From: Brevinematales bacterium | Lineage (GTDB): Bacteria; Spirochaetota; Brevinematia; Brevinematales; Thermospiraceae | Assembly (NCBI GenBank): GCA_026417555.1 | Contig: JAOADA010000003.1 | Span: 62,001-126,000 of the forward strand | Length of the DNA: 64,000 nt | Direction of reading: 5' to 3' | Shown here: one piece after another, positions 1 through 64,000 of the stretch | Layout: each line of letters starts with the position of its first letter | Position numbering within the stretch: the first letter of the stretch is position 1 | Translations under genes and position numbers: made by a program | The notes under the pieces: generated by a model | Databases searched by the model: none | The model's input: only the letters and a program-made list of their open reading frames with translations | What the model was told of the DNA's origin: nothing

Positions 1-1
1 T

Positions 2-703
2 GTGGGTGAGTACTGGGATGCCAACACCTCTACCCTTGACTGGTGGGCCAATGCCGCAAACTCTTCCGTGTTTGACTTTGCTCTCTATTATACCCTGAGA
101 GATATCTGTAACAATAGTTCTGGTGGTGGGTATCTTCCCAATGTGTTTGACCACAGCAAGAGTTTCGCTGCCAAGAATCCTTGGCGGGCAGTAACCTTTG
201 TGGGCAACCACGATACCGATGAGATTGTCCGCGACAAGATGATGGCGTATGCGTTCATCCTCACCTATCAGGGATATCCCTGTATCTGGTGGAAGGATTA
301 CTACAACTATGGTCTTGCTACCGGTGGTGGGGCTGGTTCAGGATGGGGCAATGGGATCAAACAACTGGTTTGGGTACGTGAGAAACTGGGTGGTGGTGGT
401 CCTCAGATTGAGATCCTCAAGAGCAACGATGGGGACTTCATCATCTACGGAAGCCGTGGATACTCCACCTCTAGCCCAGGATATATTGTGATCATCAATG
501 ACCATCCCTCTCAGTGGAAGGGTGCGTGGGTCCAAACAGGCAACACCTATCTGAGAGGCAAGACCCTCAAGGCGTATGCGTGGTCTTCTACGGTGAGTGG
601 CCAAAACTACCAACCTGCCAATAAAGTCTGCGATGCAAATGGTTGGGTTGAGGTGTGGGCTGCTCCTCGTGGGTATGCGGTTTACTCCGTCGATGGACTG
701 TAA
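2..703 (+). CDS. Alpha-amylase, GH13 archaeal/plant-like type (C-terminal part, 5' end outside window)
   Basis: This is the C-terminal 233 residues of a glycoside hydrolase family 13 enzyme; the frame is open to the window edge, so the first codon seen is not a start. The fragment opens with GEYWD, which carries the general acid Glu of GH13 conserved region III, and VTFVGNHDTD near residue 65 is region IV with the transition-state Asp (about residue 71). The surrounding wording (FDFALYY, YAFILTYQGYP) resembles the intracellular or secreted alpha-amylases of Thermococcales and plants (subfamily GH13_7) more than Bacillus enzymes; this is from memory of the family, not a search. The end is a small beta-sandwich domain C. 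A rho-independent terminator follows, so it is the last gene of its transcript. Substrate is most likely starch or glycogen. Confidence 0.85.
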   Translation: MGEYWDANTSTLDWWANAANSSVFDFALYYTLRDICNNSSGGGYLPNVFDHSKSFAAKNPWRAVTFVGNHDTDEIVRDKMMAYAFILTYQGYPCIWWKDYYNYGLATGGGAGSGWGNGIKQLVWVREKLGGGGPQIEILKSNDGDFIIYGSRGYSTSSPGYIVIINDHPSQWKGAWVQTGNTYLRGKTLKAYAWSSTVSGQNYQPANKVCDANGWVEVWAAPRGYAVYSVDGL

Positions 704-734
704 GCACAAGCATCTTTGAGTTCTCCTTCAATAC

Positions 735-765
735 AAAGCCTCGCCTTTGGGCGGGGCTTTTTTTT
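735..765 (+). terminator. Rho-independent terminator after the amylase
   Basis: An 11-bp stem (arms 735-745 and 749-759, one G-T pair) with a three-base loop is followed by a run of T. It separates the amylase transcript from fabD. Confidence 0.85.
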
Positions 766-800
766 CAAAATTTTCTCTTTTCTTTTCTCGAAGAGTACAT

Positions 801-829
801 TTGACATTCTTTTTGCTTCTCTTTAAGAT
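801..829 (+). promoter_or_regulatory. Sigma-70-type promoter for fabD-fabZ
   Basis: TTGACA at 801-806 and TAAGAT at 824-829 are separated by 17 bp. The predicted transcript starts about 30 bases before the fabD start codon. Confidence 0.75.
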
Positions 830-867
830 AATTCACCTGAAAACAGACCAACACGAGGAGGTGCATA

Positions 868-1761
868 GTGGTCGCGTTTGTTTTCCCTGGCCAAGGTTCA
901 CAAAAGGTCGGGATGGGCAAGGATCTCGTGGAAAAATTCTCTTTTGCAAGAACCATGTACGAAAAAGCCGACAAGGTATTAGGATTTTCCCTCTCGAAAC
1001 TCTCTTTCGAAGGACCAGAAGAGGAATTGACAAGAACAGAGAATGCCCAACCAGCCATTCTCACCTATAGTGTCATTGCCTATCAGGCACTCGTAGAAAA
1101 AGGGATTCTCCCCACAGTAGTGGCAGGGCACTCGTTGGGAGAGTTTTCCGCCCTTGTGGCTTCAGGCATGCTTCCGTTTGAGACCGCTCTTTCCCTCGTT
1201 CGCAAACGTGGGGAACTCATGGCAAGTGCTGACCCAGAAAAAAAGGGTGGTATGGCAGCTGTTCTTGGACTTCCTGCCACTGTGGTGGAAGAGGTATGTC
1301 GCGAGGTCTCTCGTGAGTTTTATGTAGAACCAGTCAACTACAACGCTCCGGATCAGGTCGTTATCTCCGGCCTAAAAGAAGGCATAACCAAAGCCGAGCC
1401 TCTCCTCAAAGAGAAGGGAGCAAAACGGGTCGTTGTCCTAAATGTAAGTGGAGCTTTTCACTCCAAACTCATGGCCGACGCCGCTACCGAGTTCAAAAAG
1501 GTTCTTGAAAGTACGGCTTTTTCAAAACCAAAGTGCAAGGTCATTTCAAACGTGACAGCAAGAGAAGAAGATGAAACCAATATCTCCGAGATGCTTTTTC
1601 GCCAGATTCAAAGCCCAGTAAGATGGGTAGAAACCATCGCTTACATGGAACACATAGGTGTCACAGAAATCGTTGAGGTTGGATTAGGAAATATCCTTGC
1701 GGGTCTCATCAAAAAAATATCCCCCAACCTCTCCGTCAAAAGCTGGACAGAACTTCTCTAA
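868..1761 (+). CDS. fabD: Malonyl-CoA:acyl carrier protein transacylase
   Basis: The enzyme moves malonyl groups from CoA to acyl carrier protein, the entry step of type II fatty acid synthesis in the cytoplasm. The 297-residue length is typical. FPGQGSQ near the N-terminus, the nucleophile motif GHSLGEFSAL (Ser89) and GAFHS with the catalytic His near residue 195 are all present. Translation starts at a GTG; a GAGGAGG ribosome binding site at 855-861 sits at good distance and no better upstream start exists. It has its own promoter and fabZ follows 30 bases later, so the two form a short lipid-synthesis operon. Confidence 0.96.
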   Translation: MVAFVFPGQGSQKVGMGKDLVEKFSFARTMYEKADKVLGFSLSKLSFEGPEEELTRTENAQPAILTYSVIAYQALVEKGILPTVVAGHSLGEFSALVASGMLPFETALSLVRKRGELMASADPEKKGGMAAVLGLPATVVEEVCREVSREFYVEPVNYNAPDQVVISGLKEGITKAEPLLKEKGAKRVVVLNVSGAFHSKLMADAATEFKKVLESTAFSKPKCKVISNVTAREEDETNISEMLFRQIQSPVRWVETIAYMEHIGVTEIVEVGLGNILAGLIKKISPNLSVKSWTELL

Positions 1762-1791
1762 AAAAGAATCCACAGGAATATGGAGGTAGAT

Positions 1792-2265
1792 ATGGCAAAA
1801 AATTACTACGATATCCATGATATCATGAAGCTTTTACCCCATCGGTACCCCTTTCTTTTGGTAGATAGGGTCATGGAAGTCACAGACAAGGGAGGCTGGG
1901 GATACAAAAACGTTACCATGAATGACGAGTTCTTCCTTGGGCACTTCCCTGGACAACCCATCATGCCGGGTGTGCTCATCATCGAGGGTATGGCACAGTG
2001 TGCCGGTTTCATTGGACTCACCCTTCTCAAGCAAGAAGCCGAGAAAAAGGGAGAGATATACAAAGACAAACTCATCCTTTTCATGGGTGTCAATAACGCA
2101 AAGTTTCGCAAACCTGTTCTCCCAGGGGATCGACTTGAATACCACGTGGAGATCATCAAGTTTGGTGGACGAATTGGCAAATTTCAGGGATATGCAAAGG
2201 TAGAGGGAGAACTCGTAGCCGAAGCAGAAATGATGGCCATGATCACTGACAGAGAACAGGCATAA
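1792..2265 (+). CDS. fabZ: 3-hydroxyacyl-ACP dehydratase FabZ
   Basis: This hotdog-fold enzyme removes water from 3-hydroxyacyl-ACP in fatty acid elongation. The catalytic His51 (LGHFPG) and Glu65 (IEGMAQ) are present, and HRYPFLLVDRV near residue 17 is the family signature. I place the start at the second of two ATGs, because GGAGGT at 1782-1787 gives a proper ribosome binding site for 1792, whereas the ATG at 1780 overlaps that site. The product is 157 residues, close to the usual 140-155. It is cotranscribed with fabD, and a strong terminator follows. Confidence 0.95.
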   Translation: MAKNYYDIHDIMKLLPHRYPFLLVDRVMEVTDKGGWGYKNVTMNDEFFLGHFPGQPIMPGVLIIEGMAQCAGFIGLTLLKQEAEKKGEIYKDKLILFMGVNNAKFRKPVLPGDRLEYHVEIIKFGGRIGKFQGYAKVEGELVAEAEMMAMITDREQA

Positions 2266-2286
2266 CCTTTTTCCACATCTGACACA

Positions 2287-2320
2287 AAACTGCCCGGTTT
2301 TTCTCCGGGCAGTTTTTTTT
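2287..2320 (+). terminator. Rho-independent terminator after fabZ, abutting the next ribosome binding site
   Basis: A 10-bp perfect stem (2288-2297 with 2305-2314) is followed by eight T. The next gene's Shine-Dalgarno GGAGG starts at 2321, directly after the T run, and no promoter is visible in between. Partial read-through, that is attenuation, is therefore a possibility. Confidence 0.85.
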
Positions 2321-2331
2321 GGAGGTCTTTT

Positions 2332-3150
2332 ATGAAACCTTCCCTCTCCGAACTCGTTCTCCTGGTAGAGAATACCACCTATACACCCACCCTCTCGGCC
2401 AAACATGGATTTTCCCTTGGTTTTTCGTACAACGGCAACTGGATCCTTTTTGATACAGGACCAGATGCTACTCTTCTTGAAAACGCTTCTCGCCTTCATT
2501 TTCCTCTCGAGAAGGTCTCTCATCTTGTCCTGAGTCATGGACACGTTGATCACACTGGAGGGCTTGAGAGTCTTTTGAACACCATTCCTCCCCCTTCTCT
2601 TTGGGCCCACCCAGCACTCCTTACACCAAAGTATCGTGCAGATGGAAGTTTTCTCGGAACCACGTTGTCCCCTCCCTTCGCAGAAATAATCAATCCAGTC
2701 ACTCAACCCACAGAGATCCTTTCAGGGTTTTGGGTTATTCCTTCGGGAGACATTATTCATGAAGATGATACTCATTTTGAGAACCTTTTAGTAGAAAACG
2801 AAGGAAAGAGAGACACCGATACCTTTGAGGATGAGGTCTCGATAGTGATAGATCATGGCGATTCTCTCAGTCTTTTCACGGGGTGCGCTCATCGGGGAAT
2901 CACAAATATCATCGAAACCGTCTGGAAACAGTTTCACAAACCCTTCCAGAGAGTAGTGGGGGGATTTCACCTCAGACACACACCTTCCCACACTCGCCAT
3001 ATTCTCCTCAGCCGTCTTGCATCCTATCCTGTCTCACACTATCACGTATGCCATTGTACCGGGATAGAGGCCTACCACGAGATGAAAAGCCTCATGGGAC
3101 CTCGTGTAGAATACCTTTCCACAGGAAGCACGATTTCTCTCATGTTATGA
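2332..3150 (+). CDS. Metallo-beta-lactamase-fold hydrolase
   Basis: A 272-residue member of the MBL-fold superfamily. The metal-binding signature SHGHVDHTGG lies at residues 68-77, FDTGPD at 40-45 supplies the upstream Asp, and later His are in FTGCAHRG and VGGFHL. The pattern resembles the subgroup annotated as 7,8-dihydropterin-6-yl-methyl-4-(beta-D-ribofuranosyl)aminobenzene 5'-phosphate synthase-like, but the substrate cannot be told from sequence. There is no signal peptide, so it is cytoplasmic. The ribosome binding site GGAGG at 2321-2325 lies right behind the fabZ terminator. Its last six bases overlap the 3' end of the convergent carboxypeptidase gene. Confidence 0.85.
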   Translation: MKPSLSELVLLVENTTYTPTLSAKHGFSLGFSYNGNWILFDTGPDATLLENASRLHFPLEKVSHLVLSHGHVDHTGGLESLLNTIPPPSLWAHPALLTPKYRADGSFLGTTLSPPFAEIINPVTQPTEILSGFWVIPSGDIIHEDDTHFENLLVENEGKRDTDTFEDEVSIVIDHGDSLSLFTGCAHRGITNIIETVWKQFHKPFQRVVGGFHLRHTPSHTRHILLSRLASYPVSHYHVCHCTGIEAYHEMKSLMGPRVEYLSTGSTISLML

Positions 3151-4653
3151 AAGAGACAACGAAATACCGTACACAGCCTCATAGCGACCTTTCAAATACT
3201 GAGCAAAAAATCGCGGACGAAGCGGTTCTCCCGAGATACGCTTCACCAGTACTTCTGCCTCATACCGCCGTCCATGATAGTGAATATTTTCCCTCATCCA
3301 CTGAAGAAGAGGACCAAACTCTCCCTTTTTCACAAGAGAAGAAATATCTAGCGTTTTCTGCATCGTCGCATACCATTGAGCAGCATAGAGATTTCCCAAA
3401 AGGTAGGTGGGAAAATATCCAAACGACCCATGGGACCAGTGAATATCCTGAAGAATGCCCCGGGCTTCATCAGGGGGAGTAATCCCCAAATACTGATGAT
3501 ACAGGCTATTCCATACCTCGGGGGCATCGCCAAGCCCTATCTCCCCATGGAAGAGTTTTTTCTCTATCTCATACCGTACCAGAATATGAAGTCCATACGT
3601 CACCTCATCGGCCTCCGTTCGGATCAGAGAGGGTTTCACCTCGTTCACTGCGTGAAATATCTTCTGAGGTGTCCATCCATCCAGAAGAGGGGAAAAGATA
3701 TGTTGCATAGTTGGCCATATCCACTCCAAAAACTCAAGACTTCGCCCAATCTGGTTCTCCCAAAAACGAGACTGGGATTCATGGATACCAAGACTCACGG
3801 CCTGGGCCAAAGGGGTATGTTCCCATTCCGAAAGAAACCCTTGTTCATAAAGCCCATGACCTGCCTCATGAAGTACCCCATACAAAGCCACAAAAGGATC
3901 ATGCTCATCGTACCGAGTCGTGAGACGCACATCGTCACGTGCTAAAGTTGTCGAAAAAGGATGGGGAGAAGTATCCAACCTCCCCCTCTGGGTATCAAAT
4001 CCCAGACAAGGAAGTAACCACTCACAAAGACTCTTCTGTTTCTCACGTGGATAGACCTGACGAAGAAAATCTTTGGCAGGAGGAGTCCCTTTCTCTTGAA
4101 TAGCCTCACGAACCCTCTGCATAATACCAAGGGTCTCATGTGCGATGGGATCAAACACTTCCTCTGTGAGTCCCTCCTCATGAAGGTCAAGAAAAGCATC
4201 ATAGGCACGTTGTCTCTCATACCCAAGGGCAGCAGCCTTGACAAGAGAAAGTTGGAACACCTTGTCCAGGGCCGGAAGAAAAAGAGAGAAATCCGATGCC
4301 TTCTTTGCCTCATGCCAAGCCTGAAAGGCTTCAGAAACCGCTGTAGCCAAAGCCGTGGCTAGATCCACGGGAATTTTCACCTCTTTGTCCCTATCACGCT
4401 TGAAAATCTCAAGGATACGTTTTTGGTCTGTTGAAAGATCATCTCGCGAGACAAAAGAGTTCAAGATCTCATCCCACACAGGATCACAGATTCTTTCATG
4501 CCAAAGTCTTACGACAAGGCTAATCTCTTCACTTCGAACCCTGGCTCCTGAGGGTGGCATGTAGGTTTCCTGATCCCAGGAAAGAAGGGCCAGGGTTTTT
4601 TCCAACAAAGAAATCTCCTTGAGTCGCGCAGAGATATCTTCCCACGAAACCAT
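3145..4653 (-). CDS. Metallocarboxypeptidase, M32 (Taq carboxypeptidase) family
   Basis: This zinc enzyme removes C-terminal amino acids from peptides in the cytoplasm. The HEAGH zinc motif is at residues 262-266, and the 502-residue length and all-helical composition fit M32. Family blocks visible include LSWDQETYMPP near the N-terminus, ESQSRFWEN after the zinc motif and GYFPTYLLGN near residue 410. The ATG is preceded by AAGGAGAG. Its stop codon falls inside the end of the convergent MBL gene. No strong promoter stands out just upstream. Confidence 0.94.
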   Translation of the reverse strand: MVSWEDISARLKEISLLEKTLALLSWDQETYMPPSGARVRSEEISLVVRLWHERICDPVWDEILNSFVSRDDLSTDQKRILEIFKRDRDKEVKIPVDLATALATAVSEAFQAWHEAKKASDFSLFLPALDKVFQLSLVKAAALGYERQRAYDAFLDLHEEGLTEEVFDPIAHETLGIMQRVREAIQEKGTPPAKDFLRQVYPREKQKSLCEWLLPCLGFDTQRGRLDTSPHPFSTTLARDDVRLTTRYDEHDPFVALYGVLHEAGHGLYEQGFLSEWEHTPLAQAVSLGIHESQSRFWENQIGRSLEFLEWIWPTMQHIFSPLLDGWTPQKIFHAVNEVKPSLIRTEADEVTYGLHILVRYEIEKKLFHGEIGLGDAPEVWNSLYHQYLGITPPDEARGILQDIHWSHGSFGYFPTYLLGNLYAAQWYATMQKTLDISSLVKKGEFGPLLQWMRENIHYHGRRYEAEVLVKRISGEPLRPRFFAQYLKGRYEAVYGISLSLS

Positions 4654-4803
4654 ACACTCTCTCCTTCATCTCACACATCATTCTTCTCAAACTCATCAGT
4701 TTTTCTCTAAAACCAGAGAATCAAAAATACGGAATAACCACCCTCGAGAGACATAAAATCTTCTCACCCACATTATCAGAGGAAACGCTTCGTTTATACC
4801 TTC

Positions 4804-4915
4804 CTATCGTCTCTTTATGTCTTCACAAAGCTCAGATACCTCTTGCACGACTTCTCCTTGGTATTCCTACCCCATGTTCATTCTCTCTAGGGCGGCCCTG
4901 AGATCACTACGCAGG
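4804..4915 (-). other. Possible decayed coding segment with an internal stop
   Basis: On the minus strand one frame reads an amphipathic stretch containing SDLRAALERMNMG, then TAG (4867-4869), then a second stretch containing GEVVQEVSELCEDIKRR and a final TAG at 4804-4806. Both halves look like helical protein. The second half could start at a GTG (4848) behind AGGAG and would then be only 14 residues. It may be the remains of a gene that continued from the small frame at 4907-5053 through a frameshift. The rest of 4654-4803 holds nothing I recognise. Confidence 0.2.
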
Positions 4916-5053
4916 GGTCACAGCCCCATCCCTACGGCCTTTTTGCTTGGAAGTTCCTTTTTCCTTTGAGAAACAAGAAAGGTCTGAAAATGCCTGTAGA
5001 CCCTCTGGTTTTTCGCTCACTTCACACAGTTTCTCTTCAGGGTCCTCATCCAT
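4907..5053 (-). CDS. Possible small protein of unknown function (48 residues)
   Basis: A short charged frame starts at an ATG about 26 bases downstream of a strong minus-strand promoter and has a purine-rich GGAAG upstream. It carries two Cys and a Lys/Gly-rich tail. I do not recognise it. Its composition is not clearly protein-like, and it may be part of a broken gene that continues in another frame (4804-4915). The promoter is better supported than the protein; the transcript could also serve the M32 carboxypeptidase downstream. Confidence 0.3.
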   Translation of the reverse strand: MDEDPEEKLCEVSEKPEGLQAFSDLSCFSKEKGTSKQKGRRDGAVTPA

Positions 5054-5078
5054 CTTCCACACCTTCCCCTTCCGTTTC

Positions 5079-5107
5079 ATTATACTATACTCGAGAGAAA
5101 AAGTCAA
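5079..5107 (-). promoter_or_regulatory. Sigma-70-type promoter, minus strand
   Basis: On the minus strand TTGACT (5107-5102) and TATAAT (5084-5079) are 17 bp apart. It points toward the small frame at 4907-5053 and the M32 carboxypeptidase, and is back-to-back with the plus promoter at 5126. Confidence 0.75.
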
Positions 5108-5125
5108 TTCACTTTTTCTCAGCAG

Positions 5126-5154
5126 TTGATTTTTTTTCTCTTTAGCATTACAAT
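5126..5154 (+). promoter_or_regulatory. Sigma-70-type promoter for the 5175 gene
   Basis: TTGATT at 5126-5131 and TACAAT at 5149-5154 are 17 bp apart, immediately before the ribosome binding site. The same pair of boxes recurs before the TPR gene at 27991. Confidence 0.7.
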
Positions 5155-5174
5155 GAAAAAAGAAAGGAGTTATG

Positions 5175-5789
5175 ATGAAAATTTTTTGCTTTTTCCTCCT
5201 TCTGGCAGAGGTGAATACCCCTCTTTCCCCAACGGAACCCAGCGTTTCTTCCCCTGAGACCCCCCACGTTGTCTGGCCAGAGGTTGAACTCAAACGGTGG
5301 GATCTTCCCACCAATTCTCCCCAGGAAAGTCACCTTTTCCGAGTGACAGTTACTCTGTATGGTACTACCAACCGCTATGAGGGGCTCTGGAAATTAACAC
5401 GATCCCCTCTCATCGTTCTCACCAATACCACCACGCATACCCTTCAGATCCAGACCCTTTCACTCTACGACGTTTCCCAAATTGATATCCTCTCTTGGCG
5501 AATACGTTCCATCAGCAATACGTGGCATGAGTTTATCCCCCATGAGGTACGATGTATCAGTTGGAATGGAAAAACCAACCAGGGTTTTGGAGAACTTTCC
5601 TGGCTCTGGAAATTCTCTCTTGAGAGGGAAAACGGTACCTGGACAGGATATACCCTTTTTTACGACAGCTGGGAAAAAGGGGCAGGAGAAAGGTTTCGGT
5701 GGAAACACGCCCAGTTTCCCCATTTTCCTTATCATTTTACTACACCCGTTCCTGGTACGGTTATAGGTATCCAGTTTCTCTATCCATAA
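5175..5789 (+). CDS. Exported protein of unknown function
   Basis: A 204-residue protein with a short hydrophobic N-terminus (KIFCFFLLLAEV) that could be a signal peptide. It is followed by a Pro/Ser/Thr-rich linker and a beta-rich region with many Trp and Thr. No family is recognised. Of two adjacent ATGs (5172 and 5175) I choose the second, because AAGGAG ends only two bases before the first. It has its own promoter and is followed 14 bases later by another unknown gene, so the two are probably cotranscribed. Confidence 0.7.
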   Translation: MKIFCFFLLLAEVNTPLSPTEPSVSSPETPHVVWPEVELKRWDLPTNSPQESHLFRVTVTLYGTTNRYEGLWKLTRSPLIVLTNTTTHTLQIQTLSLYDVSQIDILSWRIRSISNTWHEFIPHEVRCISWNGKTNQGFGELSWLWKFSLERENGTWTGYTLFYDSWEKGAGERFRWKHAQFPHFPYHFTTPVPGTVIGIQFLYP

Positions 5790-5803
5790 AGAAGGAGTGT
5801 CTT

Positions 5804-6811
5804 ATGAAAACTGGCGTAACTATCCTTTCTGAACGCCCCCAGGGAAACTGGGAGAATTTCCCTCTCCAGGTACGATGTCAAGACAAGACGTTTTATTTTT
5901 CTCTTGCCAATCCCTCTTCCTCAGAATGGTTGCCCACCATTACCGACGTCGGAAAAAAACGACAATCCTGTGAGTTCCGATTCTTTTCTTCTCAAGAGGG
6001 TTTTGTCTTTGAACGCTTGCATGAGATGTTGAACGCCTATATTCCTGATCTTTCTGTTAAGGTTGACCCTCTCCTCCGAGAGTTCATCAAAAACGCCGAA
6101 AAACAGAATGCCCTTCATCTCGCCGCTGAAGTTGGACTGATCCCCGATAGTGAGAGCCCACTTTCTATGGATATTATGGGAAGAATTCTTCAAGAAAAAG
6201 TAGTGCTTCCCGATGGAACTCCTCTTCTCTACACCGACGAAAACCTCCAGGTGGTTATTACCATGAGGTGCGAAAATAACGAACTCCACATCCACGTCAG
6301 AAATAGAGGAATACTTGAAAAGTCCAAACAAGACATCATTGCAAAAAAGATCGAGCTTGGCAAACGTCTGGCTCGTTTTGACCTCAGACAAGAGTTTGAA
6401 ATGAAAACCTACCCTCTCTGCAAGGAAGAGATAGAACATCTCCTCTCCTATGAATATACCCCCAGTGAGAGAGAAAAACTCTGGCCCTTTGCCTTTGAAG
6501 AAGACTTTGATGAATACTGGATGATATCTCCTTATTTTCTTCTTATTGGGTCAGGCACCCATACCTCGTTTTTCCCATACTATGCTACCGTTCATGGACA
6601 ACTTCGAATTGTTCAAAAACAGCTTTACCATATTGAAGAGGGCAAATACTCTGCTGGCATGGGATACATCCAATCTGCCTTTATCATTGAATCTAACAGA
6701 AGCCTCTATGGCACAGCCGGTGACATCTTCACCCCTTATCAACAGGATGATGAGGTGGTCAGTGGGTTTGTGATAGGGTTTCCCTCTCTTGATATTGTCT
6801 TCTCTGTCTAA
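5804..6811 (+). CDS. Protein of unknown function
   Basis: A 335-residue soluble protein with no signal peptide or membrane segment and no motif I recognise. It starts at an ATG with AAGGAG at the right distance, 14 bases after the upstream exported protein, so it is likely translated from the same mRNA. The middle (about residues 150-190) is Asn/His-rich and beta-like; the last 100 residues are aromatic-rich. The stop codon directly abuts the stop codon of the convergent gene at 6812, with no intervening base. Confidence 0.7.
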   Translation: MKTGVTILSERPQGNWENFPLQVRCQDKTFYFSLANPSSSEWLPTITDVGKKRQSCEFRFFSSQEGFVFERLHEMLNAYIPDLSVKVDPLLREFIKNAEKQNALHLAAEVGLIPDSESPLSMDIMGRILQEKVVLPDGTPLLYTDENLQVVITMRCENNELHIHVRNRGILEKSKQDIIAKKIELGKRLARFDLRQEFEMKTYPLCKEEIEHLLSYEYTPSEREKLWPFAFEEDFDEYWMISPYFLLIGSGTHTSFFPYYATVHGQLRIVQKQLYHIEEGKYSAGMGYIQSAFIIESNRSLYGTAGDIFTPYQQDDEVVSGFVIGFPSLDIVFSV

Positions 6812-7429
6812 TCAGGGGCTTTTTCTCTCAACTTTCGTCACAGGTTGTCCAACGATACGAACCCCTTCATACCGAAGAAATACTCCATTGGTATCAAACC
6901 AATACCACGCTCGCCAAAAAGCCGCTTTTGCTCCGGGAAGTGTCATACGTACCTTGAGGGAAGAGAGACTTTTGCCTTGAAGAACAAGAGGCTCCTCATT
7001 CTCTCGATAGGCTATCATCTTGTGAAGCACCATCACTCCCGGTTGAAAAATCCAGAACATTGGGGATACTTTTTTTCCCGATACCAACCATGGACGAAAA
7101 CTCACCTCCACAAATTGATACCATGGTGCCTCATCAATGGTGTAGTTGCTCACCACTATCCCTTCCTCTTTTCTCACTAAAAAATTTCCAGACCGTTCTA
7201 TCACAAACCGTTGATGCGCATTCGTAAAAAACCACTTCTCCGTCGCATAATGTGTATCCAACCAAAAGACATGGGTTTCCTCCTCACTCAAAGCATAGAC
7301 CCTCATACCCTGGGTAGTTTCCTCTTCCCACACACGAAAGAGACGCCGTTTCCCAGCCTGTATCTCCTCATAGAGAGAAATCCCTGACACCTGAAAAACC
7401 AGAAAAAAAGAAAGCATTAGTCCCACCAT
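6812..7429 (-). CDS. Exported protein of unknown function
   Basis: A 205-residue protein with a hydrophobic N-terminus (VGLMLSFFLVFQVSG) that looks like a signal peptide. The body is rich in Trp, Phe and Glu and alternates short beta-like stretches; no catalytic motif is evident. It could be a periplasmic or outer-membrane-associated protein similar in style to the LolA fold, but I cannot support a family. No clear housekeeping promoter is visible upstream. Confidence 0.65.
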   Translation of the reverse strand: MVGLMLSFFLVFQVSGISLYEEIQAGKRRLFRVWEEETTQGMRVYALSEEETHVFWLDTHYATEKWFFTNAHQRFVIERSGNFLVRKEEGIVVSNYTIDEAPWYQFVEVSFRPWLVSGKKVSPMFWIFQPGVMVLHKMIAYRENEEPLVLQGKSLSSLKVRMTLPGAKAAFWRAWYWFDTNGVFLRYEGVRIVGQPVTKVERKSP

Positions 7430-7558
7430 TTTCTTCTCACCCCTTCATTCCCTCTCAAAAAACTTATCTCTTTTTTTCTCAAGATATACTTTTTTGTACT
7501 TTGTGAAAAAATCTTTTTAGACACATCTGTAAAAAAAGAATCCTTGCCCCACTGAATA

Positions 7559-8116
7559 TTACAATGGCTCTGTTTTCACCACGGTATAGGAACCTCTCAC
7601 TCGTTTCACGACATAGAGAAATTCTTGAATCATCGTCTTATTCCAGTACCGAACAAAGACCTGATAGGTATCGGTTTCCCGCTTTTCCACCCAAAATGTT
7701 GCTTTTGCCATATCTCGGTAGTTTTCAGAAAGATTTCTGGCCCGATAAGCCTGAAGAAAATTTTCTTCTACAGGCACTGCATCCCCCGCAAAGATGAACC
7801 ATCCTCGAAGAGGAGGGGCCTCTCTTTTTTCCCCGAGCCCTCGTCCTACACTAGAAATATCCAATTCTACTACCACTCCAAAAGGCTCAGGCGCTTGTGG
7901 ATAACTCTCAAGAACATAAAAAATGAGTTTATTCCGGATAATGTTAAAAATATAGTTGTAAAGGTCCCTTTCTACCCCTCGGATGGTGTCATAGGGCCGA
8001 TCATTAAAACGATACACATCTCCCCCTGTATGCGACGAAAAGCCAGAATCAGATCGACTTGCTTCACCACAGCCAAGGAAAAAGAACACACACAAGAGAA
8101 AAAACCCCCGTTTCAT
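7559..8116 (-). CDS. Putative lipoprotein of unknown function
   Basis: A 185-residue protein starting KRGFFLLCVFFFLGCG: positive residues, a hydrophobic run, then a lipobox ending at Cys about residue 15, so it should be lipid-anchored. The start is fixed by CCAAAGGAGA upstream. No family is recognised; the middle segment has several aromatic residues and ends in a Val/Thr-rich stretch. It follows the 8118-8477 gene with only one base between stop and start (TAA-C-ATG), so the two are translationally coupled and probably work in the same envelope process. Confidence 0.7.
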   Translation of the reverse strand: MKRGFFLLCVFFFLGCGEASRSDSGFSSHTGGDVYRFNDRPYDTIRGVERDLYNYIFNIIRNKLIFYVLESYPQAPEPFGVVVELDISSVGRGLGEKREAPPLRGWFIFAGDAVPVEENFLQAYRARNLSENYRDMAKATFWVEKRETDTYQVFVRYWNKTMIQEFLYVVKRVRGSYTVVKTEPL

Positions 8117-8117
8117 G

Positions 8118-8477
8118 TTATTCTCCTTTGGTTTTTTTCCATTTTGTGGGGACAAAATACACCTGATTGGAGAGTACCAGAGCATGAACCTTTTTTAGGG
8201 ATGCCGAGGTTGAGGCATCTAAGAGTTCTTGTCCTGTATAGAGATAGCCTTTCCATTCATACGTGGTCTGAGAAAGTTTCTTCACCTTCTGCTGAAAAGC
8301 GGGATGGATAAGGACGACATTGGTTTCGTTCATTTTTATACCAAATGAGACAAAGGGCTCATTACCCAGAGCAATAAGAAGCCCCGTGATATTCGTTTGA
8401 GGGCGTTTGGCAAGTTCTCCGTACCCTATGGTAGCCATTATGACAACCCCTACCCCTATCATTCCAATGCGTTTCAT
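8118..8477 (-). CDS. Small exported protein of unknown function
   Basis: A 119-residue protein with an N-terminal signal-peptide-like segment (KRIGMIGVGVVIMATIGYG). The mature part has a hydrophobic core and a C-terminus of the form VYFVPTKWKK. The start uses the AAAGGAG site; longer versions lack a ribosome binding site. It is the first gene of a two-gene unit with the lipoprotein at 7559-8116, whose ribosome binding site lies inside the last codons of this gene. Function unknown. Confidence 0.65.
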   Translation of the reverse strand: MKRIGMIGVGVVIMATIGYGELAKRPQTNITGLLIALGNEPFVSFGIKMNETNVVLIHPAFQQKVKKLSQTTYEWKGYLYTGQELLDASTSASLKKVHALVLSNQVYFVPTKWKKTKGE

Positions 8478-8564
8478 ATACTCTCCTTTGGTTTTTTCCC
8501 AGTGAATAAAAAGGTTTCTCTCTAACAGTATACGATTCCTCGTGTTTTTTTTCAACTCTTGGTG

Positions 8565-10472
8565 TTATCTTTTCCCAACAAAAAGATTTTTTTCTCCCTC
8601 TCCAAGAGCCAAAAGTGTCTTTCCGTCGAGAGAAAGTACCACTCTCTTCCACTTCCGACTCCCGAGAGTTGTTTGCTCCTGCCAGGTATTTCCCCCATCT
8701 AGGGACACATACACCAAGCCATCCGAAACAGCTGCCGCCAAAATCTGGCCATCCCCTGACATGCTGACACTCTGCCAGTTTTTATCACCCAGTGACACAA
8801 GGGGACTCCAGCTATTCCCTCCATCCGAAGAAAGGTAAAGGTAGCCACTGATCACAGAAGCAAGAAGCTTCTCTCCATTTGCCGAAGAAGCAACAGAGAT
8901 CCAGTACCGGTTTCCAGCAAGTGTATTGGTTTTCCACGTCACCCCTCCGTCGGAAGAGATGCGGGGATACCCACCCTCCACAAGAGCAATGATCTTCATC
9001 CCATCCGAAGAGAGCGCCACCCCTCTCCACATCTGATTTCCCAACGCCACTTGGGGGATCCAATTTGTCCCCGCATCAAAAGAGAGAAAAAGCTGATTCC
9101 CACTTACACTCGCCACAAGACGTTTGCCATCTGAGGACATGGCTAGTGCGTATGCATCCCCAACCGTGCCACTAGCAAGCGATGTCCAATTAGTTCCTTT
9201 ATCAAGAGAGACTTTCACCTCTGTCCCATCACACGCTACTATCCGCTTCCCATCATCAGAACAGGCTCCCACCAACCAGAAGTGTCTGTTTCCTCCTTCA
9301 AACCAGCCTTCACCACGATTCGGAGAAGTATACACATAACCCCCATTTACTATAGCCACAATGATTTCTCCCCCTGCAGAAAGAGCCGCATCTCCCCACG
9401 TACGTGGTCCTGCCGTTTTCCACTCTTCCCAGGTATTGCCCCTATTAGAAGAGAATTTGAGAAAAGAATTGCGCGCACTAAGTGCCATACGCATCCCATC
9501 AACAGACAAGACTATCCGAGGAAAAGAGAGACTCCCCACTCCTGTCTTTTCTGACCATGTGACGCCATTATCGAGAGAAACATACACGGCATCATCAGTC
9601 ACTCCCACCAGTGTACTCCCATCAGGAGAAACAGCCACATCCCACCATTGTCTCGTCCCGGCTGCCGTACACTCTGTCCAGTTCACTCCCTTGTCCAAAG
9701 ACACCCACAGGGATCCTTCGTACACACCGGCTATCATGGTAGTGCCATCAGCCGATGAACTCACAGCCTTCCACGCTTTTTTCCCCAAGGTAGGATGAGC
9801 CGCCCAGTTTGTCCCAGCATTGACAGAACGATAAAGATAGCCACCCCCAGCTACTGCCACCATGATACTTCCGTTTCCTGCTATAGTCACATCACTCCAG
9901 TGAGCAGAAACATCCCCTTGATACCAGGTTTCTCCCCCATTAAGAGAAATAAAAAGAGTTTCATCTGGCACACTGACAACTATTTGCATACCATTAGTCG
10001 AGATGGCTATAGATTCCCACCATCTCTCTCCTGCAGTTATTCTTCTTGCCCAGGTGTTTCCTCCATCCACTGAGGTATAGACATACCCTCCTCCCGAAAC
10101 TTCACTATAGCTCACGGCAACTAACCTCATTCCATCCCCAGAAGAAGCCACGTCTTTCCACTCTTTCAAACCACTCTGTCGTCTTTCCTGCCATGAGAGG
10201 CCACCATCAGACGAGGTCCAGAGATATCCTACCCCTCCCTCTCCCAGACATGCCAAAAGCTTCATCCCATCCGTGGAAGAAGCAATACCCTTCCAGCTAT
10301 TCTCACTTGTCTCTCCCTCTATGGGATACATCTGCCATACAAAAGACGAGGGGATGACAGATTCCTCTTTTGCGCTTTTCCCAGATCCTTGTGAAACACC
10401 ACACCCCCCTATCCAGAGACAAAGGGTCCCGATAACACCTACCCTCATCACCTTTTCCCACATTTTTTTCAT
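8565..10472 (-). CDS. Large lipoprotein with 13 Asp-box (BNR) repeats, beta-propeller
   Basis: A 635-residue protein with a lipoprotein signal (VGVIGTLCLWIGGCG; acylated Cys about residue 24). The rest consists of repeats of about 40-45 residues, each ending in an Asp-box of the form S-x-D-x-G-x-T/N-W. I count 13 such boxes, for example SVDGGNTW, SLDKGVNW and SSDGGVTW. Asp-boxes mark beta-propeller blades in sialidases and in binding proteins; 13 blades suggest two propellers in tandem. The Arg triad of a sialidase is not evident, so a binding or structural surface role is more likely than hydrolysis. The start is set by TAGGAGGA upstream. It follows a metalloprotease lipoprotein gene on the same strand. 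Confidence 0.85.
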   Translation of the reverse strand: MKKMWEKVMRVGVIGTLCLWIGGCGVSQGSGKSAKEESVIPSSFVWQMYPIEGETSENSWKGIASSTDGMKLLACLGEGGVGYLWTSSDGGLSWQERRQSGLKEWKDVASSGDGMRLVAVSYSEVSGGGYVYTSVDGGNTWARRITAGERWWESIAISTNGMQIVVSVPDETLFISLNGGETWYQGDVSAHWSDVTIAGNGSIMVAVAGGGYLYRSVNAGTNWAAHPTLGKKAWKAVSSSADGTTMIAGVYEGSLWVSLDKGVNWTECTAAGTRQWWDVAVSPDGSTLVGVTDDAVYVSLDNGVTWSEKTGVGSLSFPRIVLSVDGMRMALSARNSFLKFSSNRGNTWEEWKTAGPRTWGDAALSAGGEIIVAIVNGGYVYTSPNRGEGWFEGGNRHFWLVGACSDDGKRIVACDGTEVKVSLDKGTNWTSLASGTVGDAYALAMSSDGKRLVASVSGNQLFLSFDAGTNWIPQVALGNQMWRGVALSSDGMKIIALVEGGYPRISSDGGVTWKTNTLAGNRYWISVASSANGEKLLASVISGYLYLSSDGGNSWSPLVSLGDKNWQSVSMSGDGQILAAAVSDGLVYVSLDGGNTWQEQTTLGSRKWKRVVLSLDGKTLLALGEGEKNLFVGKR

Positions 10473-10608
10473 CGTTTTCCTCCTATGGATTTCTTTTTTT
10501 GCTTCCATGCCCCTCTTTTCCCCCTTTTTTAAGAAACCCATAGGTCTTTCATCCAAGGGAAAAGTCCTTCTCTTCTACCTCCCTTCCCAGAAAAAGAGGA
10601 AGAATATT

Positions 10609-12234
10609 TCACAAGTTCGTGATAATCGCCTCCACCTCTATTTGAGGATCATCGGAAATATACACTGTTACGGTACTACCACTCGTCGGTACCCCCTTGA
10701 AGATAAAGGTTGAGTACGGATCAAAGGTGAAGACGTTCTTCGCCGATCGGAAATAATACAACACCGGTCCTGTACTAGATCGGTCATTATTATAACTATT
10801 AAGATCCAAAGCTCGAAGCTCATAACCACTGAGAGAGGCATTGGTCCTATATCCTGTCCACGAAGAAGAAAGGGAAGTGGTATTATAAATATTGGCTTTT
10901 TGCCAGAGGCGAATACTCTCCTTAAAGGTTTTGCCTGCCCCAACCGCCGACAGAGCTGCCTCTACTGCAGCCCCACCTGTTTTGTTTCTCCCTACCCCAG
11001 AGACTATTTCTTTGACAATTCTCGGGGTGGTATTCCGAGCCACGAAGGCAAGATAGGCATACGCCTTCCCATAATCGTAAAGCACATCATCGTCGTCGCT
11101 CCATCTCAAAAGCCCACGTTCCGGTTCGCTCACAAAATAAGACATTCGACTATTATTCACATAGACTCTATCAGCAGACGGAACAAACTCATCAAGAATG
11201 TCCTCCACCATCATGGAACAGGCCTCGTTAAGCCAGGTTTCTTCCTGAACTCCCCCAATGAAATACTTTTGCCCAAAATTGATCATATGCTGAGCCTCGT
11301 GGATCAACGTACTGATACCAAAGCCCGGATAAGAGGTAAGAGTTGGATACGCATCTATCACAAACATCTGTTTCATAGAACTAAAAGTGGTAGAGGGAGG
11401 CTGGTAATTGGTAGGAAAATCATTGATTGGCGCATAATACCCTCCTACAAATCCTCCACTCCCGCTATACCCATCCTGGATATCGTGAAGAAGAATGTAG
11501 ATATTTTTGTTGGCATCCACCCCTCCATCCCCTCCAGGCCCCCCTCCATCCTCATACCCACCAAGGATATTAGTGAGTTTAGCATAGATACCATTTGCCC
11601 CGTTGAAATTCGTGGCTATTTGTGTAACTATGGTGGGCGTGACACGTGTCCCCCAATCATTATCATCTACAAAGATATAGGCTACCCCACCAGCCACCGA
11701 AGAAGGAGACGCCCCCGTTGTCATATTGGTTCCTATGGCACGAAGGGTAGCGGTAATATTGCTATATTTGTTTGCTTGAATATTCACCACCCAAAAGTTA
11801 AGTTTTGTTGTCCCAATAGTCCAATTTGAAGGGTTCTCGCCATAGTTAATAGGAGGAGAGGAACCAAAAGTAAAAGTAGCCTTTGATGAGGAAAAAGAGG
11901 CCCGCCAATTCCCCGTGGGAATATGGTATTGAAACGAAGGAGGAAGCCCCATGATGGGAGTGGATAAGGATGGGGTAAGAGAAAATCCCCCACCGAATGA
12001 TTTTGTAGGAGTGAGTGGAGTAGAAAGATTTTTTCCCCACACCGCAACATTCTTGGTCTCAGTGGTAAGATTGCGCACGGTAACGTACAAAAAATAGCCT
12101 GCTGGAAGGGTGTAGGAGTTTGTTCTTACCGTAGCGACATCGGGTTGTTTTTTTTCCTCTTCAAACAAAAAACACCCATTCACAAGAAAAATAATCACAC
12201 CTACCAAGGGATATATCATTTTCTTGCTATACAT
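10609..12234 (-). CDS. Lipoprotein zinc metalloprotease, peptidase M30-like
   Basis: A 541-residue lipoprotein (IIFLVNGC lipobox, Cys about residue 21). The zinc motif HEAQH sits in TLIHEAQHMINF about residues 315-325, and NEACSMMVEDIL shortly after provides the probable third ligand Glu. This arrangement resembles hyicolysin-type M30 peptidases found in spirochaetes. The N-terminal 200 residues are Thr/Asn/Ser-rich and beta-like. A promoter and AAGGAGGAG lie upstream. The neighbouring Asp-box lipoprotein downstream suggests a surface unit that binds and degrades proteins; that link is inference. Confidence 0.8.
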   Translation of the reverse strand: MYSKKMIYPLVGVIIFLVNGCFLFEEEKKQPDVATVRTNSYTLPAGYFLYVTVRNLTTETKNVAVWGKNLSTPLTPTKSFGGGFSLTPSLSTPIMGLPPSFQYHIPTGNWRASFSSSKATFTFGSSPPINYGENPSNWTIGTTKLNFWVVNIQANKYSNITATLRAIGTNMTTGASPSSVAGGVAYIFVDDNDWGTRVTPTIVTQIATNFNGANGIYAKLTNILGGYEDGGGPGGDGGVDANKNIYILLHDIQDGYSGSGGFVGGYYAPINDFPTNYQPPSTTFSSMKQMFVIDAYPTLTSYPGFGISTLIHEAQHMINFGQKYFIGGVQEETWLNEACSMMVEDILDEFVPSADRVYVNNSRMSYFVSEPERGLLRWSDDDDVLYDYGKAYAYLAFVARNTTPRIVKEIVSGVGRNKTGGAAVEAALSAVGAGKTFKESIRLWQKANIYNTTSLSSSWTGYRTNASLSGYELRALDLNSYNNDRSSTGPVLYYFRSAKNVFTFDPYSTFIFKGVPTSGSTVTVYISDDPQIEVEAIITNL

Positions 12235-12270
12235 ATACTCCTCCTTCTCCCCTTTTCCTTATATACGTAT

Positions 12271-12299
12271 ATCATAGCCTCAAAGGGAAAAAAAATCAA
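12271..12299 (-). promoter_or_regulatory. Sigma-70-type promoter for the M30-like protease gene
   Basis: On the minus strand TTGATT (12299-12294) and TATGAT (12276-12271) are 17 bp apart, about 37 bases before the ATG. It is divergent from the promoter at 12317. Confidence 0.7.
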
Positions 12300-12316
12300 A
12301 AAAAACATGCAAAGTC

Positions 12317-12345
12317 TTGCTTTTTTCCTCTTTTTTCGGTATGAT
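12317..12345 (+). promoter_or_regulatory. Sigma-70-type promoter for the 12373 coiled-coil gene
   Basis: TTGCTT at 12317-12322 and TATGAT at 12340-12345 are 17 bp apart. The dyad TGATA-TGG-TATCA at 12342-12354 overlaps the -10 box and start site and could be an operator. Confidence 0.65.
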
Positions 12346-12372
12346 ATGGTATCATCAAAGAGGAGGAAAACG

Positions 12373-12603
12373 ATGGACAAAAGTATGACCGAAATCATGG
12401 AAAAGGTCAACGCTATCAAAGCAGAACTTGACAAAGTCGAAGGCCGGGTGGTAACTACCCGCGAACATATGGAAAAAATCGAAAACTTCATGGGGCAACT
12501 CAGCAAGGAAATCATCGAGGGTTTTCATATTGTCTCATCCAAGATAAATGCCCTCACCAACGAGGTAAAACACCTTGAAAACATGATAAGCAAAAACAAA
12601 TAA
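12373..12603 (+). CDS. Small coiled-coil protein of unknown function
   Basis: A 76-residue protein that is almost entirely heptad-like helix rich in Lys, Glu and Ile/Leu; segments such as EKVNAIKAELDKVEGR and KINALTNEVKHLENMI suggest a coiled-coil oligomer. There is no signal peptide. The ATG is preceded by AGAGGAGGA, a promoter lies just upstream and a terminator follows, so it is a single-gene transcript. Small coiled coils of this type can be adaptors or phasin-like proteins, but nothing here decides that. Confidence 0.75.
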   Translation: MDKSMTEIMEKVNAIKAELDKVEGRVVTTREHMEKIENFMGQLSKEIIEGFHIVSSKINALTNEVKHLENMISKNK

Positions 12604-12622
12604 CTCTCCCCGGTTTTGTGTG

Positions 12623-12656
12623 GGGACTATTCGCAAGGATAGTCCCTTTGTTTTTC
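12623..12656 (+). terminator. Rho-independent terminator after the coiled-coil gene
   Basis: An 8-bp stem (12623-12630 with 12639-12646) with an 8-base loop is followed by TTTGTTTTT. It lies just upstream of the tldD start. Confidence 0.75.
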
Positions 12657-12677
12657 TTTATTCACACCAAGGCAAGG

Positions 12678-14048
12678 ATGGATGATATGGATATTGAGAC
12701 TCTTCTTTCTTTTCTCCAGGGGGCGGATTACTATGAAATTCATAGTCAAACAACGCATACCACCTCCCTTGTGTACGCCAATGGAACTATTGAGCACCTT
12801 CAGAGAAGTACCACCCGCTTAGGCAATATCCGGGTTCTGTATCAGGGAGGGTGGGGGTTTGTGAGTTTCAATGGAGAGGAGTATAGGCGTTATGCCACAG
12901 AAGCCCTGGAAAATGCACGCCTTGCCTCTCGTTTTCAACACACGCCGCGGAATATCATTCGCCAGGCTCCAATCACCACCACTGTCGTTACTCACCCAGA
13001 GATTTCTCCTTCTTCTTTTACCCTTGAGCAAAAGCTCTCCCTTGTTCGAAGTTACCATGATATGCTAACGCACCCTCGGATTTCCCGGCAAGCCGTTACT
13101 TACCGGGACACGTTAACAGAAACGCTTTTTCTCAATAGCGAGGGAAGTCGTATTGAAATGCACAAAACCTTCACAGGGATTTCCTTTTCCGTGACAGCCA
13201 AGGAGGGCTCTCTCTTTCAACGGGCTGCCGAGTCGGTGGGACAGTATGGGGGAATGGAACTCGTTCTCAACCTTGAAAACAAGGCAGAAACTATCAAAAA
13301 ACGGTCACTTGATCTCCTTCAAGCCCCCCCTGTAGAGGCGGGAACTTACACTGTTGTGCTTGACCCTAGGCTCAGCGGGGTCTTTGCCCATGAGGCTTTT
13401 GGTCACCTTTCAGAAGCAGATTTTCTGGCTGAAAATCCAGATATGCTTGAAGTTATGAAAGAAGGGAGACGTTTTGGCCCAGAGTTTCTCTCTATTGTTG
13501 ACGATGGAAGTATTCCAAATCTCGCGGGCTATACCCCATATGACGATGAGGGGGTCGCTGGAAACAAAACCTATCTCCTCAAAGACGGCATCCTGACAGG
13601 ACGCCTTCACTCCAGAGAAACCGCCTGGAAGATGGGACAGTCCCCCACAGGCAATGCCCGTGCCATAAGCCCTCGCCACCAACCGATCGTTCGTATGACC
13701 AACACTTACATTGAACCTCATGATACTCCCTTTGAGGCTATGATTGAAGGAATTGAGGATGGTATTTATGCGTGTGATTACCTTGGGGGAATGACTAACC
13801 TTGAAATGTTCACCTTTTCTGCAGCTCATGCCTACCGTATCCGAAAGGGGAGAATTTCAGAACTTGTTCGGGATGTTGTCCTCACAGGAAACGTCTTCAC
13901 CACTCTGGAGAATATCCAGGCTGTAGGAAACGATCTCGAACACCATGGGGGACTCGGAGGCTGTGGGAAGGGGGGACAGAGTGGTCTTCCTGTTTCAACA
14001 GGAGGTCCTCATCTCCTCATCACCAATGTGAAAGTAGGCGGGGTATAG
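12678..14048 (+). CDS. tldD: TldD-type zinc metalloprotease
   Basis: TldD pairs with TldE (PmbA) to form a zinc protease that digests unfolded or leader peptides. The zinc motif HEAFGH is at about residues 238-243, and the flanking words TYTVVLDPRLSGVFAHEAFG, AGYTPYDDEGVAGN and the Gly-rich C-terminal GGCGKGGQSGLPVSTGGP are typical. The length, about 456 residues, is normal. Two in-frame ATGs (12678 and 12687) are possible; AAGGATGG is near both. No tldE lies next to it. A terminator precedes it with no obvious promoter between, so its transcription start is unclear. Confidence 0.9.
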   Translation: MDDMDIETLLSFLQGADYYEIHSQTTHTTSLVYANGTIEHLQRSTTRLGNIRVLYQGGWGFVSFNGEEYRRYATEALENARLASRFQHTPRNIIRQAPITTTVVTHPEISPSSFTLEQKLSLVRSYHDMLTHPRISRQAVTYRDTLTETLFLNSEGSRIEMHKTFTGISFSVTAKEGSLFQRAAESVGQYGGMELVLNLENKAETIKKRSLDLLQAPPVEAGTYTVVLDPRLSGVFAHEAFGHLSEADFLAENPDMLEVMKEGRRFGPEFLSIVDDGSIPNLAGYTPYDDEGVAGNKTYLLKDGILTGRLHSRETAWKMGQSPTGNARAISPRHQPIVRMTNTYIEPHDTPFEAMIEGIEDGIYACDYLGGMTNLEMFTFSAAHAYRIRKGRISELVRDVVLTGNVFTTLENIQAVGNDLEHHGGLGGCGKGGQSGLPVSTGGPHLLITNVKVGGV

Positions 14049-14070
14049 ATACATTCCTGAGTCCTCTTTC

Positions 14071-14099
14071 TTGACAGATTTTCGTTTCAGTGATATACT
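14071..14099 (+). promoter_or_regulatory. Sigma-70-type promoter for panB
   Basis: TTGACA at 14071-14076 and TATACT at 14094-14099 are 17 bp apart, just upstream of the panB ribosome binding site GGGAGG. Confidence 0.8.
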
Positions 14100-14121
14100 T
14101 GTGGCATAATGGGAGGTCTCT

Positions 14122-14916
14122 ATGGTTACTGCATCCCGTATCCGAAATCTCAAAGGCAAACGCAAAATCTCCATGCTCACGGCCTATGATTATCTCACTG
14201 CTCGTATTCTTGAGGCAGCTGCGATTGATATTATTTTGGTGGGCGATTCGCTAGGTACCACCATTTTAGGCTACCCAACCACCCTTCCCGTAACCATGGA
14301 TATCATGGTTGCTCACGTGGCCGCTGTCAAACGTGGTGCCCCTAAAACAATGGTCGTCGCTGATATGCCTTTTCTTTCCTATGGGGTCTCAGAAGAAGAG
14401 GCTATCCACAATGCTGGACGCTTTCTCAAAGAAGCAGGGGCAGATGCCATCAAACTCGAAGGTGGCAAGGAAATAACCCCCCTTGTAGAAAAGATGGTTT
14501 CCCTCGGGATCCCCGTGATGGGGCATATTGGACTTCGCCCTCAGCAGGTACTCAAAAGTGGGTATCAGGTAGCGGGACGTACTGAAACCGACATCGAAAC
14601 CCTCAGTGAAGATGCCAAAGCCTTAGAAAAGGCGGGCATTTTCAGCCTGGTACTTGAAGGTACCACAGAAGAGGCAGCCAGACTTATCACAGATATGGTC
14701 TCACTCCCTACCATAGGGATTGGGGCGGGACGCTACACCGATGGGCAGGTGCTCGTCATCACGGACATGCTCGGCTACGAACCTGATCGCACCTATCGAC
14801 ACAACAAGGTGTATGCCAACCTCTATGAGACTATCTTTCGTGCTGTTCTTCAGTACAAGGAAGAGGTGGAAATGGGCATCTTCCCTGCTGAGGAAAATGT
14901 GTTTCACCAAACTTAG
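14122..14916 (+). CDS. panB: 3-methyl-2-oxobutanoate hydroxymethyltransferase
   Basis: PanB makes ketopantoate from 2-oxoisovalerate and methylene-tetrahydrofolate, the first committed step to pantothenate and CoA. The N-terminal block MLTAYDYLTARI, the metal site ILVGDSLG about residues 40-47, VVADMPF, and IKLEGG are present. The 264-residue length is standard. A clear promoter and GGGAGG precede the ATG. No panC or panD is adjacent; a DUF4130 gene follows nine bases later and is probably cotranscribed. Confidence 0.96.
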   Translation: MVTASRIRNLKGKRKISMLTAYDYLTARILEAAAIDIILVGDSLGTTILGYPTTLPVTMDIMVAHVAAVKRGAPKTMVVADMPFLSYGVSEEEAIHNAGRFLKEAGADAIKLEGGKEITPLVEKMVSLGIPVMGHIGLRPQQVLKSGYQVAGRTETDIETLSEDAKALEKAGIFSLVLEGTTEEAARLITDMVSLPTIGIGAGRYTDGQVLVITDMLGYEPDRTYRHNKVYANLYETIFRAVLQYKEEVEMGIFPAEENVFHQT

Positions 14917-14925
14917 GCCCCCTCT

Positions 14926-15639
14926 ATGATTGTTCACGATGGTAGATTTGAGTCCTTCTTTACAGCCCTTGTGATAGCCCTAGAAAGGAAAGATACTTTC
15001 GCAGGACCAGAAGAAAGCCTTTTTGCTGAAGAAAAAGTCCCCCCAGAGAGTGCCCTTGTAGAAGAATGGTTCCGCTCTTTGCGATCCCAGTATGGGAAAG
15101 AAGTACTTGAGGATGTTTTTGTCCTTTTTTTCGCTGATACTTCACACAAAGAACACCTTGTCCTTCATTATGTGCTTCTCCTTCAAGAAAAAGGAAAAAC
15201 CATCCGAGACGCCCTGCAAGATCCCATTATCCATCGCGTGAGAAAGATACGACAGGCCTACTTCCGTGAAGTCCACCGTTTTCAGGGACTGGTTCGTTTC
15301 CGAGAAACAGGAGGCTGGCTCTATGCCCCTATCGAACCAACCCATCATATCCTCCCCTACCTCTGGCCACATTTCCGCCGACGTCTCGCCAAAGAACGCT
15401 GGATCATCCATGATACCTCTCGTGACGTGGCCGTTCTCTATGATGGGAAGATTCATTGGGCTGAGGGTTTTGTTCTCCAAGAAGATATTCACTGTCTTGA
15501 AAGTGAAAAAGAAAAAGAGATCCAAACCCTGTGGAAAAATTTTTATCACAGCATTGCCATACCTGAACGAAAAAACCCAAGACAACAACGCCAAATGATG
15601 CCAAAAAAATACTGGAAATACCTCGTAGAAAAATCATAA
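14926..15639 (+). CDS. DUF4130 protein (putative DNA metabolism protein, partner of a radical SAM enzyme)
   Basis: A 237-residue protein matching the DUF4130 / TIGR03915 family. Its signature is the central run with RFRETGGWLYAPIEPTHHI, the WIIHDTSRDVAVLYDG block, and the C-terminal NPRQQRQMMPKKYWKYLVE. In other bacteria it is encoded beside a radical SAM protein with a helix-hairpin-helix DNA-binding domain, and a role in DNA modification or repair is proposed. That partner is not present here; instead the gene follows panB by nine bases. The biochemical function is not established. Confidence 0.85.
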   Translation: MIVHDGRFESFFTALVIALERKDTFAGPEESLFAEEKVPPESALVEEWFRSLRSQYGKEVLEDVFVLFFADTSHKEHLVLHYVLLLQEKGKTIRDALQDPIIHRVRKIRQAYFREVHRFQGLVRFRETGGWLYAPIEPTHHILPYLWPHFRRRLAKERWIIHDTSRDVAVLYDGKIHWAEGFVLQEDIHCLESEKEKEIQTLWKNFYHSIAIPERKNPRQQRQMMPKKYWKYLVEKS

Positions 15640-15764
15640 AAAGAACATTTTCACCTCCCTAAAATTTCACATTTCCACACAGATCCTCGTATTATAGAAA
15701 GATGGGTATTCCTCTCTTCAAAAAAGAGAATCCAAGACCCATAAATATAGCAAGGAGGTACCCC

Positions 15765-16271
15765 ATGAAAAGACTCTGGTTCATTTTGTCGATTGTCACT
15801 CTCAGTACAGTAACCCTTTTTGGTCAAACCCCACCACCTAACCCCCAGGAGGAAGTTGTTCTCCTCCCTCTTGTGAGAGCAGAGATGAGTCTTTCCGTTG
15901 AGCAAAAACAAAAAATTGAAGCGATTGAAACCAACTTCCAGGCTCAAAATCGAGAAAGAGTCCAACAGCTTAACCAACTTCGAATTCAACTTCGGGAAGC
16001 ATTGACTGCTGACACACTCGATGAACCAAAACTCCTCCAGCTTCAAGAACGTATCGAAACTATTCAGAGAGAGATAGCTCGACTCAGATTTCAGGCAGAT
16101 CTCGAGATGGTAAGAGTCCTCACAAAAGAACAACGCAAAGAATGGCTGAAACGCTCCAGTGCACGACCACAACAGCCAGGACCCAACACTCCCCCTCCCC
16201 CTCAAGGGAATGCAGGAGGCCCAGGACCTCAACCAAAACAACCAGGACCAAACCCTCAGCCTAAAAAGTGA
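15765..16271 (+). CDS. Spy/CpxP-like exported protein with Pro-rich tail
   Basis: A 168-residue protein with a signal peptide (LWFILSIVTLSTVTLFG), then a helical region about residues 40-125 carrying two LTxxQ-like motifs (LSVEQKQKI and LTKEQRKEW), and a C-terminal Pro/Gly/Gln/Asn-rich tail of about 40 residues. The helical part resembles periplasmic Spy/CpxP chaperone-like proteins that respond to envelope stress or metals. The start is fixed by AAGGAGGT. A paralogue lies 560 bases downstream (16831). The low-complexity tail is unusual for Spy and may anchor to the wall or bind protein. Confidence 0.8.
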   Translation: MKRLWFILSIVTLSTVTLFGQTPPPNPQEEVVLLPLVRAEMSLSVEQKQKIEAIETNFQAQNRERVQQLNQLRIQLREALTADTLDEPKLLQLQERIETIQREIARLRFQADLEMVRVLTKEQRKEWLKRSSARPQQPGPNTPPPPQGNAGGPGPQPKQPGPNPQPKK

Positions 16272-16291
16272 CTCTTTTCTCTTCTTTTTCT

Positions 16292-16326
16292 CCCCGGTAT
16301 CAGAAGGTTGTCCCCTGATACCGGGG
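16292..16326 (+). other. Perfect 12-bp hairpin after the Spy-like gene
   Basis: Arms 16292-16303 and 16315-16326 are perfectly complementary with an 11-base loop. No T run follows, so it may stabilise the mRNA 3' end rather than terminate by the intrinsic route. Confidence 0.6.
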
Positions 16327-16830
16327 AAGTCTGATTCTCAAAAGTCACCAGAACTTGTTGCGGGGAGGACGTGCACTTTTCTCCAGAAGAGGAAAAATGA
16401 TCTCCCTTTTGTCCTGTGGTGAAAAAAGAAACGGGGTATCTCCTCAGTCCTCCTCACAAAGAAAGCCTCTCTTTTTTTCATGGGAAAGTCGTGTGAGTTT
16501 TTTTCTCATACGAAGAAAAAAGACAGATTTTCGAAAACCTTGAAGACAAAAGGCATGGCTTTTGTTTTTCTATGGGAAGTTCTCTCCTTTTCTCAAAAAA
16601 ATACTGATAATTCTTTCTTCATAAAAAAATAGAAAAACAGACTTTGAGAGAAGGAGAGAGCATTTTATTGTTGTTTTTTTCGCACAATCTCCTCTCCACG
16701 ACTCTCTCCTCGTCTCTACGTCCCACACCAAGAATACGTCTCAAAAAGAGAGAAAAGAAATTCTGCAACTTTTTCTCACTTTGCTCCCTTATTATAATGA
16801 AAACACATTACTCACCACAAGGAGGAGAGT
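16327..16830. other. Non-coding interval between the two Spy-like genes
   Basis: About 500 bases with no credible gene. A weak terminator-like hairpin (ACAAAAG paired with CTTTTGT, then T-rich) lies around 16545-16575, and TATAAT at 16793-16798 is a likely -10 box for the 16831 gene, with no good -35. The hairpin would fit the end of a small RNA, but I see no promoter for one. Confidence 0.4.
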
Positions 16831-17289
16831 ATGAGAAGATCCGTATGGACAATGGTTATGGTTAGTGTCGTTGGTGTCTCTATGTTTTTTGGTCAGATGG
16901 GCCCTGGAATGGGTCAAGGTACCGGTCCCCAAGGAAAAGTGCCTGGAAGAGGAATGCAAGGAATCAGCATGCTCACCAATCTCACCCAGGAACAACGGGA
17001 TAAGATCTTTGCCATCCAGCAAAACCTCCGTAAAGAGAGTGTCGCTCTCGATACAGAGGCCGATCAAATCCGTTATGATCTCCACAAGGTCATGACAGCT
17101 ACTTCCCTGGACGAAAAAAAAGCCAAAGAACTTTATGCGAAACTTCAGTCTGTCCAACAAAAAATTGCTCAGCGCCGCTTTGAGGCCGAGTTAGAGATAT
17201 TCAAGATCCTCACTCCAGAACAAAGACAGCAACTCCAAAACCTCCCCCCTCGTCCTGGCTATATGGGGAAAAAAGGACAGAAATGGTAA
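16831..17289 (+). CDS. Spy/CpxP-like exported protein
   Basis: A 152-residue exported protein (signal MVMVSVVGVSMFFG) with a Gly/Met-rich linker, then a helical domain with two LTxxQ motifs, LTQEQRDKI and LTPEQRQQL, bracketing a charged helix pair. This matches the Spy/CpxP periplasmic family; the Met-rich N-terminal linker could bind copper or similar metals, which is inference. It is paralogous to 15765-16271: the central helix reads similarly (Q..I.QRRFEAELEIFKILTPEQR versus REIARLRFQADLEMVRVLTKEQR). AAGGAGGAG and a -10 TATAAT precede it and a terminator follows. Confidence 0.82.
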   Translation: MRRSVWTMVMVSVVGVSMFFGQMGPGMGQGTGPQGKVPGRGMQGISMLTNLTQEQRDKIFAIQQNLRKESVALDTEADQIRYDLHKVMTATSLDEKKAKELYAKLQSVQQKIAQRRFEAELEIFKILTPEQRQQLQNLPPRPGYMGKKGQKW

Positions 17290-17319
17290 AAACACCTACA
17301 CACCAAACCTCCTTACAAA

Positions 17320-17347
17320 GGGACTGTCTGAGGACAGTCCCTTTTTT
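17320..17347 (+). terminator. Rho-independent terminator after the second Spy-like gene
   Basis: A perfect 9-bp stem (17320-17328 with 17333-17341) with loop TGAG is followed by six T. Confidence 0.9.
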
Positions 17348-17380
17348 CTTGTCTTCTTTGCTGAAGCAAAAACAGAAAAG

Positions 17381-17409
17381 TTGACATACTTTTTCAAATA
17401 TGGTATAAT
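17381..17409 (+). promoter_or_regulatory. Consensus sigma-70 promoter for the tRNA genes
   Basis: TTGACA (17381-17386) and TATAAT (17404-17409) match consensus exactly with 17-bp spacing, as expected for strong stable-RNA transcription. It lies 15 bases before tRNA-Cys. Confidence 0.92.
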
Positions 17410-17424
17410 ATATTTCTCACACAA

Positions 17425-17497
17425 GGGGATGTAGCCAAGTGGGAAGGCAGCGGTCTGCAAAATCGCTATTGAGCCGGTTCGATTCCGGCCATCCCCT
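17425..17497 (+). tRNA. tRNA-Cys (GCA)
   Basis: The acceptor stem pairs 17425-17431 with 17490-17496. The anticodon loop carries GCA, the T arm has GGTTCGATTCC, and the discriminator is T, as expected for Cys. The 3' CCA is not encoded and must be added. Confidence 0.95.
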
Positions 17498-17507
17498 CAT
17501 TCCCTTT

Positions 17508-17593
17508 GCCGAGATGATGGAATTGGTAGACATAAGGGACTTAAAATCCCTAGGGTAGAAATACTCGTGCGGGTTCGAGTCCCGCTCTCGGCA
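17508..17593 (+). tRNA. tRNA-Leu (TAA)
   Basis: The acceptor stem GCCGAGA (17508-17514) pairs with 17586-17592; discriminator A. The anticodon is TAA in the loop CTTAAAA, and a long variable arm (class II) is present. CCA is not encoded. It lies 10 bases after tRNA-Cys on the same transcript, and no terminator separates it from yidC. Confidence 0.95.
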
Positions 17594-17635
17594 AGGATGC
17601 TTATCTCTCTCCACTGAATTCAAAGGAGGCTCCCC

Positions 17636-19279
17636 ATGGATCGAGATTTTGAGAAGCGTTTTTTTATCTCAATGTTTCTCATGGTGTTATTTTTTGGATT
17701 TTATATCTATATCTTTCAACAAATGGGGAAAAAAACCTCTCATCCAGTCTCTTCAACTGAAACAACCACCAATACCCTTGTCCAGACCCCTCCTTTGAAT
17801 ATCTCGCTTCCCACACAAACGACACCTCCTACCAATCTTCTTCTTCAGACACCTACCATCCGCCTTGTGGTGAGTGGGGAAGGTGCAGGAATTTCCCAAC
17901 TGTCCGTAGATGGAGAATGGAACCAATCGGACTCTCCTGTGTCCCTTTTTCTTCCTCCCCAGGGGGGGTATGGAGCCCTTCAATGGGAAAAAGAGAGTTT
18001 CGCTACCCCCGTATTTTCTCTTGTCTCTAGTAGTCCCACCTCCTCTGAATGGACAGCGCAGCTTGCCTGGAACTCCCTCCCTCTTGAGGTTCGTATTCGC
18101 TACGAAATACTTTCCAATTATACATTTTTACAGACGATCTCCATTTCAAACAGAGCCAAAGAAGCTATCAAGATAGACTATCAAGGGCGATCGTTTCTCC
18201 TCCGATGGAGACCAGATATCATGAACACCAATGACCCAGGAAGTGGAAACATGCAAACCTATGGAGCCTACATAGGCAAGAAGTTCGTGCCGGTACTCAA
18301 AAAAGGCTTCTTCAGCGCTGGCCAAAACACGGCCTTTGTGAGTAATTTTCAATGGCTGTCCCTCGCAGATAACTACTTTGTCTTTCTTGTGGAACCTAAA
18401 ACGAGTGGTGTCTCTGCCTCGTATGATATAGAAAGCCGCCACAAAACCTACGAAAAAACTGCTATCACCCTTTACCTTCCTGTCCTTCTTCTTGGTGCAG
18501 GAGAAACTACCCATTTCACCATCCAGTATTACTGTGGTCCACGAAAGGAGTCTCTCCTCCGTTCTCTCAATCCTACCTATGGCCAACTCTTCCGCTGGCC
18601 AATGGTCTTTGCCTGGTTCATGAAGCCTATTGAATGGGTCATGGTATGGCTTTTCCACATCCTTGGAAGTTGGATCACAAACAAAGGAATAGTGATCATC
18701 CTTATTGCTCTTCTCGTGAAACTCCTCCTTTCTCCTCTTTCCATTCAGGCTGCTATCTCTGTAAAAAAACAACAACTCCTTCAACCAAAGATCAAAAACA
18801 TCCAAGAAAAATACAAAGACAACCAGCAACTTCTCCAACAAAAGATTATGGAACTCTACAAGAAAGAGAAGATTAATCCCCTGGGGGGGTGTTTTCCTCT
18901 CCTTCTGCAGATTCCTGTCTTTTTTGCTCTTTATCGTGTACTCTCTCACTCTGTGGAACTTAAAGGGGCCACCTTTTTGTGGATAAAAGATCTCACTCAG
19001 CCTGATACGCTCTTTACTTTGAATATTCCTTTTCTTCCCAACCATTTTAATCTGCTCCCCCTTATCATGACAGCCATCCAACTTCTTCAAACAAAACTCC
19101 AAACAGCCAAGAATCCAGCCATGAAGGGACAGGAACTCAACATGTACCTCCTCCCTCTTGTCTTCCTCTTCCTTTTCTGGAATATGCCCTCAGGCCTTGT
19201 TCTCTACTGGACGATCCAGAATATCTACACTATCATTGAACAGGAGATTATCAACCTTGACCGCCACATCCGGGTATAA
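17636..19279 (+). CDS. yidC: Membrane protein insertase YidC
   Basis: YidC inserts and folds inner-membrane proteins alone or with SecYEG. It has an N-terminal membrane anchor (about residues 8-28), a large periplasmic beta-supersandwich domain to about residue 330, then the conserved insertase core with about five membrane segments. Family blocks include NKGIVIILIALLVKLLLSPLS and GGCFPLLLQIPVFFALYRVL, and the C-terminus has LYWTIQNIYTIIEQ. At 547 residues it is normal for a Gram-negative-type YidC. AAAGGAGGC precedes the ATG. It probably shares the tRNA promoter and overlaps mnmE. Confidence 0.96.
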   Translation: MDRDFEKRFFISMFLMVLFFGFYIYIFQQMGKKTSHPVSSTETTTNTLVQTPPLNISLPTQTTPPTNLLLQTPTIRLVVSGEGAGISQLSVDGEWNQSDSPVSLFLPPQGGYGALQWEKESFATPVFSLVSSSPTSSEWTAQLAWNSLPLEVRIRYEILSNYTFLQTISISNRAKEAIKIDYQGRSFLLRWRPDIMNTNDPGSGNMQTYGAYIGKKFVPVLKKGFFSAGQNTAFVSNFQWLSLADNYFVFLVEPKTSGVSASYDIESRHKTYEKTAITLYLPVLLLGAGETTHFTIQYYCGPRKESLLRSLNPTYGQLFRWPMVFAWFMKPIEWVMVWLFHILGSWITNKGIVIILIALLVKLLLSPLSIQAAISVKKQQLLQPKIKNIQEKYKDNQQLLQQKIMELYKKEKINPLGGCFPLLLQIPVFFALYRVLSHSVELKGATFLWIKDLTQPDTLFTLNIPFLPNHFNLLPLIMTAIQLLQTKLQTAKNPAMKGQELNMYLLPLVFLFLFWNMPSGLVLYWTIQNIYTIIEQEIINLDRHIRV

Positions 19280-20636
19280 CCAACGGTCAACTATTGTGGC
19301 TCTGGCCACTCCCCTGGGGGAATCAGCTATCGGGGTTCTTCGTCTCAGTGGAAAAGAGGCTTTTTCCCTAGCCGAATGTTTCTATCGTGGCCGAACCCCC
19401 TGGCAAAAGATTGTCCCTCGCTACGCAAGTCTGGGCTTTTTTGTTGATCCGCGCGGTGAAGTATTAGACGAAGGCATATGGATCAAGTATCCCTCGCCTG
19501 CCTCATACACAGGCGAAGACATGGTAGAAATCATGCTTCATGGTAACCCATGGCTTCTTCTAGAAGCACAGAGACACCTCATTGCCGCAGGGGCACAACC
19601 AGCCAAACCAGGGGAATTTACCGAAAGAGCCTACCTCAATGGAAAGATGGACCTAAGTCAGGCCGAAGCAGTGAATGATCTCATCCGCGCCCACACCAGG
19701 CTTGCCAAGAGTGCGGCTCTCTCCCAACTCCAAGGAAAACTCTCCCACGTGATCGAGCAAATTCATAGAGATCTGCTTGACCTTCTCGCCAGGGTAGAGG
19801 CCGCCATTGACCACAGTGATATTGAAGAAACGTATCTTTCCCAAGAATACCTTCTTTCTCACCTTCAAAAGCTAACACACGCCCTTGAAAATCTCCTGCA
19901 CACAGCTCGGGCCGGTCAGATCCTTCGCCTAGGTATAAAAGTAGCCATTGTAGGAGCACCCAATGTAGGAAAATCCAGCCTGTTCAATCTCCTGGCACAA
20001 GAGGACAGGGCTATTGTCACCGATATCCCAGGAACTACCAGAGACACCCTTGAAGTTGAGATTCAGATTAAAGATGTCCCTTTCCGTCTCATTGACACGG
20101 CTGGTATTCACGAGAGTACCGACATTGTGGAACAAGAAGGAATTCGTCGAAGTCAACGGGCTATCGATATGGCCGACCTTTGTATAGCCCTTTTTGACGG
20201 AAGTCGCCCCCCCACCGAAGAGGATACTATCATCGTAAACCTTCTCAAGGACAAACCTTGTCTTTTTGTGATTAACAAAGTCGAAGAACCCCACTATGCC
20301 CAAGAGTATACCTTTCTACCTGATCCCCTTTGGATTTCGGTGAAAAATCATTGGCATATTGATACCCTGCATGAAAAATTGGCCGCCTTCTACTATTCTA
20401 TGGGATATAATCCCCAAGCTGATGTTCTTCTCACCAACCAACGCCAAGAAACCCTTGTTCGACAGGCCCATGATGCCATCTCACAGGCCATCCAAGAAAC
20501 CCTTGCCAACACTCCAGAAGAATATATTGCCCACCATCTTTTCAAGGCAAAACATGCCCTCGAAGAAATTGTCGGCAAAACCACTCATGAGGCTCTTTTG
20601 GACCGCATCTTTTCTCAATTCTGTATAGGAAAATAG
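19257..20636 (+). CDS. mnmE: tRNA uridine-5-carboxymethylaminomethyl modification GTPase MnmE
   Basis: MnmE with MnmG modifies the wobble uridine of several tRNAs. The N-terminal tetrahydrofolate-binding domain begins TIVALATPLGESAIGVLRLSG. The inserted G domain has GAPNVGKS (residues 233-240), TRDT, DTAG and NKVE, and the C-terminus ends in the CIGK motif needed for catalysis. No ATG is available at the right place. I choose TTG at 19257, inside the end of yidC, because AGGAG at 19242-19246 precedes it and it gives 459 residues, the family length; GTG at 19296 is an alternative without a ribosome binding site. The overlap implies coupling to yidC. Confidence 0.93.
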   Translation: MTATSGYNQRSTIVALATPLGESAIGVLRLSGKEAFSLAECFYRGRTPWQKIVPRYASLGFFVDPRGEVLDEGIWIKYPSPASYTGEDMVEIMLHGNPWLLLEAQRHLIAAGAQPAKPGEFTERAYLNGKMDLSQAEAVNDLIRAHTRLAKSAALSQLQGKLSHVIEQIHRDLLDLLARVEAAIDHSDIEETYLSQEYLLSHLQKLTHALENLLHTARAGQILRLGIKVAIVGAPNVGKSSLFNLLAQEDRAIVTDIPGTTRDTLEVEIQIKDVPFRLIDTAGIHESTDIVEQEGIRRSQRAIDMADLCIALFDGSRPPTEEDTIIVNLLKDKPCLFVINKVEEPHYAQEYTFLPDPLWISVKNHWHIDTLHEKLAAFYYSMGYNPQADVLLTNQRQETLVRQAHDAISQAIQETLANTPEEYIAHHLFKAKHALEEIVGKTTHEALLDRIFSQFCIGK

Positions 20637-20646
20637 GAGAAACTCC

Positions 20647-24625
<3,979 letters not shown>

Positions 24626-24629
24626 ACCA

Positions 24630-26129
24630 TTACTCCTCCTGCTCGTAATATTCAGTATCTTTTGGATATTCTATGGTATAACCAAAAGACAATACCTTTT
24701 CTTCACCTGGTGGCAACATGATCTCCCATTTCACTATCCCATCATTGGTCTGAATCGTCTTTAGTTCAGCAGCCGTCTTGTCCGTAGCGATGACATTCTT
24801 CACAAAAATTCTATCCTCTGCCGAAAGAGGAATTCTCTCCCAAATCACAAGAGGTATGGTTTTATTCAGACGGTTCTTTACTGTGATTTTCCAAAGCTTT
24901 TCATGAAGAAGCGTTGGTCGAAACACATTGGGAGTATCTTTGTAATCTTTGACCAACTCCCGCCTCACCTCTATATCCCTCACCTCTATCCCAGCAAACT
25001 GGTAACTCCCGTGAGGAACTACTGCGCGAGAGAGCATCATTCTTTGGGTCTTTCCCCTGGATTCCAGCACCACCTCTCCAGGAATAAGCGTATAGGGGAG
25101 GGTATTAGAAAGGGTCAGAGCATACCATCCCCAGCTCGACTTTGGAGCAAGCACAAAATAGGACGTGGTAAAACTCACCCTTCTCGCCTCCCAAAGAGTA
25201 ACGACTGTTTGCTGTGACAAAGACACGCGATTAGTAATCTGCCACACAGTGCCTTGACCTTCGGTGGACTCCACCGGTGGCAAGGCTACTTCATCCGTTT
25301 CTGGCGAAAGGGATTCTTCTTGTACCCTGAGGGGAGCTGCCGACTTTGCCATGGGGGAACGAACATACATCCGTTGGGTATAGAGTCTCAGACGAGGTAG
25401 CCTTTGTTCCATATGTTGACTCGTATAAGGAAATCCAAGAATCCACAATGAGGATACCTGCTCCTGAAATGGCGACGAAGCGTTCACTTCTACCTCAGCT
25501 TTCAGTGTTTCTCGCTCGGTAGAAAGGGTATAACGCATACGCCACTGGCCTCTGAGACTATAACGAACCACTCCCCGATAGGGTTTGGCAAACTCCCACA
25601 CCCTCATGGGAATCACCTTGCGAGAGAGAAAACGTTGCATCTCCTGCGCTTTCCCTTCCAATTGGAGTACCTCCTGTCTCACAACCTCTATCTCTTCTCG
25701 AAGTTGCCGGATCCCCTCTTCTGTGGAGGAAAGTTGTCTTTCATACTTCTCCATCAGTTCTGCTGTTTTTGCGCCCTGATTGTTGGCAAGTCCCTTCAAG
25801 AGATCACCAAAGAGTTTGACCCTCTCGTTTTGAGACGTTAATCGCTGTTCCTGCTGCTGGAGTTTTCTCCGTTTTTGGGTTATCTCATTCGTCAGGGCAA
25901 CATATTCTTTGACCTGAAGCATGACATCTTCAGGGTAGATATTGGTGACACGTTCATAGGCAACTGTCACAAGAGGATAACTCTCTACATCAAAAGCTTC
26001 TGCAGGAATCATAAGAGACACCACCTGATCAAGAGCCTTTTCGATGACCACTCGATCCCTATACACAAAGGCCTCTTGTCCCCACACCACAGTCACCATC
26101 ACTACCATCCCTATCAGAATGTGTTTCAT
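24630..26129 (-). CDS. Exported DUF4139-domain protein with coiled coil
   Basis: A 499-residue exported protein (signal HILIGMVVMVTVVWG). Residues 75-165 form a long Gln/Glu-rich coiled coil, as in the DUF4140/DUF4139 family (sometimes called MuiA-like). The C-terminal part from about residue 300 is DUF4139-like: beta-rich with the closing pattern VKWEIMLPPGEEKVLSFGYTIEYP. The role is not established; related proteins are secreted or periplasmic. The start overlaps the stop of the DUF192 gene by ATGA, so translation is coupled. It is the fourth gene of an envelope operon that starts at 27991. Confidence 0.82.
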   Translation of the reverse strand: MKHILIGMVVMVTVVWGQEAFVYRDRVVIEKALDQVVSLMIPAEAFDVESYPLVTVAYERVTNIYPEDVMLQVKEYVALTNEITQKRRKLQQQEQRLTSQNERVKLFGDLLKGLANNQGAKTAELMEKYERQLSSTEEGIRQLREEIEVVRQEVLQLEGKAQEMQRFLSRKVIPMRVWEFAKPYRGVVRYSLRGQWRMRYTLSTERETLKAEVEVNASSPFQEQVSSLWILGFPYTSQHMEQRLPRLRLYTQRMYVRSPMAKSAAPLRVQEESLSPETDEVALPPVESTEGQGTVWQITNRVSLSQQTVVTLWEARRVSFTTSYFVLAPKSSWGWYALTLSNTLPYTLIPGEVVLESRGKTQRMMLSRAVVPHGSYQFAGIEVRDIEVRRELVKDYKDTPNVFRPTLLHEKLWKITVKNRLNKTIPLVIWERIPLSAEDRIFVKNVIATDKTAAELKTIQTNDGIVKWEIMLPPGEEKVLSFGYTIEYPKDTEYYEQEE

Positions 26130-26515
26130 AACTTCCTCCTCACAAGCTCTTTCTTAAGCCGGCCACGAAATATCTCATAATGAGGCCAAATTAGGTTGGT
26201 TTTTTGGGGATTCAGCTCCAACACATACCGAACCCGTGAGGAACGTGAGAGAAGCACTTCAGTACTCAAAGGAATTCCCTCGTACACCTCAAGGACATTG
26301 AGGTCCTCATCGACATACACAATTGGCATAGCTAAATAGGTGTTCTTCATCCAAAAAGCCACCTGTTGGGACACTGGAAAGACAAAAATCATTCCTGCCC
26401 ATGTCCCCCAATTGGTACGAAACATCATACCCTGTCGCTGTTCCAATTCGGTCAAAGCCAGAGGAAAGACAAGCTGCTGCGTCAGAATGGTGATCACAAT
26501 GAGATTTGTAAACAC
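26126..26515 (-). CDS. DUF192 protein
   Basis: A 129-residue protein with a hydrophobic N-terminal segment and a DUF192 domain: GMMFR, then GMIFVFP, VAFWMKNTYLAMPIVYVDEDLNV and VRYVLELN. DUF192 is a small secreted or membrane-attached fold of unknown biochemical function, often in envelope operons. Translation starts at GTG, whose first base is the last base of the preceding gene's TAG, with GGAGGAGAAG upstream. Both ends overlap neighbours, so it is tightly coupled in the 27991-24630 operon. Confidence 0.88.
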   Translation of the reverse strand: MFTNLIVITILTQQLVFPLALTELEQRQGMMFRTNWGTWAGMIFVFPVSQQVAFWMKNTYLAMPIVYVDEDLNVLEVYEGIPLSTEVLLSRSSRVRYVLELNPQKTNLIWPHYEIFRGRLKKELVRRKL

Positions 26516-26832
26516 TACTTCTCCTCCTTATGCGTACGGTGATGAGAAGAAAGATCATATCCACAATAAGGACAATTCCGCTGAAAAGCCGGCTTTCCAT
26601 CCAAAAAGGTAATATCCACCATATGATGGCACTGAGGACAATGAATCACTCTATCCTCAAGCCAATGAATCTGATGAGTAACATACAACCAAAGAACAAG
26701 TAGCCCAAACCATCCTGCAAATCCTCCCGCCCACAAAAGGGCAAGCCAACGAGGCATCACTGTTTGCAAAAGCAAAAAAAGCCCACATCCCACTCCTACA
26801 ATCCACAAAAATTGTTTCACCACTTTTATCAT
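26515..26832 (-). CDS. Small membrane protein with zinc ribbon
   Basis: A 105-residue protein with two predicted membrane segments (about residues 5-25 and 30-52) and a C-terminal zinc ribbon formed by CPQC and CPYC, separated by about 23 residues. The tail is His/Lys/Glu-rich. Membrane-attached zinc ribbons of this sort can bind metal or partner proteins, but no function is known to me. The ATG at 26832 is chosen for the AAGGGAGTGGG site; a longer form would overlap the upstream TPR gene. Confidence 0.75.
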   Translation of the reverse strand: MIKVVKQFLWIVGVGCGLFLLLQTVMPRWLALLWAGGFAGWFGLLVLWLYVTHQIHWLEDRVIHCPQCHHMVDITFLDGKPAFQRNCPYCGYDLSSHHRTHKEEK

Positions 26833-26851
26833 GCCCACTCCCTTTCCTCTC

Positions 26852-27991
26852 TTATGGTGTTTTAACACGGTATATCATCATTTCAAGCGTAGCCAAACTC
26901 TCTGTGGGAAGAGGATCAACAAGAAGAAACGCCTCTTTTGCCCTCTCATACGCCCAAAGGGCTCGCTGAGAAAGCGAAAGATTTCGATACACCTCTCCCC
27001 AATAGAAATATAACATCCCTCGACGAAAGGGAAATTCCCCATACTCTTCCAGAGCCTTTTCAAAAAAGACCTCACTCCATTCTCGTTGTTGGGAAAGGAT
27101 AAAAAATCTTCCTACCAAAGAGAGAACCTCTCCATTTTCGGGATCCAAAGAAAGAAGAAGAAGGGCTCTCTCCGTAAACCTTCGCCAATCTTTTGCCTGC
27201 CTATAGGCATCCAGCAATACCGACAAAACCTCTTGATTCGTAGACAAGAGAAGTGATTTCTCCAACACAAAAAGAGCCTCTCTCGGATTCCCCTCCTCAA
27301 GATAGAGACGCCCAGAAAGCAAGGTAAAACGGATCTGCTCAGACTCCGTTTTTGCATAAGGATAATACTGCTGAATAATTCTCAAAGCCTCTTTTCTCTC
27401 CCCTATCTGCCGCAAAAGATCGGCATACACATACACCACACGAAATTCCCGTGGATAACGACGAAAAAGATTTGTCGCGACATCCAAAGCCGCATTGGTT
27501 TGGCCCATCATACTCAAGATCGGCACTTGAGCAGCTACAAGAGAAGGATCCGCTTTTTTTGTTATAGCCAGGTATCTCTGGAGACACTCCAAAAACCTTT
27601 TTCCCCCTTTTTCTCCTGGGAGTGGCCATCTTTCCTGCCATGCCCTATCATAATAACGTGCCAGAAGCTCCCATACTCCCTCATTGGTTGCATAAAGATT
27701 GGTAAAAGGCTCAAGCACTAAAGCCACCGGAAAATAATACCCCCGTCTTTCTCCATCACTATTCGAGAGTATAAAATACTCCCCATTGGTAGAACTCCCC
27801 CATGTGACAGCAATCCTTGAAGCAAGAAGCATGAGTGGAAAATTCGTATAGTAAATATCCCGTTGGAGAGCGTACTGAAATGCATCAAGATAGTATCCTT
27901 TTTGGAGAAGAGGAGTTACCGCGCTATCCTCTTGACAAAAACCCACCACCCCCCACGCAAGAAAAAAAAGAAGCCCGCATCCTCTTTTCAT
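26852..27991 (-). CDS. Exported TPR-repeat protein
   Basis: A 379-residue protein with a signal peptide (GLLFFLAWGVVGFC, with Cys at the boundary that might be a lipobox). Several tetratricopeptide-like helix pairs run from about residue 170 to the end, e.g. SGRLYLEEGNPREALFVLEK and YWGEVYRNLSLSQRALWAYERAK. TPR arrays bind other proteins, so it is probably a scaffold in the periplasm. A promoter lies upstream, and it leads an operon with the zinc-ribbon, DUF192 and DUF4139 genes. Confidence 0.8.
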   Translation of the reverse strand: MKRGCGLLFFLAWGVVGFCQEDSAVTPLLQKGYYLDAFQYALQRDIYYTNFPLMLLASRIAVTWGSSTNGEYFILSNSDGERRGYYFPVALVLEPFTNLYATNEGVWELLARYYDRAWQERWPLPGEKGGKRFLECLQRYLAITKKADPSLVAAQVPILSMMGQTNAALDVATNLFRRYPREFRVVYVYADLLRQIGERKEALRIIQQYYPYAKTESEQIRFTLLSGRLYLEEGNPREALFVLEKSLLLSTNQEVLSVLLDAYRQAKDWRRFTERALLLLSLDPENGEVLSLVGRFFILSQQREWSEVFFEKALEEYGEFPFRRGMLYFYWGEVYRNLSLSQRALWAYERAKEAFLLVDPLPTESLATLEMMIYRVKTP

Positions 27992-28027
27992 CGTTTTCCC
28001 TATTTCTGTAGACTTCCTCACCTCTCT

Positions 28028-28056
28028 ATTGTAAACCGTCAAAGAAGAAAAATCAA
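28028..28056 (-). promoter_or_regulatory. Sigma-70-type promoter for the TPR-led envelope operon
   Basis: On the minus strand TTGATT (28056-28051) and TACAAT (28033-28028) are 17 bp apart, 36 bases before the ATG. Confidence 0.75.
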
Positions 28057-28114
28057 ATTTTCCATCCTTCAGGACCAAAACAGAGATTTTTGTACCCAAA
28101 ACCAATCCCACCAC

Positions 28115-28146
28115 AAAAAAAAGCCGTCCCTTCGGACGGCTTTTTT
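28115..28146 (-). terminator. Rho-independent terminator after flgM
   Basis: A 7-bp GC-rich stem (28123-28129 with 28134-28140), extended by flanking A and T runs, gives a U run on either strand. It ends flgM and insulates the envelope operon. Confidence 0.9.
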
Positions 28147-28159
28147 ATCCCAACTTTGA

Positions 28160-28444
28160 TTATAGACCAAGTGCCTTCATAATACGTTCCGCCACCGTAT
28201 CCAACACTTCCTGGGTATTGTAATCTCCTCTTTCGAGCTTGGCCTTTACCTCGGCAACTCTTTCCTCTCGAATATCTGGTGCCTGCCGAACAAGTTCTTC
28301 AACCTTGGCAGCTTCGGCAAGTTGCCTCGCCTCTTCAGAGATCTCTACCTCATCAGACGTATCTCGTCCATCTCTTCTCACTATCTTATTTATCTTCGTA
28401 TCCTGAGCTACTCCACGAAGAGGATCTACGCCGCGAATTTCCAT
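28160..28444 (-). CDS. flgM: Anti-sigma-28 factor FlgM
   Basis: FlgM binds the flagellar sigma factor FliA until the hook is complete and FlgM is exported. The 94-residue length, the disordered N-terminal half, and the C-terminal sigma-binding helices (VEELVRQAPDIREERVAEVKAKLERGDY, then AERIMKALGL) are typical. AGGAGGAG precedes the ATG. A FliA-type promoter with a perfect GCCGATAA -10 box lies just upstream, so the gene is controlled by the sigma factor it inhibits. No other flagellar gene is adjacent. Confidence 0.92.
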   Translation of the reverse strand: MEIRGVDPLRGVAQDTKINKIVRRDGRDTSDEVEISEEARQLAEAAKVEELVRQAPDIREERVAEVKAKLERGDYNTQEVLDTVAERIMKALGL

Positions 28445-28462
28445 ATACTCCTCCTATTGTGT

Positions 28463-28490
28463 TTATCGGCCTTCGATCACGGACACTTTA
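28463..28490 (-). promoter_or_regulatory. FliA (sigma-28) promoter for flgM
   Basis: On the minus strand TAAAGTGT (28490-28483) and GCCGATAA (28470-28463) are 12 bases apart, i.e. TAAA-N16-GCCGATAA, one base longer than the usual N15. TAAA coincides with the rsmI stop codon. Confidence 0.8.
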
Positions 28491-29180
28491 GCCTTTTGCC
28501 TCTTTTTCTCTGGCCCATTTTTTGACGGCTATGGTCCATTCACCCTCCTCTGGCAAATCAGAAACTACAATGTCCTCCACGTTGCCAGAGAGCCATGTCT
28601 CATGGACCTTGGTGATCTCTCTGCCTATTAGTATTTCGACATTTCCCCAAGTTTCGTTTAGTATCTTAAGAAAATTTTTTATCTGAAAAGAAGAAACAAA
28701 AGCCACAAATGTCACATCAAGATTTTGATAGGTTTTCAGTATTTTTTTTATCTTGGCTGTACTTTTCGGAAGAAAACCCACAAAAGCCACATCCTTGGGT
28801 GATTCTCCTACCACAGACAAAAGGGCTGTCAACGCCGAAGGTCCAGGGATAGGTACAATCGCTACCCCCTGTTGTCTTGCCAATTCCACTACATACTTTC
28901 CAGGATCAGAGATTCCCGGCGTACCAGCATCTGAAACAAGGGCAATGTTTTCCCCGCGAAGAAGAAGGGCCACAATCCCTTTGGCACTATTAGGTTCATT
29001 GGCTGCCGAAACCTGCAAGAGAGGTTTATGAATCCCATACGAGGTGAGGAGTTTTTTATGGCGGTCTGGATGTTCACAGGCAATTTTGTCTACCTGTTTC
29101 AATGTCTCCAAGGCTCGAATACTGATATCCTCAAGGTTCCCAATAGGAGTGGCTACAACATAGAGGGTGCCGACTTTCAT
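28488..29180 (-). CDS. rsmI: 16S rRNA (cytidine1402-2'-O)-methyltransferase
   Basis: RsmI methylates C1402 of 16S rRNA in the decoding centre. The tetrapyrrole-methylase fold is shown by GTLYVVATPIGNLEDISIRAL at the start, SDAGTPGISDPG, and the IPGPSALTALLSVVG block. It is 230 residues from the ATG at 29180; that ATG overlaps the folD stop (ATGA), so translation is coupled even though no ribosome binding site is obvious. Last gene of the long operon that starts with the EF-G-like gene at 35931. Confidence 0.94.
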   Translation of the reverse strand: MKVGTLYVVATPIGNLEDISIRALETLKQVDKIACEHPDRHKKLLTSYGIHKPLLQVSAANEPNSAKGIVALLLRGENIALVSDAGTPGISDPGKYVVELARQQGVAIVPIPGPSALTALLSVVGESPKDVAFVGFLPKSTAKIKKILKTYQNLDVTFVAFVSSFQIKNFLKILNETWGNVEILIGREITKVHETWLSGNVEDIVVSDLPEEGEWTIAVKKWAREKEAKG

Positions 29181-30025
29181 AAGCGATACTTGGCGAGGGT
29201 ATAGGTATTCCATAAAAGCTCAGCTACTGTCATCAATCCAACCCCTCCTGGCACAGGGGTGATCGCGGAAGCCACCTCCCTCACCCCCTCAAAATCCACA
29301 TCTCCTACGATACGATATCCCTTCTCTGTGGTAGAATCCTCGATTCGATTGATCCCTACATCAATCACAACAGCTCCAGATTTTATCATCTCTTTTGTGA
29401 TCATTTTGGGTTTCCCCACGGCGGCTACCACAATATCAGCCCTTCTCACCTCCTCTGCCACGTCCTTTGTCCGAGAGTGACAGAGACTCACAGTGGCATT
29501 CGCCTGCAAAAGGAGGGCTGCCATGGGCTTGCCCACGATGTTACTCCGCCCCACCACCACGGCCCGTTTCCCTGCAACCTCAATGCCATAGTACGTGAGC
29601 ATCTCCATCACCCCCTTCGGGGTACATGGTTGAACAATCGGCTGACCCAAGAAAAGCCTTCCGACATTGTAGGGATGGAAACAATCCACATCCTTGAAAG
29701 GATCAATTGTCTCAAGAATCTCTTGCTCCTGGATATGCTCAGGAAGGGGCAATTGGACCAAAATACCATCAACTTTAGGATCCGTATTGAGAGAAAGGAT
29801 CACTTCCTTGAGTTCCTGGGTAGTAATGGCCTCGTCAAGCTGTATCACCTGAGAGTCTATACCTACCTCATGACAAGCCCTTTCCTTCGATGCCACATAC
29901 GAACGAGAAGCAGGGTGATTTCCCACCAAAACCACAGCCAGATGTAACTGGCGAGGAAAATCCTGCAATGCCTTTTTGAGTTCTTCCTTTCGCGCTGTGG
30001 CTACCACCTTTCCATCAAGAATCAT
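29177..30025 (-). CDS. folD: Methylene-tetrahydrofolate dehydrogenase / cyclohydrolase
   Basis: FolD interconverts 5,10-methylene-, methenyl- and 10-formyl-tetrahydrofolate. The 282-residue protein has YVASKERACHEVGI with the catalytic Lys, DGILVQLPLPEHI, VVGRSNIVGKPMA for NADP binding, and the C-terminal TPVPGGVGLMTVAELLWNT. The start at 30025 follows CAAAGGAGA and overlaps the end of the upstream TPR gene by 11 bases. It supplies one-carbon units, including the methylene-tetrahydrofolate used by PanB. Confidence 0.96.
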   Translation of the reverse strand: MILDGKVVATARKEELKKALQDFPRQLHLAVVLVGNHPASRSYVASKERACHEVGIDSQVIQLDEAITTQELKEVILSLNTDPKVDGILVQLPLPEHIQEQEILETIDPFKDVDCFHPYNVGRLFLGQPIVQPCTPKGVMEMLTYYGIEVAGKRAVVVGRSNIVGKPMAALLLQANATVSLCHSRTKDVAEEVRRADIVVAAVGKPKMITKEMIKSGAVVIDVGINRIEDSTTEKGYRIVGDVDFEGVREVASAITPVPGGVGLMTVAELLWNTYTLAKYRL

Positions 30026-30404
30026 CTTTATCTCCTTTGTGTTCTTTGTCTTCTTCTTGGTCTTTTGGGGAATCAAGTGCCATCAAGTCTTGAATGCTCA
30101 GCACAACAGGCCGCCATGGAGTCACCTCACCTTCCTGGGGCTTTTTCTTATCCTCTTCAAGCCATGTGTGAAGAATAGCCGCCACCTTTTCTGCCGCAGC
30201 TGTTATCCTCCCCTTGTGCCCTGACCTCACATACACCTTGAGGGCTCCCACGTAGTTTTTTTGTTCATAGAGCACATCCCCTATCCTCACCAAACCATCC
30301 TGATACCCCGCTCTGACAAAACAGGAAAGTGCCTCTTTATAGCGTTTCTCTTGCATACAGGCATTTCCCTGACGAATCAGTTCTACCCTCTCATGCTCAT
30401 CCAT
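30015..30404 (-). CDS. Small TPR-like protein
   Basis: A 129-residue protein with two TPR-like repeats in the first 75 residues (RQGNACMQEKRYKEALSCFVRAG and GDVLYEQKNYVGALKVYVRSG). A charged, Asp/Glu/Lys-rich tail follows. It is cytoplasmic by prediction. The start at 30404 has GGGAG upstream, within the end of the UPF0182 gene. It overlaps folD by 11 bases. Function unknown; position suggests cotranslation rather than a folate role. Confidence 0.75.
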   Translation of the reverse strand: MDEHERVELIRQGNACMQEKRYKEALSCFVRAGYQDGLVRIGDVLYEQKNYVGALKVYVRSGHKGRITAAAEKVAAILHTWLEEDKKKPQEGEVTPWRPVVLSIQDLMALDSPKDQEEDKEHKGDKDDS

Positions 30405-30408
30405 ACCC

Positions 30409-32787
30409 TTACTCTCCCAACAAAACCCCATGGCTTTGCAGTATGGTTACCAATTCTGTCATGGTCTTGCCAAAATATATCTTGTCCTTGTACCAAAGGA
30501 CAAGCAAGGTCAACTGAGGGATAGGGGTATACTGAGAGCTTAAATACACGGGAACCATCGCCATCACATCTTTTCCCAAAGGGAGATAACGTACTACACC
30601 CAAGGAGACCTCAGCGTTTCGCTGTCCCCACAGGGTGAAGAGTTTTGCAAGTTCATCATTTTGATAGAGCTTGGCCTCTACCTGCGACGGACCAGGAATA
30701 CTCTCAGTACGTGACGCCACATACTGATACAGTTTAAGCCCATTCTCATACCGCCCAAAAAGCCATCCTGAAAGATTTTGCCGATACAGCGGAGTAAAAG
30801 GGACAAACACCCCTGCTATGGACTGGTCTTTTCCCTCCAAAAGGAGATACAAGGGTTCATACGGAAGATTTGTCCCCGCCTGTCTCACCAAGGGGACTGT
30901 CCACACATCATCCCCATTGTAAAAACTTTCATGACTATCCATATGATATCGCCCAAAGACCTCAGCCTGCAGAGCAAGAAGGGTATACGGATAACGAAAA
31001 TGCTTGTGAAATTTTTCTGGAATATCATCCGAAAACAGTTTCCCCCCAAAAAAGCGTAAAGGTGCTACTAAAGGATCATGTGGATCCACAATATAATATC
31101 TGACGTCTCCCGTATAAGCAGAAACCACCACCTTCACAGAATTTCGAATCCCGTTGATCCTTCCCCAGCGAGATGAGTATCGTTCAGCCAAAGGATACCG
31201 ATCGGTGGTAGTGTACCCATCCACTACCCAGAAAATCTCCCCATCAACAAGGATAGGGTAAGGATCGGGGTCATAGGCAAGTTGTGGTATCAGGGCACGA
31301 AGACGATCAAGAAGCCTCCTCTTCCACAGAACCCCACTCTCCTCGGTAAAGTAGCGGGTGAGCAAAATATTTTTTTCCTTGAATGCCCTGGCAAAAGCAA
31401 AACGCCTCAAAAAGGAAAGCCTCACTCCATTGGTTCCCTCATATACCGATTCAACACGATTGGTCGAATCCGTATACTCAAACTCTCGCACCTCTGTCCG
31501 TACAATAGCATAGGGAAGATCAGATTCTCCGATATATATCTGTGGCCGTTTCAATCTCCAGTCAAAGACATCTGTCTCCAAAGAAAGATTTCGCATCCAA
31601 AACACAGGAAAACCCTCTGGCGTGGCCATATGGGCTGGAGAAACCACCACCCCCAAGCCATGGGTATAGCGAAGATGCATGTTCTCCCAACTCTTCACCT
31701 CAGGGAGAAAATTCTCCAACGTAAGTTCTCGACAAGCTATAAGCACCTGCACAAGCCGCCCAGAAACTTCATAAAAGTCCACATCCACATCAAAAAAATC
31801 AAAATAGTTTCGAACTGTTTGGAGTTGCTTGATATTCTGAAGATAGGGAGCCACATCCCAAACCCTCAGATGAAGGAGACTCTTCACAGTAGGAGAGAAC
31901 TCAAATGGCTCATAACGAAGTCCAAAAGCCTCCCGGGTAGCCACCCTCCTCGCCTCAATAAAACGTCGCTGAACCCGAAGCTCATTCGGTTTCTCATACA
32001 ATTGAGATAACCCCCATGGCCAAAGAAAAAACACGCACACTGCAAGCACAAGCCCCACTCCCCCCTCAATGACAAGTCGTTTCAATCTCAATTTTCCCAA
32101 GAAAAAAAGCACAAGCCAAAATGCCCCAAGCCCTACAAACACCCCCACTCCTATCCACCATCCAAGAAGCGTCCCATAAAAATCAGAAAATCCCACCCCT
32201 AACCTCTTATGTGGTTGCCAGATAAAGAGCTCAAAAGAAAAGAGCATACCCAACAGCCCTATCCCAAAAAGCACAAGAAAAAAAAGCCCCACACGAACAC
32301 CATCTCGCTTTTTCTCAGAGCCCGCAACGAGAAACCAATCCAACACTCCCAGTACCACCAAAAAACACACCCCATACCCCACTATCCACTCCCAAAAAGG
32401 GAGCCACGCCACATACCACATCACATCAAGACGAAGAAGGGGTTCTTTTACCCCTGACAAAGGAACAAGGAGAGCCAGTGTTGTCTCACGAAACCACCAA
32501 ACAACTCCTACAGAGATCACTCCCAGCAAAAAAGAAAGAAACACAATCCGCCCATCCCAACGCCGCCTCACAAGTCCAAACCACACCCACAACATCAGCC
32601 ACGGAAACCAAAATCCCCCCACCAGCCACAACCCATACCACGCCCCTCTCCGCCACACAAGATCTGATGCCCCCATATCCGCATACCACCAATACTCTAC
32701 AAACCAGGGGAGAACACTCCATAGCCCCAGAATTCCTATACCTATACCCCCAAGGAGAATCATCCCCCAGAGCCACAGCCGTTTCAT
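30409..32787 (-). CDS. UPF0182 family integral membrane protein
   Basis: A 792-residue protein. The first 260 residues hold about seven hydrophobic segments, beginning with WGMILLGGIGIGILGLW; the remainder is a large domain, probably outside the membrane. Family features include the SSRWGRINGIRNSVKVVVSAYTGDVRYYIVDPHDP block about residues 535-575 and the final domain with ISQYTPIPQL-like wording (SSQYTPIPQLTLLVLWYKDKIYFG). UPF0182 is widespread and conserved but has no known function. It lies between an unknown membrane protein and a small TPR gene in the EF-G-led operon. Confidence 0.88.
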   Translation of the reverse strand: MKRLWLWGMILLGGIGIGILGLWSVLPWFVEYWWYADMGASDLVWRRGAWYGLWLVGGFWFPWLMLWVWFGLVRRRWDGRIVFLSFLLGVISVGVVWWFRETTLALLVPLSGVKEPLLRLDVMWYVAWLPFWEWIVGYGVCFLVVLGVLDWFLVAGSEKKRDGVRVGLFFLVLFGIGLLGMLFSFELFIWQPHKRLGVGFSDFYGTLLGWWIGVGVFVGLGAFWLVLFFLGKLRLKRLVIEGGVGLVLAVCVFFLWPWGLSQLYEKPNELRVQRRFIEARRVATREAFGLRYEPFEFSPTVKSLLHLRVWDVAPYLQNIKQLQTVRNYFDFFDVDVDFYEVSGRLVQVLIACRELTLENFLPEVKSWENMHLRYTHGLGVVVSPAHMATPEGFPVFWMRNLSLETDVFDWRLKRPQIYIGESDLPYAIVRTEVREFEYTDSTNRVESVYEGTNGVRLSFLRRFAFARAFKEKNILLTRYFTEESGVLWKRRLLDRLRALIPQLAYDPDPYPILVDGEIFWVVDGYTTTDRYPLAERYSSRWGRINGIRNSVKVVVSAYTGDVRYYIVDPHDPLVAPLRFFGGKLFSDDIPEKFHKHFRYPYTLLALQAEVFGRYHMDSHESFYNGDDVWTVPLVRQAGTNLPYEPLYLLLEGKDQSIAGVFVPFTPLYRQNLSGWLFGRYENGLKLYQYVASRTESIPGPSQVEAKLYQNDELAKLFTLWGQRNAEVSLGVVRYLPLGKDVMAMVPVYLSSQYTPIPQLTLLVLWYKDKIYFGKTMTELVTILQSHGVLLGE

Positions 32788-32799
32788 ACGATGATATTC

Positions 32800-33813
32800 C
32801 TATTCTTCTTTTCGTGTTTTGTTATCTTTTGCTAACTTGAAAGACGAGAACAATCCCTCTTTGGGTTTTTCATACTCCCGAAAAACAAGAAGAACATCCC
32901 TCACCACCGGGTTGTTCCTCCCATCATCCCCTTTCACCATATCCCAAAAAGGATAAAACTCTATCCGTTTACACACAATGGCTGCAGGTTTTTCCTTGTG
33001 TTCATGCAAAGGATAAATCTTTTGCTCTTCTTCAAGTACCTGCGGAGAAAAACTCACCAATGTCTGGTTTACCATATAGCGTATGTTTTTATTGAGAAAG
33101 GCAATCTCTGCCATTTCAGCCTGATACATTCTCTCAAACCGTTCTCCCATACTCTCCCCTGACGCATTCTCATCAACCTCAGACACCTCAACGCTTAATC
33201 CCTCAATATCAAAGTACTCTCCGTCTCCCTTTTTCGCAAAAAGCTCAAGAAAAGCCTTATTGGCATATCGAATCGCAAATACCGGGGTGGGAAAACTTTT
33301 CTTCAAAAACAAAAGAAGAAGTGGGAAAGGAGAAAGATCAGCCACAAACTCAAACCTCTCCTGTATGCGTTTCAAAGCACTCGTCTTCAATTGGTCAAAA
33401 TAAGCCACCTGTTTCATAAACTGATTGAGCACACTTCCCAAATTGCCGAGAATATCCTCTGTCGGAAACGTTACCACAGAAAGGTTTTGATAAACGTTTT
33501 CGTTTTTTATCATACCCACTGTCCGTTCATACAAACGCTGATAATACGTTAGACCACGAATATACACCAAAAAGAAAGCCCCTAACGTCACCACTGCCCC
33601 AGCAAAGCCCATAATCTGCACTAACCGCAAAAGACGCACAACCATGCCTTCTTGCAAGAAGCTACTCCCAAAAACGGTCTTCAGCTCGTCTTCAAGGATA
33701 GTACCCATCACCCCCATGGCCAAAAAAAGAATCAAAATAATCGCCAACAGAAGCTTCAAAAACACGCTGAAAGGAAAAACCCATGGAGTAGACCGTCGTG
33801 ACCGTGTTCCCAT
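32800..33813 (-). CDS. Two-segment membrane protein of unknown function
   Basis: A 337-residue protein with a basic N-terminus, membrane segments about residues 16-36 and 68-88, then a HAMP-like or coiled linker to about residue 155 and a C-terminal cytoplasmic domain. That domain includes FAIRYANKAFLELFAKKG, which resembles the start of a PAS fold, but I cannot assign it with confidence. No kinase, cyclase or methyl-acceptor domain follows. It is 12 bases from both neighbours in the operon, and GGGGGAG precedes the ATG. Confidence 0.7.
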   Translation of the reverse strand: MGTRSRRSTPWVFPFSVFLKLLLAIILILFLAMGVMGTILEDELKTVFGSSFLQEGMVVRLLRLVQIMGFAGAVVTLGAFFLVYIRGLTYYQRLYERTVGMIKNENVYQNLSVVTFPTEDILGNLGSVLNQFMKQVAYFDQLKTSALKRIQERFEFVADLSPFPLLLLFLKKSFPTPVFAIRYANKAFLELFAKKGDGEYFDIEGLSVEVSEVDENASGESMGERFERMYQAEMAEIAFLNKNIRYMVNQTLVSFSPQVLEEEQKIYPLHEHKEKPAAIVCKRIEFYPFWDMVKGDDGRNNPVVRDVLLVFREYEKPKEGLFSSFKLAKDNKTRKEE

Positions 33814-33825
33814 CCGTTCTCCCCC

Positions 33826-35931
33826 TTACGCCTTGGCCTCTTCTTGCTCTTTGCGTACCTGTTCTGCTTGCTTTTTTGCCTTGTCGTATTCACTTGATGG
33901 CAAAATATCATAATGGCTAATCTCCATATCAAAGCGTCCCCGTCCACTTGTAAGGGCATTGAGGGCAGGAGCATAGGCTAACATTTCTGCATAAGGAACA
34001 AACGCATTGATGACCGTAACGTCCTCAGAGATCTTGTCCATACCCTGAACCTTTCCCCGACGGTTGGAGAGATCTCCCATGACACTCCCAATCGCATCCT
34101 CATCAACATACACCCTCACGCGAGCAATAGGTTCCAAAAGGACAGGCTTGGCTGCTTCAATAGCAAGCTTCATAGCGTGGAGACCAGCAATCTTGAATGA
34201 CATATCTGAGGAATCTACCTCATGATAGGAACCATCATAGACATCAACCTTGATGTCCACCACAGGATAGCCAGCAATTACCCCACTTTCACAGGCTTCT
34301 CGACATCCCTTCTCAATAGCAGGAACATAATTCTTAGGGATTGCTCCCCCAAAGATACTCTCCGTAAACAAAAATCCCTCATTGCGTTTCAGAGGTTCTA
34401 CCCGAAGGTATACCTCTCCATATTGCCCATGCCCCCCTGTTTGTTTCTTGTGCTTGTAATGCCCCTCTGCCTTGGTGGTGATCGTTTCCTTATAGGCAAT
34501 ACGGGGAATGCGGGTCTCAAATTCTATCTTATAATGGTGATTGATATAGTCCAGAATATGCCTTGCCTGAATCTCTCCAATACAAGAGATCACCATCTCC
34601 TTGGTAATATCATTGTACTCGTAGGTAAAGGTGGGATCCTGTAGATGAATCTGGTGAAAAATCTCTGCCAATTTATCCTCAACTTTCCTATCCTTGGCAT
34701 GAATAGCCAGAAAATATGAGGGATTGGGAAACCTCACAGGTTCATACACCACAGGTTTGGAAGGATCAGTCACCGTATCTCCCGTATGAAGAGAATCTAA
34801 CTTGGCAAAGACAGCAATATCCCCTGCCTCTAGCTCCTCGATTTCCTTGAGATTTTTTCCATTGATCATGTAGAGATGCGCAATCTTTTCTTTCGTATTG
34901 GTTCTCACATTTAGTATCTCATCACCCGTGCGAATTTTGCCTGACCGAATACGGGCGAAAGAGAGCTTGCCAGCATAAGGATCCACATAGGTTTTGAACA
35001 CAAAGGCAGAAAAAGGCTCTTCAGGATCGGGATGACGCTTAATAGTATGGTCAGGATGATGGGGATCCTGTCCTATTTCTTCTCCTACATAGAGTGGTGA
35101 GGGAAGAAACTGGACAATCACATCAAGGAGAGGCTGAATACCAATACAATGAAGCGCACTCCCACAAAAGATAGGAATAAACTTGTTGTTCATCGTACAA
35201 CTCCGGAGTCCTCGCTCTACCTCTTCCGGAGTAAGCGCCTCCCCACTGAGATATTTTTCGATGAGGGTATCATCAGTTTCGGCCACAGCATCAAACAGCT
35301 TGTCCCTGTAGGCAGAAATTTTGTCCTGAAGTGAAGCAGGAATATCCGACGTCCGTTTGATCTCCTTGCCAGAGGAGAAAACGGATTCCATGGAGACAAG
35401 ATCAAAGGTCCCCACAAACTTGCCATTTTCCACAAGAGGAAGCTCAAGGGGAATCACAGGTTTTTTGAATTTTTTCTCAAGATCTTGGGCAATCCCAAAA
35501 AAATCAGCCTCTGGTTTATCCATTTGATTGATGAAGACAATCCTGGCAATCTGGTAATCGTCGGCAAAATGCCAATCTTTTTCTGTATCAATGGTAATCC
35601 CATCCACACCAGAAACCACAAAGACAATACCCTCGACAGCCCGAAACGCACTTCTCACCTCTCCCACAAGATCTGGAATACCCGGAGTGTCCATGAGGTT
35701 GATTTTGACGTTATTCCACTCGGTATACGCAAGTGAGGTATGGAGGGACATCTTTTTGGCTATCTCTTCATCCTCAAAGTCCATCACCGTTGTCCCTTTG
35801 TCCACAGAACCCATCGCCGGGATCTGACCACTCACAAAAAGAAGAGCCTCAGCAAGTGTGGTCTTCCCTGCGTTTGGAGCCCCTGAGAGAGCCACATTTC
35901 TGATCCTTTTGGGTTCATAGATTTTCCCCAT
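33826..35931 (-). CDS. Elongation factor G-like GTPase
   Basis: A 701-residue translational GTPase with EF-G domain order: P-loop SGAPNAGKTT near residue 16, DTPGIPDLVGEV (G3), NQMDKP in place of the usual NKMD (G4), domain II, and the EF-G domain IV/V ending. Switch I reads KGTTVMDFEDEE, unlike the RGITI of canonical EF-G, which places it in the EF-G-like (often called FusA2 or EF-G2) group whose role is less certain than that of the main EF-G. It has its own promoter and a GGGAGG site, and leads a six-gene operon ending at rsmI. Confidence 0.88.
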   Translation of the reverse strand: MGKIYEPKRIRNVALSGAPNAGKTTLAEALLFVSGQIPAMGSVDKGTTVMDFEDEEIAKKMSLHTSLAYTEWNNVKINLMDTPGIPDLVGEVRSAFRAVEGIVFVVSGVDGITIDTEKDWHFADDYQIARIVFINQMDKPEADFFGIAQDLEKKFKKPVIPLELPLVENGKFVGTFDLVSMESVFSSGKEIKRTSDIPASLQDKISAYRDKLFDAVAETDDTLIEKYLSGEALTPEEVERGLRSCTMNNKFIPIFCGSALHCIGIQPLLDVIVQFLPSPLYVGEEIGQDPHHPDHTIKRHPDPEEPFSAFVFKTYVDPYAGKLSFARIRSGKIRTGDEILNVRTNTKEKIAHLYMINGKNLKEIEELEAGDIAVFAKLDSLHTGDTVTDPSKPVVYEPVRFPNPSYFLAIHAKDRKVEDKLAEIFHQIHLQDPTFTYEYNDITKEMVISCIGEIQARHILDYINHHYKIEFETRIPRIAYKETITTKAEGHYKHKKQTGGHGQYGEVYLRVEPLKRNEGFLFTESIFGGAIPKNYVPAIEKGCREACESGVIAGYPVVDIKVDVYDGSYHEVDSSDMSFKIAGLHAMKLAIEAAKPVLLEPIARVRVYVDEDAIGSVMGDLSNRRGKVQGMDKISEDVTVINAFVPYAEMLAYAPALNALTSGRGRFDMEISHYDILPSSEYDKAKKQAEQVRKEQEEAKA

Positions 35932-35962
35932 ACCATCCTCCCGATGTGTTTTTTCACCTATT

Positions 35963-35991
35963 ATCTTAACACTGGTTGAGATTTTTGTAAA
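35963..35991 (-). promoter_or_regulatory. Sigma-70-type promoter for the EF-G-led operon
   Basis: On the minus strand TTTACA (35991-35986) and TAAGAT (35968-35963) are 17 bp apart, about 32 bases before the ATG. Confidence 0.65.
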
Positions 35992-36063
35992 GAGTTTTTC
36001 AGGAAAAATCTCGCAAAGCAGAAGCCTCCCCGGAGAGTTGAGGAAGGTTATTCTGAATTTCGG

Positions 36064-36092
36064 TTGTATTTTTCCCCTTTTATCTTTACAAT
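36064..36092 (+). promoter_or_regulatory. Sigma-70-type promoter for trmI
   Basis: TTGTAT (36064-36069) and TACAAT (36087-36092) are 17 bp apart, divergent from the EF-G-like operon promoter. Confidence 0.65.
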
Positions 36093-36121
36093 AAAGACCT
36101 CACCAACACCAAGGAGACCTC

Positions 36122-36913
36122 ATGCAAAAAGGCGAATGGATCTACCTCTACCATGACGAACAAACCTACTTTCTTCCCTATGAACCGGGAGGAAGTTTCT
36201 CCACACATTATGGGATGCTCCGATTTCCGGAAAACCTGGAGTTTGGAGATCGGATAGAAACCAACAAAGGTGTCGTTTTTTATGTCCTTCGCCCCACTCT
36301 CGCTGACCTCATGATGAAAGTCAAACGCCGTACCACAATCATTTATCCCAAAGAGGCTGGAATCATCTTGTTAGAACTTGGGATTGAAAACGGCTCACAG
36401 GTCATTGAAATCGGTTCTGGATCTGGTTCCCTGACTGTTCTTCTCTCTCGCATTGTAGGCAAAGAAGGAAAAATCTACAGCTTTGAGAGACGAAAAGAGC
36501 ATCAAGAGCTCGCTCTCACCAATGTGATGAAATTTGGAAAACCAGAAAGGGTTGAATTCATTCTCAGAGACCCTGTGGCTGAGGGAGGATTCGGGATCAC
36601 AAATGTGGATGCCATCTTTGTGGATATTCCCACACCGTGGGTAATTGTTCCCCAGGTATGGGATGCTTTACGCCCCGGCGGACATGTGGGTTTTCTCTCT
36701 CCCAATATCGAACAGGTACAAACGACGGTAAAACGTCTGGAAGAAACGGGTTTTGTCCGCATACGAACTATAGAGGTCTGGACACGAGGAATCCGAGTCA
36801 AGGAGTTCCTCACTCGTCCCTTTGACAGGATGATTGGCCATACAGGTTACCTCTTCTTTGCTCAAAAGGTTAAAACCCCAGCAGAGGAGTATACTCCAGA
36901 ATACTGGATTTAG
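36122..36913 (+). CDS. trmI: tRNA (adenine-N1)-methyltransferase TrmI (m1A58 type)
   Basis: A 263-residue Rossmann methyltransferase of the TrmI group, which methylates A58 in the tRNA T loop. SAM-binding motif I is VIEIGSGSGSLTVLLSR about residues 96-112; VLRPTLADLMMKVKRRTTIIYPKEAG before it is the family signature (cf. PTLEDYVLLMKRGTQIIYPKD), and VDAIFVDIPTPWVIVPQVWDALRPGG is the catalytic region. In thermophiles m1A58 supports tRNA stability. CAAGGAGA precedes the ATG. Confidence 0.92.
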   Translation: MQKGEWIYLYHDEQTYFLPYEPGGSFSTHYGMLRFPENLEFGDRIETNKGVVFYVLRPTLADLMMKVKRRTTIIYPKEAGIILLELGIENGSQVIEIGSGSGSLTVLLSRIVGKEGKIYSFERRKEHQELALTNVMKFGKPERVEFILRDPVAEGGFGITNVDAIFVDIPTPWVIVPQVWDALRPGGHVGFLSPNIEQVQTTVKRLEETGFVRIRTIEVWTRGIRVKEFLTRPFDRMIGHTGYLFFAQKVKTPAEEYTPEYWI

Positions 36914-36930
36914 AAGAAAAACCATACCTC

Positions 36931-36959
36931 TTGCATTCTCCCCTGCTTTCCCTTATAAT
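36931..36959 (+). promoter_or_regulatory. Sigma-70-type promoter for the GT4 gene
   Basis: TTGCAT (36931-36936) and TATAAT (36954-36959) are 17 bp apart, ending 20 bases before the ATG. Confidence 0.75.
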
Positions 36960-36979
36960 AACCTCACAAGGAGGATACT

Positions 36980-38185
36980 ATGAATATTGCTCTTTTTCTT
37001 GACTGTTTTACTCCCATGAAGAATGGTGTCATTACTTCTGCCTTGCAACTCAAAGAAGGCCTGGAAAAAAAAGGCCACCACGTCTGTATTGTTTCTGTTC
37101 TTGTCAAGGGATATGAAAACACAGATCCTGATGTGCTTTTGATCCCCCAGATTGAACTCGATTTTGGTTCCAAACAGGGGTTCGGAGCAGCTCTCGTCAA
37201 TCACAAAAAGGTACTCTCCTTTCTGAAAGAGCACAAGGTAGAGCTTATCCATTCCCATACAGAATTTATGATCGGTCTTGCCGCCAAAAAAGCTGCCAAA
37301 ACCTTACGGATACCTCGTATCTCTACAACCCATACCATGTGGGAAATGTACCACAATTATTCCCCCATTCTTGGTATCAAGCCCCTCTGGAGAACCTACT
37401 TCCGGTATTATATGAAAGGCACAAGCGTGATTGTGGCTCCTTCTGTCAAGGCAAAAAAATACGACAACCTTGTCGTCCCAGAGATTCCTGTCCAGATCAT
37501 CCCCAATGGGATTGATATGGCCAAATTCAAACAAAAGCCCATGACACCAGAAGAACTCCATGATCTTCGTGCCCGTTACCATCTCTCTCCAGAAGACAAG
37601 ATCCTCATCTTTGTCGGTCGTATTGGTCCAGAAAAGAGGGTATCAGAACTCTATCAGTCCATGGCTCCCATCATGAAAAAACATCCCCACGTCAAGATGG
37701 TCTTCGTAGGGGATGGCCCCGCCCACGAAGCGCTTCAGCAAAAGGCTACTGAGATGGGACTTGCCGATCAAACAGTCTTTACCGGTTTTGTTGACTGGAA
37801 AGAGGTCTATCGCCTCTACTCTATTGCTAACCTCTTTGTGACTGCCTCGCTCTCAGAGGTTCATCCTATGACACTCATTGAGGCAGCCATATGCGGCGTT
37901 CCCTCCATTGCAAGGCGAGATGATAGTTATCTTGACCTCATCGAAGAGGGCAAAAACGGTTACCTGGCTCACACAGACGAGGAAATGACTCAGCTTGTAC
38001 AAGAGCTTCTCCTCGATGACAAAAAACTCAAGGCTTTTTCTGAAGAGGCCCTTCGTATCTCCCAAAAGTTTAGTGCTGAAAACCACGTCGCTCGTATGGA
38101 AAAACTCTACCAAAAGGTTCTTGAGCTTTACCCAGACAGGCTCAATGAACTCTGGGACGAAAACCTCCTAGACAGGAAAAACTAA
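36980..38185 (+). CDS. Glycosyltransferase family 4, glycolipid synthase-like
   Basis: A 401-residue GT-B enzyme. The N-terminal domain begins IALFLDCFTPMKNGVITSALQLKEGLEKKGH, and the C-terminal donor-binding domain has IFVGRIGPEKR and the E(x7)E-type motif in SLSEVHPMTLIEAAICGVPSI. The N-terminal wording resembles diacylglycerol glucosyltransferases that make membrane glycolipids, which would suit a spirochaete envelope, but other acceptors such as polyisoprenyl sugars are possible. It has its own promoter, AAGGAGGAT site and terminator, so it is a single-gene unit. Confidence 0.88.
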   Translation: MNIALFLDCFTPMKNGVITSALQLKEGLEKKGHHVCIVSVLVKGYENTDPDVLLIPQIELDFGSKQGFGAALVNHKKVLSFLKEHKVELIHSHTEFMIGLAAKKAAKTLRIPRISTTHTMWEMYHNYSPILGIKPLWRTYFRYYMKGTSVIVAPSVKAKKYDNLVVPEIPVQIIPNGIDMAKFKQKPMTPEELHDLRARYHLSPEDKILIFVGRIGPEKRVSELYQSMAPIMKKHPHVKMVFVGDGPAHEALQQKATEMGLADQTVFTGFVDWKEVYRLYSIANLFVTASLSEVHPMTLIEAAICGVPSIARRDDSYLDLIEEGKNGYLAHTDEEMTQLVQELLLDDKKLKAFSEEALRISQKFSAENHVARMEKLYQKVLELYPDRLNELWDENLLDRKN

Positions 38186-38226
38186 CACCAAAGCCCCGTC
38201 CCTGTTCACTACCGCAAAGCAATCCT

Positions 38227-38262
38227 CGCTGAGGGTGTCACCCCGATACCCTCAGCGTTTTC
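38227..38262 (+). terminator. Hairpin terminator after the GT4 gene
   Basis: A perfect 10-bp inverted repeat (38227-38236 with 38248-38257) is followed by TTTTCTC. The T run is short. Confidence 0.7.
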
Positions 38263-38286
38263 TCAAGAACAAAATCACGCCAGAGT

Positions 38287-38347
38287 TGCACTGTCTTTTC
38301 CCAGAAAATGCACAGTCTTATGCACATTTTGCACAGAGTTTTGCACA
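38287..38347. repeat. Cluster of TGCACA hexamers between convergent genes
   Basis: TGCACA occurs at 38309, 38321, 38330 and 38342 (spacing 12, 9, 12), and a related TGCACT at 38287. It lies between the ends of the GT4 gene and htpG, where no promoter is expected. The copies are all in the same orientation and flanked by T-rich bases. Function unknown. Confidence 0.6.
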
Positions 38348-38381
38348 AAAAAGTTACCGGCCAGAGGTTTTCTCTGACCGG
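38347..38381 (-). terminator. Rho-independent terminator after htpG
   Basis: Read on the minus strand, a 10-bp stem with one mismatch (38372-38381 with 38357-38366) is followed within four bases by six T. Confidence 0.8.
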
Positions 38382-38407
38382 CGCGTTCCTTCACAAGCAA
38401 AAAAATC

Positions 38408-40258
38408 CTATATCTTCTCCCCCATCTTGAGAATCACAGCATTGAAACGGGCTGGATCAGGAAGAGGAGTGCCCTCCGCTATCAACGCATAACCAAACAA
38501 AAGATGAGCCAGATCACTCAGCCGCTCATCATTCTCGTTTTCTGCATAGATGGTTTTGAATCGCTTATAGAGGGGGTGGGTGGGATTCACCTCAAGGGTT
38601 CGCCTCTCGTCTCCAAAGGGATACTTGTCCCCCAGGATTTTTCGCACATGCGGACTAAACTCAAATGCCTTGGTTATCACACACGAGGGTGAATGAACAA
38701 GTGTCTTTGAGAACTTCACCTCACGCACATACTCAGAAAGAAGCCCCTGAAGCTTCTCCACTATCGGTTTGTCCTCTTCAGGTATCTCGGAGGGTTTCTC
38801 CTCGGCAGCTTCCTTGTTCAAACAATGAAATTTCTTCCCCTGAAACTCATGGACAGCACTCATCATAAACTCATCAATAGGTTGAGTGAGGAAAAGCACT
38901 TCATAGCCCTTGTCCACAATGCCCTCAAGATAAGGAGAATGCTCAAGGGTCTTTCGAGACTCTCCTGTAAGGTAATAGATGTCCTTTTGATCCTCTTTCA
39001 TCCTCTTCACATACTCCTCAAGGGTAACCAGGTCGTCACCTGCCGAGGACTCAAAAAGAAGAAGCGACAGAAGCCTTTCCTTATTCTCATAATCGGCACC
39101 AATTCCCTCTTTGAGAATCACCCCAAATTCTTGCCAGAACTTCTTGTACTTTTCCCTGTCCTTTTCTTGCATATCGGCAAGGGCATCCAGGACCTTTTTC
39201 ACCAGACGTTTCCGAATCTGGAGAATGGTCTTGTCTTGCTGAAGCATTTCCCGAGAAATATTGAGAGAAAGATCCGGAGAGTCCACCACCCCAGCCACAA
39301 ACCGAAGATAACGAGGAAGCATCAAATCCACATTCTCCTGGATAAGCACTCGCTTTACATATAAATTGACCTTTGGTTCAAAAGACTGATAGAAAATATC
39401 AAAAGGCACCCGACTTGGAATAAAAAGCAGGGCCTGGAATTCCACAGTTCCCTCCCCTTGGAGCGTTATCGTGGCAAGGGGGGCTTCCCAATCATGGGTG
39501 AGATGCTTGTAGAACTCATGGTACTCCTCTTCTGTGACCTCGGAGGATTTTCGCGTCCAGATCGGTTTCATGGAGTTCAGGATTTCATCACCCTCTTTCT
39601 TTTCCTTGTTCTCTTCTCTCACAACCTTCATCTTGATAGGGTAAGCAATAAAATCCGAATACCGCTTGACTATCCGCCGAAGAACATGCTCAGCTGTGAA
39701 ATCTTCGATCCCATTCTCCTCATCCACAGGTTTGAGGTGAATCACTATCCGTGTCCCTATCGTATCCTTTTCAATGGGCTCAATGGTAAACTCACCTTTG
39801 CCATCAGAAACCCAATGGTATCCTGAAGACTCCCCCGCTTTTCTGGTGAAAACCTCTACCTTGTCAGCCACCATAAACACAGAGTAAAACCCCACCCCAA
39901 ACTGCCCAATGAGTTCTGAAGAAGGGGCATGTTTTTCCTTCATTTGCTGAAGAAATTCTTTCGTTCCTGAACGGGCAATCGTCCCAAGATTGTTGACGAG
40001 CTCATCATGATTCATGCCAATTCCCGTATCTTCAAGAGTCAGTGTACGTGTATCTTTGTCCGGAATAAGACGGATTTCAAAAACATGCCCCTCTGGCACC
40101 AGCTCTTTGTGGGTCAGAGAAAGAATCCGAAGTTTGTCGAGGGCATCTGAGGCGTTTGAGATTAGCTCACGGAGGAAAACCTCCTTCTGCGAATAGATAG
40201 CATGAACCATGAGATTAAGAAGCTCACGACTCTCTGCCTGAAACTGATATCGCTCCAT
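38408..40258 (-). CDS. htpG: Molecular chaperone HtpG (Hsp90)
   Basis: HtpG is the bacterial Hsp90, an ATP-driven chaperone. The N-terminal GHKL ATPase has SNASDALDKLR, DTGIGM and GQFGVGFYSVFMVADKVEV; the middle domain has the catalytic Arg loop region YLRFVAGVVDSPDLSLNISREMLQ; the C-terminal dimerisation domain ends near residue 616. I start at 40258 (ERYQFQAESREL) because GGGAG lies six bases upstream, whereas the ATG two codons earlier abuts that site. It has its own promoter and terminator. Confidence 0.96.
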   Translation of the reverse strand: MERYQFQAESRELLNLMVHAIYSQKEVFLRELISNASDALDKLRILSLTHKELVPEGHVFEIRLIPDKDTRTLTLEDTGIGMNHDELVNNLGTIARSGTKEFLQQMKEKHAPSSELIGQFGVGFYSVFMVADKVEVFTRKAGESSGYHWVSDGKGEFTIEPIEKDTIGTRIVIHLKPVDEENGIEDFTAEHVLRRIVKRYSDFIAYPIKMKVVREENKEKKEGDEILNSMKPIWTRKSSEVTEEEYHEFYKHLTHDWEAPLATITLQGEGTVEFQALLFIPSRVPFDIFYQSFEPKVNLYVKRVLIQENVDLMLPRYLRFVAGVVDSPDLSLNISREMLQQDKTILQIRKRLVKKVLDALADMQEKDREKYKKFWQEFGVILKEGIGADYENKERLLSLLLFESSAGDDLVTLEEYVKRMKEDQKDIYYLTGESRKTLEHSPYLEGIVDKGYEVLFLTQPIDEFMMSAVHEFQGKKFHCLNKEAAEEKPSEIPEEDKPIVEKLQGLLSEYVREVKFSKTLVHSPSCVITKAFEFSPHVRKILGDKYPFGDERRTLEVNPTHPLYKRFKTIYAENENDERLSDLAHLLFGYALIAEGTPLPDPARFNAVILKMGEKI

Positions 40259-40293
40259 CGTCATCTCCCTTTCCTTAAAGGTTTTTTGTATTA

Positions 40294-40323
40294 AATATAC
40301 ACAAAAAGAAGAAAAAAAGTCAA
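40294..40323 (-). promoter_or_regulatory. Sigma-70-type promoter for htpG
   Basis: On the minus strand TTGACT (40323-40318) and TATATT (40299-40294) are 18 bp apart. The perfect palindrome GTCAATTGAC (40319-40328) covers the -35 box. No CIRCE element is seen. Confidence 0.6.
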
Positions 40324-40390
40324 TTGACACTTTCTCACCTTTTCACCAGAGAAAATCCGCTCTTTTTCAGAGGACTATAGCCAAAACCTA

Positions 40391-40419
40391 TTGACAAAAA
40401 CACTCGCCACCCATAGGAT
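40391..40419 (+). promoter_or_regulatory. Sigma-70-type promoter for the barrel pair
   Basis: TTGACA (40391-40396) and TAGGAT (40414-40419) are 17 bp apart, 31 bases before the ATG at 40451. Confidence 0.65.
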
Positions 40420-40450
40420 ATATGGGGAATTTCACAAAAGGAGAAGGCCT

Positions 40451-40999
40451 ATGGTAAAACCACGCACAAAAAAATTTTTTGTTTTTTTTCTGGCACTCAC
40501 TATATTGGCCATCAATGAGTCTTGGGGAAAAACCAATTCTCACCATCTTTTAGGACTCCATTGGGGAATAACCACGGGAGGAGGACTTTTCTACAGAAAC
40601 TATGCAAACACAAACTTTGCCTGGCAGGTGAGTTTTTTCCCCATGTATCAACGCCACTTTCTTTCCTCTGATGACGCTTCAAAAAATACTCTCCTGCTCT
40701 TGGTAGGAAATTTTGAACAGTGGTTCTTGCATTTTACACGTTTGCATGCCAGTGGTATGAAAGGGATGCTTTTTCTCTGGGGAGGCGGAAGTCTTGCCTA
40801 TGAGTATACCCAGATTCCTTCAACGGAGACATCTGAAAAGCTTTTCCGATTTACTCTTGGGGGTGGACCAGGTTTTGAGATGGTGTTTTATGAACATTTT
40901 GTTACCACGCTTGCTGTAGGGTACGCGACCACCTTCGATACAAAGAAAGAGGTTATGATGGGTTTCACCTTTGAAGTCTCTGCTGGTTACAAATTCTAA
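40451..40999 (+). CDS. Putative outer-membrane beta-barrel protein (paralogue 1)
   Basis: A 182-residue exported protein with signal FVFFLALTILAINESWG. The mature part alternates Gly and aromatic residues in amphipathic strands and ends in VSAGYKF, the C-terminal Phe expected of outer-membrane barrels. No family is recognised. AAAGGAGA precedes the ATG. A related gene follows 12 bases later; both share a block of the form G-x-H-Y/W-G-x-x-x-G-x-G-L-x-Y near the start of the mature protein and a central FLWGG motif. Confidence 0.7.
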   Translation: MVKPRTKKFFVFFLALTILAINESWGKTNSHHLLGLHWGITTGGGLFYRNYANTNFAWQVSFFPMYQRHFLSSDDASKNTLLLLVGNFEQWFLHFTRLHASGMKGMLFLWGGGSLAYEYTQIPSTETSEKLFRFTLGGGPGFEMVFYEHFVTTLAVGYATTFDTKKEVMMGFTFEVSAGYKF

Positions 41000-41011
41000 G
41001 GAGGAAAGACT

Positions 41012-41620
41012 ATGAGATATATCCTCTCTTCTTTGGTAGAAGTTCTCCTTGTAACAGGGATATTTTTTGGCCAAGAGAGTGGGCAAGAAACGCTGAATGA
41101 ACCTCAAACCAACACTCATGAGAAACCCCTCATGGGAGAGACCAACCTTCACCCTTCTTTTTCCCCTCCTGTAGAAAGGGAAACCTACCGTCACATGATA
41201 GGGGCTCACTATGGAACAGCCTCGGGAGCAGGGCTTTGTTACAAGCACTACTTCTCTGGCCCCCATGCTTTGCAAATATCCCTCGTTCCCTTCTATCTCT
41301 CCGGAGAAAACACCCCAGGCCAAGGATTTGTCATTGGTGGTATTTTTGGTCAGTGGTTTCTCGATAATTTTTCCCATCCTCTCACTAGTTTGATTGCAAA
41401 ATTTTTCCTCTGGGGTGGAATAAAAGGAGGCGTGTACTTTGGAGGCTCCTTTGATTATGAGATTGGTGGAGGAGGAGGGATTGGACTTGAGAGCTACGCT
41501 ATCCACAATATCGTCTTCACCATGTCCGTAGGATATTTCTTTCAGATAACCTCTTTTTCCCAATGTGTGAATTTCCCCTTTCCCTTGGGAAGTGAATGGA
41601 CTATTGGTTATCGTTTCTAA
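41012..41620 (+). CDS. Putative outer-membrane beta-barrel protein (paralogue 2)
   Basis: A 202-residue exported protein with signal SSLVEVLLVTGIFFG and about 40 residues of polar linker before the barrel-like part. It shares with its upstream neighbour the blocks GAHYGTASGAGLCYKHY, GQWFL and FLWGGIKGG, and ends in WTIGYRF with C-terminal Phe. The pair arose by tandem duplication and then diverged. It is cotranscribed with paralogue 1 and closed by a strong terminator. Function unknown. Confidence 0.7.
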   Translation: MRYILSSLVEVLLVTGIFFGQESGQETLNEPQTNTHEKPLMGETNLHPSFSPPVERETYRHMIGAHYGTASGAGLCYKHYFSGPHALQISLVPFYLSGENTPGQGFVIGGIFGQWFLDNFSHPLTSLIAKFFLWGGIKGGVYFGGSFDYEIGGGGGIGLESYAIHNIVFTMSVGYFFQITSFSQCVNFPFPLGSEWTIGYRF

Positions 41621-41630
41621 CCCGACAGAA

Positions 41631-41663
41631 AAAAACAGCCACCCTTTTGGGTGGCTGTTTTCT
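41631..41663. terminator. Bidirectional rho-independent terminator
   Basis: A perfect 12-bp stem (41633-41644 with 41649-41660) with loop TTTT has A and T flanks that work in both directions, ending both the barrel pair and the glutamate synthase cluster. Confidence 0.92.
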
Positions 41664-42960
41664 ATTCTTTTGCCAAAAGCTCTTTAAAGGGTTTTCCATA
41701 CACAAAAGATCGATAACTCTTTGGAAGATCTACAAATGAGAAATCACGTCGAAGGAGTTTGTCTTTGTATTTTGACACAGGAACATCTTCATAGATAAGC
41801 CCTTTCACAATACCTGCTCGTGTGATATCATTCACAAACACCGCCCCCATAATACGGTTGTCTTTGATGACAAATTTACGATAGGTTACCCCATCATCGT
41901 ACAGTTTTTCTAAAATCTCGTACTCAGAGGGATTTTGTGGGTTTGTTTCCCCATAAGAGATAGTGTAGAGATCCTCAAAGTACAGAGAATTCATAGGAAT
42001 AGAGCCATCATATTCAAGGGGTTTCCCTACCATGGAAAGCCCTGCAAAATACCCCATCTTACGAGCCACCGGCCAGATGGCAATCACCATGTTCTCCTTG
42101 GTAAGAAAATTGTACCCTTTTGCTACATCTCCAGCCGCATAGATATCACGAAGATTGGTCTGCATGTAGCGGTTGACCTCAATACCACGGTTCACCGTGA
42201 TCCCCGCATCCTCGGCAAGCTTGCTCTCTGGAGTTACTCCAATAGAAATGTACACAAGATCCGTGTCAATCACCTCTCCTGTCGAGAGTTTCACCTGACG
42301 AACTCTGGTATCACCAAGAATCTCCGTCACACTTGCATTGGTATAAATACGAACGCCATGCTTCTGCATTTTCTCTGCCATGAGACGGGAGCTCACCGGA
42401 TCCAGGGCACGCCCGAGAATGATGGGAGCAAGTTCGACCATAACCACCTCTACACCGAGATGCACGAGGGCTTCTGTAGCCTTGAGTCCAATCAACCCTC
42501 CTCCAATCACAACAGCTCGTCTGGCTCCCCTTTCCAGCACTTGCTGGCGCATCTTTTTTGCCTCATCCAGGGTGAAAAAGTGCATCACTCCCTCAAGCTC
42601 TTTTCCTGGCATGGGGGGACTGATGGGTTTTCCTCCTGTATTGATGAGGAGGTATTCGTAACCTATTTCCTCCCCAGTAGCAAGTTTTACCGTCTTGGAT
42701 TTCGCATTGATAGCGACAACCTCAGCTCCTGTCCGCACTGTCACCTTTTTCAAGGTGCTATAGACACTGCCCCGGTAAAAAATTCCCTCTTCGTCAATCT
42801 TACCCATGGCATAGTCTACAATGGCTGGGCGACCATAAGCCACATACGGTTCCTTTGTGAGGGCCAAAATAGTCCCATCCTTATCGTACTGGCGAATGGC
42901 CTCTATCATGCCAATCGCCCCAGCCGAATATCCTATCGTCAAATATCGTGCTTTTGTCAT
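41662..42960 (-). CDS. FAD/NAD(P)-dependent oxidoreductase of the glutamate synthase cluster
   Basis: A 432-residue two-dinucleotide-fold flavoprotein of the NADH oxidase / nitrite reductase N-terminal type. The FAD site (LTIGYSAGAIGMIEAI) is at the N-terminus, the NAD(P) site VVIGGGLIGLKATEAL is about residues 147-162, and YAAGDVAKG is the second FAD contact. As the last gene of the split glutamate synthase cluster it most likely passes electrons from NAD(P)H to the ferredoxin-like subunit and on to the synthase; this is inferred from position. The gene begins 12 bases after the ferredoxin gene. Confidence 0.85.
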   Translation of the reverse strand: MTKARYLTIGYSAGAIGMIEAIRQYDKDGTILALTKEPYVAYGRPAIVDYAMGKIDEEGIFYRGSVYSTLKKVTVRTGAEVVAINAKSKTVKLATGEEIGYEYLLINTGGKPISPPMPGKELEGVMHFFTLDEAKKMRQQVLERGARRAVVIGGGLIGLKATEALVHLGVEVVMVELAPIILGRALDPVSSRLMAEKMQKHGVRIYTNASVTEILGDTRVRQVKLSTGEVIDTDLVYISIGVTPESKLAEDAGITVNRGIEVNRYMQTNLRDIYAAGDVAKGYNFLTKENMVIAIWPVARKMGYFAGLSMVGKPLEYDGSIPMNSLYFEDLYTISYGETNPQNPSEYEILEKLYDDGVTYRKFVIKDNRIMGAVFVNDITRAGIVKGLIYEDVPVSKYKDKLLRRDFSFVDLPKSYRSFVYGKPFKELLAKE

Positions 42961-42972
42961 AGTCCTGTCTCC

Positions 42973-43503
42973 TTAATCGATAAGGTTGAGGTCTTCACCA
43001 GCGGTGTACTCGTGATACGATCCTCGGAGGGGGGATTCCTTAGGAAGCTCGGCATCCCTATCCTCATAGACCAGGGCATCATTGGGACAGGCCTGAACAC
43101 ATGCCGGCCCCTCGGCTCTTCCCTCACAGAGATCACATTTGTCAGAGACTCGAAGCCCCAAATCCTGATCCACCCGAGTAGTAATAGATCCTTGGGGACA
43201 AGCCATGATACACATCCAACATCCAATACAACGGTTCTGTTCCACCTTTACAAGCCCCGTCTCTTCGTACCGCCACATGGCTCCCACAGGACATGCCTCC
43301 ACACACTCGGCATGCTCACAGATACGACAGTTCGCTGAAAAAGAAAGCGGTCCTCGCATCTGAACTTCTATCTTGGAGTTTACTTTGGGTTTCTCTGAGA
43401 AAGCTACAAAAATATTTTTCGAGTTGGAATGCTCAAGGATACAGGCAACCTCACAGAGGTGGCAGGCCACACAGTATTCTTCTCTTGGATAGACTCTTTT
43501 CAC
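42973..43503 (-). CDS. 4Fe-4S ferredoxin-type electron transfer protein
   Basis: A 176-residue protein with four Cys clusters: CVACHLCEVAC near the start, CRICEHAECVEACP, CIGCWMCIMACP and CDLCEGRAEGPACVQACP. This resembles the iron-sulphur subunits of the HycB/DmsB kind. It starts at a GTG with GAGGAGGA upstream; a longer version would overlap the synthase gene and lacks a ribosome binding site. It lies between the synthase and the flavoprotein, so it probably relays electrons between them. Confidence 0.88.
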   Translation of the reverse strand: MKRVYPREEYCVACHLCEVACILEHSNSKNIFVAFSEKPKVNSKIEVQMRGPLSFSANCRICEHAECVEACPVGAMWRYEETGLVKVEQNRCIGCWMCIMACPQGSITTRVDQDLGLRVSDKCDLCEGRAEGPACVQACPNDALVYEDRDAELPKESPLRGSYHEYTAGEDLNLID

Positions 43504-43516
43504 GGCTTCCTCCTCA

Positions 43517-45049
43517 TTACATACCAATACCGGCCATTTTGAGGCCAAGGACTTCCATTTCTTCTTTTGTCATACCTACAGCCCGAAGTCGTTCTCTATT
43601 TCCACGGAGACTCTCAATGGCATTGAGTCCCATACTTCCCAACACCTCTTTCATCTCTATCTGCCATGCTCTGAGCATGTTAGAAACCCGCTCTGTGGCA
43701 ATCTCTGGATTCTGCCGTTTGGCAAGGAAAGGATCGTTGGTTGTAATCCCCCACGCACAGCGTCCCGTATGGCACTGCTGGCACATCGTACACCCCACAG
43801 CAATAAGGGCAGCACTTGCCACATACACCGCATCAGCCCCAAGGGCAATGGCCTTGAGAGCATCGGCGGCACTCCGGATACCACCAGCCGCTACAAGCCC
43901 TACGTTCTCCCGGATACCCTCTTGGCGCAAACGGTCATCGACTACAGCAATGGCAATCTCAATAGGAATACCCGTATGTTCACGAACAATAGTGGGAGTG
44001 GCTCCTGTCCCTCCTCGATACCCATCCACCACAATAACATCTGCTCCAGCTCGAGCAATACCTGAGGCGATAGCCGCGATATTATGCACGGCAGCAACCT
44101 TCACACTCACCGGTTTCTCATAACGAGTGGCCTCTTTGAGAGCATAGATAAGCTGACGAAGATCCTCAATGGAATAAATATCATGATGAGGAGCAGGGGA
44201 GATGGCATCGCTTCCCACAGGGATCATACGGGTCTTGGAGATCTCTTCAAGCACCTTTTCCCCAGGAAGGTGTCCCCCTATACCGGGCTTTGCTCCCTGT
44301 CCAATCTTGATCTCAATCGCTCCCCCCGCTTTGAGATATTCTTCATGGACCCCAAATCGTCCAGACGCCACCTGCACAATGGTATGTGGACCATACTTAT
44401 AAAGGCTTCGATGAAGTCCACCCTCACCTGTACTCCAGAATGTTCCATACGTCTGGGCAGTCGCCGCCAAGGCCTTCTGAACATTGAGATTAATAGATCC
44501 AAACGACATAGGCCCAAAGATGATGGGAATATCCAGCTTCATCAAAGGAGAAAGCTTGGTAGAAAGTGCTACTTTTGAAGCATCTTGAGAAACAGCCACC
44601 TCTCGCCCTCGATTCCCCATATAGGTACGAAGCTCCATAGGCTCACGAAGGGGATCAATTGAGGGATTGGTCACCTGACAAGCATCAAAAAGCATCCTAT
44701 CAAAATACGTGGGCTGGGTAGACATATCATTGCCCATCCCTGTCAGTCCAATAGCCCCTGTTTCTGCATTGAGATAAATATTGCGAATCTCTCGTTTTGT
44801 CCAGTAACCATGTGGACGGAAAGCACTGGGATTAGGCTGAATGGAGATAGCATCGGTAGGGCAATACGCCTCACAACGGTGACACCCCACACACTTGCTG
44901 TGGATAGAATCTATCTTCTCTCTGTCTTGATCCCAAAAATTTGCCTCAAAAGAACACTGCGTCACACACCCTTGGCATTTGATACACCGCTCTTGATCTC
45001 GGACCACACGAAAATCATAAAAATTTGTAACGACTGGCTGATACAACAT
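43517..45049 (-). CDS. Glutamate synthase, FMN/ferredoxin subunit (archaeal-type GltB2)
   Basis: This is the ammonia-plus-2-oxoglutarate to glutamate part of a split glutamate synthase. The N-terminus has two 4Fe-4S motifs (Cys 22, 25, 28, 32 and 53, 56, 59, 63), absent from classical GltB. The FMN-binding barrel carries PMSFGSIN, GEGGLH, KPGIGGHLPGEKV, VDGYRGGTGATP and AAGGIRS, and CTMCQQCHTGRC holds the 3Fe-4S cluster. At 510 residues it corresponds to the central domain of a 1500-residue GltB. The start at 45049 follows AAAGGAGGA. Confidence 0.93.
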   Translation of the reverse strand: MLYQPVVTNFYDFRVVRDQERCIKCQGCVTQCSFEANFWDQDREKIDSIHSKCVGCHRCEAYCPTDAISIQPNPSAFRPHGYWTKREIRNIYLNAETGAIGLTGMGNDMSTQPTYFDRMLFDACQVTNPSIDPLREPMELRTYMGNRGREVAVSQDASKVALSTKLSPLMKLDIPIIFGPMSFGSINLNVQKALAATAQTYGTFWSTGEGGLHRSLYKYGPHTIVQVASGRFGVHEEYLKAGGAIEIKIGQGAKPGIGGHLPGEKVLEEISKTRMIPVGSDAISPAPHHDIYSIEDLRQLIYALKEATRYEKPVSVKVAAVHNIAAIASGIARAGADVIVVDGYRGGTGATPTIVREHTGIPIEIAIAVVDDRLRQEGIRENVGLVAAGGIRSAADALKAIALGADAVYVASAALIAVGCTMCQQCHTGRCAWGITTNDPFLAKRQNPEIATERVSNMLRAWQIEMKEVLGSMGLNAIESLRGNRERLRAVGMTKEEMEVLGLKMAGIGM

Positions 45050-45066
45050 GCCTTTCCTCCTTTGCC

Positions 45067-45897
45067 TTAGCGATCCCGCACTGACCGGGTAAATGGATAC
45101 CCATTATCCTCATACGAGGAGGGCACCAGTTGTTTCCGGTTGGTCAGGGTATGCCACCCCGGCACATAATGCTTCCCATACGGACGTTTACTCACCGGGA
45201 TAAGTTTGGTAAACGGCACCTTCATAATCTCTTTCATATCATAACCAAACTCTTTGCAAAAATTCTCAAGTAAAGGCCTAAGAATTTTCTCATCTTCACT
45301 ATCAAGTTCAAAAGGTTTGGCTTCCTTTCCAAGGGTTGTAGGGTCCACCTTCCCACGGATGTAGATTCTCCCCCCATGCATACCGGTCGAAAGATAGTCC
45401 CCCGTCAGGGGTTGCCCCTTCTCAGCGGTCAGCCCCAAAAGCACCAAGATCCCACCGGCCATATACTCACCAAAGAAATCTCCGGCACATCCCCCAATAA
45501 CAGCCTTTGGGACAAAATCCATATATTCTTTCATATGGATACCAACACGATACCCCACATCTCCCTTGATGTATACCTCGCCCCCACGCATCCCATAAAA
45601 AAGCACATCCCCAGCATCACCATGAATAAAGATTTTGCCCGCATTCATCGTATTCCCTACCCCATCCTGAGCGTTTCCATACACCCGAATGGTAGGCCCA
45701 TTCATAAAGGCAGCCAAATCATTGCCTGGCGTTCCATGAACCTCAATAAGAACATCCTCACCCCGCAAGCCATCCCCAATGAAACGCTGACCAAGCACAT
45801 TCTCAAGACGAAAATGTTTCTCTCCCTTCTGGATGGCCTCATAGATTTGCGTATTGAGCTCCCTATAATGGAGGTTTCTCGCATCTATCACTTTCAT
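45067..45897 (-). CDS. Glutamate synthase, GXGXG-domain subunit (archaeal-type GltB3)
   Basis: A 276-residue protein with the right-handed beta-helix GXGXG domain that forms the C-terminus of classical GltB: repeats such as GNTMNAGKIFIHGDAGDVLFYGMRGGEVYIKGDVGYRVG and AGGILVLLG. It links the amidotransferase and FMN sites and is essential for assembly; here it is a separate subunit. The start at 45897 follows AAGGAGA and lies 10 bases after the amidotransferase gene. Confidence 0.9.
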   Translation of the reverse strand: MKVIDARNLHYRELNTQIYEAIQKGEKHFRLENVLGQRFIGDGLRGEDVLIEVHGTPGNDLAAFMNGPTIRVYGNAQDGVGNTMNAGKIFIHGDAGDVLFYGMRGGEVYIKGDVGYRVGIHMKEYMDFVPKAVIGGCAGDFFGEYMAGGILVLLGLTAEKGQPLTGDYLSTGMHGGRIYIRGKVDPTTLGKEAKPFELDSEDEKILRPLLENFCKEFGYDMKEIMKVPFTKLIPVSKRPYGKHYVPGWHTLTNRKQLVPSSYEDNGYPFTRSVRDR

Positions 45898-45907
45898 GGC
45901 TTTCTCC

Positions 45908-47011
45908 TTATTCTTCATAACCCTTGAGAAAGGCAAACACTGGCTCTCCAGCCCGAGGATGCCATACCCTATCAAGATCCGGCTGAATCAGACGGATAGA
46001 AGACTCCTCACTTGAGACATACACTGAGTCTCCCTTGTACCCTACAACCATCGGACGAAGCTTTCCACGATCAGCAATAGCCATAAACCCACCCTCAAAA
46101 CCAATAATAAAAGCAAAAGGCCCATTGAAAAGAAGCCCTCCATACGAAGACCGCAAACGGATATGAAGCTCCTTCTCCTCCGGAGAGAGTTTGTCAACAT
46201 CCTTCCAAAAACGAGAAGCAAAGACCGCGGCCACGGCCTTCCAGGGAAGCTTATGACGACGCCGAAGAAGATCAACTCCATACGCTACTACTTCCGTATC
46301 TGTTCTCATTGAACACTCATAACCAAAACTCTCAAGGTAACGTCGGTTAATCCCATACGAAGAAATCTCTCCATTATGCACCACTGAATAATTGAGCATG
46401 GTAAAGGGGTGTGCTCCTCCCCACCACCCTGGAGTGTTTGTCGGAAACCGGCTATGAGCAATCCAGGTATGGGCTTTGTACTCATCAAGACGGAAAAAAT
46501 CCCCAATATCATGGGCTTCTCCCACACCCTTGAATGCCCCCATGTTTTTCCCACTGGAAAGCACAAAAGCCCCATCGATGTATTTGTTGATATAGATCAC
46601 CTTTTCTCGCACATAATCATCCGGCTCCTGGAACTGAAGATAGGTTTCAGGAATCTTACAAAAATAGCGGTAGAAAAGAGGGGGATTTTTGATAAACTTG
46701 TTTGGACGGGTTGGAATCTGCTCCTCAAGATCTACAGCAAACGTGCTCTTGATAAACGCTTCCGTCTGCTTCCGTGCCTCTGTGTTGTCATACATCATGT
46801 GGATAGCATAGTGGTCTTTGTAGGAGTCGTAGAGTCCATACACAGCAAACCCTCCTCCAAGACCATTACCACGTTCCCGCATATGCTCAATCGCCCGGAT
46901 AATGTTATTTCCATCTTCCTTGCGGCCATCTCGGTGAATAAACCCAATGAGACCACAACCCGATGTGTCTTTTTCCCCGTAGGGTATAACATCCTCATAG
47001 GTATAGGGCAT
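45908..47011 (-). CDS. Glutamate synthase, class II glutamine amidotransferase subunit (GltB1)
   Basis: A 367-residue Ntn-type amidotransferase that releases ammonia from glutamine for the synthase subunit. The nucleophile is probably Cys19 in DTSGCGLIGF; it would have to be exposed by removal of 18 residues, unlike forms beginning Met-Cys. Family blocks are RGNGLGGGFAVYGLY, WIAHSRFPTNTPGWWGGAHPF, VHNGEISSYG and RTDTEVVAYG. First gene of the cluster, divergent from icd; TAAGGAGAAG precedes the ATG. Confidence 0.9.
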   Translation of the reverse strand: MPYTYEDVIPYGEKDTSGCGLIGFIHRDGRKEDGNNIIRAIEHMRERGNGLGGGFAVYGLYDSYKDHYAIHMMYDNTEARKQTEAFIKSTFAVDLEEQIPTRPNKFIKNPPLFYRYFCKIPETYLQFQEPDDYVREKVIYINKYIDGAFVLSSGKNMGAFKGVGEAHDIGDFFRLDEYKAHTWIAHSRFPTNTPGWWGGAHPFTMLNYSVVHNGEISSYGINRRYLESFGYECSMRTDTEVVAYGVDLLRRRHKLPWKAVAAVFASRFWKDVDKLSPEEKELHIRLRSSYGGLLFNGPFAFIIGFEGGFMAIADRGKLRPMVVGYKGDSVYVSSEESSIRLIQPDLDRVWHPRAGEPVFAFLKGYEE

Positions 47012-47246
47012 AGAACCTTCTCCTTACCTTTGGAAATGAAAGGATATACAGGATAAGGAAGAAAAAAAAATCTTGCAAATTTTTTGAGGTGTTTCTTCAA
47101 AAAGAAGCAAAAAATCTCTCCCCATACCTCCACCTGAGAGGGACCTTTTCCCTGGGATTCACGCTTTCCCCTTTTATCCCCTTTTTTGTTGCAAAAAATC
47201 CCTTTTTGCTTCATCATATATCGCACTTTTTCTATGGAGGACATCA

Positions 47247-48476
47247 ATGACCTACCACAAGATCAGTGTCCCCAACGATGGGGAAAAGATAACTGTTCAG
47301 AATAACCAGCTTGTTATTCCTGATAGGCCCATTATTCCCTTTATCGAAGGGGATGGTACAGGCCCTGACATCTGGCGGGCTTCACAATACGTCTTTGACC
47401 AAGCGGTAGCCAAAGCCTACCACGGCAAGCGAAAGATTGCCTGGATGGAAATCTATGCTGGTGAAAAAGCCAATGCTCTCTATGGGACCTACCTCCCAGA
47501 AGAAACTGTCACAACCATCCAACAGTACTATGTGGCCATCAAGGGCCCCTTAACAACCCCTGTGGGTGAAGGTTTCAAGAGTCTCAATGTCACCCTCAGG
47601 CAGGTACTTGATTTGTATGCGTGTATTCGTCCGGTCAAATACTATGATGGCACGCCCTGTCCTGTCAAAAACCCGGAAAAAGTCGATATGGTCATCTTTC
47701 GAGAAAACACAGAAGACGTCTATGCAGGACTAGAATGGGCCATGGATACGCCAGAAGCAAGAGATATTATGGCCTACATTCAGACACGAACAGGCAAAAC
47801 TATCCGGCCTGATTCTGGTATAGGCATCAAGCCCATGAGTCGATTTGGAAGTGAACGTATCATGCGCAAGGCTCTCCAATATGCCATTGCCAACAAGCGA
47901 AAATCCATCACCATCGTCCACAAAGGCAACATCATGAAATACACCGAGGGAGCCTTTAAGACATGGTGCTATGAGTTAGCCAAACGAGAATTTGGAGACA
48001 CCATTGTCTTTGAATCAGAACTCAATGGCCCCACAGACAAGATTGTCATCAAAGACCGAATTGCCGACAATATGTTCCAACAGGCCCTTCTTCGACCAGA
48101 GGAATACGATATCCTTGTCACCATGAACCTCAATGGAGATTACCTCTCAGATGCCATTGCTGCCCAAGTAGGAGGCCTCGGCATGGCTCCAGGGGCAAAC
48201 ATTGGAGACTTCTATGCCGTTTTTGAAGCCACCCATGGCACAGCCCCAAAATATGCAGGTCTTGACAAAGTGAATCCTGGTTCTGTCATCCTTTCTGGAA
48301 AGATGATGCTCGAGTATCTTGGATGGACAGAGGCTGCCGATCTTATCGAAAAGGGCCTGCAAAAAACTATCTCCCAAGGGATTGTGACGTATGATCTTGC
48401 CCGTCAGATGCCCGGTGCTCGTGAGGTCAAAACCAGTGAATTTGCCAAGGCTATTGTAGAAAACATGGGAGTATAA
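47247..48476 (+). CDS. icd: Isocitrate dehydrogenase (NADP-dependent)
   Basis: Icd converts isocitrate to 2-oxoglutarate, the carbon skeleton for the glutamate synthase encoded divergently beside it. The 409-residue protein has the IEGDGTGP start motif, [10 protein letters not shown] with the substrate Ser112, the [11 protein letters not shown]-type metal region and [17 protein letters not shown], in which Lys and Tyr fit NADP preference by analogy with E. coli. GGAGG precedes the ATG. purB follows three bases later. Confidence 0.96.
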
Positions 48477-48479
48477 CCT

Positions 48480-49904
48480 ATGGGTATCTACCAAAATCCC
48501 CTCGAAACCCGTTATGCTTCCCGCGAGATGCTTGAGATCTTCTCAGAACAAACCAAGTTTTTGACGTGGAGAGATTGTTGGATAGCCCTTGCCGAAGCCG
48601 AAAAGGAACTTGGTCTTCCCATCAGTGATGAACAGATAGAAGACCTCAAAAGAAACCGTGAAAACCTCAACCTCGAACGAGCAAAAGCCATTGAAAAAGA
48701 GATCCACCACGATGTCATGAGCCATATCCGTGCCTATGGAGAGGTTGCCCCAAAAGCAGCTGGTATCATCCATCTCGGAGCCACCTCATGTTTTGTGACG
48801 GACAACACAGACGTGATCCTCTGGCGAAAGGCCCTCCATCTCATCCAGAAAAGGTTGGTTGCCGTGATTCGGGTCCTCCGAAACAAGGCCTGGGAATACC
48901 GTCATCTTCCGGTGTTAGGCTATACCCATCTCCAACCAGCCCAACCCACAACGTTAGGCAAACGAATCAGTCTCTGGTTGTATGATTTCGTCTTAGACCT
49001 CCAGGAGCTTGAATACAGACAAGAACACCTGATGCTTCGAGGTGTCAAGGGAACCACTGGCACACAAGCTAGTTTCATGGAACTTTTTGAAGGGGATAGA
49101 GCCAAGGTACGTGAACTCGACAAACGAGTAGCCCAAAAGCTCGGCTTTGATCGCGTTGTCCCCGTGTCTGGACAAACCCTTACCAGAAAGCTTGATGTAT
49201 ACGTTCTTGAACTTCTCTCCCACATTGCCCAAACGGCTCATCGCGCCTCAAATGATATCCGACTCATGCAACATTCGTGGCAGGTAGAAGAGCCCTTTGA
49301 CACCAAACAGGTTGGCTCTTCGGCCATGCCCTACAAGAGAAATCCTATCCTTGCGGAGCGCATCACTTCTCTTGCAAGATACGTGATTAACAACGTCCAG
49401 AATGCGGCATATACCTATGCCAACCAATTCCTGGAAAGGACCTTGGATGATTCCGCCAATCGCCGTATATCCATAGCTGAAGGTTTTTTGGCAACGGATG
49501 CTATTCTCATCCTCTGTCAGAGACTCTTTTCCGGCATGCAGGTCTATCCACAAGTGATCCATCGTATCATGATGGAAAATCTCCCCTTTTACGCAACAGA
49601 AAACATCCTCATGGAGGCCACCAAGCGAGGAGGAAACCGTCAGATCCTCCACGAGGTTATCCGAGAGTATGCCATGAAACAGGTCGAGGCTGTCCGTGAG
49701 GGAAGATCCTTTGATATGCTTCAGGCCCTCAGAGATTCTGGCCTATTTAACCTCCCTCAAGAGGTCTGGGAAAAAATCTCTGATCTTTCCCAGTATGTGG
49801 GCCGCGCCCCTTGGCAGGTTGAAGAGCTAATTGCCGAACATGTTGACCCTCTCCTCGAAAAATACAAAGAGGAAGCAGACCCAGCCGCAGAAATCAGGGT
49901 GTAG
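48480..49904 (+). CDS. purB: Adenylosuccinate lyase
   Basis: PurB cleaves SAICAR and adenylosuccinate in purine synthesis. The fumarase-superfamily signature GSSAMPYKRNP begins at residue 279; GYTHLQPAQPTTLGKR and TLDDSANRRI are the other active-site blocks. At 474 residues it is slightly longer than many bacterial PurB and closer to the eukaryotic-like type. It starts three bases after icd and has no ribosome binding site of its own, so it is probably coupled. Its last 11 bases overlap the convergent capA-like gene. Confidence 0.95.
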   Translation: MGIYQNPLETRYASREMLEIFSEQTKFLTWRDCWIALAEAEKELGLPISDEQIEDLKRNRENLNLERAKAIEKEIHHDVMSHIRAYGEVAPKAAGIIHLGATSCFVTDNTDVILWRKALHLIQKRLVAVIRVLRNKAWEYRHLPVLGYTHLQPAQPTTLGKRISLWLYDFVLDLQELEYRQEHLMLRGVKGTTGTQASFMELFEGDRAKVRELDKRVAQKLGFDRVVPVSGQTLTRKLDVYVLELLSHIAQTAHRASNDIRLMQHSWQVEEPFDTKQVGSSAMPYKRNPILAERITSLARYVINNVQNAAYTYANQFLERTLDDSANRRISIAEGFLATDAILILCQRLFSGMQVYPQVIHRIMMENLPFYATENILMEATKRGGNRQILHEVIREYAMKQVEAVREGRSFDMLQALRDSGLFNLPQEVWEKISDLSQYVGRAPWQVEELIAEHVDPLLEKYKEEADPAAEIRV

Positions 49905-51027
49905 AGGACTCGAGTCTCCAAAAAGGCACCCAGCTTTGCTTTTCAGGAACAAGGCGCCACGTCTTGCCTCTTTCAAGAGAGCGCTGATGGACAAGTTCCC
50001 ACACCTCGTGGACCTCCTGTCCAGAGGCAATAACCACCTGGAGTGTGTGAGAAAGTCTATACAAAGGAAGAAGATACACCCTCTTTTCTATCCCATTTTT
50101 CCCCTTGCTTACATCCAAAACCACCGCAAGCGCTGGTCTTGCCTGAGCAATATTCCATTGAGGAAACACAAAATTCCCCACACTATACAAGATTGGTCTG
50201 CCACGGTACACCTCTATAGCCTGAAGAATATGGGGATGATGCCCCACGATCACATCCGCTCCCGCCTCAATAACCGCATAGGCATTTGACACCTGTTCTT
50301 TCTCCAAAGGAGAAACCACATACTCCCACCCCCAATGGACAAAAAAAATCAGATAATCCACTTCTCGGCGTAACTTCTTTACCATTGGCACAATCTTTTT
50401 CCATCGAAGTCCCGCTGTCCCAGGACGTTTTTCCGTGGCCACAAGGTGTTCTGGTTTTTGAAAACCAGCGCACACAATACCCACTGTCATCCCTTTCTGA
50501 GTCACTATCACCGGCTGGATGGCTTCCTCCCAGTTTTTTCCGGCCCCAGCAAACCGTATCCCATACTGTCTCAAATGCTCTCGCATTTCCAAAAGCGCCT
50601 CGGCCCCATAGTCCATGGCATGGTTATTGGCAAGGGACACCACATCTACCCCAGCGTTTGTCAACCAGTGAAGAACCTCAGGAGGACTCCGAAATACATG
50701 CGTTTTGGTTTGAGGAGAGCCGTTTGTGGCTACTGTCGTCTCAAGATTCACAAGAGCAAGATCTGCCTCGCGCATCACCCCCCTCACAAAGAAAAACGGA
50801 TCCCTCCCCTCTTCCAAAGTTTTCTCAAGCCCCCAAGAAAAATTCACATCTCCCGCAATAAAGATTCGCACCACATCATCCGGCCTCTTATAAAGACAAA
50901 GAGGTTCTGTTGGCAAACGTTCCGATTGAAGAACACCCTTTTCTCCTCCCCCACAGGACACAAGTATCAACCCAACACAGAACACAAAGAATTCTTTCCC
51001 CAGTGGGTTACACGCAAAACGTGACAA
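49894..51027 (-). CDS. CapA/PgsA-like metallophosphoesterase-fold lipoprotein
   Basis: A CapA-family protein of about 377 residues: IFIAGDVNFSWG, ALVNLETTVATNG, VSLANNHAMDYG, FVHWGWEY and VIVGHHPHILQ, which provide metal-binding residues of the calcineurin-like fold. Family members act in poly-gamma-glutamate or capsule systems, but no partner genes are here. The start is uncertain: the longest frame begins inside the upstream terminator, so I prefer TTG at 51027, behind AAGGA. It gives a lipoprotein signal with LVSC; GTG at 51057 is an alternative. Confidence 0.82.
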   Translation of the reverse strand: MSRFACNPLGKEFFVFCVGLILVSCGGGEKGVLQSERLPTEPLCLYKRPDDVVRIFIAGDVNFSWGLEKTLEEGRDPFFFVRGVMREADLALVNLETTVATNGSPQTKTHVFRSPPEVLHWLTNAGVDVVSLANNHAMDYGAEALLEMREHLRQYGIRFAGAGKNWEEAIQPVIVTQKGMTVGIVCAGFQKPEHLVATEKRPGTAGLRWKKIVPMVKKLRREVDYLIFFVHWGWEYVVSPLEKEQVSNAYAVIEAGADVIVGHHPHILQAIEVYRGRPILYSVGNFVFPQWNIAQARPALAVVLDVSKGKNGIEKRVYLLPLYRLSHTLQVVIASGQEVHEVWELVHQRSLERGKTWRLVPEKQSWVPFWRLESSTP

Positions 51028-51141
51028 AAATTTTTTCCTTGGCAAAAAACCAGACACTCCCTTTTTCCCATGCCATAAGTAGCCTCTCCACCCTCTCCCC
51101 CCTTTTTTCGCCTCCCCCCTCCAGAGACTCCCCTCTTCAAT

Positions 51142-51174
51142 AAAAAAAGCCTTTTCCCTCACAGGAAAAGGCTC
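51142..51174 (-). terminator. Rho-independent terminator after the GHKL ATPase gene
   Basis: Read on the minus strand, a stem of about 10 bp (51164-51173 with 51148-51157) is followed by seven T. Confidence 0.85.
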
Positions 51175-51186
51175 TTCTCTTTTGGA

Positions 51187-51813
51187 CTACACATACTTCC
51201 TATATTCTGCATTGTCTGGGAAGTAACGTACCGCCACACAACGGTTCCCCCGTTGGTTGTAGAGAAACCCCCCATTCCAGTACTCAAGGGCTGCAAAAAG
51301 GGCATTTCCTCCATCCATCTCGGTAGACTCTGGCCCCTTCCAGGCCACAAGATCAGCAAAATGCTCAAAATCCTGACTCACTAGACAGATCGTCCTATCA
51401 ATAGCAAATTGGTTCCATTCATTCATCAAAGAAAAACCACTCCCTTCATCTTCTACTATCACCTTAGCCCGTTTGTTAAAATCAAACCAAACCTTGATTT
51501 TCTTGTTAGGATCCATTTTATTGCCATGTTCAATACCATTTTTGACAAGCTCACTGATCTGTTGCTCGAGAAGGTTCACTTCTTTGTAGAGATCCGGAGC
51601 ATACTGAATAATATACGACGTATATGCGCGCACCTTGGAGAAATCACTGGGAAATTCTTTATAATACATCCCATGCGTATTGAAAAGGGCATGGTTATCA
51701 TCTACTCTCGCGAGTTGCTTCACCTGAATCTCTCTCCCATCCTCAAGCTTCAAAAGAAGAGTATTCTCATTTTTACGACCAACAATCTCATACTTGTAGA
51801 GACTCTCTCGCAT
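51187..51813 (-). CDS. GHKL ATPase-domain protein, anti-sigma/RsbW-like
   Basis: A 208-residue protein with a beta-rich N-terminal part and a C-terminal HATPase fold: the N box ELVKNGIEHGN about residues 107-117 and DEGSGF as the G1 box. There is no histidine-kinase dimerisation domain and no membrane segment, so a stress-response regulator of the RsbW kind or a similar switch kinase is more likely than a sensor kinase. It starts at 51813 behind GGGGAGGA. A consensus promoter and a terminator frame it as a single-gene transcript. Confidence 0.75.
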   Translation of the reverse strand: MRESLYKYEIVGRKNENTLLLKLEDGREIQVKQLARVDDNHALFNTHGMYYKEFPSDFSKVRAYTSYIIQYAPDLYKEVNLLEQQISELVKNGIEHGNKMDPNKKIKVWFDFNKRAKVIVEDEGSGFSLMNEWNQFAIDRTICLVSQDFEHFADLVAWKGPESTEMDGGNALFAALEYWNGGFLYNQRGNRCVAVRYFPDNAEYRKYV

Positions 51814-51875
51814 CTGATATCCTCCCCATCGAACGTCGCTTATACTATCGGCAAACAAACCGCACTATCTTAAAT

Positions 51876-51904
51876 AGTATAGCCACTTTTTTTACTTTTG
51901 TCAA
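51876..51904 (-). promoter_or_regulatory. Sigma-70-type promoter for the GHKL ATPase gene
   Basis: On the minus strand TTGACA (51904-51899) and TATACT (51881-51876) are 17 bp apart. An ACTAT-N5-ATAGT dyad (51864-51878) overlaps the start site. Confidence 0.8.
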
Positions 51905-52073
51905 TGAAATCCTGCCTGTCGCTTCATTTTTCCATTCAAAAACCTCTCTCTTTTCTCTATTTTTTGTTTTTCCTTCCCTGTCTCTCCACCCCCTTGCCAA
52001 CGTTCTTCTGCTCTTTTCTTTCAAAAAATAACCGTATTTCTTCATCTCTTTTTTTGCTTTTTTTACAGAAAAA

Positions 52074-52087
52074 GTTAAACGTTTAAC
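52074..52087 (+). promoter_or_regulatory. Operator-like palindrome upstream of the amylase promoter
   Basis: GTTAAACGTTTAAC is a perfect 14-bp palindrome centred on CG, ending eight bases before the -35 box at 52096. The CG-centred form is that of LacI/GalR-family operators, so a sugar-responsive regulator may act here. No such regulator gene lies in the window. Confidence 0.6.
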
Positions 52088-52095
52088 CAATTTTC

Positions 52096-52124
52096 TTGAC
52101 TTTTTTCTTGTGATCTGATATACT
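52096..52124 (+). promoter_or_regulatory. Sigma-70-type promoter for the amylase lipoprotein gene
   Basis: TTGACT (52096-52101) and TATACT (52119-52124) are 17 bp apart, 36 bases before the ATG. Confidence 0.8.
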
Positions 52125-52160
52125 TCTTCACCCTTATCAAAAAGGAAAAAAGGAGGAAAG

Positions 52161-54833
52161 ATGAAAAGAAAAACCGTATGGTCTTTGGTAACCTTAAGTG
52201 GTGTTTGCTTTGCCTTCATGACAGGATGTGGTTCTCCAGTGAAAACGTCGTCTGAGCCCAAGAAACCTACCACAACTTCTACCCTTTCTGTCTCCCCAGA
52301 AGACAAAGCAAGGTATCTCCATGTCCCAAGTCCAGATTGGCGAGATCAGATCATCTATTTCATTATGATTGATCGTTTCAATGATGGGAATCCCGCCAAT
52401 AACGACATGAAGGCTGGGGAGTACGACCCCAAAGAAAACGCCAAGTTTTCCGGGGGTGACCTCGCCGGTATTGCTGCTAAGCTAGATTACATTCAGGGGT
52501 TAGGGGCTACGGCTATATGGATCACTCCTCCGGTAGCCAATCAGTGGTGGGATCCTCTCATCCATTATGGTGGGTATCATGGGTATTGGGCACGTGACTT
52601 TATGGCTGTGGATGAGCATTTTGGTACCCTTGAGGACTATCAAGCCCTCTCCGTTATGCTTCACAAGCGAGGAATGTATCTTGTTCAAGATATCGTCTGC
52701 AACCATGTAGGGAATTTCTTCACTTACACGAATACCTATAACCCGTCGAACGTCACACAAAACCTTGTGCTCAATACAAAATCTCTTCCTACCGACAAAC
52801 CTACACGTTATCCCTTTGATCAGAATGATCCCAGAGACCCAAAACAGCGAGAGCTTGGTATCTACCACTGGACACCCCCTATTAACAATTATCAAGATCC
52901 TTATCAGAAACTCTACTACCAGCTCTCCGATCTGGATGACCTGAACACAACCAATGAGATCGTCATCAAAGCCCTCAAGGATGCGTATAATTTTTGGATC
53001 ACGAATGTCGGGGTTGATGGTTTCCGTATCGACACTATTATGTATGTTGATCACGCATTCTGGCACCGTTTTATCCACGACAAAGAAGAAGCCTCCCCTG
53101 GGGTAGCCCAGATGGCCAAAAAATACAACAAAACCAACTTCTTTGCCTTTGGTGAGGCTTGGTTTAACTCTACTCCCTATCATGATGATTGTGAAAAACA
53201 GGCAAGCTCCTATCTTGGCACCCCTGAAAAGCCAGAACTCCACAGTGTCCTTAACTTTGCTCTCCAACAAGAGATCAAGCGGGTGTTTGCCGAAGGTGGA
53301 GAAACCTCTCTCATGACCTACCGATTCTCCGCTCTAAAGAAAAACTTCCGCAACATACATTATCTTCTTAACTTTATAGACAACCATGATATGAATCGTT
53401 TCCTTCAGGGAGCTACCGTTCCGGCTCTCAAACAGGCATTGGTGTTTCTTTTCACCATTCCTGGTATCCCCGTCATCTACTACGGTACAGAACAAAAACT
53501 CACCGAAACTCGTGCTTCTCTTTTTCCCACGGGGTATGGGTCTGGTGGCAAGGAAAGATTTGCCACAGATGGGGAGATGTATCGTTTTTTACAAGATATG
53601 GCACAGCTACGAAAAACCAACCAGGTGTTTCGACGAGGGGATATTATCCCTATCAAGGATGATCCAACAGGCCCTGGTGTGTTTGCCTACCTCATGAAGG
53701 ACGAAAAAGACACTGCCGTAGTTATCTTCAATACCTCTGAGGAAGATACCCTGGTCGATAACCTTTCCTTGGGTACTCAAGGTCCTGCTCTTCTCGAGGT
53801 TCTTTATGCTACACGAAAGGTCCAAAAACCACTGCTTACTGACATCTCGGGCAAGATCTCGTTTGTTCTCAAAGGACGCTCAACTCTCGTTGCCATGGTT
53901 CGTCCTACTCAGACGGGCTTTTCTGTGCCAGCCAGCATCTCTTTGGAGATACCAAAAGCCAAAATTCTCTCCACCAACCTTCTCTTGAGAGGGAAGATGA
54001 CAGGGGTTTCTAACGTTCTTCTCGTCATTGATGGAAAAATCAATACAGGCATACCTGTCACAGCCAACGAGAAAGGCGAATGGGCAACCCTTCTTCCCGT
54101 CGAATCCCTCGACAATGGCACCCACCGATGTACCCTGTATGGCATAACCCCTGGGGGGGACGTTGTCGTAAGTCCCACCTATCCCTTTGAGGTGAAGATT
54201 GAATACAAAAAGGTGTTGTCCCTCACAGATCCTGTAGGAGATGACAAAGGCCCCTTTGGAAACTATCGATATCCCACGGACGTCTCTTTTGATCACCAGA
54301 TGGATATTGAGAGGGTAGAGATCCTTCGAGCACGTAACAATCTCATGATCACGCTCACCATGGCCAAACCCATCAGCACCGTCTGGAACCCCAAAAACGG
54401 TTTTGACCATGTCACCTTTTATATCTACTTCTCTCTTGCCGGAAAAGAGGGAGGGGCTACGGTTCTTCCTCGTCAGCAGGCAAAAACTCCTGCAGGATTT
54501 GCTTGGCACTACATGAGCATGGTAGGGGGATGGAACAATTCCCTCTACTCCAGCCGTGGGGCAAGTGAAAAAGAGTATGGAACCCCTGTCAGCGCTTCTC
54601 CCAAGATCATTGTGAACACAGAAAAACGCCAGATCACCCTTCGGTATCCCGCTGCTGCCTTTGAAAACCCCAAAGACATCTCCGGTATGAAAATTTATAT
54701 CACCACATGGGACTATGATGGAATGGAAAGTGCCAATCGTCCCATTGAACCAGAACCCAAGGCATACCGAATGGGTGGCGATCCCAATGGGCCTATGATC
54801 ATGGATGATGTGGGGCCCTTCACTCTTCCCTAA
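52161..54833 (+). CDS. GH13 alpha-amylase lipoprotein with glucodextranase-like C-terminal modules
   Basis: An 890-residue lipoprotein (signal ending MTGCG, acylated Cys about residue 23). The GH13 barrel spans about 50-500, with catalytic Asp291 (DGFRIDT), Glu332 (GEAW) and Asp410 (DNHDMNRF). An all-beta domain C follows, then about 595-680 an Ig-like module (LRGKMTGVSNVLLVIDGK), and from about 690 a module beginning DPVGDDKGPFGNYRYPT, as in the C-terminal domain of glucodextranases (PF09985-like). It probably cuts alpha-glucans at the cell surface. It has its own promoter, an operator-like palindrome, AGGAGGAAAG and a terminator. Confidence 0.9.
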   Translation: MKRKTVWSLVTLSGVCFAFMTGCGSPVKTSSEPKKPTTTSTLSVSPEDKARYLHVPSPDWRDQIIYFIMIDRFNDGNPANNDMKAGEYDPKENAKFSGGDLAGIAAKLDYIQGLGATAIWITPPVANQWWDPLIHYGGYHGYWARDFMAVDEHFGTLEDYQALSVMLHKRGMYLVQDIVCNHVGNFFTYTNTYNPSNVTQNLVLNTKSLPTDKPTRYPFDQNDPRDPKQRELGIYHWTPPINNYQDPYQKLYYQLSDLDDLNTTNEIVIKALKDAYNFWITNVGVDGFRIDTIMYVDHAFWHRFIHDKEEASPGVAQMAKKYNKTNFFAFGEAWFNSTPYHDDCEKQASSYLGTPEKPELHSVLNFALQQEIKRVFAEGGETSLMTYRFSALKKNFRNIHYLLNFIDNHDMNRFLQGATVPALKQALVFLFTIPGIPVIYYGTEQKLTETRASLFPTGYGSGGKERFATDGEMYRFLQDMAQLRKTNQVFRRGDIIPIKDDPTGPGVFAYLMKDEKDTAVVIFNTSEEDTLVDNLSLGTQGPALLEVLYATRKVQKPLLTDISGKISFVLKGRSTLVAMVRPTQTGFSVPASISLEIPKAKILSTNLLLRGKMTGVSNVLLVIDGKINTGIPVTANEKGEWATLLPVESLDNGTHRCTLYGITPGGDVVVSPTYPFEVKIEYKKVLSLTDPVGDDKGPFGNYRYPTDVSFDHQMDIERVEILRARNNLMITLTMAKPISTVWNPKNGFDHVTFYIYFSLAGKEGGATVLPRQQAKTPAGFAWHYMSMVGGWNNSLYSSRGASEKEYGTPVSASPKIIVNTEKRQITLRYPAAAFENPKDISGMKIYITTWDYDGMESANRPIEPEPKAYRMGGDPNGPMIMDDVGPFTLP

Positions 54834-54850
54834 AAATCTTTCAGAAAGAT

Positions 54851-54876
54851 CCCCCTGCCTATGGCAGGGGGTTTTT
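54851..54876 (+). terminator. Rho-independent terminator after the amylase lipoprotein
   Basis: A perfect 9-bp GC-rich stem (54851-54859 with 54863-54871), loop TAT, then five T. Confidence 0.92.
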
Positions 54877-54991
54877 GTTTTCACGGTGTTTCGAAAACAA
54901 ACCACCGTTCTTGCTTGTTTTTCTTCGTCTCAAGAAGCAAGATCCAAAGCCTATTTAAAGACTAACAAGAGAGGTATGCCTGCCTCACCAA

Positions 54992-55020
54992 TTGCTTTTT
55001 TGATAATTTTATGCTATACT
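54992..55020 (+). promoter_or_regulatory. Sigma-70-type promoter for the 55045 gene
   Basis: TTGCTT (54992-54997) and TATACT (55015-55020) are 17 bp apart, just upstream of GGTGGGAG and the ATG. Confidence 0.65.
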
Positions 55021-55044
55021 ATAGTCATCATACAAGGTGGGAGT

Positions 55045-55275
55045 ATGGAGATTGTCAATATTGATGAGATTCGAGAGGTTTATCCCTATCTCAATGCAGA
55101 GGGTATTATATTAGAGTCGGCTATACGAAACGAAGACACCCTCTGTGTGACACTCTCTATCCAGGTAGGAAAACTCATCAGTATTGTGGATAATTATGGG
55201 TGGCAATGTATCTTTGACAGAGGAGTAGATGAAAACACCGAGGTCTTCACCTGTATTGTGAGAAAAGAGAAATAA
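55045..55275 (+). CDS. Small protein of unknown function
   Basis: A 76-residue acidic protein without signal peptide or membrane segment. It has alternating hydrophobic strands (VTLSIQVGKLISIVDNYG) and a C-terminus VFTCIVRKEK. No family is recognised. Support comes from the promoter, the ribosome binding site GGTGGGAG, and protein-like composition. It stands alone between a terminator and a long non-coding stretch. Confidence 0.65.
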   Translation: MEIVNIDEIREVYPYLNAEGIILESAIRNEDTLCVTLSIQVGKLISIVDNYGWQCIFDRGVDENTEVFTCIVRKEK

Positions 55276-55643
55276 GCCCCCTTTTGGACATTGTGTTTTC
55301 CCAAGCTGTCCATTCTTGTGAAAAGGCTTGCTCTTCGGGTTTCCTTTTCATTTTTCTTGTCAGATAGTCCACTTCCTCCACACCTCGAGAATTCGGTGTA
55401 AAGGTTATCTCTTGCTTGATGCTTTCGTTATGGATTGGCTTACCTCTAGGGTTTTCTCTTTCACTCAAGAAAAAAGTGAGAGCGTACGAGAAAGGGAAAA
55501 AGAGATCCTTCTTTTTAAAAAAGTAAGCAGCTTTCTCTTATAGAAATCTCAGGCTTTTCATGGTGTCCAAAGAAGTGTGGGAAAATCGTATTCAAGAAGG
55601 TAGTCTCAAGTAAACAAAAATGCGTCTTTTTTCTCTTGCTTTT
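55276..55643. other. Non-coding interval before the chemotaxis receptor
   Basis: About 370 bases. A minus-strand frame of 73 codons (55247-55468) begins at TTG without a good ribosome binding site and overlaps the previous gene, so I do not call it. I see no RNA gene or repeat. Confidence 0.4.
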
Positions 55644-55670
55644 CAAGATAAGCCTTTTTTCTGTCGATAG
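55644..55670 (+). promoter_or_regulatory. Possible FliA (sigma-28) promoter for the chemotaxis receptor
   Basis: GTCGATAG at 55663-55670 matches six of eight bases of GCCGATAA, with CAAGATAA 11 bases upstream in place of TAAAGTTT. Weak alone, but chemotaxis receptors are usual FliA targets. Confidence 0.4.
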
Positions 55671-55708
55671 ATAAAAAAAAGAAAAGCTGCCTTTCGAGGA
55701 GTTCACTC

Positions 55709-57625
55709 ATGAAAACATCGTCTTCTCTCACCCTTCGCGTTATCATAGCCACCTTCGTGAGTATTTATCTTTCTGTTTCCCTCTATTCGGTGATTTTGCC
55801 CTTTCTCTTTGTGATGGGTCCTGAGGAGAGAACGTCTTTTTGGATAAAGATGGCAGGAGTAGTCACTCTCTTGGGACCTCTGTGTTCTTTTATTGTCTAT
55901 CTTTTTTACCGACCTGTGGCGAGAGCGACTCTCCTTGCCAGGAAGGGAGAGGATATCCCCCATTGGCTCAGACACAAAGCCATGCGGTCTTTTCACGCTA
56001 TTCAGGGTTTTCTTTTTCTTGTTGGACTTCTCGCCTACGCAACTGGGGCGGCTCTCAATTTTCTCGCCGAGGTTATCATCGAACAGAAACCCTTTGTCCC
56101 ATTCTACTGGATGAGTCGTCTCATTCTCGCCCTCAGCTTTGGTATCCTCAATGGACTCGTCACCGCTCGTATGGTCAATCTGGCCTGGCTTGAAGCCAAA
56201 TACCTCATGGGAATCACCTCTCTTGAGGATAGTACCGAGAAATACGAATCCACTTTTCACAAAATATTTTTGCCAGGATTTCTTCTTCTTTTTTTCATTA
56301 CGACTTTTAGTACCATAGGGATCCTCTACTATCAGTATCATGTGCTGCAAACCTCTCAGAATGTCTCCTTCACCCAAGTAATATTTCATTTTCTTTTTAT
56401 TGAGGGATTTCTTCTTCTCATGGGCTCCCTTCTCCTCGCTACCATCCTCTGGGAAAACCAATCTCACATCTCGAACCTACGAAATCAGATTGTCAAACTC
56501 TCAGAAGGAGATATGAACCTGGCAAATCGTGTGTATGTTATCAGCTTTGACGACGTGGGAATGATGACGGCTGGTATCAACAAAATCCTCGAAAAACTCC
56601 AAAAAACCTTTTTCACCATCAGAGAGATGCAGCGTATTGTTCGCCAATCTGGTGAGATTACCAACAATATCATGACAAAGTCTCGAGAAGAGGCCGAAGA
56701 GGTGACCCACCTGATCACGGAAGCTGGTGAAAATTATGAAGCACAGGTTGATGTGATCAAAGAAGCTTCTCTCCGGTTCAAAGAAACCATGCAAGAGGTC
56801 AAAAAGGCCATCACCAATTTCCAAAACCAGCAAAGCGTTCTTGAGCATGTCTCTGAGTCCTTTCAGAAGGTGGCTTCTACCTTCAAGGACATGATCTCTA
56901 TGACCCTTTCTTCCACGGAACGATTCGAAAAACTCTCCAAAGTCATCACAGATGGTTCGGCTGGTCTCAAGGATCTTCTTGAGGCTACACGGAGTATCCA
57001 GGAAACCAACAGAAAAGTCTATGAGATTGTCAAGCTCATCATGGACATTTCAGATCAATCCAATATTCTCGCCATGAATGCGGCTATCGAGGCCTCACAC
57101 GCAGGAGAATACGGGAAAGGTTTTGCTATAGTGGCGTCTGAGGTGAGAGAACTCTCCATCCATACCGCTGATTCAGCCCGCCAGATAGAGTCTCTCATTC
57201 ACGAGATGCAACAGAAAAATGAGAGAGGGGCCTCTATTAATGAAAAACTCAACGAAATATTCAAGACTATGCAAAACGAGATGCAAGCCACCACGAGCCA
57301 GATAGAATCCATCGCCCAAATGGCACGACAAGAAACCTCCACTGCTGAAGCAAGTTTAAAAGAACTTGCCCAGATGCAGGAGGTAGCAAGAACCATCAAG
57401 GAAAATGTGAGTATCATTGAAACCAATGATGCTTCTCTCTCCGAAATCATGTCTCATCTTGGAGATACGGCTGAGAAACTCGCTTCTATCAGTCAAAGGC
57501 TTATGGAGGGTATCTCCTTTATCAGCCAGTCTTATGCAAATCTTGGAGATGCCTTCAGCAAGAGTTTTGATGCTATCCAACAACTCGACAAGGCTATGGC
57601 CAGTTTCAAGGTAGATCATGAATAA
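55709..57625 (+). CDS. Methyl-accepting chemotaxis protein with six membrane segments
   Basis: A 638-residue receptor. The first 260 residues have six hydrophobic segments joined by short loops, so there is no periplasmic sensor domain. A HAMP-like linker (ISNLRNQIVKLSEGDMNL) about residues 252-270 leads into the long coiled-coil signalling domain, whose tip has ILAMNAAIEASHAGEYGKGFAIVASEVREL. It should couple to CheA/CheW and control the flagella. Signals may be sensed in the membrane or cytoplasm. The end overlaps the next gene by eight bases; GAGGAG precedes the ATG. Confidence 0.93.
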   Translation: MKTSSSLTLRVIIATFVSIYLSVSLYSVILPFLFVMGPEERTSFWIKMAGVVTLLGPLCSFIVYLFYRPVARATLLARKGEDIPHWLRHKAMRSFHAIQGFLFLVGLLAYATGAALNFLAEVIIEQKPFVPFYWMSRLILALSFGILNGLVTARMVNLAWLEAKYLMGITSLEDSTEKYESTFHKIFLPGFLLLFFITTFSTIGILYYQYHVLQTSQNVSFTQVIFHFLFIEGFLLLMGSLLLATILWENQSHISNLRNQIVKLSEGDMNLANRVYVISFDDVGMMTAGINKILEKLQKTFFTIREMQRIVRQSGEITNNIMTKSREEAEEVTHLITEAGENYEAQVDVIKEASLRFKETMQEVKKAITNFQNQQSVLEHVSESFQKVASTFKDMISMTLSSTERFEKLSKVITDGSAGLKDLLEATRSIQETNRKVYEIVKLIMDISDQSNILAMNAAIEASHAGEYGKGFAIVASEVRELSIHTADSARQIESLIHEMQQKNERGASINEKLNEIFKTMQNEMQATTSQIESIAQMARQETSTAEASLKELAQMQEVARTIKENVSIIETNDASLSEIMSHLGDTAEKLASISQRLMEGISFISQSYANLGDAFSKSFDAIQQLDKAMASFKVDHE

Positions 57626-58601
57626 CTCTCTTCTTCGTTGGTGTTTTGCTCTGGTAGGTATTCCTCTTCTTCTCCATGGGTGGAGAACATGGTACTTTCC
57701 TGATTCGGGAGCGGATAGCACAGGTGTTGGGGGAGCATATACCACTTCTCTTACCGCTTCCCCAGATCTCCAACCGGCGGCTACTGGTTTCTCTGGAAGA
57801 CCTATCCTCGTCTGGGATCTCTCCGCTTCCCTTACCGTGAGAGATCCCTTCAGTGGACAATATACCCTCATCCCCGATCCCCTCCCTTACCTCGGCTTCT
57901 CTATAGGAAATTCCCAGTATGGAATAGGTATCTCTCTTCGACGGATTATCCGATCGATTGGTTCTGACCTGGCAATCTACCGGTCTGGACTAAGTGGCTC
58001 TTGGCTTCTTTTGCCTCATCTTCGCGTTGGAGGGTTTGTGGGTATGGTAAGTGGAACAGAATATTCCTCCTCCACAAGAGGCGGAACGTTTTCCCTCGGA
58101 ATCCTCTGGCAGATAAACCAAAACTGGCGAACAGGAGTCTCTTGGCAAAGTCTTCCTAAACTTGAGTGGTCTTTTTCTCCTTATGGAAGAAATGTCACAG
58201 AACATTTCCCCTCTCGTTTTGCTATCGGGATTTCCACATTTTCGGCACAAGGAGAATGGTTTGGAGAAATAAGCTATACCGATCCCTCAACTCTCTTTTT
58301 CTCATACGATGATATTACCGAGAGGCCGCTTTTTTCCCCTCTTACCCCCTTTACCTTTCATCTTGGTTGGAGAGGAAAACTCCCCTGGTGGAATATACCT
58401 TTTCATGCAGGCTTGTGGACAGACCATCTTTGGACATACCCTCGTCCCCTCCGACAATGGGCCTTTGCCGTAGGACTCCGGGCTATAGGAAAAAACGTGC
58501 AGCTTTCGTTTACGTGGGTAGATAGTTATCTTTTCTCTCTTTTCCTCCCAGAAGTTCAACCAATAGAAAGAGGCTTGGTTTCTTTGAGTTATCTTTTTTG
58601 A
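57618..58601 (+). CDS. Outer-membrane barrel protein, OmpP1/FadL-like
   Basis: A 327-residue exported protein with signal FALVGIPLLLHG. The mature N-terminus, about residues 35-60 (TGVGGAYTTSLTASPDLQPAATGF), has the Gly-rich then D-x-x-A/N-P-A-like plug pattern of OmpP1/FadL transport barrels. The rest alternates Gly, Ser and aromatic residues in strands. It ends in LSYLF with C-terminal Phe. Members of this fold move hydrophobic molecules across the outer membrane. The ATG lies inside the last codons of the receptor gene, so expression is coupled. Confidence 0.75.
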   Translation: MNNSLLRWCFALVGIPLLLHGWRTWYFPDSGADSTGVGGAYTTSLTASPDLQPAATGFSGRPILVWDLSASLTVRDPFSGQYTLIPDPLPYLGFSIGNSQYGIGISLRRIIRSIGSDLAIYRSGLSGSWLLLPHLRVGGFVGMVSGTEYSSSTRGGTFSLGILWQINQNWRTGVSWQSLPKLEWSFSPYGRNVTEHFPSRFAIGISTFSAQGEWFGEISYTDPSTLFFSYDDITERPLFSPLTPFTFHLGWRGKLPWWNIPFHAGLWTDHLWTYPRPLRQWAFAVGLRAIGKNVQLSFTWVDSYLFSLFLPEVQPIERGLVSLSYLF

Positions 58602-58609
58602 AAAATGCT

Positions 58610-59377
58610 TTATTTCCTCCGAGAATCGCACAACTCGAAAAAGGAAAACGCTTTTTGATACACTTCCTCTCTCCCTCGGCTCAAAGAAAGAAGAAATGGT
58701 CCTTCCAGGGCTTGTTTTTGTTTCAGATCCACAGGGGCCACAGAGAGAATATGTTCCATCACACTCTCAGAAACAAAACACGACCCTACCGAATACTGAA
58801 TCAAAAACGGAACCCGTATTCGTGTGGCATCTGTCCACAGAAGAACACAGGCCTTGGACAACGCAAACCAGAATCTCCCTGTAACCGATGAGCATACCAT
58901 CTCATCAGAAGCAATCGCCTTTGCTACCACTTCGTCATCTGTCATATCCTGAAGAAGAAAGGGTAGCTCAATTTGTTTATCAGGTTGGAGAGAAGCCATC
59001 ACATCCAGCTGGACTTTGCGAATCTTTGAGAATCCCATGTTTGTAGACAACACAGGATTCACAGCCACTACCCCACGGGGACATTTGGGATATTCGAGGG
59101 CATACAGAAGGGCTACTGTCCCTCCTATACTCTCCCCCCACACAAAGATATCTGCCTTAGGATCATGTTTTCGTATTTCCTGGGATATTTCAGCCACCTC
59201 CTTGGTATAATCGTGAAACGTCTCAATATCCCCCCGGTTTTGTTTGGTTGTCCGTCCAAATCCCAAAAGATCCGGACACTGCACCTTGTACCCCTTTTCC
59301 GTAAAAAACTCCTTGAGATATCCAAGATAGGCAGCATGAAGACCAAGAGCATGAAGAGCGATAAGATACTTTGCCAT
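58610..59377 (-). CDS. Alpha/beta-hydrolase, lipase-like, with degenerate catalytic triad
   Basis: A 255-residue serine-hydrolase fold protein similar to monoacylglycerol lipase-type hydrolases: CPDLLGFGRTTKQNRG, then the nucleophile elbow WGESIGGTVAL with Ser83, and YPKCPRGVVAVNPVLS. The positions expected for the acid and base look changed. The G-x-x-D-x-x-V segment reads GSCFVSESV, and the G-x-x-H-E-L segment before REEV reads GPFLLSLSRGREEV with no His. It may be inactive or use other residues. AGAGGAG precedes the ATG, and a FliA-type -10 box lies just upstream. Confidence 0.82.
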   Translation of the reverse strand: MAKYLIALHALGLHAAYLGYLKEFFTEKGYKVQCPDLLGFGRTTKQNRGDIETFHDYTKEVAEISQEIRKHDPKADIFVWGESIGGTVALLYALEYPKCPRGVVAVNPVLSTNMGFSKIRKVQLDVMASLQPDKQIELPFLLQDMTDDEVVAKAIASDEMVCSSVTGRFWFALSKACVLLWTDATRIRVPFLIQYSVGSCFVSESVMEHILSVAPVDLKQKQALEGPFLLSLSRGREEVYQKAFSFFELCDSRRK

Positions 59378-59395
59378 TTTTCTCCTCTTTTTTTA

Positions 59396-59403
59396 TTATC
59401 GGC
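59396..59403 (-). promoter_or_regulatory. FliA (sigma-28) -10 element upstream of the hydrolase
   Basis: On the minus strand GCCGATAA is a perfect sigma-28 -10 box, placed 18 bases before the ATG, the same distance as at flgM. The -35 region (TTGATTTC) matches poorly. Confidence 0.5.
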
Positions 59404-59623
59404 AAGTGTTTGTGAGAAATCAAGACCCCCGACATCTTCTCAAAGCATCAAGATATGGTTTCTTTTTTCAAGCCTTGTTCATCTTTTTTTTCACAGGAAG
59501 AAACATCACTCCCGCCTTCTTCAAAAACCTTTTTTCTCAAGGATATTTCCCTACCAAGAGAGAAAAGAAACATCTTTTTGTACCTCTCCTACCACACCCC
59601 ATGAAAGGCTTTTTTCTCAGCCT

Positions 59624-62101
59624 CTATGCCCTATACACAATCAGCATGGTTTTGTCATCGGTGGCGGGTGCCTCTCCACAGAAGGTAGAGAGTTCCCTTA
59701 TGATGCCATCTCGCATTCCTTCTACATTTGGAGAAGCATACCGAACAATCGCCTCATAGAAACGCGTCTCACCAAACTCCTCACTTTTCTGATTCTTTGC
59801 CTCAGTTATCCCATCGGTATAAAGGATCAAAAACTCCCCTTGCCGCAAGGATACCTTGTAGAGCTGCATCTCTGGATCAAAAATGGAAGACTCCACCATT
59901 CCTACTGGCATTCCTCCCCCTTTAAGGAGGCGGATCTTTTTTTCTTCTGGGAGGTAGAGAATCCCCTGTTGATGCCCTGCACTCGTGTAATACAGCTCAT
60001 GGTTCTTGGTATCCAAAACCCCATAGAAAACCGTAGCAAACATCGTGGGTAACGTATCACGATAAAGAATGGGATTCACCTCTTTGAGTACCCTGGCAGC
60101 ATCCAGTTTTCCTACTGCATAGGTACGAAGAGTAGACCTCAGCATAGCCATGACCATGCCGGCCCCTACTCCATGCCCAGTAACATCGGCTACCACCACA
60201 CCAAGCCGACTTTCCCCTACCTCCACAAAGTCATAATAATCTCCTCCCGACTCAGTCTGTGGTTGATAATACACACTGAAAAGATACCCCAAAACCCGTG
60301 GATATTCCCTAGGAAGGATAGCACTCTGAATCTCCTTGGCTGATTCAAGCTCCGCTTCCATGCGGCTTTTTTCCTTCACCTCCTGAAACATCTTGGCAAT
60401 CCGAAGGCTCATCGCATTGAAACGGTCGGCTAGATCACCAATCTCATCCGAGGAGTGCACCTCGACCTGCTTTCCCCACTTTCCTGAGGCAATCTCCTCT
60501 GTCCCTTCCGCAAGCTTCGCCAACGACTGAAGCAAAAACCTCACAAAGATCCAGGCAAGCAAAAGCACCCTGAGAAGCAAAAAGAGAGCCAAATCCACCG
60601 ACCGACGCTCTATCTCCTTTTGTTGCTTTGCAAAATCGTCAATAGAAAGAAGAATTGCCACCGTCCCTGTCCGGTAAGGGGCATAGAGATGGCGAAAAAG
60701 GTTATGTACCGTCTCGCTATCAAAATCCCGACTCTGTGTCCAATACGCACTCAGCATAAGCCAAGATTCTGCGGCTTTTTTGATACTATTGACAAAATAC
60801 GTCTTCTCAAAAACAGCTGTATACCCCTCCTGGGTAAAACGCAGAGGAGAAACCCTCCCCATTTCCACACGATTCGAGGCATAGCCTGCCAGAAGTTCAT
60901 CAAAAGCCTCTGTGGTTTTCCAGTTTTTCTTGTCCTGTGAGGGAGAAAACTCCAGATATCTTCTCAAATACCGTTCTATACTCTCCAAAAAAACGAGTGT
61001 CTGCTTCTCCTCCTCTCCCAGGAGGTTGGTATGGGCAAAGATTCGCTTCTTCCGATAAAGAGTCTGAAGGTGTTTCACTTCTTTCTCAGACATTCCTGTC
61101 ACCTGAAACCATTTTACGAGGTTGGCCATCTGATTGGAAGAAAGCGTAATTTCCTGCCCTCGCTTATACTGATCAAAACGTGCCTTCAGGGTATACACCC
61201 CTCTCACCAAAGATGATGTCATCACTCCCTTGGATTTGAGGCGTTCTCCAGCGGCGGTAAGATCCCCAGAGGAGGTAAAGTATCGCCTATACGTCTCATC
61301 AAACATCCTAATATAGACAAAATTTCTCCGTACCTCCGAAGGAAGAGATCTCTTCCGAAACAATTTCCCTGCCTCAAGGTCTGAGATATACTTTTGCCAC
61401 TCTTGGCCAACCTTACTCTCTATAAAAGCCTTGTCATACAAAGGAATAAAAGCCTCATAGGATCGCTGAAGCCTCACAAAATACAAACGGGGGAGATACC
61501 CATCATAAATAACTCCTCGATTGGTCTCGCTAATCTTTTCCCCGATCGCTGAGGGTATCGTATGAAACACCACATATCCATTCGGATCCACAAAAAAAGC
61601 CATGGTAAAAGAGGGAATATTGGTCAAGGTATAGAGATACTCTTGAATAGACTGATACTGCCTCTGAATAAGAATCTGCTGTTGCTTCTGTTGTTGAAGC
61701 TTCTGCTGACGGGTTTGCTCTTTCATGGCAGATTTCAGTACAGCAATCTGCTTCTGAAGTTGCTTTTGTTTCTGTTGGGTGCCAAAAATATTCTCCAGAA
61801 AGCGATTCAAAACGTTTTCCTCGTTCTCTGGTGTCGTAGAAGAGAGAAAAGGGGTCTCAGGAGAAGAGACTACCACTTCTCCCCACTTATCTCGTCCATA
61901 CTCTTCCACATTCCTCCGAAATGCCTCAAGATACACACGAAGATTTTTTGCGATGAGATCTTCCTGGGCCTTTTTCTGTTGAAGCGTGCTATACCGCAAA
62001 AAAGGAAAAGCAAAAACAAGAAAGACACCTGCTACAAAAAATACCACCTTCACTTGAAGACTCACCCGCGGCCAAACAAATGCTTTTTGTCTTCTTCTCA
62101 T
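59624..62101 (-). CDS. Membrane-bound SpoIIE/RsbU-type serine phosphatase
   Basis: An 825-residue protein. A membrane segment (VKVVFFVAGVFLVFAFPFL) near the N-terminus is followed by a very Gln/Lys-rich coiled coil (about 100-145), a large probably periplasmic domain, and a second membrane segment about 510-530 (LALFLLLRVLLLAWIFVRFLL). A HAMP domain and a PP2C-type phosphatase domain from about 590 (SGGDYYDFVEVG, VVADVTGHGVGAGMVMAM) follow. Such proteins dephosphorylate anti-anti-sigma or similar regulators in response to signals. It is the last gene of a signalling operon with a cyclic-nucleotide-binding protein, a potassium channel and a PilZ protein. Confidence 0.9.
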   Translation of the reverse strand: MRRRQKAFVWPRVSLQVKVVFFVAGVFLVFAFPFLRYSTLQQKKAQEDLIAKNLRVYLEAFRRNVEEYGRDKWGEVVVSSPETPFLSSTTPENEENVLNRFLENIFGTQQKQKQLQKQIAVLKSAMKEQTRQQKLQQQKQQQILIQRQYQSIQEYLYTLTNIPSFTMAFFVDPNGYVVFHTIPSAIGEKISETNRGVIYDGYLPRLYFVRLQRSYEAFIPLYDKAFIESKVGQEWQKYISDLEAGKLFRKRSLPSEVRRNFVYIRMFDETYRRYFTSSGDLTAAGERLKSKGVMTSSLVRGVYTLKARFDQYKRGQEITLSSNQMANLVKWFQVTGMSEKEVKHLQTLYRKKRIFAHTNLLGEEEKQTLVFLESIERYLRRYLEFSPSQDKKNWKTTEAFDELLAGYASNRVEMGRVSPLRFTQEGYTAVFEKTYFVNSIKKAAESWLMLSAYWTQSRDFDSETVHNLFRHLYAPYRTGTVAILLSIDDFAKQQKEIERRSVDLALFLLLRVLLLAWIFVRFLLQSLAKLAEGTEEIASGKWGKQVEVHSSDEIGDLADRFNAMSLRIAKMFQEVKEKSRMEAELESAKEIQSAILPREYPRVLGYLFSVYYQPQTESGGDYYDFVEVGESRLGVVVADVTGHGVGAGMVMAMLRSTLRTYAVGKLDAARVLKEVNPILYRDTLPTMFATVFYGVLDTKNHELYYTSAGHQQGILYLPEEKKIRLLKGGGMPVGMVESSIFDPEMQLYKVSLRQGEFLILYTDGITEAKNQKSEEFGETRFYEAIVRYASPNVEGMRDGIIRELSTFCGEAPATDDKTMLIVYRA

Positions 62102-62150
62102 ACTCTTTTATCTTACCCTTTTTGTCCTAAAAAAGCAAATCCTTTCCCTC

Positions 62151-62669
62151 TCATTTTCGCTTGCTCACCACAATAGAAAGCGCTGTTGTCAGTTTCAAGA
62201 TATTCTGATTGAGAGTACGGATACGTTCACACAACACCCCCGCAATGGCCCGCAAAAGCTTATACCCGAGGGTATGGTTCTCATCACAAAGACGATAAAA
62301 GTCCTTCTGAAATACCTCATAAAGATCCACATCGGTCATAGCCTTGACGGTAGCAGAACGGGGAGCTCCCGTCAAAAGTGACATCTCCCCAAAAAAAGGC
62401 ATCTTCGTCTCATCATAGGTCGCAATTGATTTTTCTGCCTCGAGCCACTCCTCCCCTGCTCGTCGCAACGTGATCTGGCTCGTCACCTGTACCACCCCCT
62501 TTCTAAACAAAAAAAGCGACGTCCCTTCTTCCCCTTCACTCACAATCACCTCTCCCTTCTTATATCGCCTCTCATGGAGAAGAGAAGCCACCACAACCCT
62601 TTCTTGTTCCGTGAGTTCCGAAAACAAAGAAAGGGTAGACAAAAATTCTTCCCGTTCTCTTCCCTTCAT
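62151..62669 (-). CDS. Cyclic-nucleotide-binding domain protein
   Basis: A 172-residue protein made of one cNMP-binding domain: KGEVIVSEGEEGTSLFLFRKG, then the phosphate-binding cassette FFGEMSLLTGAPRSATVKAM about residues 91-110 with the key Glu and Arg, and a C-terminal helix. There is no DNA-binding domain or enzymatic domain, so it must act on a partner. It lies nine bases after the potassium channel gene and 49 bases before the phosphatase gene, which makes either a plausible partner. GGGGGG precedes the ATG. Confidence 0.88.
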   Translation of the reverse strand: MKGREREEFLSTLSLFSELTEQERVVVASLLHERRYKKGEVIVSEGEEGTSLFLFRKGVVQVTSQITLRRAGEEWLEAEKSIATYDETKMPFFGEMSLLTGAPRSATVKAMTDVDLYEVFQKDFYRLCDENHTLGYKLLRAIAGVLCERIRTLNQNILKLTTALSIVVSKRK

Positions 62670-62678
62670 AGCCCCCCC

Positions 62679-63845
62679 TTACCGTATAACAAACGCATAG
62701 GCATCATCTCGAGAGATCACATAATCATCCGGCGGATTGATTTTGACATGATACTTTACCCCCTCCTCTCCTACTTCATCAGCAAGTTTTGAACGAATAA
62801 ATTCATCAATCGCATCATTTCCAGAAAGCATGTCCTCAATACTCAGCTCCTTTTCCGTACGATACAGCCCTACAACCATGAGCTTCTCCCTCTCTCGAAG
62901 AGCAAGAAAATACTCTCGAAAGCTCTTCCCCACAAAACGAGAATCAACAGGAATAATCAAAAGACGAGGATTCTCATAGCTCGCCACAAGATCCTGAAAA
63001 AAAAGGGGCATAGCAGGAGAAACCATGGACGCTGAGAGAAGCGCCGGACTGAATATCCCATTGAATACCACATGCTCTACCCCCGCCCTTTTCAAAGCAC
63101 TTGCTTTTTCTATCTTGATTGCCTCTGCACTCACCGCAAGATCTGGATTCAAAGCCTTCAGGCTCAGGGTCGCCATAATCGTCCGCTCATCCGCATCATC
63201 CAGGGATCTATGATGAAAGTTGTCCGCCAGAATAAAGGCATGCGTGGCATTCTCCACATGAGCACGTTTCAAGACACTCTCCTTGGTATAGTCACCAAAC
63301 ACAAACTTCATCACAAAGTGCGGAAATTTGTTCTTCACCTCAAGAAACTCATCCTCCGTCATGTCATTGACTAAAACGACACACAAATGCCGCTGTTGGG
63401 TGAACTCCGGCAAAACCGAAAGAAGCTTCTCCAAATAGCTATTCACCCCAAGAATAAGGATATGATTCTTCACCCTCACCACTGATAACCCTCTCCTTTC
63501 TTTGAGTTTCTTATCTATCAAAAAGGACACAATCTGTCCACTTAAGATAGCATAAAATGCCACACCAAACACTATCACCACCACTCCTATCACACGCCCT
63601 CCTACAGTCTTCGGAACAATATCTCCATATCCAACCGTAGGAATAGTCACAATAAGCCACCACAAGGCATCCCCCAGCGTGCGAAAGAGGGTATTTCCTC
63701 CTCTCCATTCCACCCACCATACCAACGGTACAAGCCCCATCAAACACAGGAAAAGACCAAACACCAATCTATTGCTTGGTTCTGAAAACCAGGCAACAAA
63801 TCTTTTCCAGAGAAATATCTCTTTTCGTGGCTTTTGTTCTTTCAT
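62679..63845 (-). CDS. Potassium channel with RCK (TrkA-N) domain
   Basis: A 388-residue two-segment channel: first segment about residues 29-46, pore helix and the selectivity filter TVGYGD at residues 70-75, second segment about 85-108, then an RCK/TrkA-N domain from about 127 (HILILGVNSYLEKLLSVL, with VNDMTEDEF) and a second regulatory lobe to the end. It resembles MthK/Kch-type gated potassium channels; the Rossmann motif is not the usual GxGxxG, so the ligand is uncertain. Its start overlaps the stop of the upstream PilZ-like gene (ATGA). Confidence 0.92.
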   Translation of the reverse strand: MKEQKPRKEIFLWKRFVAWFSEPSNRLVFGLFLCLMGLVPLVWWVEWRGGNTLFRTLGDALWWLIVTIPTVGYGDIVPKTVGGRVIGVVVIVFGVAFYAILSGQIVSFLIDKKLKERRGLSVVRVKNHILILGVNSYLEKLLSVLPEFTQQRHLCVVLVNDMTEDEFLEVKNKFPHFVMKFVFGDYTKESVLKRAHVENATHAFILADNFHHRSLDDADERTIMATLSLKALNPDLAVSAEAIKIEKASALKRAGVEHVVFNGIFSPALLSASMVSPAMPLFFQDLVASYENPRLLIIPVDSRFVGKSFREYFLALREREKLMVVGLYRTEKELSIEDMLSGNDAIDEFIRSKLADEVGEEGVKYHVKINPPDDYVISRDDAYAFVIR

Positions 63846-64000
63846 TCACCCTTCTCACTCTCTTTGATAATCTTGGAGAGTATCTGCCGTCCTTCTTCTT
63901 CCAATCCAAGAAACTCCATGGCCATAGTCACCCCTGCATTTTCGCCAGGGATATAATTTGTCCGAATCACCCTTGCCCTTACGTCAAGCTCTCCGTCCTT
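63842..64000 (-). CDS. PilZ-domain protein (C-terminal part, 5' end outside window)
   Basis: The last 52 residues of a protein whose beginning lies beyond the window. The visible part, ELDVRARVIRTNYIP then VTMAMEFLGLEEEGRQILSKII, matches the end of PilZ domains, where the pattern is V-x-x-R-V-x-x ... G-V-x-F-x-x-L-x-x-x-x-x-x-I. PilZ domains bind c-di-GMP, but the RxxxR and DxSxxG binding motifs lie outside the window, so binding cannot be checked. Its stop overlaps the channel start, so it is in the same operon. Confidence 0.6.
   Translation of the reverse strand, partial: KDGELDVRARVIRTNYIPGENAGVTMAMEFLGLEEEGRQILSKIIKESEKGE

Follow-up and report, generated by a model that had tools for sequence, protein, structure and literature searches.

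The window, a 64,000-nucleotide stretch of the genome of a Brevinematales bacterium (G000), carries on its minus strand at 58610..59377 an ORF of 255 amino acids with an ATG start and the Shine-Dalgarno-like sequence GAGGAG. The product, a member of the Pfam family Hydrolase_4, is shorter than its relatives by ~27 residues at the N terminus, has neither the catalytic acid nor the catalytic base, and is referred to here as the pseudo-hydrolase. Two further genomes of the same genus, G001 (58% identity) and G002 (72%), each hold one orthologue at E 1e-8. Identities among the genus orthologues are 58-73%, and all three share the start MAKYLIAL and an open frame of 255 codons with no stop. In the ORF list the G001 frame starts nine codons earlier, at TTG.

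The same gene order on one strand was found in three of three genomes: two flaA genes are followed by genes for a WD40-repeat protein, a PilZ/DUF1577 protein, a K+ channel-like/RCK protein, a cyclic-nucleotide-binding (cNMP) protein, a HAMP-SpoIIE phosphatase, and the pseudo-hydrolase. Families were assigned by Pfam scan of G000, with the PilZ protein scanned in G002 as well. The window contains the genes for the K+ channel-like protein with a TrkA_N/RCK domain (62679..63845), the cyclic-nucleotide-binding domain protein (62151..62669), and, upstream of the pseudo-hydrolase, the HAMP-SpoIIE (PP2C-type) phosphatase (59624..62101), all on the minus strand. The WD40-repeat gene (Pfam assignment; L139 3088-4119) lies just outside the window in G000, between the flaA and PilZ/DUF1577 genes, as it does in all three genomes. 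The flaA genes probably form a separate transcription unit, since the second of them is followed by a terminator-like hairpin (L139 4130-4107). The PilZ/DUF1577 architecture resembles that of YcgR-GAZ, for which c-di-GMP binding has been reported in Leptospirales and two copies in Thermospira aquatica (PMC11800159). From the other side, a convergent pair meets the pseudo-hydrolase in all three genomes. It consists of a gene with no Pfam family at E 0.001 and a genus-conserved position (57618..58601, plus strand) and a methyl-accepting chemotaxis protein (MCP) gene (55709..57625, plus strand) with a conserved FliA-like TCAA-N16-GTCGAT upstream.

The gap between the phosphatase and pseudo-hydrolase genes measures 63 bp in G002, 48 bp in G001, and 246 bp in G000 (59378-59623), where it is ~190 bp longer than in the two relatives. 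A blastn comparison of the G000 gap with the window gave just short chance-like matches. No terminator-like site was found on the hydrolase strand within the 246 bp. We infer co-transcription of the pseudo-hydrolase with the upstream signalling genes.

Fold and catalytic residues

The first-pass annotation of this DNA described the product as a lipase-like hydrolase, and both the profile score and the predicted fold bear this out. The Hydrolase_4 profile was matched at 2.6e-32 (112.5 bits against a cut-off of 27), and the best solved relatives in the sequence search were monoglyceride lipases. An AlphaFold2 model was built from a 27-row alignment, consisting of the 3 genus orthologues and 24 rows from outside the genus and covering 27 of 37 distinct places. 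The model had a mean pLDDT of 94.9 and a pTM of 0.93 and showed a monoacylglycerol lipase-type fold with its cap. Its best solved structural match was 6qe2 from Palaeococcus (Z 31.4, rmsd 2.2, 244 residues aligned), which spans residues 1-251 of the pseudo-hydrolase at 19% identity. Fold and cap are thus common, over the whole length, to the pseudo-hydrolase and the monoacylglycerol lipases (human MGLL, Mycobacterium Rv0183, Palaeococcus 6qe2), from which it differs by the lost Asp and His and the shorter N terminus. The N terminus is formed by the strand with the oxyanion motif, and ~27 N-terminal residues of two aligned relatives are absent.

The loss of the catalytic Asp and His had been placed in the segments GSCFVS and GPFLLS. 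Both assignments proved right, since the genus lacks the two residues and all outside rows keep both. In the acid column of the 27-row alignment, every one of the 24 outside rows has Asp, whereas all three genus orthologues have Ser (Ser199, codon 58781..58783, minus strand). The acid loop reads YSVGSCFVSE, with the lost Asp aligned to S199 and not to C200. In the base column, His is present in 24 of 24 outside rows and deleted in all three orthologues. The base loop reads EGPFLLSLS, and the loss appears as a 3-residue deletion after G226 in the 27-row alignment and as a 1-residue deletion there in a 5-row alignment; the flanking codons, G226-P227, lie at 58697..58702 on the minus strand. In a wider set of 40 fetched loci, Asp and His were found in all 37 non-genus rows (34 distinct places, one fragment). 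Part of these loci came from a phylum search with matches in 94 of 392 genomes, of which the best 30 matches were read. The nucleophile elbow, described as intact, is so in the window, where it reads GESIGG (residues 81-86; Ser83 codon, 59129..59131, minus strand), and G002 has GESLGG, but G001 reads GENLGA. The nucleophile column therefore holds Ser, Ser, and Asn within the genus; the other 24 rows hold Ser in 21, Asp in 2, and Gly in 1. All codon coordinates were computed from the ORF start.

Variation at the nucleophile position was also seen elsewhere among Hydrolase_4 proteins. L005 (G041) and L006 (G029) have Asp in place of Ser (GEDIGG and CEDMGG), and L080 (G221) and L081 (G098) have Gly (GEGFGAM) together with the oxyanion sequence HD; Asp and His are kept in both pairs. 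The L005 and L006 genes adjoin a gene that resembles phosphoglycerate mutase by eye. A fragment grouped with them, L089 (G051), is without the nucleophile region.

Several candidate substitutes for the lost residues were considered and rejected. The segment after strand beta6, AVNPVLSTN, offers no Asp or Glu in the G000 protein; in G001, a Glu follows slightly further on (AVNPLLSLELG). H9 is part of the oxyanion motif; H55 and H209, although invariant in all three orthologues, lie within helices of the model; and position 200, His in two orthologues, is Cys in G000 and so offers no substitute common to the three. The base loops of the three genus orthologues contain no His. Beyond H209, towards the C terminus, two orthologues have no His and the third has a single one, H252, in the tail. 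That acid and base are gone from all three proteins, and Ser from one, speaks against a canonical mechanism within this genus, and the alignments indicate that the pseudo-hydrolase is very probably non-catalytic by a Ser-His-Asp triad.

Conservation within the genus was uneven along the protein. Invariant positions make up 53% of the whole protein, 64% of the cap (139-188), and 75% of the former acid loop (189-204), and 21% of segment 111-138. NG86 dN/dS values for the three pairs were 0.125, 0.147, and 0.145, which are only rough because dS (1.6-2.4) is saturated. Ratios for the phosphatase, cNMP, channel, and MCP genes were lower (0.026-0.092 for computable pairs), so the pseudo-hydrolase changes more quickly than these, at a rate close to that of the convergent gene (0.144 and 0.172 for the two of three pairs that gave a value). 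With these ratios and identities of 58-73%, the gene looks like that of a pseudoenzyme that is maintained rather than decaying. Against this reading stand the saturated dS, the faster evolution than that of the phosphatase, cNMP, and channel genes, and the sample of only three genomes.

Two other readings of the losses were weighed. The protein may still be an enzyme whose pocket supports a rearranged mechanism or another chemistry, such as another base or a reaction that uses the oxyanion pocket only. The conserved pocket-side segments and cap, the invariant H55 and H209, and the varying nucleophile of other family members (Asp in two, Gly in two) would suit such a protein, but the Asn nucleophile of one orthologue, an oxyanion HG that reads HA, HD, and HG across the genus, the base-loop His missing from all three, and the lack of an acid directly after beta6 in G000 make it improbable. 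Decay of the gene or an assembly error is disfavoured and, in our estimate, very improbable. It would agree with a long genus branch and with a dN/dS above that of the neighbouring signalling genes, whereas three separate genomes agree, the same 255 codons are open in each, and dN/dS is well below 1.

The branch length was taken from a tree of 36 of the 40 wider-set loci, from which one fragment and three repeat retrievals of places already present were omitted. The genus stem measures 3.35 changes per site, which fits a change of function and also makes the placement of the genus unsure. The tree sets the genus beside the Asp-nucleophile rows with 94/83 support and a long-branch warning, and this placement was not relied on. 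A wider search of genome contigs with a single-protein query returned no orthologue. With a 3-row alignment, the contig search gave one match, JABLXN010000012.1 (Brevinematales bacterium Ch60), which is the G002 orthologue again, and a plasmid search gave one match at 25.6%. The pseudo-hydrolase is so far known only from this Brevinematales genus (three genomes).

Sequence upstream of the start codon

A FliA-type -10-like box, GCCGATAA, is located at 59396..59403 on the minus strand, 18 bases before the ATG, exactly as the first-pass annotation had it. The yardstick for a complete FliA promoter was flgM (28160..28444, minus strand; Pfam FlgM, 4.8e-12), where the -35 element TAAAGTGT runs from 28490 down and GCCGATAA occupies 28463-28470, likewise 18 bases before the start, giving TAAA-N16-GCCGATAA. 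The geometry claimed to be that of flgM therefore holds for the box and the 18-base spacing, but the flgM -35 is missing at the pseudo-hydrolase. Two copies of the octamer occur in the window, at these two genes (shuffle mean 0.79; 21 of 100 shuffles reach two). Genome-wide, 27 copies were counted compared with 70 for the reversed control, so the octamer is not enriched as such. Among the 27, a script rule found the box 15-25 nt before a start codon with a Shine-Dalgarno sequence at flgM, the pseudo-hydrolase, and the sigma-factor-like gene L038. This last gene (L038/L055, G000:C28:25579), an ECF-like sigma factor by eye, carries GCCGATAA at 21 nt from its start codon, with TAAA another 17 nt upstream. 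A small lipoprotein gene by eye (L050, L051, L062) has TAAA-N16-GCCGATA upstream in all three genomes and is a candidate member of the FliA regulon.

The proposed check of orthologues for the same box was run. At the box position they read TCCGATAA and GTCGATAA: all three genomes keep the core CGATAAT at 17-18 nt from the start codon, but the full octamer (8/8) is confined to G000, with 7/8 in G001 and G002. The first three box bases vary (GCC, TCC, GTC), and GATAAT falls within the invariant part. The three orthologues share the run CGATAATAAAAAAAG (59387..59401, minus strand; 17-18 nt from box to ATG) without a mismatch, and none of the other upstream regions in a comparison of six had an identical run as long (15 versus 4-9). 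Over 60 bp, 26 columns are identical upstream of the pseudo-hydrolase compared with 25-41 elsewhere, which is not higher. The conserved run suggests selection on an element, part of it overlapping the ribosome-binding region.

FliA is encoded in all three genomes (TIGR02479 above cut-off). Genus FliA-like promoters, each present in three of three genomes, read TAAA-N16-GCCGATA at flgM, TAAA-N15-GTCGAAAC at one flaB group, and TCAA-N16-GTCGAT at the neighbouring MCP. At N16 the pseudo-hydrolase has TTGA in G000, TTTT in G002, and TAAC in G001, none of them the genus TAAA; only in G001 is the -35 good, the other two scoring no better than background. A FliA matrix was trained on 11 of 28 pattern matches, which precede flgM, one flaB group, and two further sets of genes; the remaining flagellin groups are without the training pattern. 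The pseudo-hydrolase sites scored 12.7 (G000), 5.3 (G002), and 16.6 (G001), compared with 19.0-22.7 for the 11 training promoters. Among 383,820 placements in the window, flgM ranked first and the G000 site third. The G001 site was surpassed by flgM alone, and the G002 site ranked 156. When flgM was held out of training, flgM scored 15.7 (rank 2) and G001 16.5. After addition of three MCP promoters to the matrix, scores were 10.8, 4.2, and 16.2 for G000, G002, and G001 (ranks 10, 271, and 2), and the MCP site itself scored 17.8 (rank 2). From the scores and the -35 quality, the site looks like a fair FliA promoter in G001, a weak one in G000, and hardly one in G002. MCP upstream regions were scanned at 24 loci, of which 3 stop short of the gene start and several have uncertain starts. 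TCAA-N16-GTCGAT was found at the three orthologues of the neighbouring MCP (window 55709-57625, L016, L017). One G001 MCP (L140) has TCCGATAA without a -35, like the pseudo-hydrolase, and the others gave weak or no matches.

The FliA look may be incidental, the element being an ordinary sigma-70 promoter or a conserved A-rich ribosome-binding leader. An overlapping sigma-70-like site, TTGATT-N17-GATAAT (9/12 match), lies at 59395..59423 on the minus strand, and G001 has TTAACT-N18-GATAAT. In both genomes the -35 matches at 4/6 (at 17 and 18 nt), so that the sigma-70 reading is about as good as FliA in two of three genomes; the invariance of GATAAT beside three variable box bases speaks for it or for the leader. 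G002, however, has nothing good (at best 2/6 at 16-18 nt), and such sites are common by chance (6 in a 2.2-kb region, with 2.5 expected from shuffles). We regard this account as quite possible, if rather short of an even chance. Read the other way, the box could mark a stand-alone accessory protein of the motility regulon, with its own FliA promoter, a flagellar or chemotaxis target, and no tie to the phosphatase. The 18-nt spacing shared with flgM, the core and FliA found in every genome, the high placement of the G000 and G001 sites, the two flaA genes upstream, and the convergent MCP with its conserved FliA-like promoter all agree with this. A weak -35 is also compatible with FliA, because a mapped sigma-28 promoter of Treponema denticola (flaB2) is reported as CCGATAA with a -35 of TTAA (PMC9481697). 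Against it are the divergent -35 sequences, the score of 5.3 in G002, the position of all three sites below the training range, the overlapping sigma-70 site, and the short gap to the phosphatase gene, which allows read-through. Such a stand-alone protein is rather unlikely, in our estimate. For the motility control suggested at first reading, the encoded FliA, the conserved core, and the third rank in G000 thus have to be set against low scores, a poor -35, and the sigma-70 overlap. FliA control of the pseudo-hydrolase may be real, with the promoter sequences leaving it close to balanced and leaning slightly towards no.

A possible role beside the phosphatase

Given the conserved cap and the place of the gene beside signalling genes, a binding or regulatory role is likely for the pseudo-hydrolase. 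The reading that we put forward, at somewhat less than even confidence, is that of a non-catalytic, cap-bearing binding protein that acts on the upstream phosphatase in the manner of RsbQ and RsbP but without catalysis. On this reading, a protein of the monoacylglycerol lipase type would have retained its core fold, and the cap that covers what was once the active site, without acid and base, and would serve as a cytosolic binding protein; its gene closes the conserved series of signalling genes. That the cap, the oxyanion-side strand, and the pocket loops have been kept suggests that shape is conserved, either as a pocket under the cap or as a docking face. The old pocket and cap may accordingly sense a small hydrophobic ligand, or the cap may serve for docking. 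Ligand binding itself we infer. The pseudo-hydrolase would then tune the phosphatase encoded just upstream, as a non-catalytic counterpart of RsbQ acting on RsbP.

The HAMP-SpoIIE phosphatase is proposed as the partner from gene order, and tentatively. In Bacillus subtilis RsbQ-RsbP, a hydrolase-fold gene likewise adjoins a PPM/PP2C phosphatase gene, as in three of three genomes of the genus. RsbQ, however, is reported to keep and need its triad, and RsbP to have a PAS domain (PMC3183031), whereas the genus pair has no triad and a HAMP domain. A Pfam scan of the G000 phosphatase at E 0.001 showed only HAMP and SpoIIE and no PAS domain, although a very divergent PAS would escape such a scan. 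The gene order may also reflect co-location with flagellar genes rather than contact. In addition, in a sister family (f2), a 37-40% relative of the phosphatase is present in four of four genomes with no hydrolase neighbour within the fetched 11-12 kb. No channel, cNMP, YcgR-like, hydrolase, MCP, or convergent-gene matches were obtained at these loci by tblastn at E 1e-3. Because the neighbours are absent from the fetched 11-12 kb, f2 gives no outside test of the pairing of hydrolase and phosphatase.

Non-catalytic alpha/beta-hydrolases have already been described in plants and animals. The gibberellin receptor GID1 is reported to have arisen from a lipase-like enzyme via loss of the His, with a lid over the old active site (PMC3531792). 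It is a plant protein related to hormone-sensitive lipases and keeps Ser and Asp for ligand contact, whereas the pseudo-hydrolase has lost the Asp too. In the NDRG proteins, which have the alpha/beta-hydrolase fold, triad residues are reported as replaced by non-reactive ones, and in NDRG3 the whole triad is gone (PMC7022630). The likeness to the pseudo-hydrolase lies in the triad loss; NDRG proteins are human, belong to another subfamily, and have blocked access to the pocket. As reported, a lipase fold turned pure receptor (GID1) and a dispensable triad (NDRG3) provide precedent for a binding-only pseudo-hydrolase. For a bacterial non-catalytic case of the monoacylglycerol lipase type, none was found among the titles and abstract openings listed by searches of open-access literature, which is no proof of absence.

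The fullest form of the proposal, which we consider improbable, is a signalling receptor derived from a monoacylglycerol lipase through loss of acid and base, encoded in a c-di-GMP/K+/cyclic-nucleotide operon beside the spirochaete flagellar sheath genes and switched on with the late flagellar genes, whose binding of a ligand is by itself enough to gate a SpoIIE-type phosphatase. If true, such a receptor would be a bacterial non-catalytic parallel to GID1 and RsbQ. The conserved pseudo-hydrolase beside a PP2C-type phosphatase offers a simple test of whether an RsbQ-RsbP-like pairing could function through binding alone.

Follow-up and report, generated by a model that had tools for sequence, protein, structure and literature searches.

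We propose that two adjacent genes of a Brevinematales bacterium encode the parts of a split potassium channel controlled by a cyclic nucleotide. A membrane channel with its own RCK gating ring and a separate cyclic-nucleotide-binding (CNB) protein would form one complex, in which the CNB protein is docked on the ring by an insert in the channel and a tail of its own. We regard this reading as likely, and the formation of a complex between both proteins as highly probable. A potassium channel of this kind, encoded in pieces, had been suggested by a first-pass annotation, and the suggestion is now strongly supported by pairing of the genes across phyla, by matching extra segments and, indirectly, by structure prediction.

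Genes of the locus

The window, a stretch of 64,000 nucleotides (positions 62,001 to 126,000 of its contig), comes from a genome of 2.04 Mb. At the locus in question, which extends beyond the window, the minus strand encodes in 5′ to 3′ order a WD40 and a PilZ protein, followed by an RCK potassium channel, the CNB protein and a HAMP/SpoIIE phosphatase; the parts of this locus given below all lie on that strand. The channel (62679..63845, 388 aa) comprises two transmembrane helices, a pore with the selectivity filter TVGYGD (residues 70–75, 63621..63638), an RCK N-lobe and a modified RCK C-lobe. Pfam matches were obtained to Ion_trans_2 (2e-14) and, above its cut-off, to TrkA_N (2e-12). With a score of 18.3 the TrkA_C match stayed below the cut-off of 27; such a weak match is to be expected given an insert region of 44 residues in this lobe (residues 327–370, 62736..62867), the proposed dock, which is supported by loop comparison and by AF2 models with and without the CNB protein and contains a predicted helix at residues 345–354. 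In the CNB protein (62151..62669, 172 aa), the proposed receptor subunit, cNMP_binding (6e-18) is the sole Pfam domain, and a Pfam search of the channel protein revealed no CNB domain within its chain. This agrees with the earlier description of a channel lacking such a domain, followed by a CNB protein lacking an output domain. The pore motif and the cNMP cassette named there are likewise present, the latter as FGE...PRSA with Glu95 and Arg104 around FGEMSLLTGAPRSAT (62346..62396). The CNB chain closes with the tail NQNILKLTTALSIVVSKRK (residues 154–172, 62154..62210), in which a predicted helix of 40 residues ends.

The sensor-HAMP-SpoIIE phosphatase (59624..62101, 825 aa; Pfam SpoIIE 2e-47 and HAMP) follows 49 bases after the CNB gene, which itself begins 9 bases after the channel gene. 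Both spacings had been given correctly by the first-pass annotation; the third, given as −3, is actually a 4-base overlap (ATGA) of the PilZ gene and the channel gene. Only the 3′ end of the PilZ gene lies in the window (63842..64000), its start being outside; the complete gene at locus L004 (7843-9072) corresponds to window positions 63842 to about 65071, and its product matches PilZ (5e-8) and DUF1577. Since the genes are so tightly spaced, one common transcript is likely. In a consensus scan promoter-like sites were no commoner than in shuffled sequence. Elsewhere in the window (51187-51858), a 223-aa ORF resembles, as judged by eye, an anti-sigma kinase of the RsbW ATPase type; such a protein could act as a partner of SpoIIE phosphatases.

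Conservation of the pair and of its extra segments

The channel alignment was searched against 393 genomes of the phylum, and 100 loci were chosen by channel score alone. A CNB gene was found directly downstream on the same strand in 100 of 100 loci, including three counted loci in which it is cut at the contig end or masked. The number of spirochaete genomes with the pair is thus about a hundred. Most of them contain between 1 and 10 CNB matches, so that repeated chance adjacency is out of the question. At least 15 further pairs were found beyond the spirochaetes, at least 13 of them in named loci and two among weaker channel matches (L124, L132). They belong to Fidelibacterota/Marinimicrobia, Calditrichota, Kryptoniota, Cloacimonadota, Deferribacterota, Myxococcota and Thermodesulfobacteriota, together with a Nitratiruptor MAG (at least about eight phyla, as a lower bound on the spread). 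The CNB gene comes after the channel gene in 115 of 115 pairs, with overlap or a distance of up to 30 bases in 107 of 113. Flanking genes differ clade by clade (histidine kinases, thiolase, adenylosuccinate lyase, peptidase S49, TPR and others), and comparison of the paired loci revealed no third neighbour kept across clades.

The channels of these pairs differ from their unpaired relatives in a loop that connects two strands of the RCK C-lobe and was measured in one alignment of 115 paired and 54 unpaired channels. Paired channels exhibit 43–49 residues at this loop; its length is at least 35 residues in 114 of the 115 CNB-adjacent channels (median 46), the sole exception, L247, being a truncated ORF. 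In unpaired channels the loop is shorter than 25 residues in 51 of 54 cases (median 11), with 26 residues in one; an example of the short loop, from the MthK-like relatives, is LGIYRDGKLLTNP. Two RCK channels of 567–585 aa from the SAR324 cluster (L147, L154), which have no adjacent CNB gene, contain a different extra segment of about 250 residues at the same C-lobe loop. Three channel copies that lie in tandem and have no CNB gene of their own are likewise devoid of the insert.

A counterpart is found in the CNB partners, where the C-helix is followed by a tail of the form KLTTALSIALS or DVITLFxALVxE. This tail is absent from 11 of 12 inspected stand-alone CNB loci that are not adjacent to a channel. 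The one that carries it (L059) comes from a genome (G065) whose channel ortholog runs off the contig end, and it is therefore probably the same channel–CNB locus, split by assembly.

Two types of insert, type A with ...AIDxFIKxKF... and type B with ...EAQKTPDISKLVxNLxxVK... (DAQK in place of EAQK in six pairs), track the two types of tail, with no mismatch in 110 readable pairs; one genome (G048) holds one pair of either type, and in both of them insert and tail agree. On the channel tree the switch between types took place once, so that the agreement counts once, and it was discarded as strong covariation for this reason. A mean-field coupling analysis of 108 joined pairs (about 80 effective sequences) yielded noise, its top matches being gappy terminal columns.

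Predicted contact, proposed gating and alternative readings

In the window, channel and CNB gene are in frame across the TAA stop and three codons. As the same holds for 27 other pairs, the paired alignment could be folded with AF2 as a read-through in which stops are read as Gly and a 4-residue linker holds the two parts close. With this short linker the model reached a mean pLDDT of 91.5 and a pTM of 0.68, compared to a mean pLDDT of 87.3 for the channel alone with nearly the same channel rows (alignments of 88 and 83 rows with channel sequence, thus slightly unequal). Upon omission of the CNB protein, channel residues 331–370 dropped by 22, 16, 19 and 12 pLDDT points by block, whereas the remaining channel blocks dropped by 3.4 points on average and by 11 at most. 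Because the confidence of the insert falls in this way, the CNB protein is predicted to order the insert, and a contact of the two proteins is predicted with it. The evidence is indirect, consisting of pLDDT per block and pTM. Modelling both proteins together, as had been recommended earlier, gave higher confidence for the insert; as this pTM does not fix the orientation of the two parts, the change in insert confidence was used alone. In the read-through model the CNB C-terminus, including the tail, forms one 40-residue helix. The best solved fold relatives of the channel are MthK, the top structural match, and Slo1; in profile searches Slo1/BK came first, with MthK among the best.

Across 113 CNB partners the pocket Glu is conserved in 95% and the Arg in 96%, and the genome of the window contains five class III cyclase domains. 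From this conservation and the presence of cyclases, a cyclic nucleotide appears plausible as ligand. One small clade (L213-L216; family f22, genus g26) has kept the pair while its CNB protein has lost both residues (FGKAALLGEDFHGSS), possibly a ligand-independent version.

A movement of the C-helix upon ligand binding is established for CNBD channels, PKA and Epac. A related mechanism may be drawn for the pair. The 2TM MthK-like channel, which has an RCK ring of its own and is presumably tetrameric, would bind the CNB protein as a separate soluble subunit at the RCK C-lobe, via the channel insert and the tail on the extended C-helix. When cAMP or cGMP binds, it would move the C-helix and, since the extended helix bears the tail that goes with the insert, would act directly on the C-lobe, shift the gating ring and thereby open or close the pore. 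We infer both the identity of the ligand and the stoichiometry. Ligand-dependent gating as such seems probable to us, and opening on ligand binding is somewhat favoured over closing.

A different role of the CNB protein would be that of an obligate structural or assembly subunit, with the cyclic nucleotide mattering little to gating and the RCK ring sensing a ligand of its own as in MthK. The RCK lobes are indeed complete enough to gate, and the clade without pocket Glu and Arg keeps the pair. We nevertheless consider this reading unlikely in view of the retention of both residues in 95–96% of the partners across phyla and the cyclases in the genome. The first-pass annotation had gone further than the split channel and joined the channel to the PP2C phosphatase and the putative c-di-GMP receptor. 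One signalling circuit of all four genes, in which c-di-GMP and cNMP are connected with ion flux and partner switching, would fit their tight spacing on one strand and an order that is held in three species of the genus. The comparison of neighbour order across 80 relatives does not bear it out: the SpoIIE gene follows the CNB gene only in these three species and is gone from the cluster already in the next genera, while the PilZ gene stands ahead of the channel in two genera only, the window's own and the next one (g2), and is gone in the third. In one relative (G007) the PilZ gene lies on a different contig from the channel, in another (G004) it is present without any channel ortholog. Conservation of gene order in relatives, which had been set beforehand as the condition for the proposal, was thus found for the pair and not for the four-gene set. 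With unrelated neighbours elsewhere and a genome that contains at least 12 matches to the SpoIIE domain, the four-gene circuit is very improbable. Still less credit can be given to a CNB protein that works for the SpoIIE phosphatase, or for a different partner nearby, with the channel as a bystander; the phosphatase gene is close by in this genus, but it stands behind the CNB gene in one genus only, against the invariant position of the latter behind the channel, and CNB tail and channel insert co-occur. For the split channel this means that the phosphatase is probably outside the unit, and that in this lineage the PilZ and SpoIIE genes are likely neighbours transcribed along with the pair, their products lying outside the channel complex.

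The PilZ gene product itself is, by its sequence hallmarks (R110xxxR, D326xSxxG, and DUF1577, a GAF-like insertion, together with PilZ), a YcgR-GAZ protein and belongs to a known family of c-di-GMP receptors, in accordance with the first assignment. RxxxR, the GAF-like insertion and DxSxxG are common to the described family (PMC11800159), for which two genes were reported in Thermospira aquatica; two matches were found in genome G001. That paper does not mention potassium or cyclic nucleotide-binding proteins, and the adjacency to a channel seen here is confined to two genera. In one relative (G006, L221 5185-7870) the YcgR-GAZ gene is interrupted by a 342-aa ORF on the opposite strand, probably an inserted mobile element.

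Relation to known channels and variants

Similar to MthK and other 2TM RCK channels, the channel of the window combines a 2TM pore with TVGYGD filter and both RCK lobes in one chain. MthK is complete in one gene, and unpaired MthK-like relatives with a loop of about 11 residues have no CNB partner, in contrast to the paired channels with about 46. In KtrB-KtrA the gating of a membrane channel is done by a cytosolic protein that binds the ligand and has a gene of its own. The separate part is an RCK ring binding ADP/ATP in this system and in TrkH-TrkA, whereas here the RCK ring is in the channel chain and the separate part is the CNB protein; the general arrangement of TrkH-TrkA (PMC6987127) is the one proposed here. 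SthK, MloK1 and other CNBD channels also tie a cNMP receptor domain to a K+ channel, and the CNBD of SthK is a relative of the CNB protein (PMC4308110, PMC6093708). In these channels, however, the CNBD is part of the pore chain, behind a C-linker in SthK, while in the pair the pore is followed by RCK and the CNB domain, unlike in SthK, CNG and HCN channels, is a separate ORF beyond the stop codon. With its single long predicted helix at the C-terminus, the CNB protein also lacks the helix-turn-helix of Crp/Fnr proteins. NCBIfam models matched the channel and the CNB protein with scores far below the cut-offs. In a literature search covering few subscription papers or bioRxiv preprints, no two-gene cNMP/RCK channel and no separate CNB subunit for an RCK channel was found. 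The widespread pairing and the matching extra segments suggest an undescribed channel with its sensor as a separate part.

Variants of the channel were also observed. In 18 paired orthologs of one clade (family f22; L250, L252-L255, L257, L258, L261-L265, L269, L270, L272, L273, L276, L278) TVGYGD is replaced by a conserved, one residue shorter AAYFD, AGYFD or AGYYD, and the CNB gene is kept; ion selectivity may be changed or conduction lost. In addition, a second channel-like gene occurs in tandem upstream of the paired channel (L270 5192-6292, L273 5226-6359, L276 5200-6297; also G214:C63 and G289:C70). At the three L loci it lacks the canonical filter and the RCK insert, which suggests a heteromeric channel.

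Tentatively, the pair may represent a new class of ligand-gated channels in at least about nine bacterial phyla, in which an RCK ring carries the cyclic-nucleotide receptor as a separate subunit; the same complex, having AGYFD/AAYFD for TVGYGD and thus no K+ filter in one spirochaete family, would there conduct another ion or act as a non-conducting sensor. Cyclic-nucleotide gating is already known from channels whose receptor is fused to the pore, as is the gating of RCK channels by ions or nucleotides. If the proposal is true, a conserved pair in which the RCK channel receives a CNB protein in trans would unite both gating machineries and offer a modular model for the evolutionary addition of ligand control to channels. 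For the spirochaetes, it would point to membrane potential or K+ as an output of cAMP.
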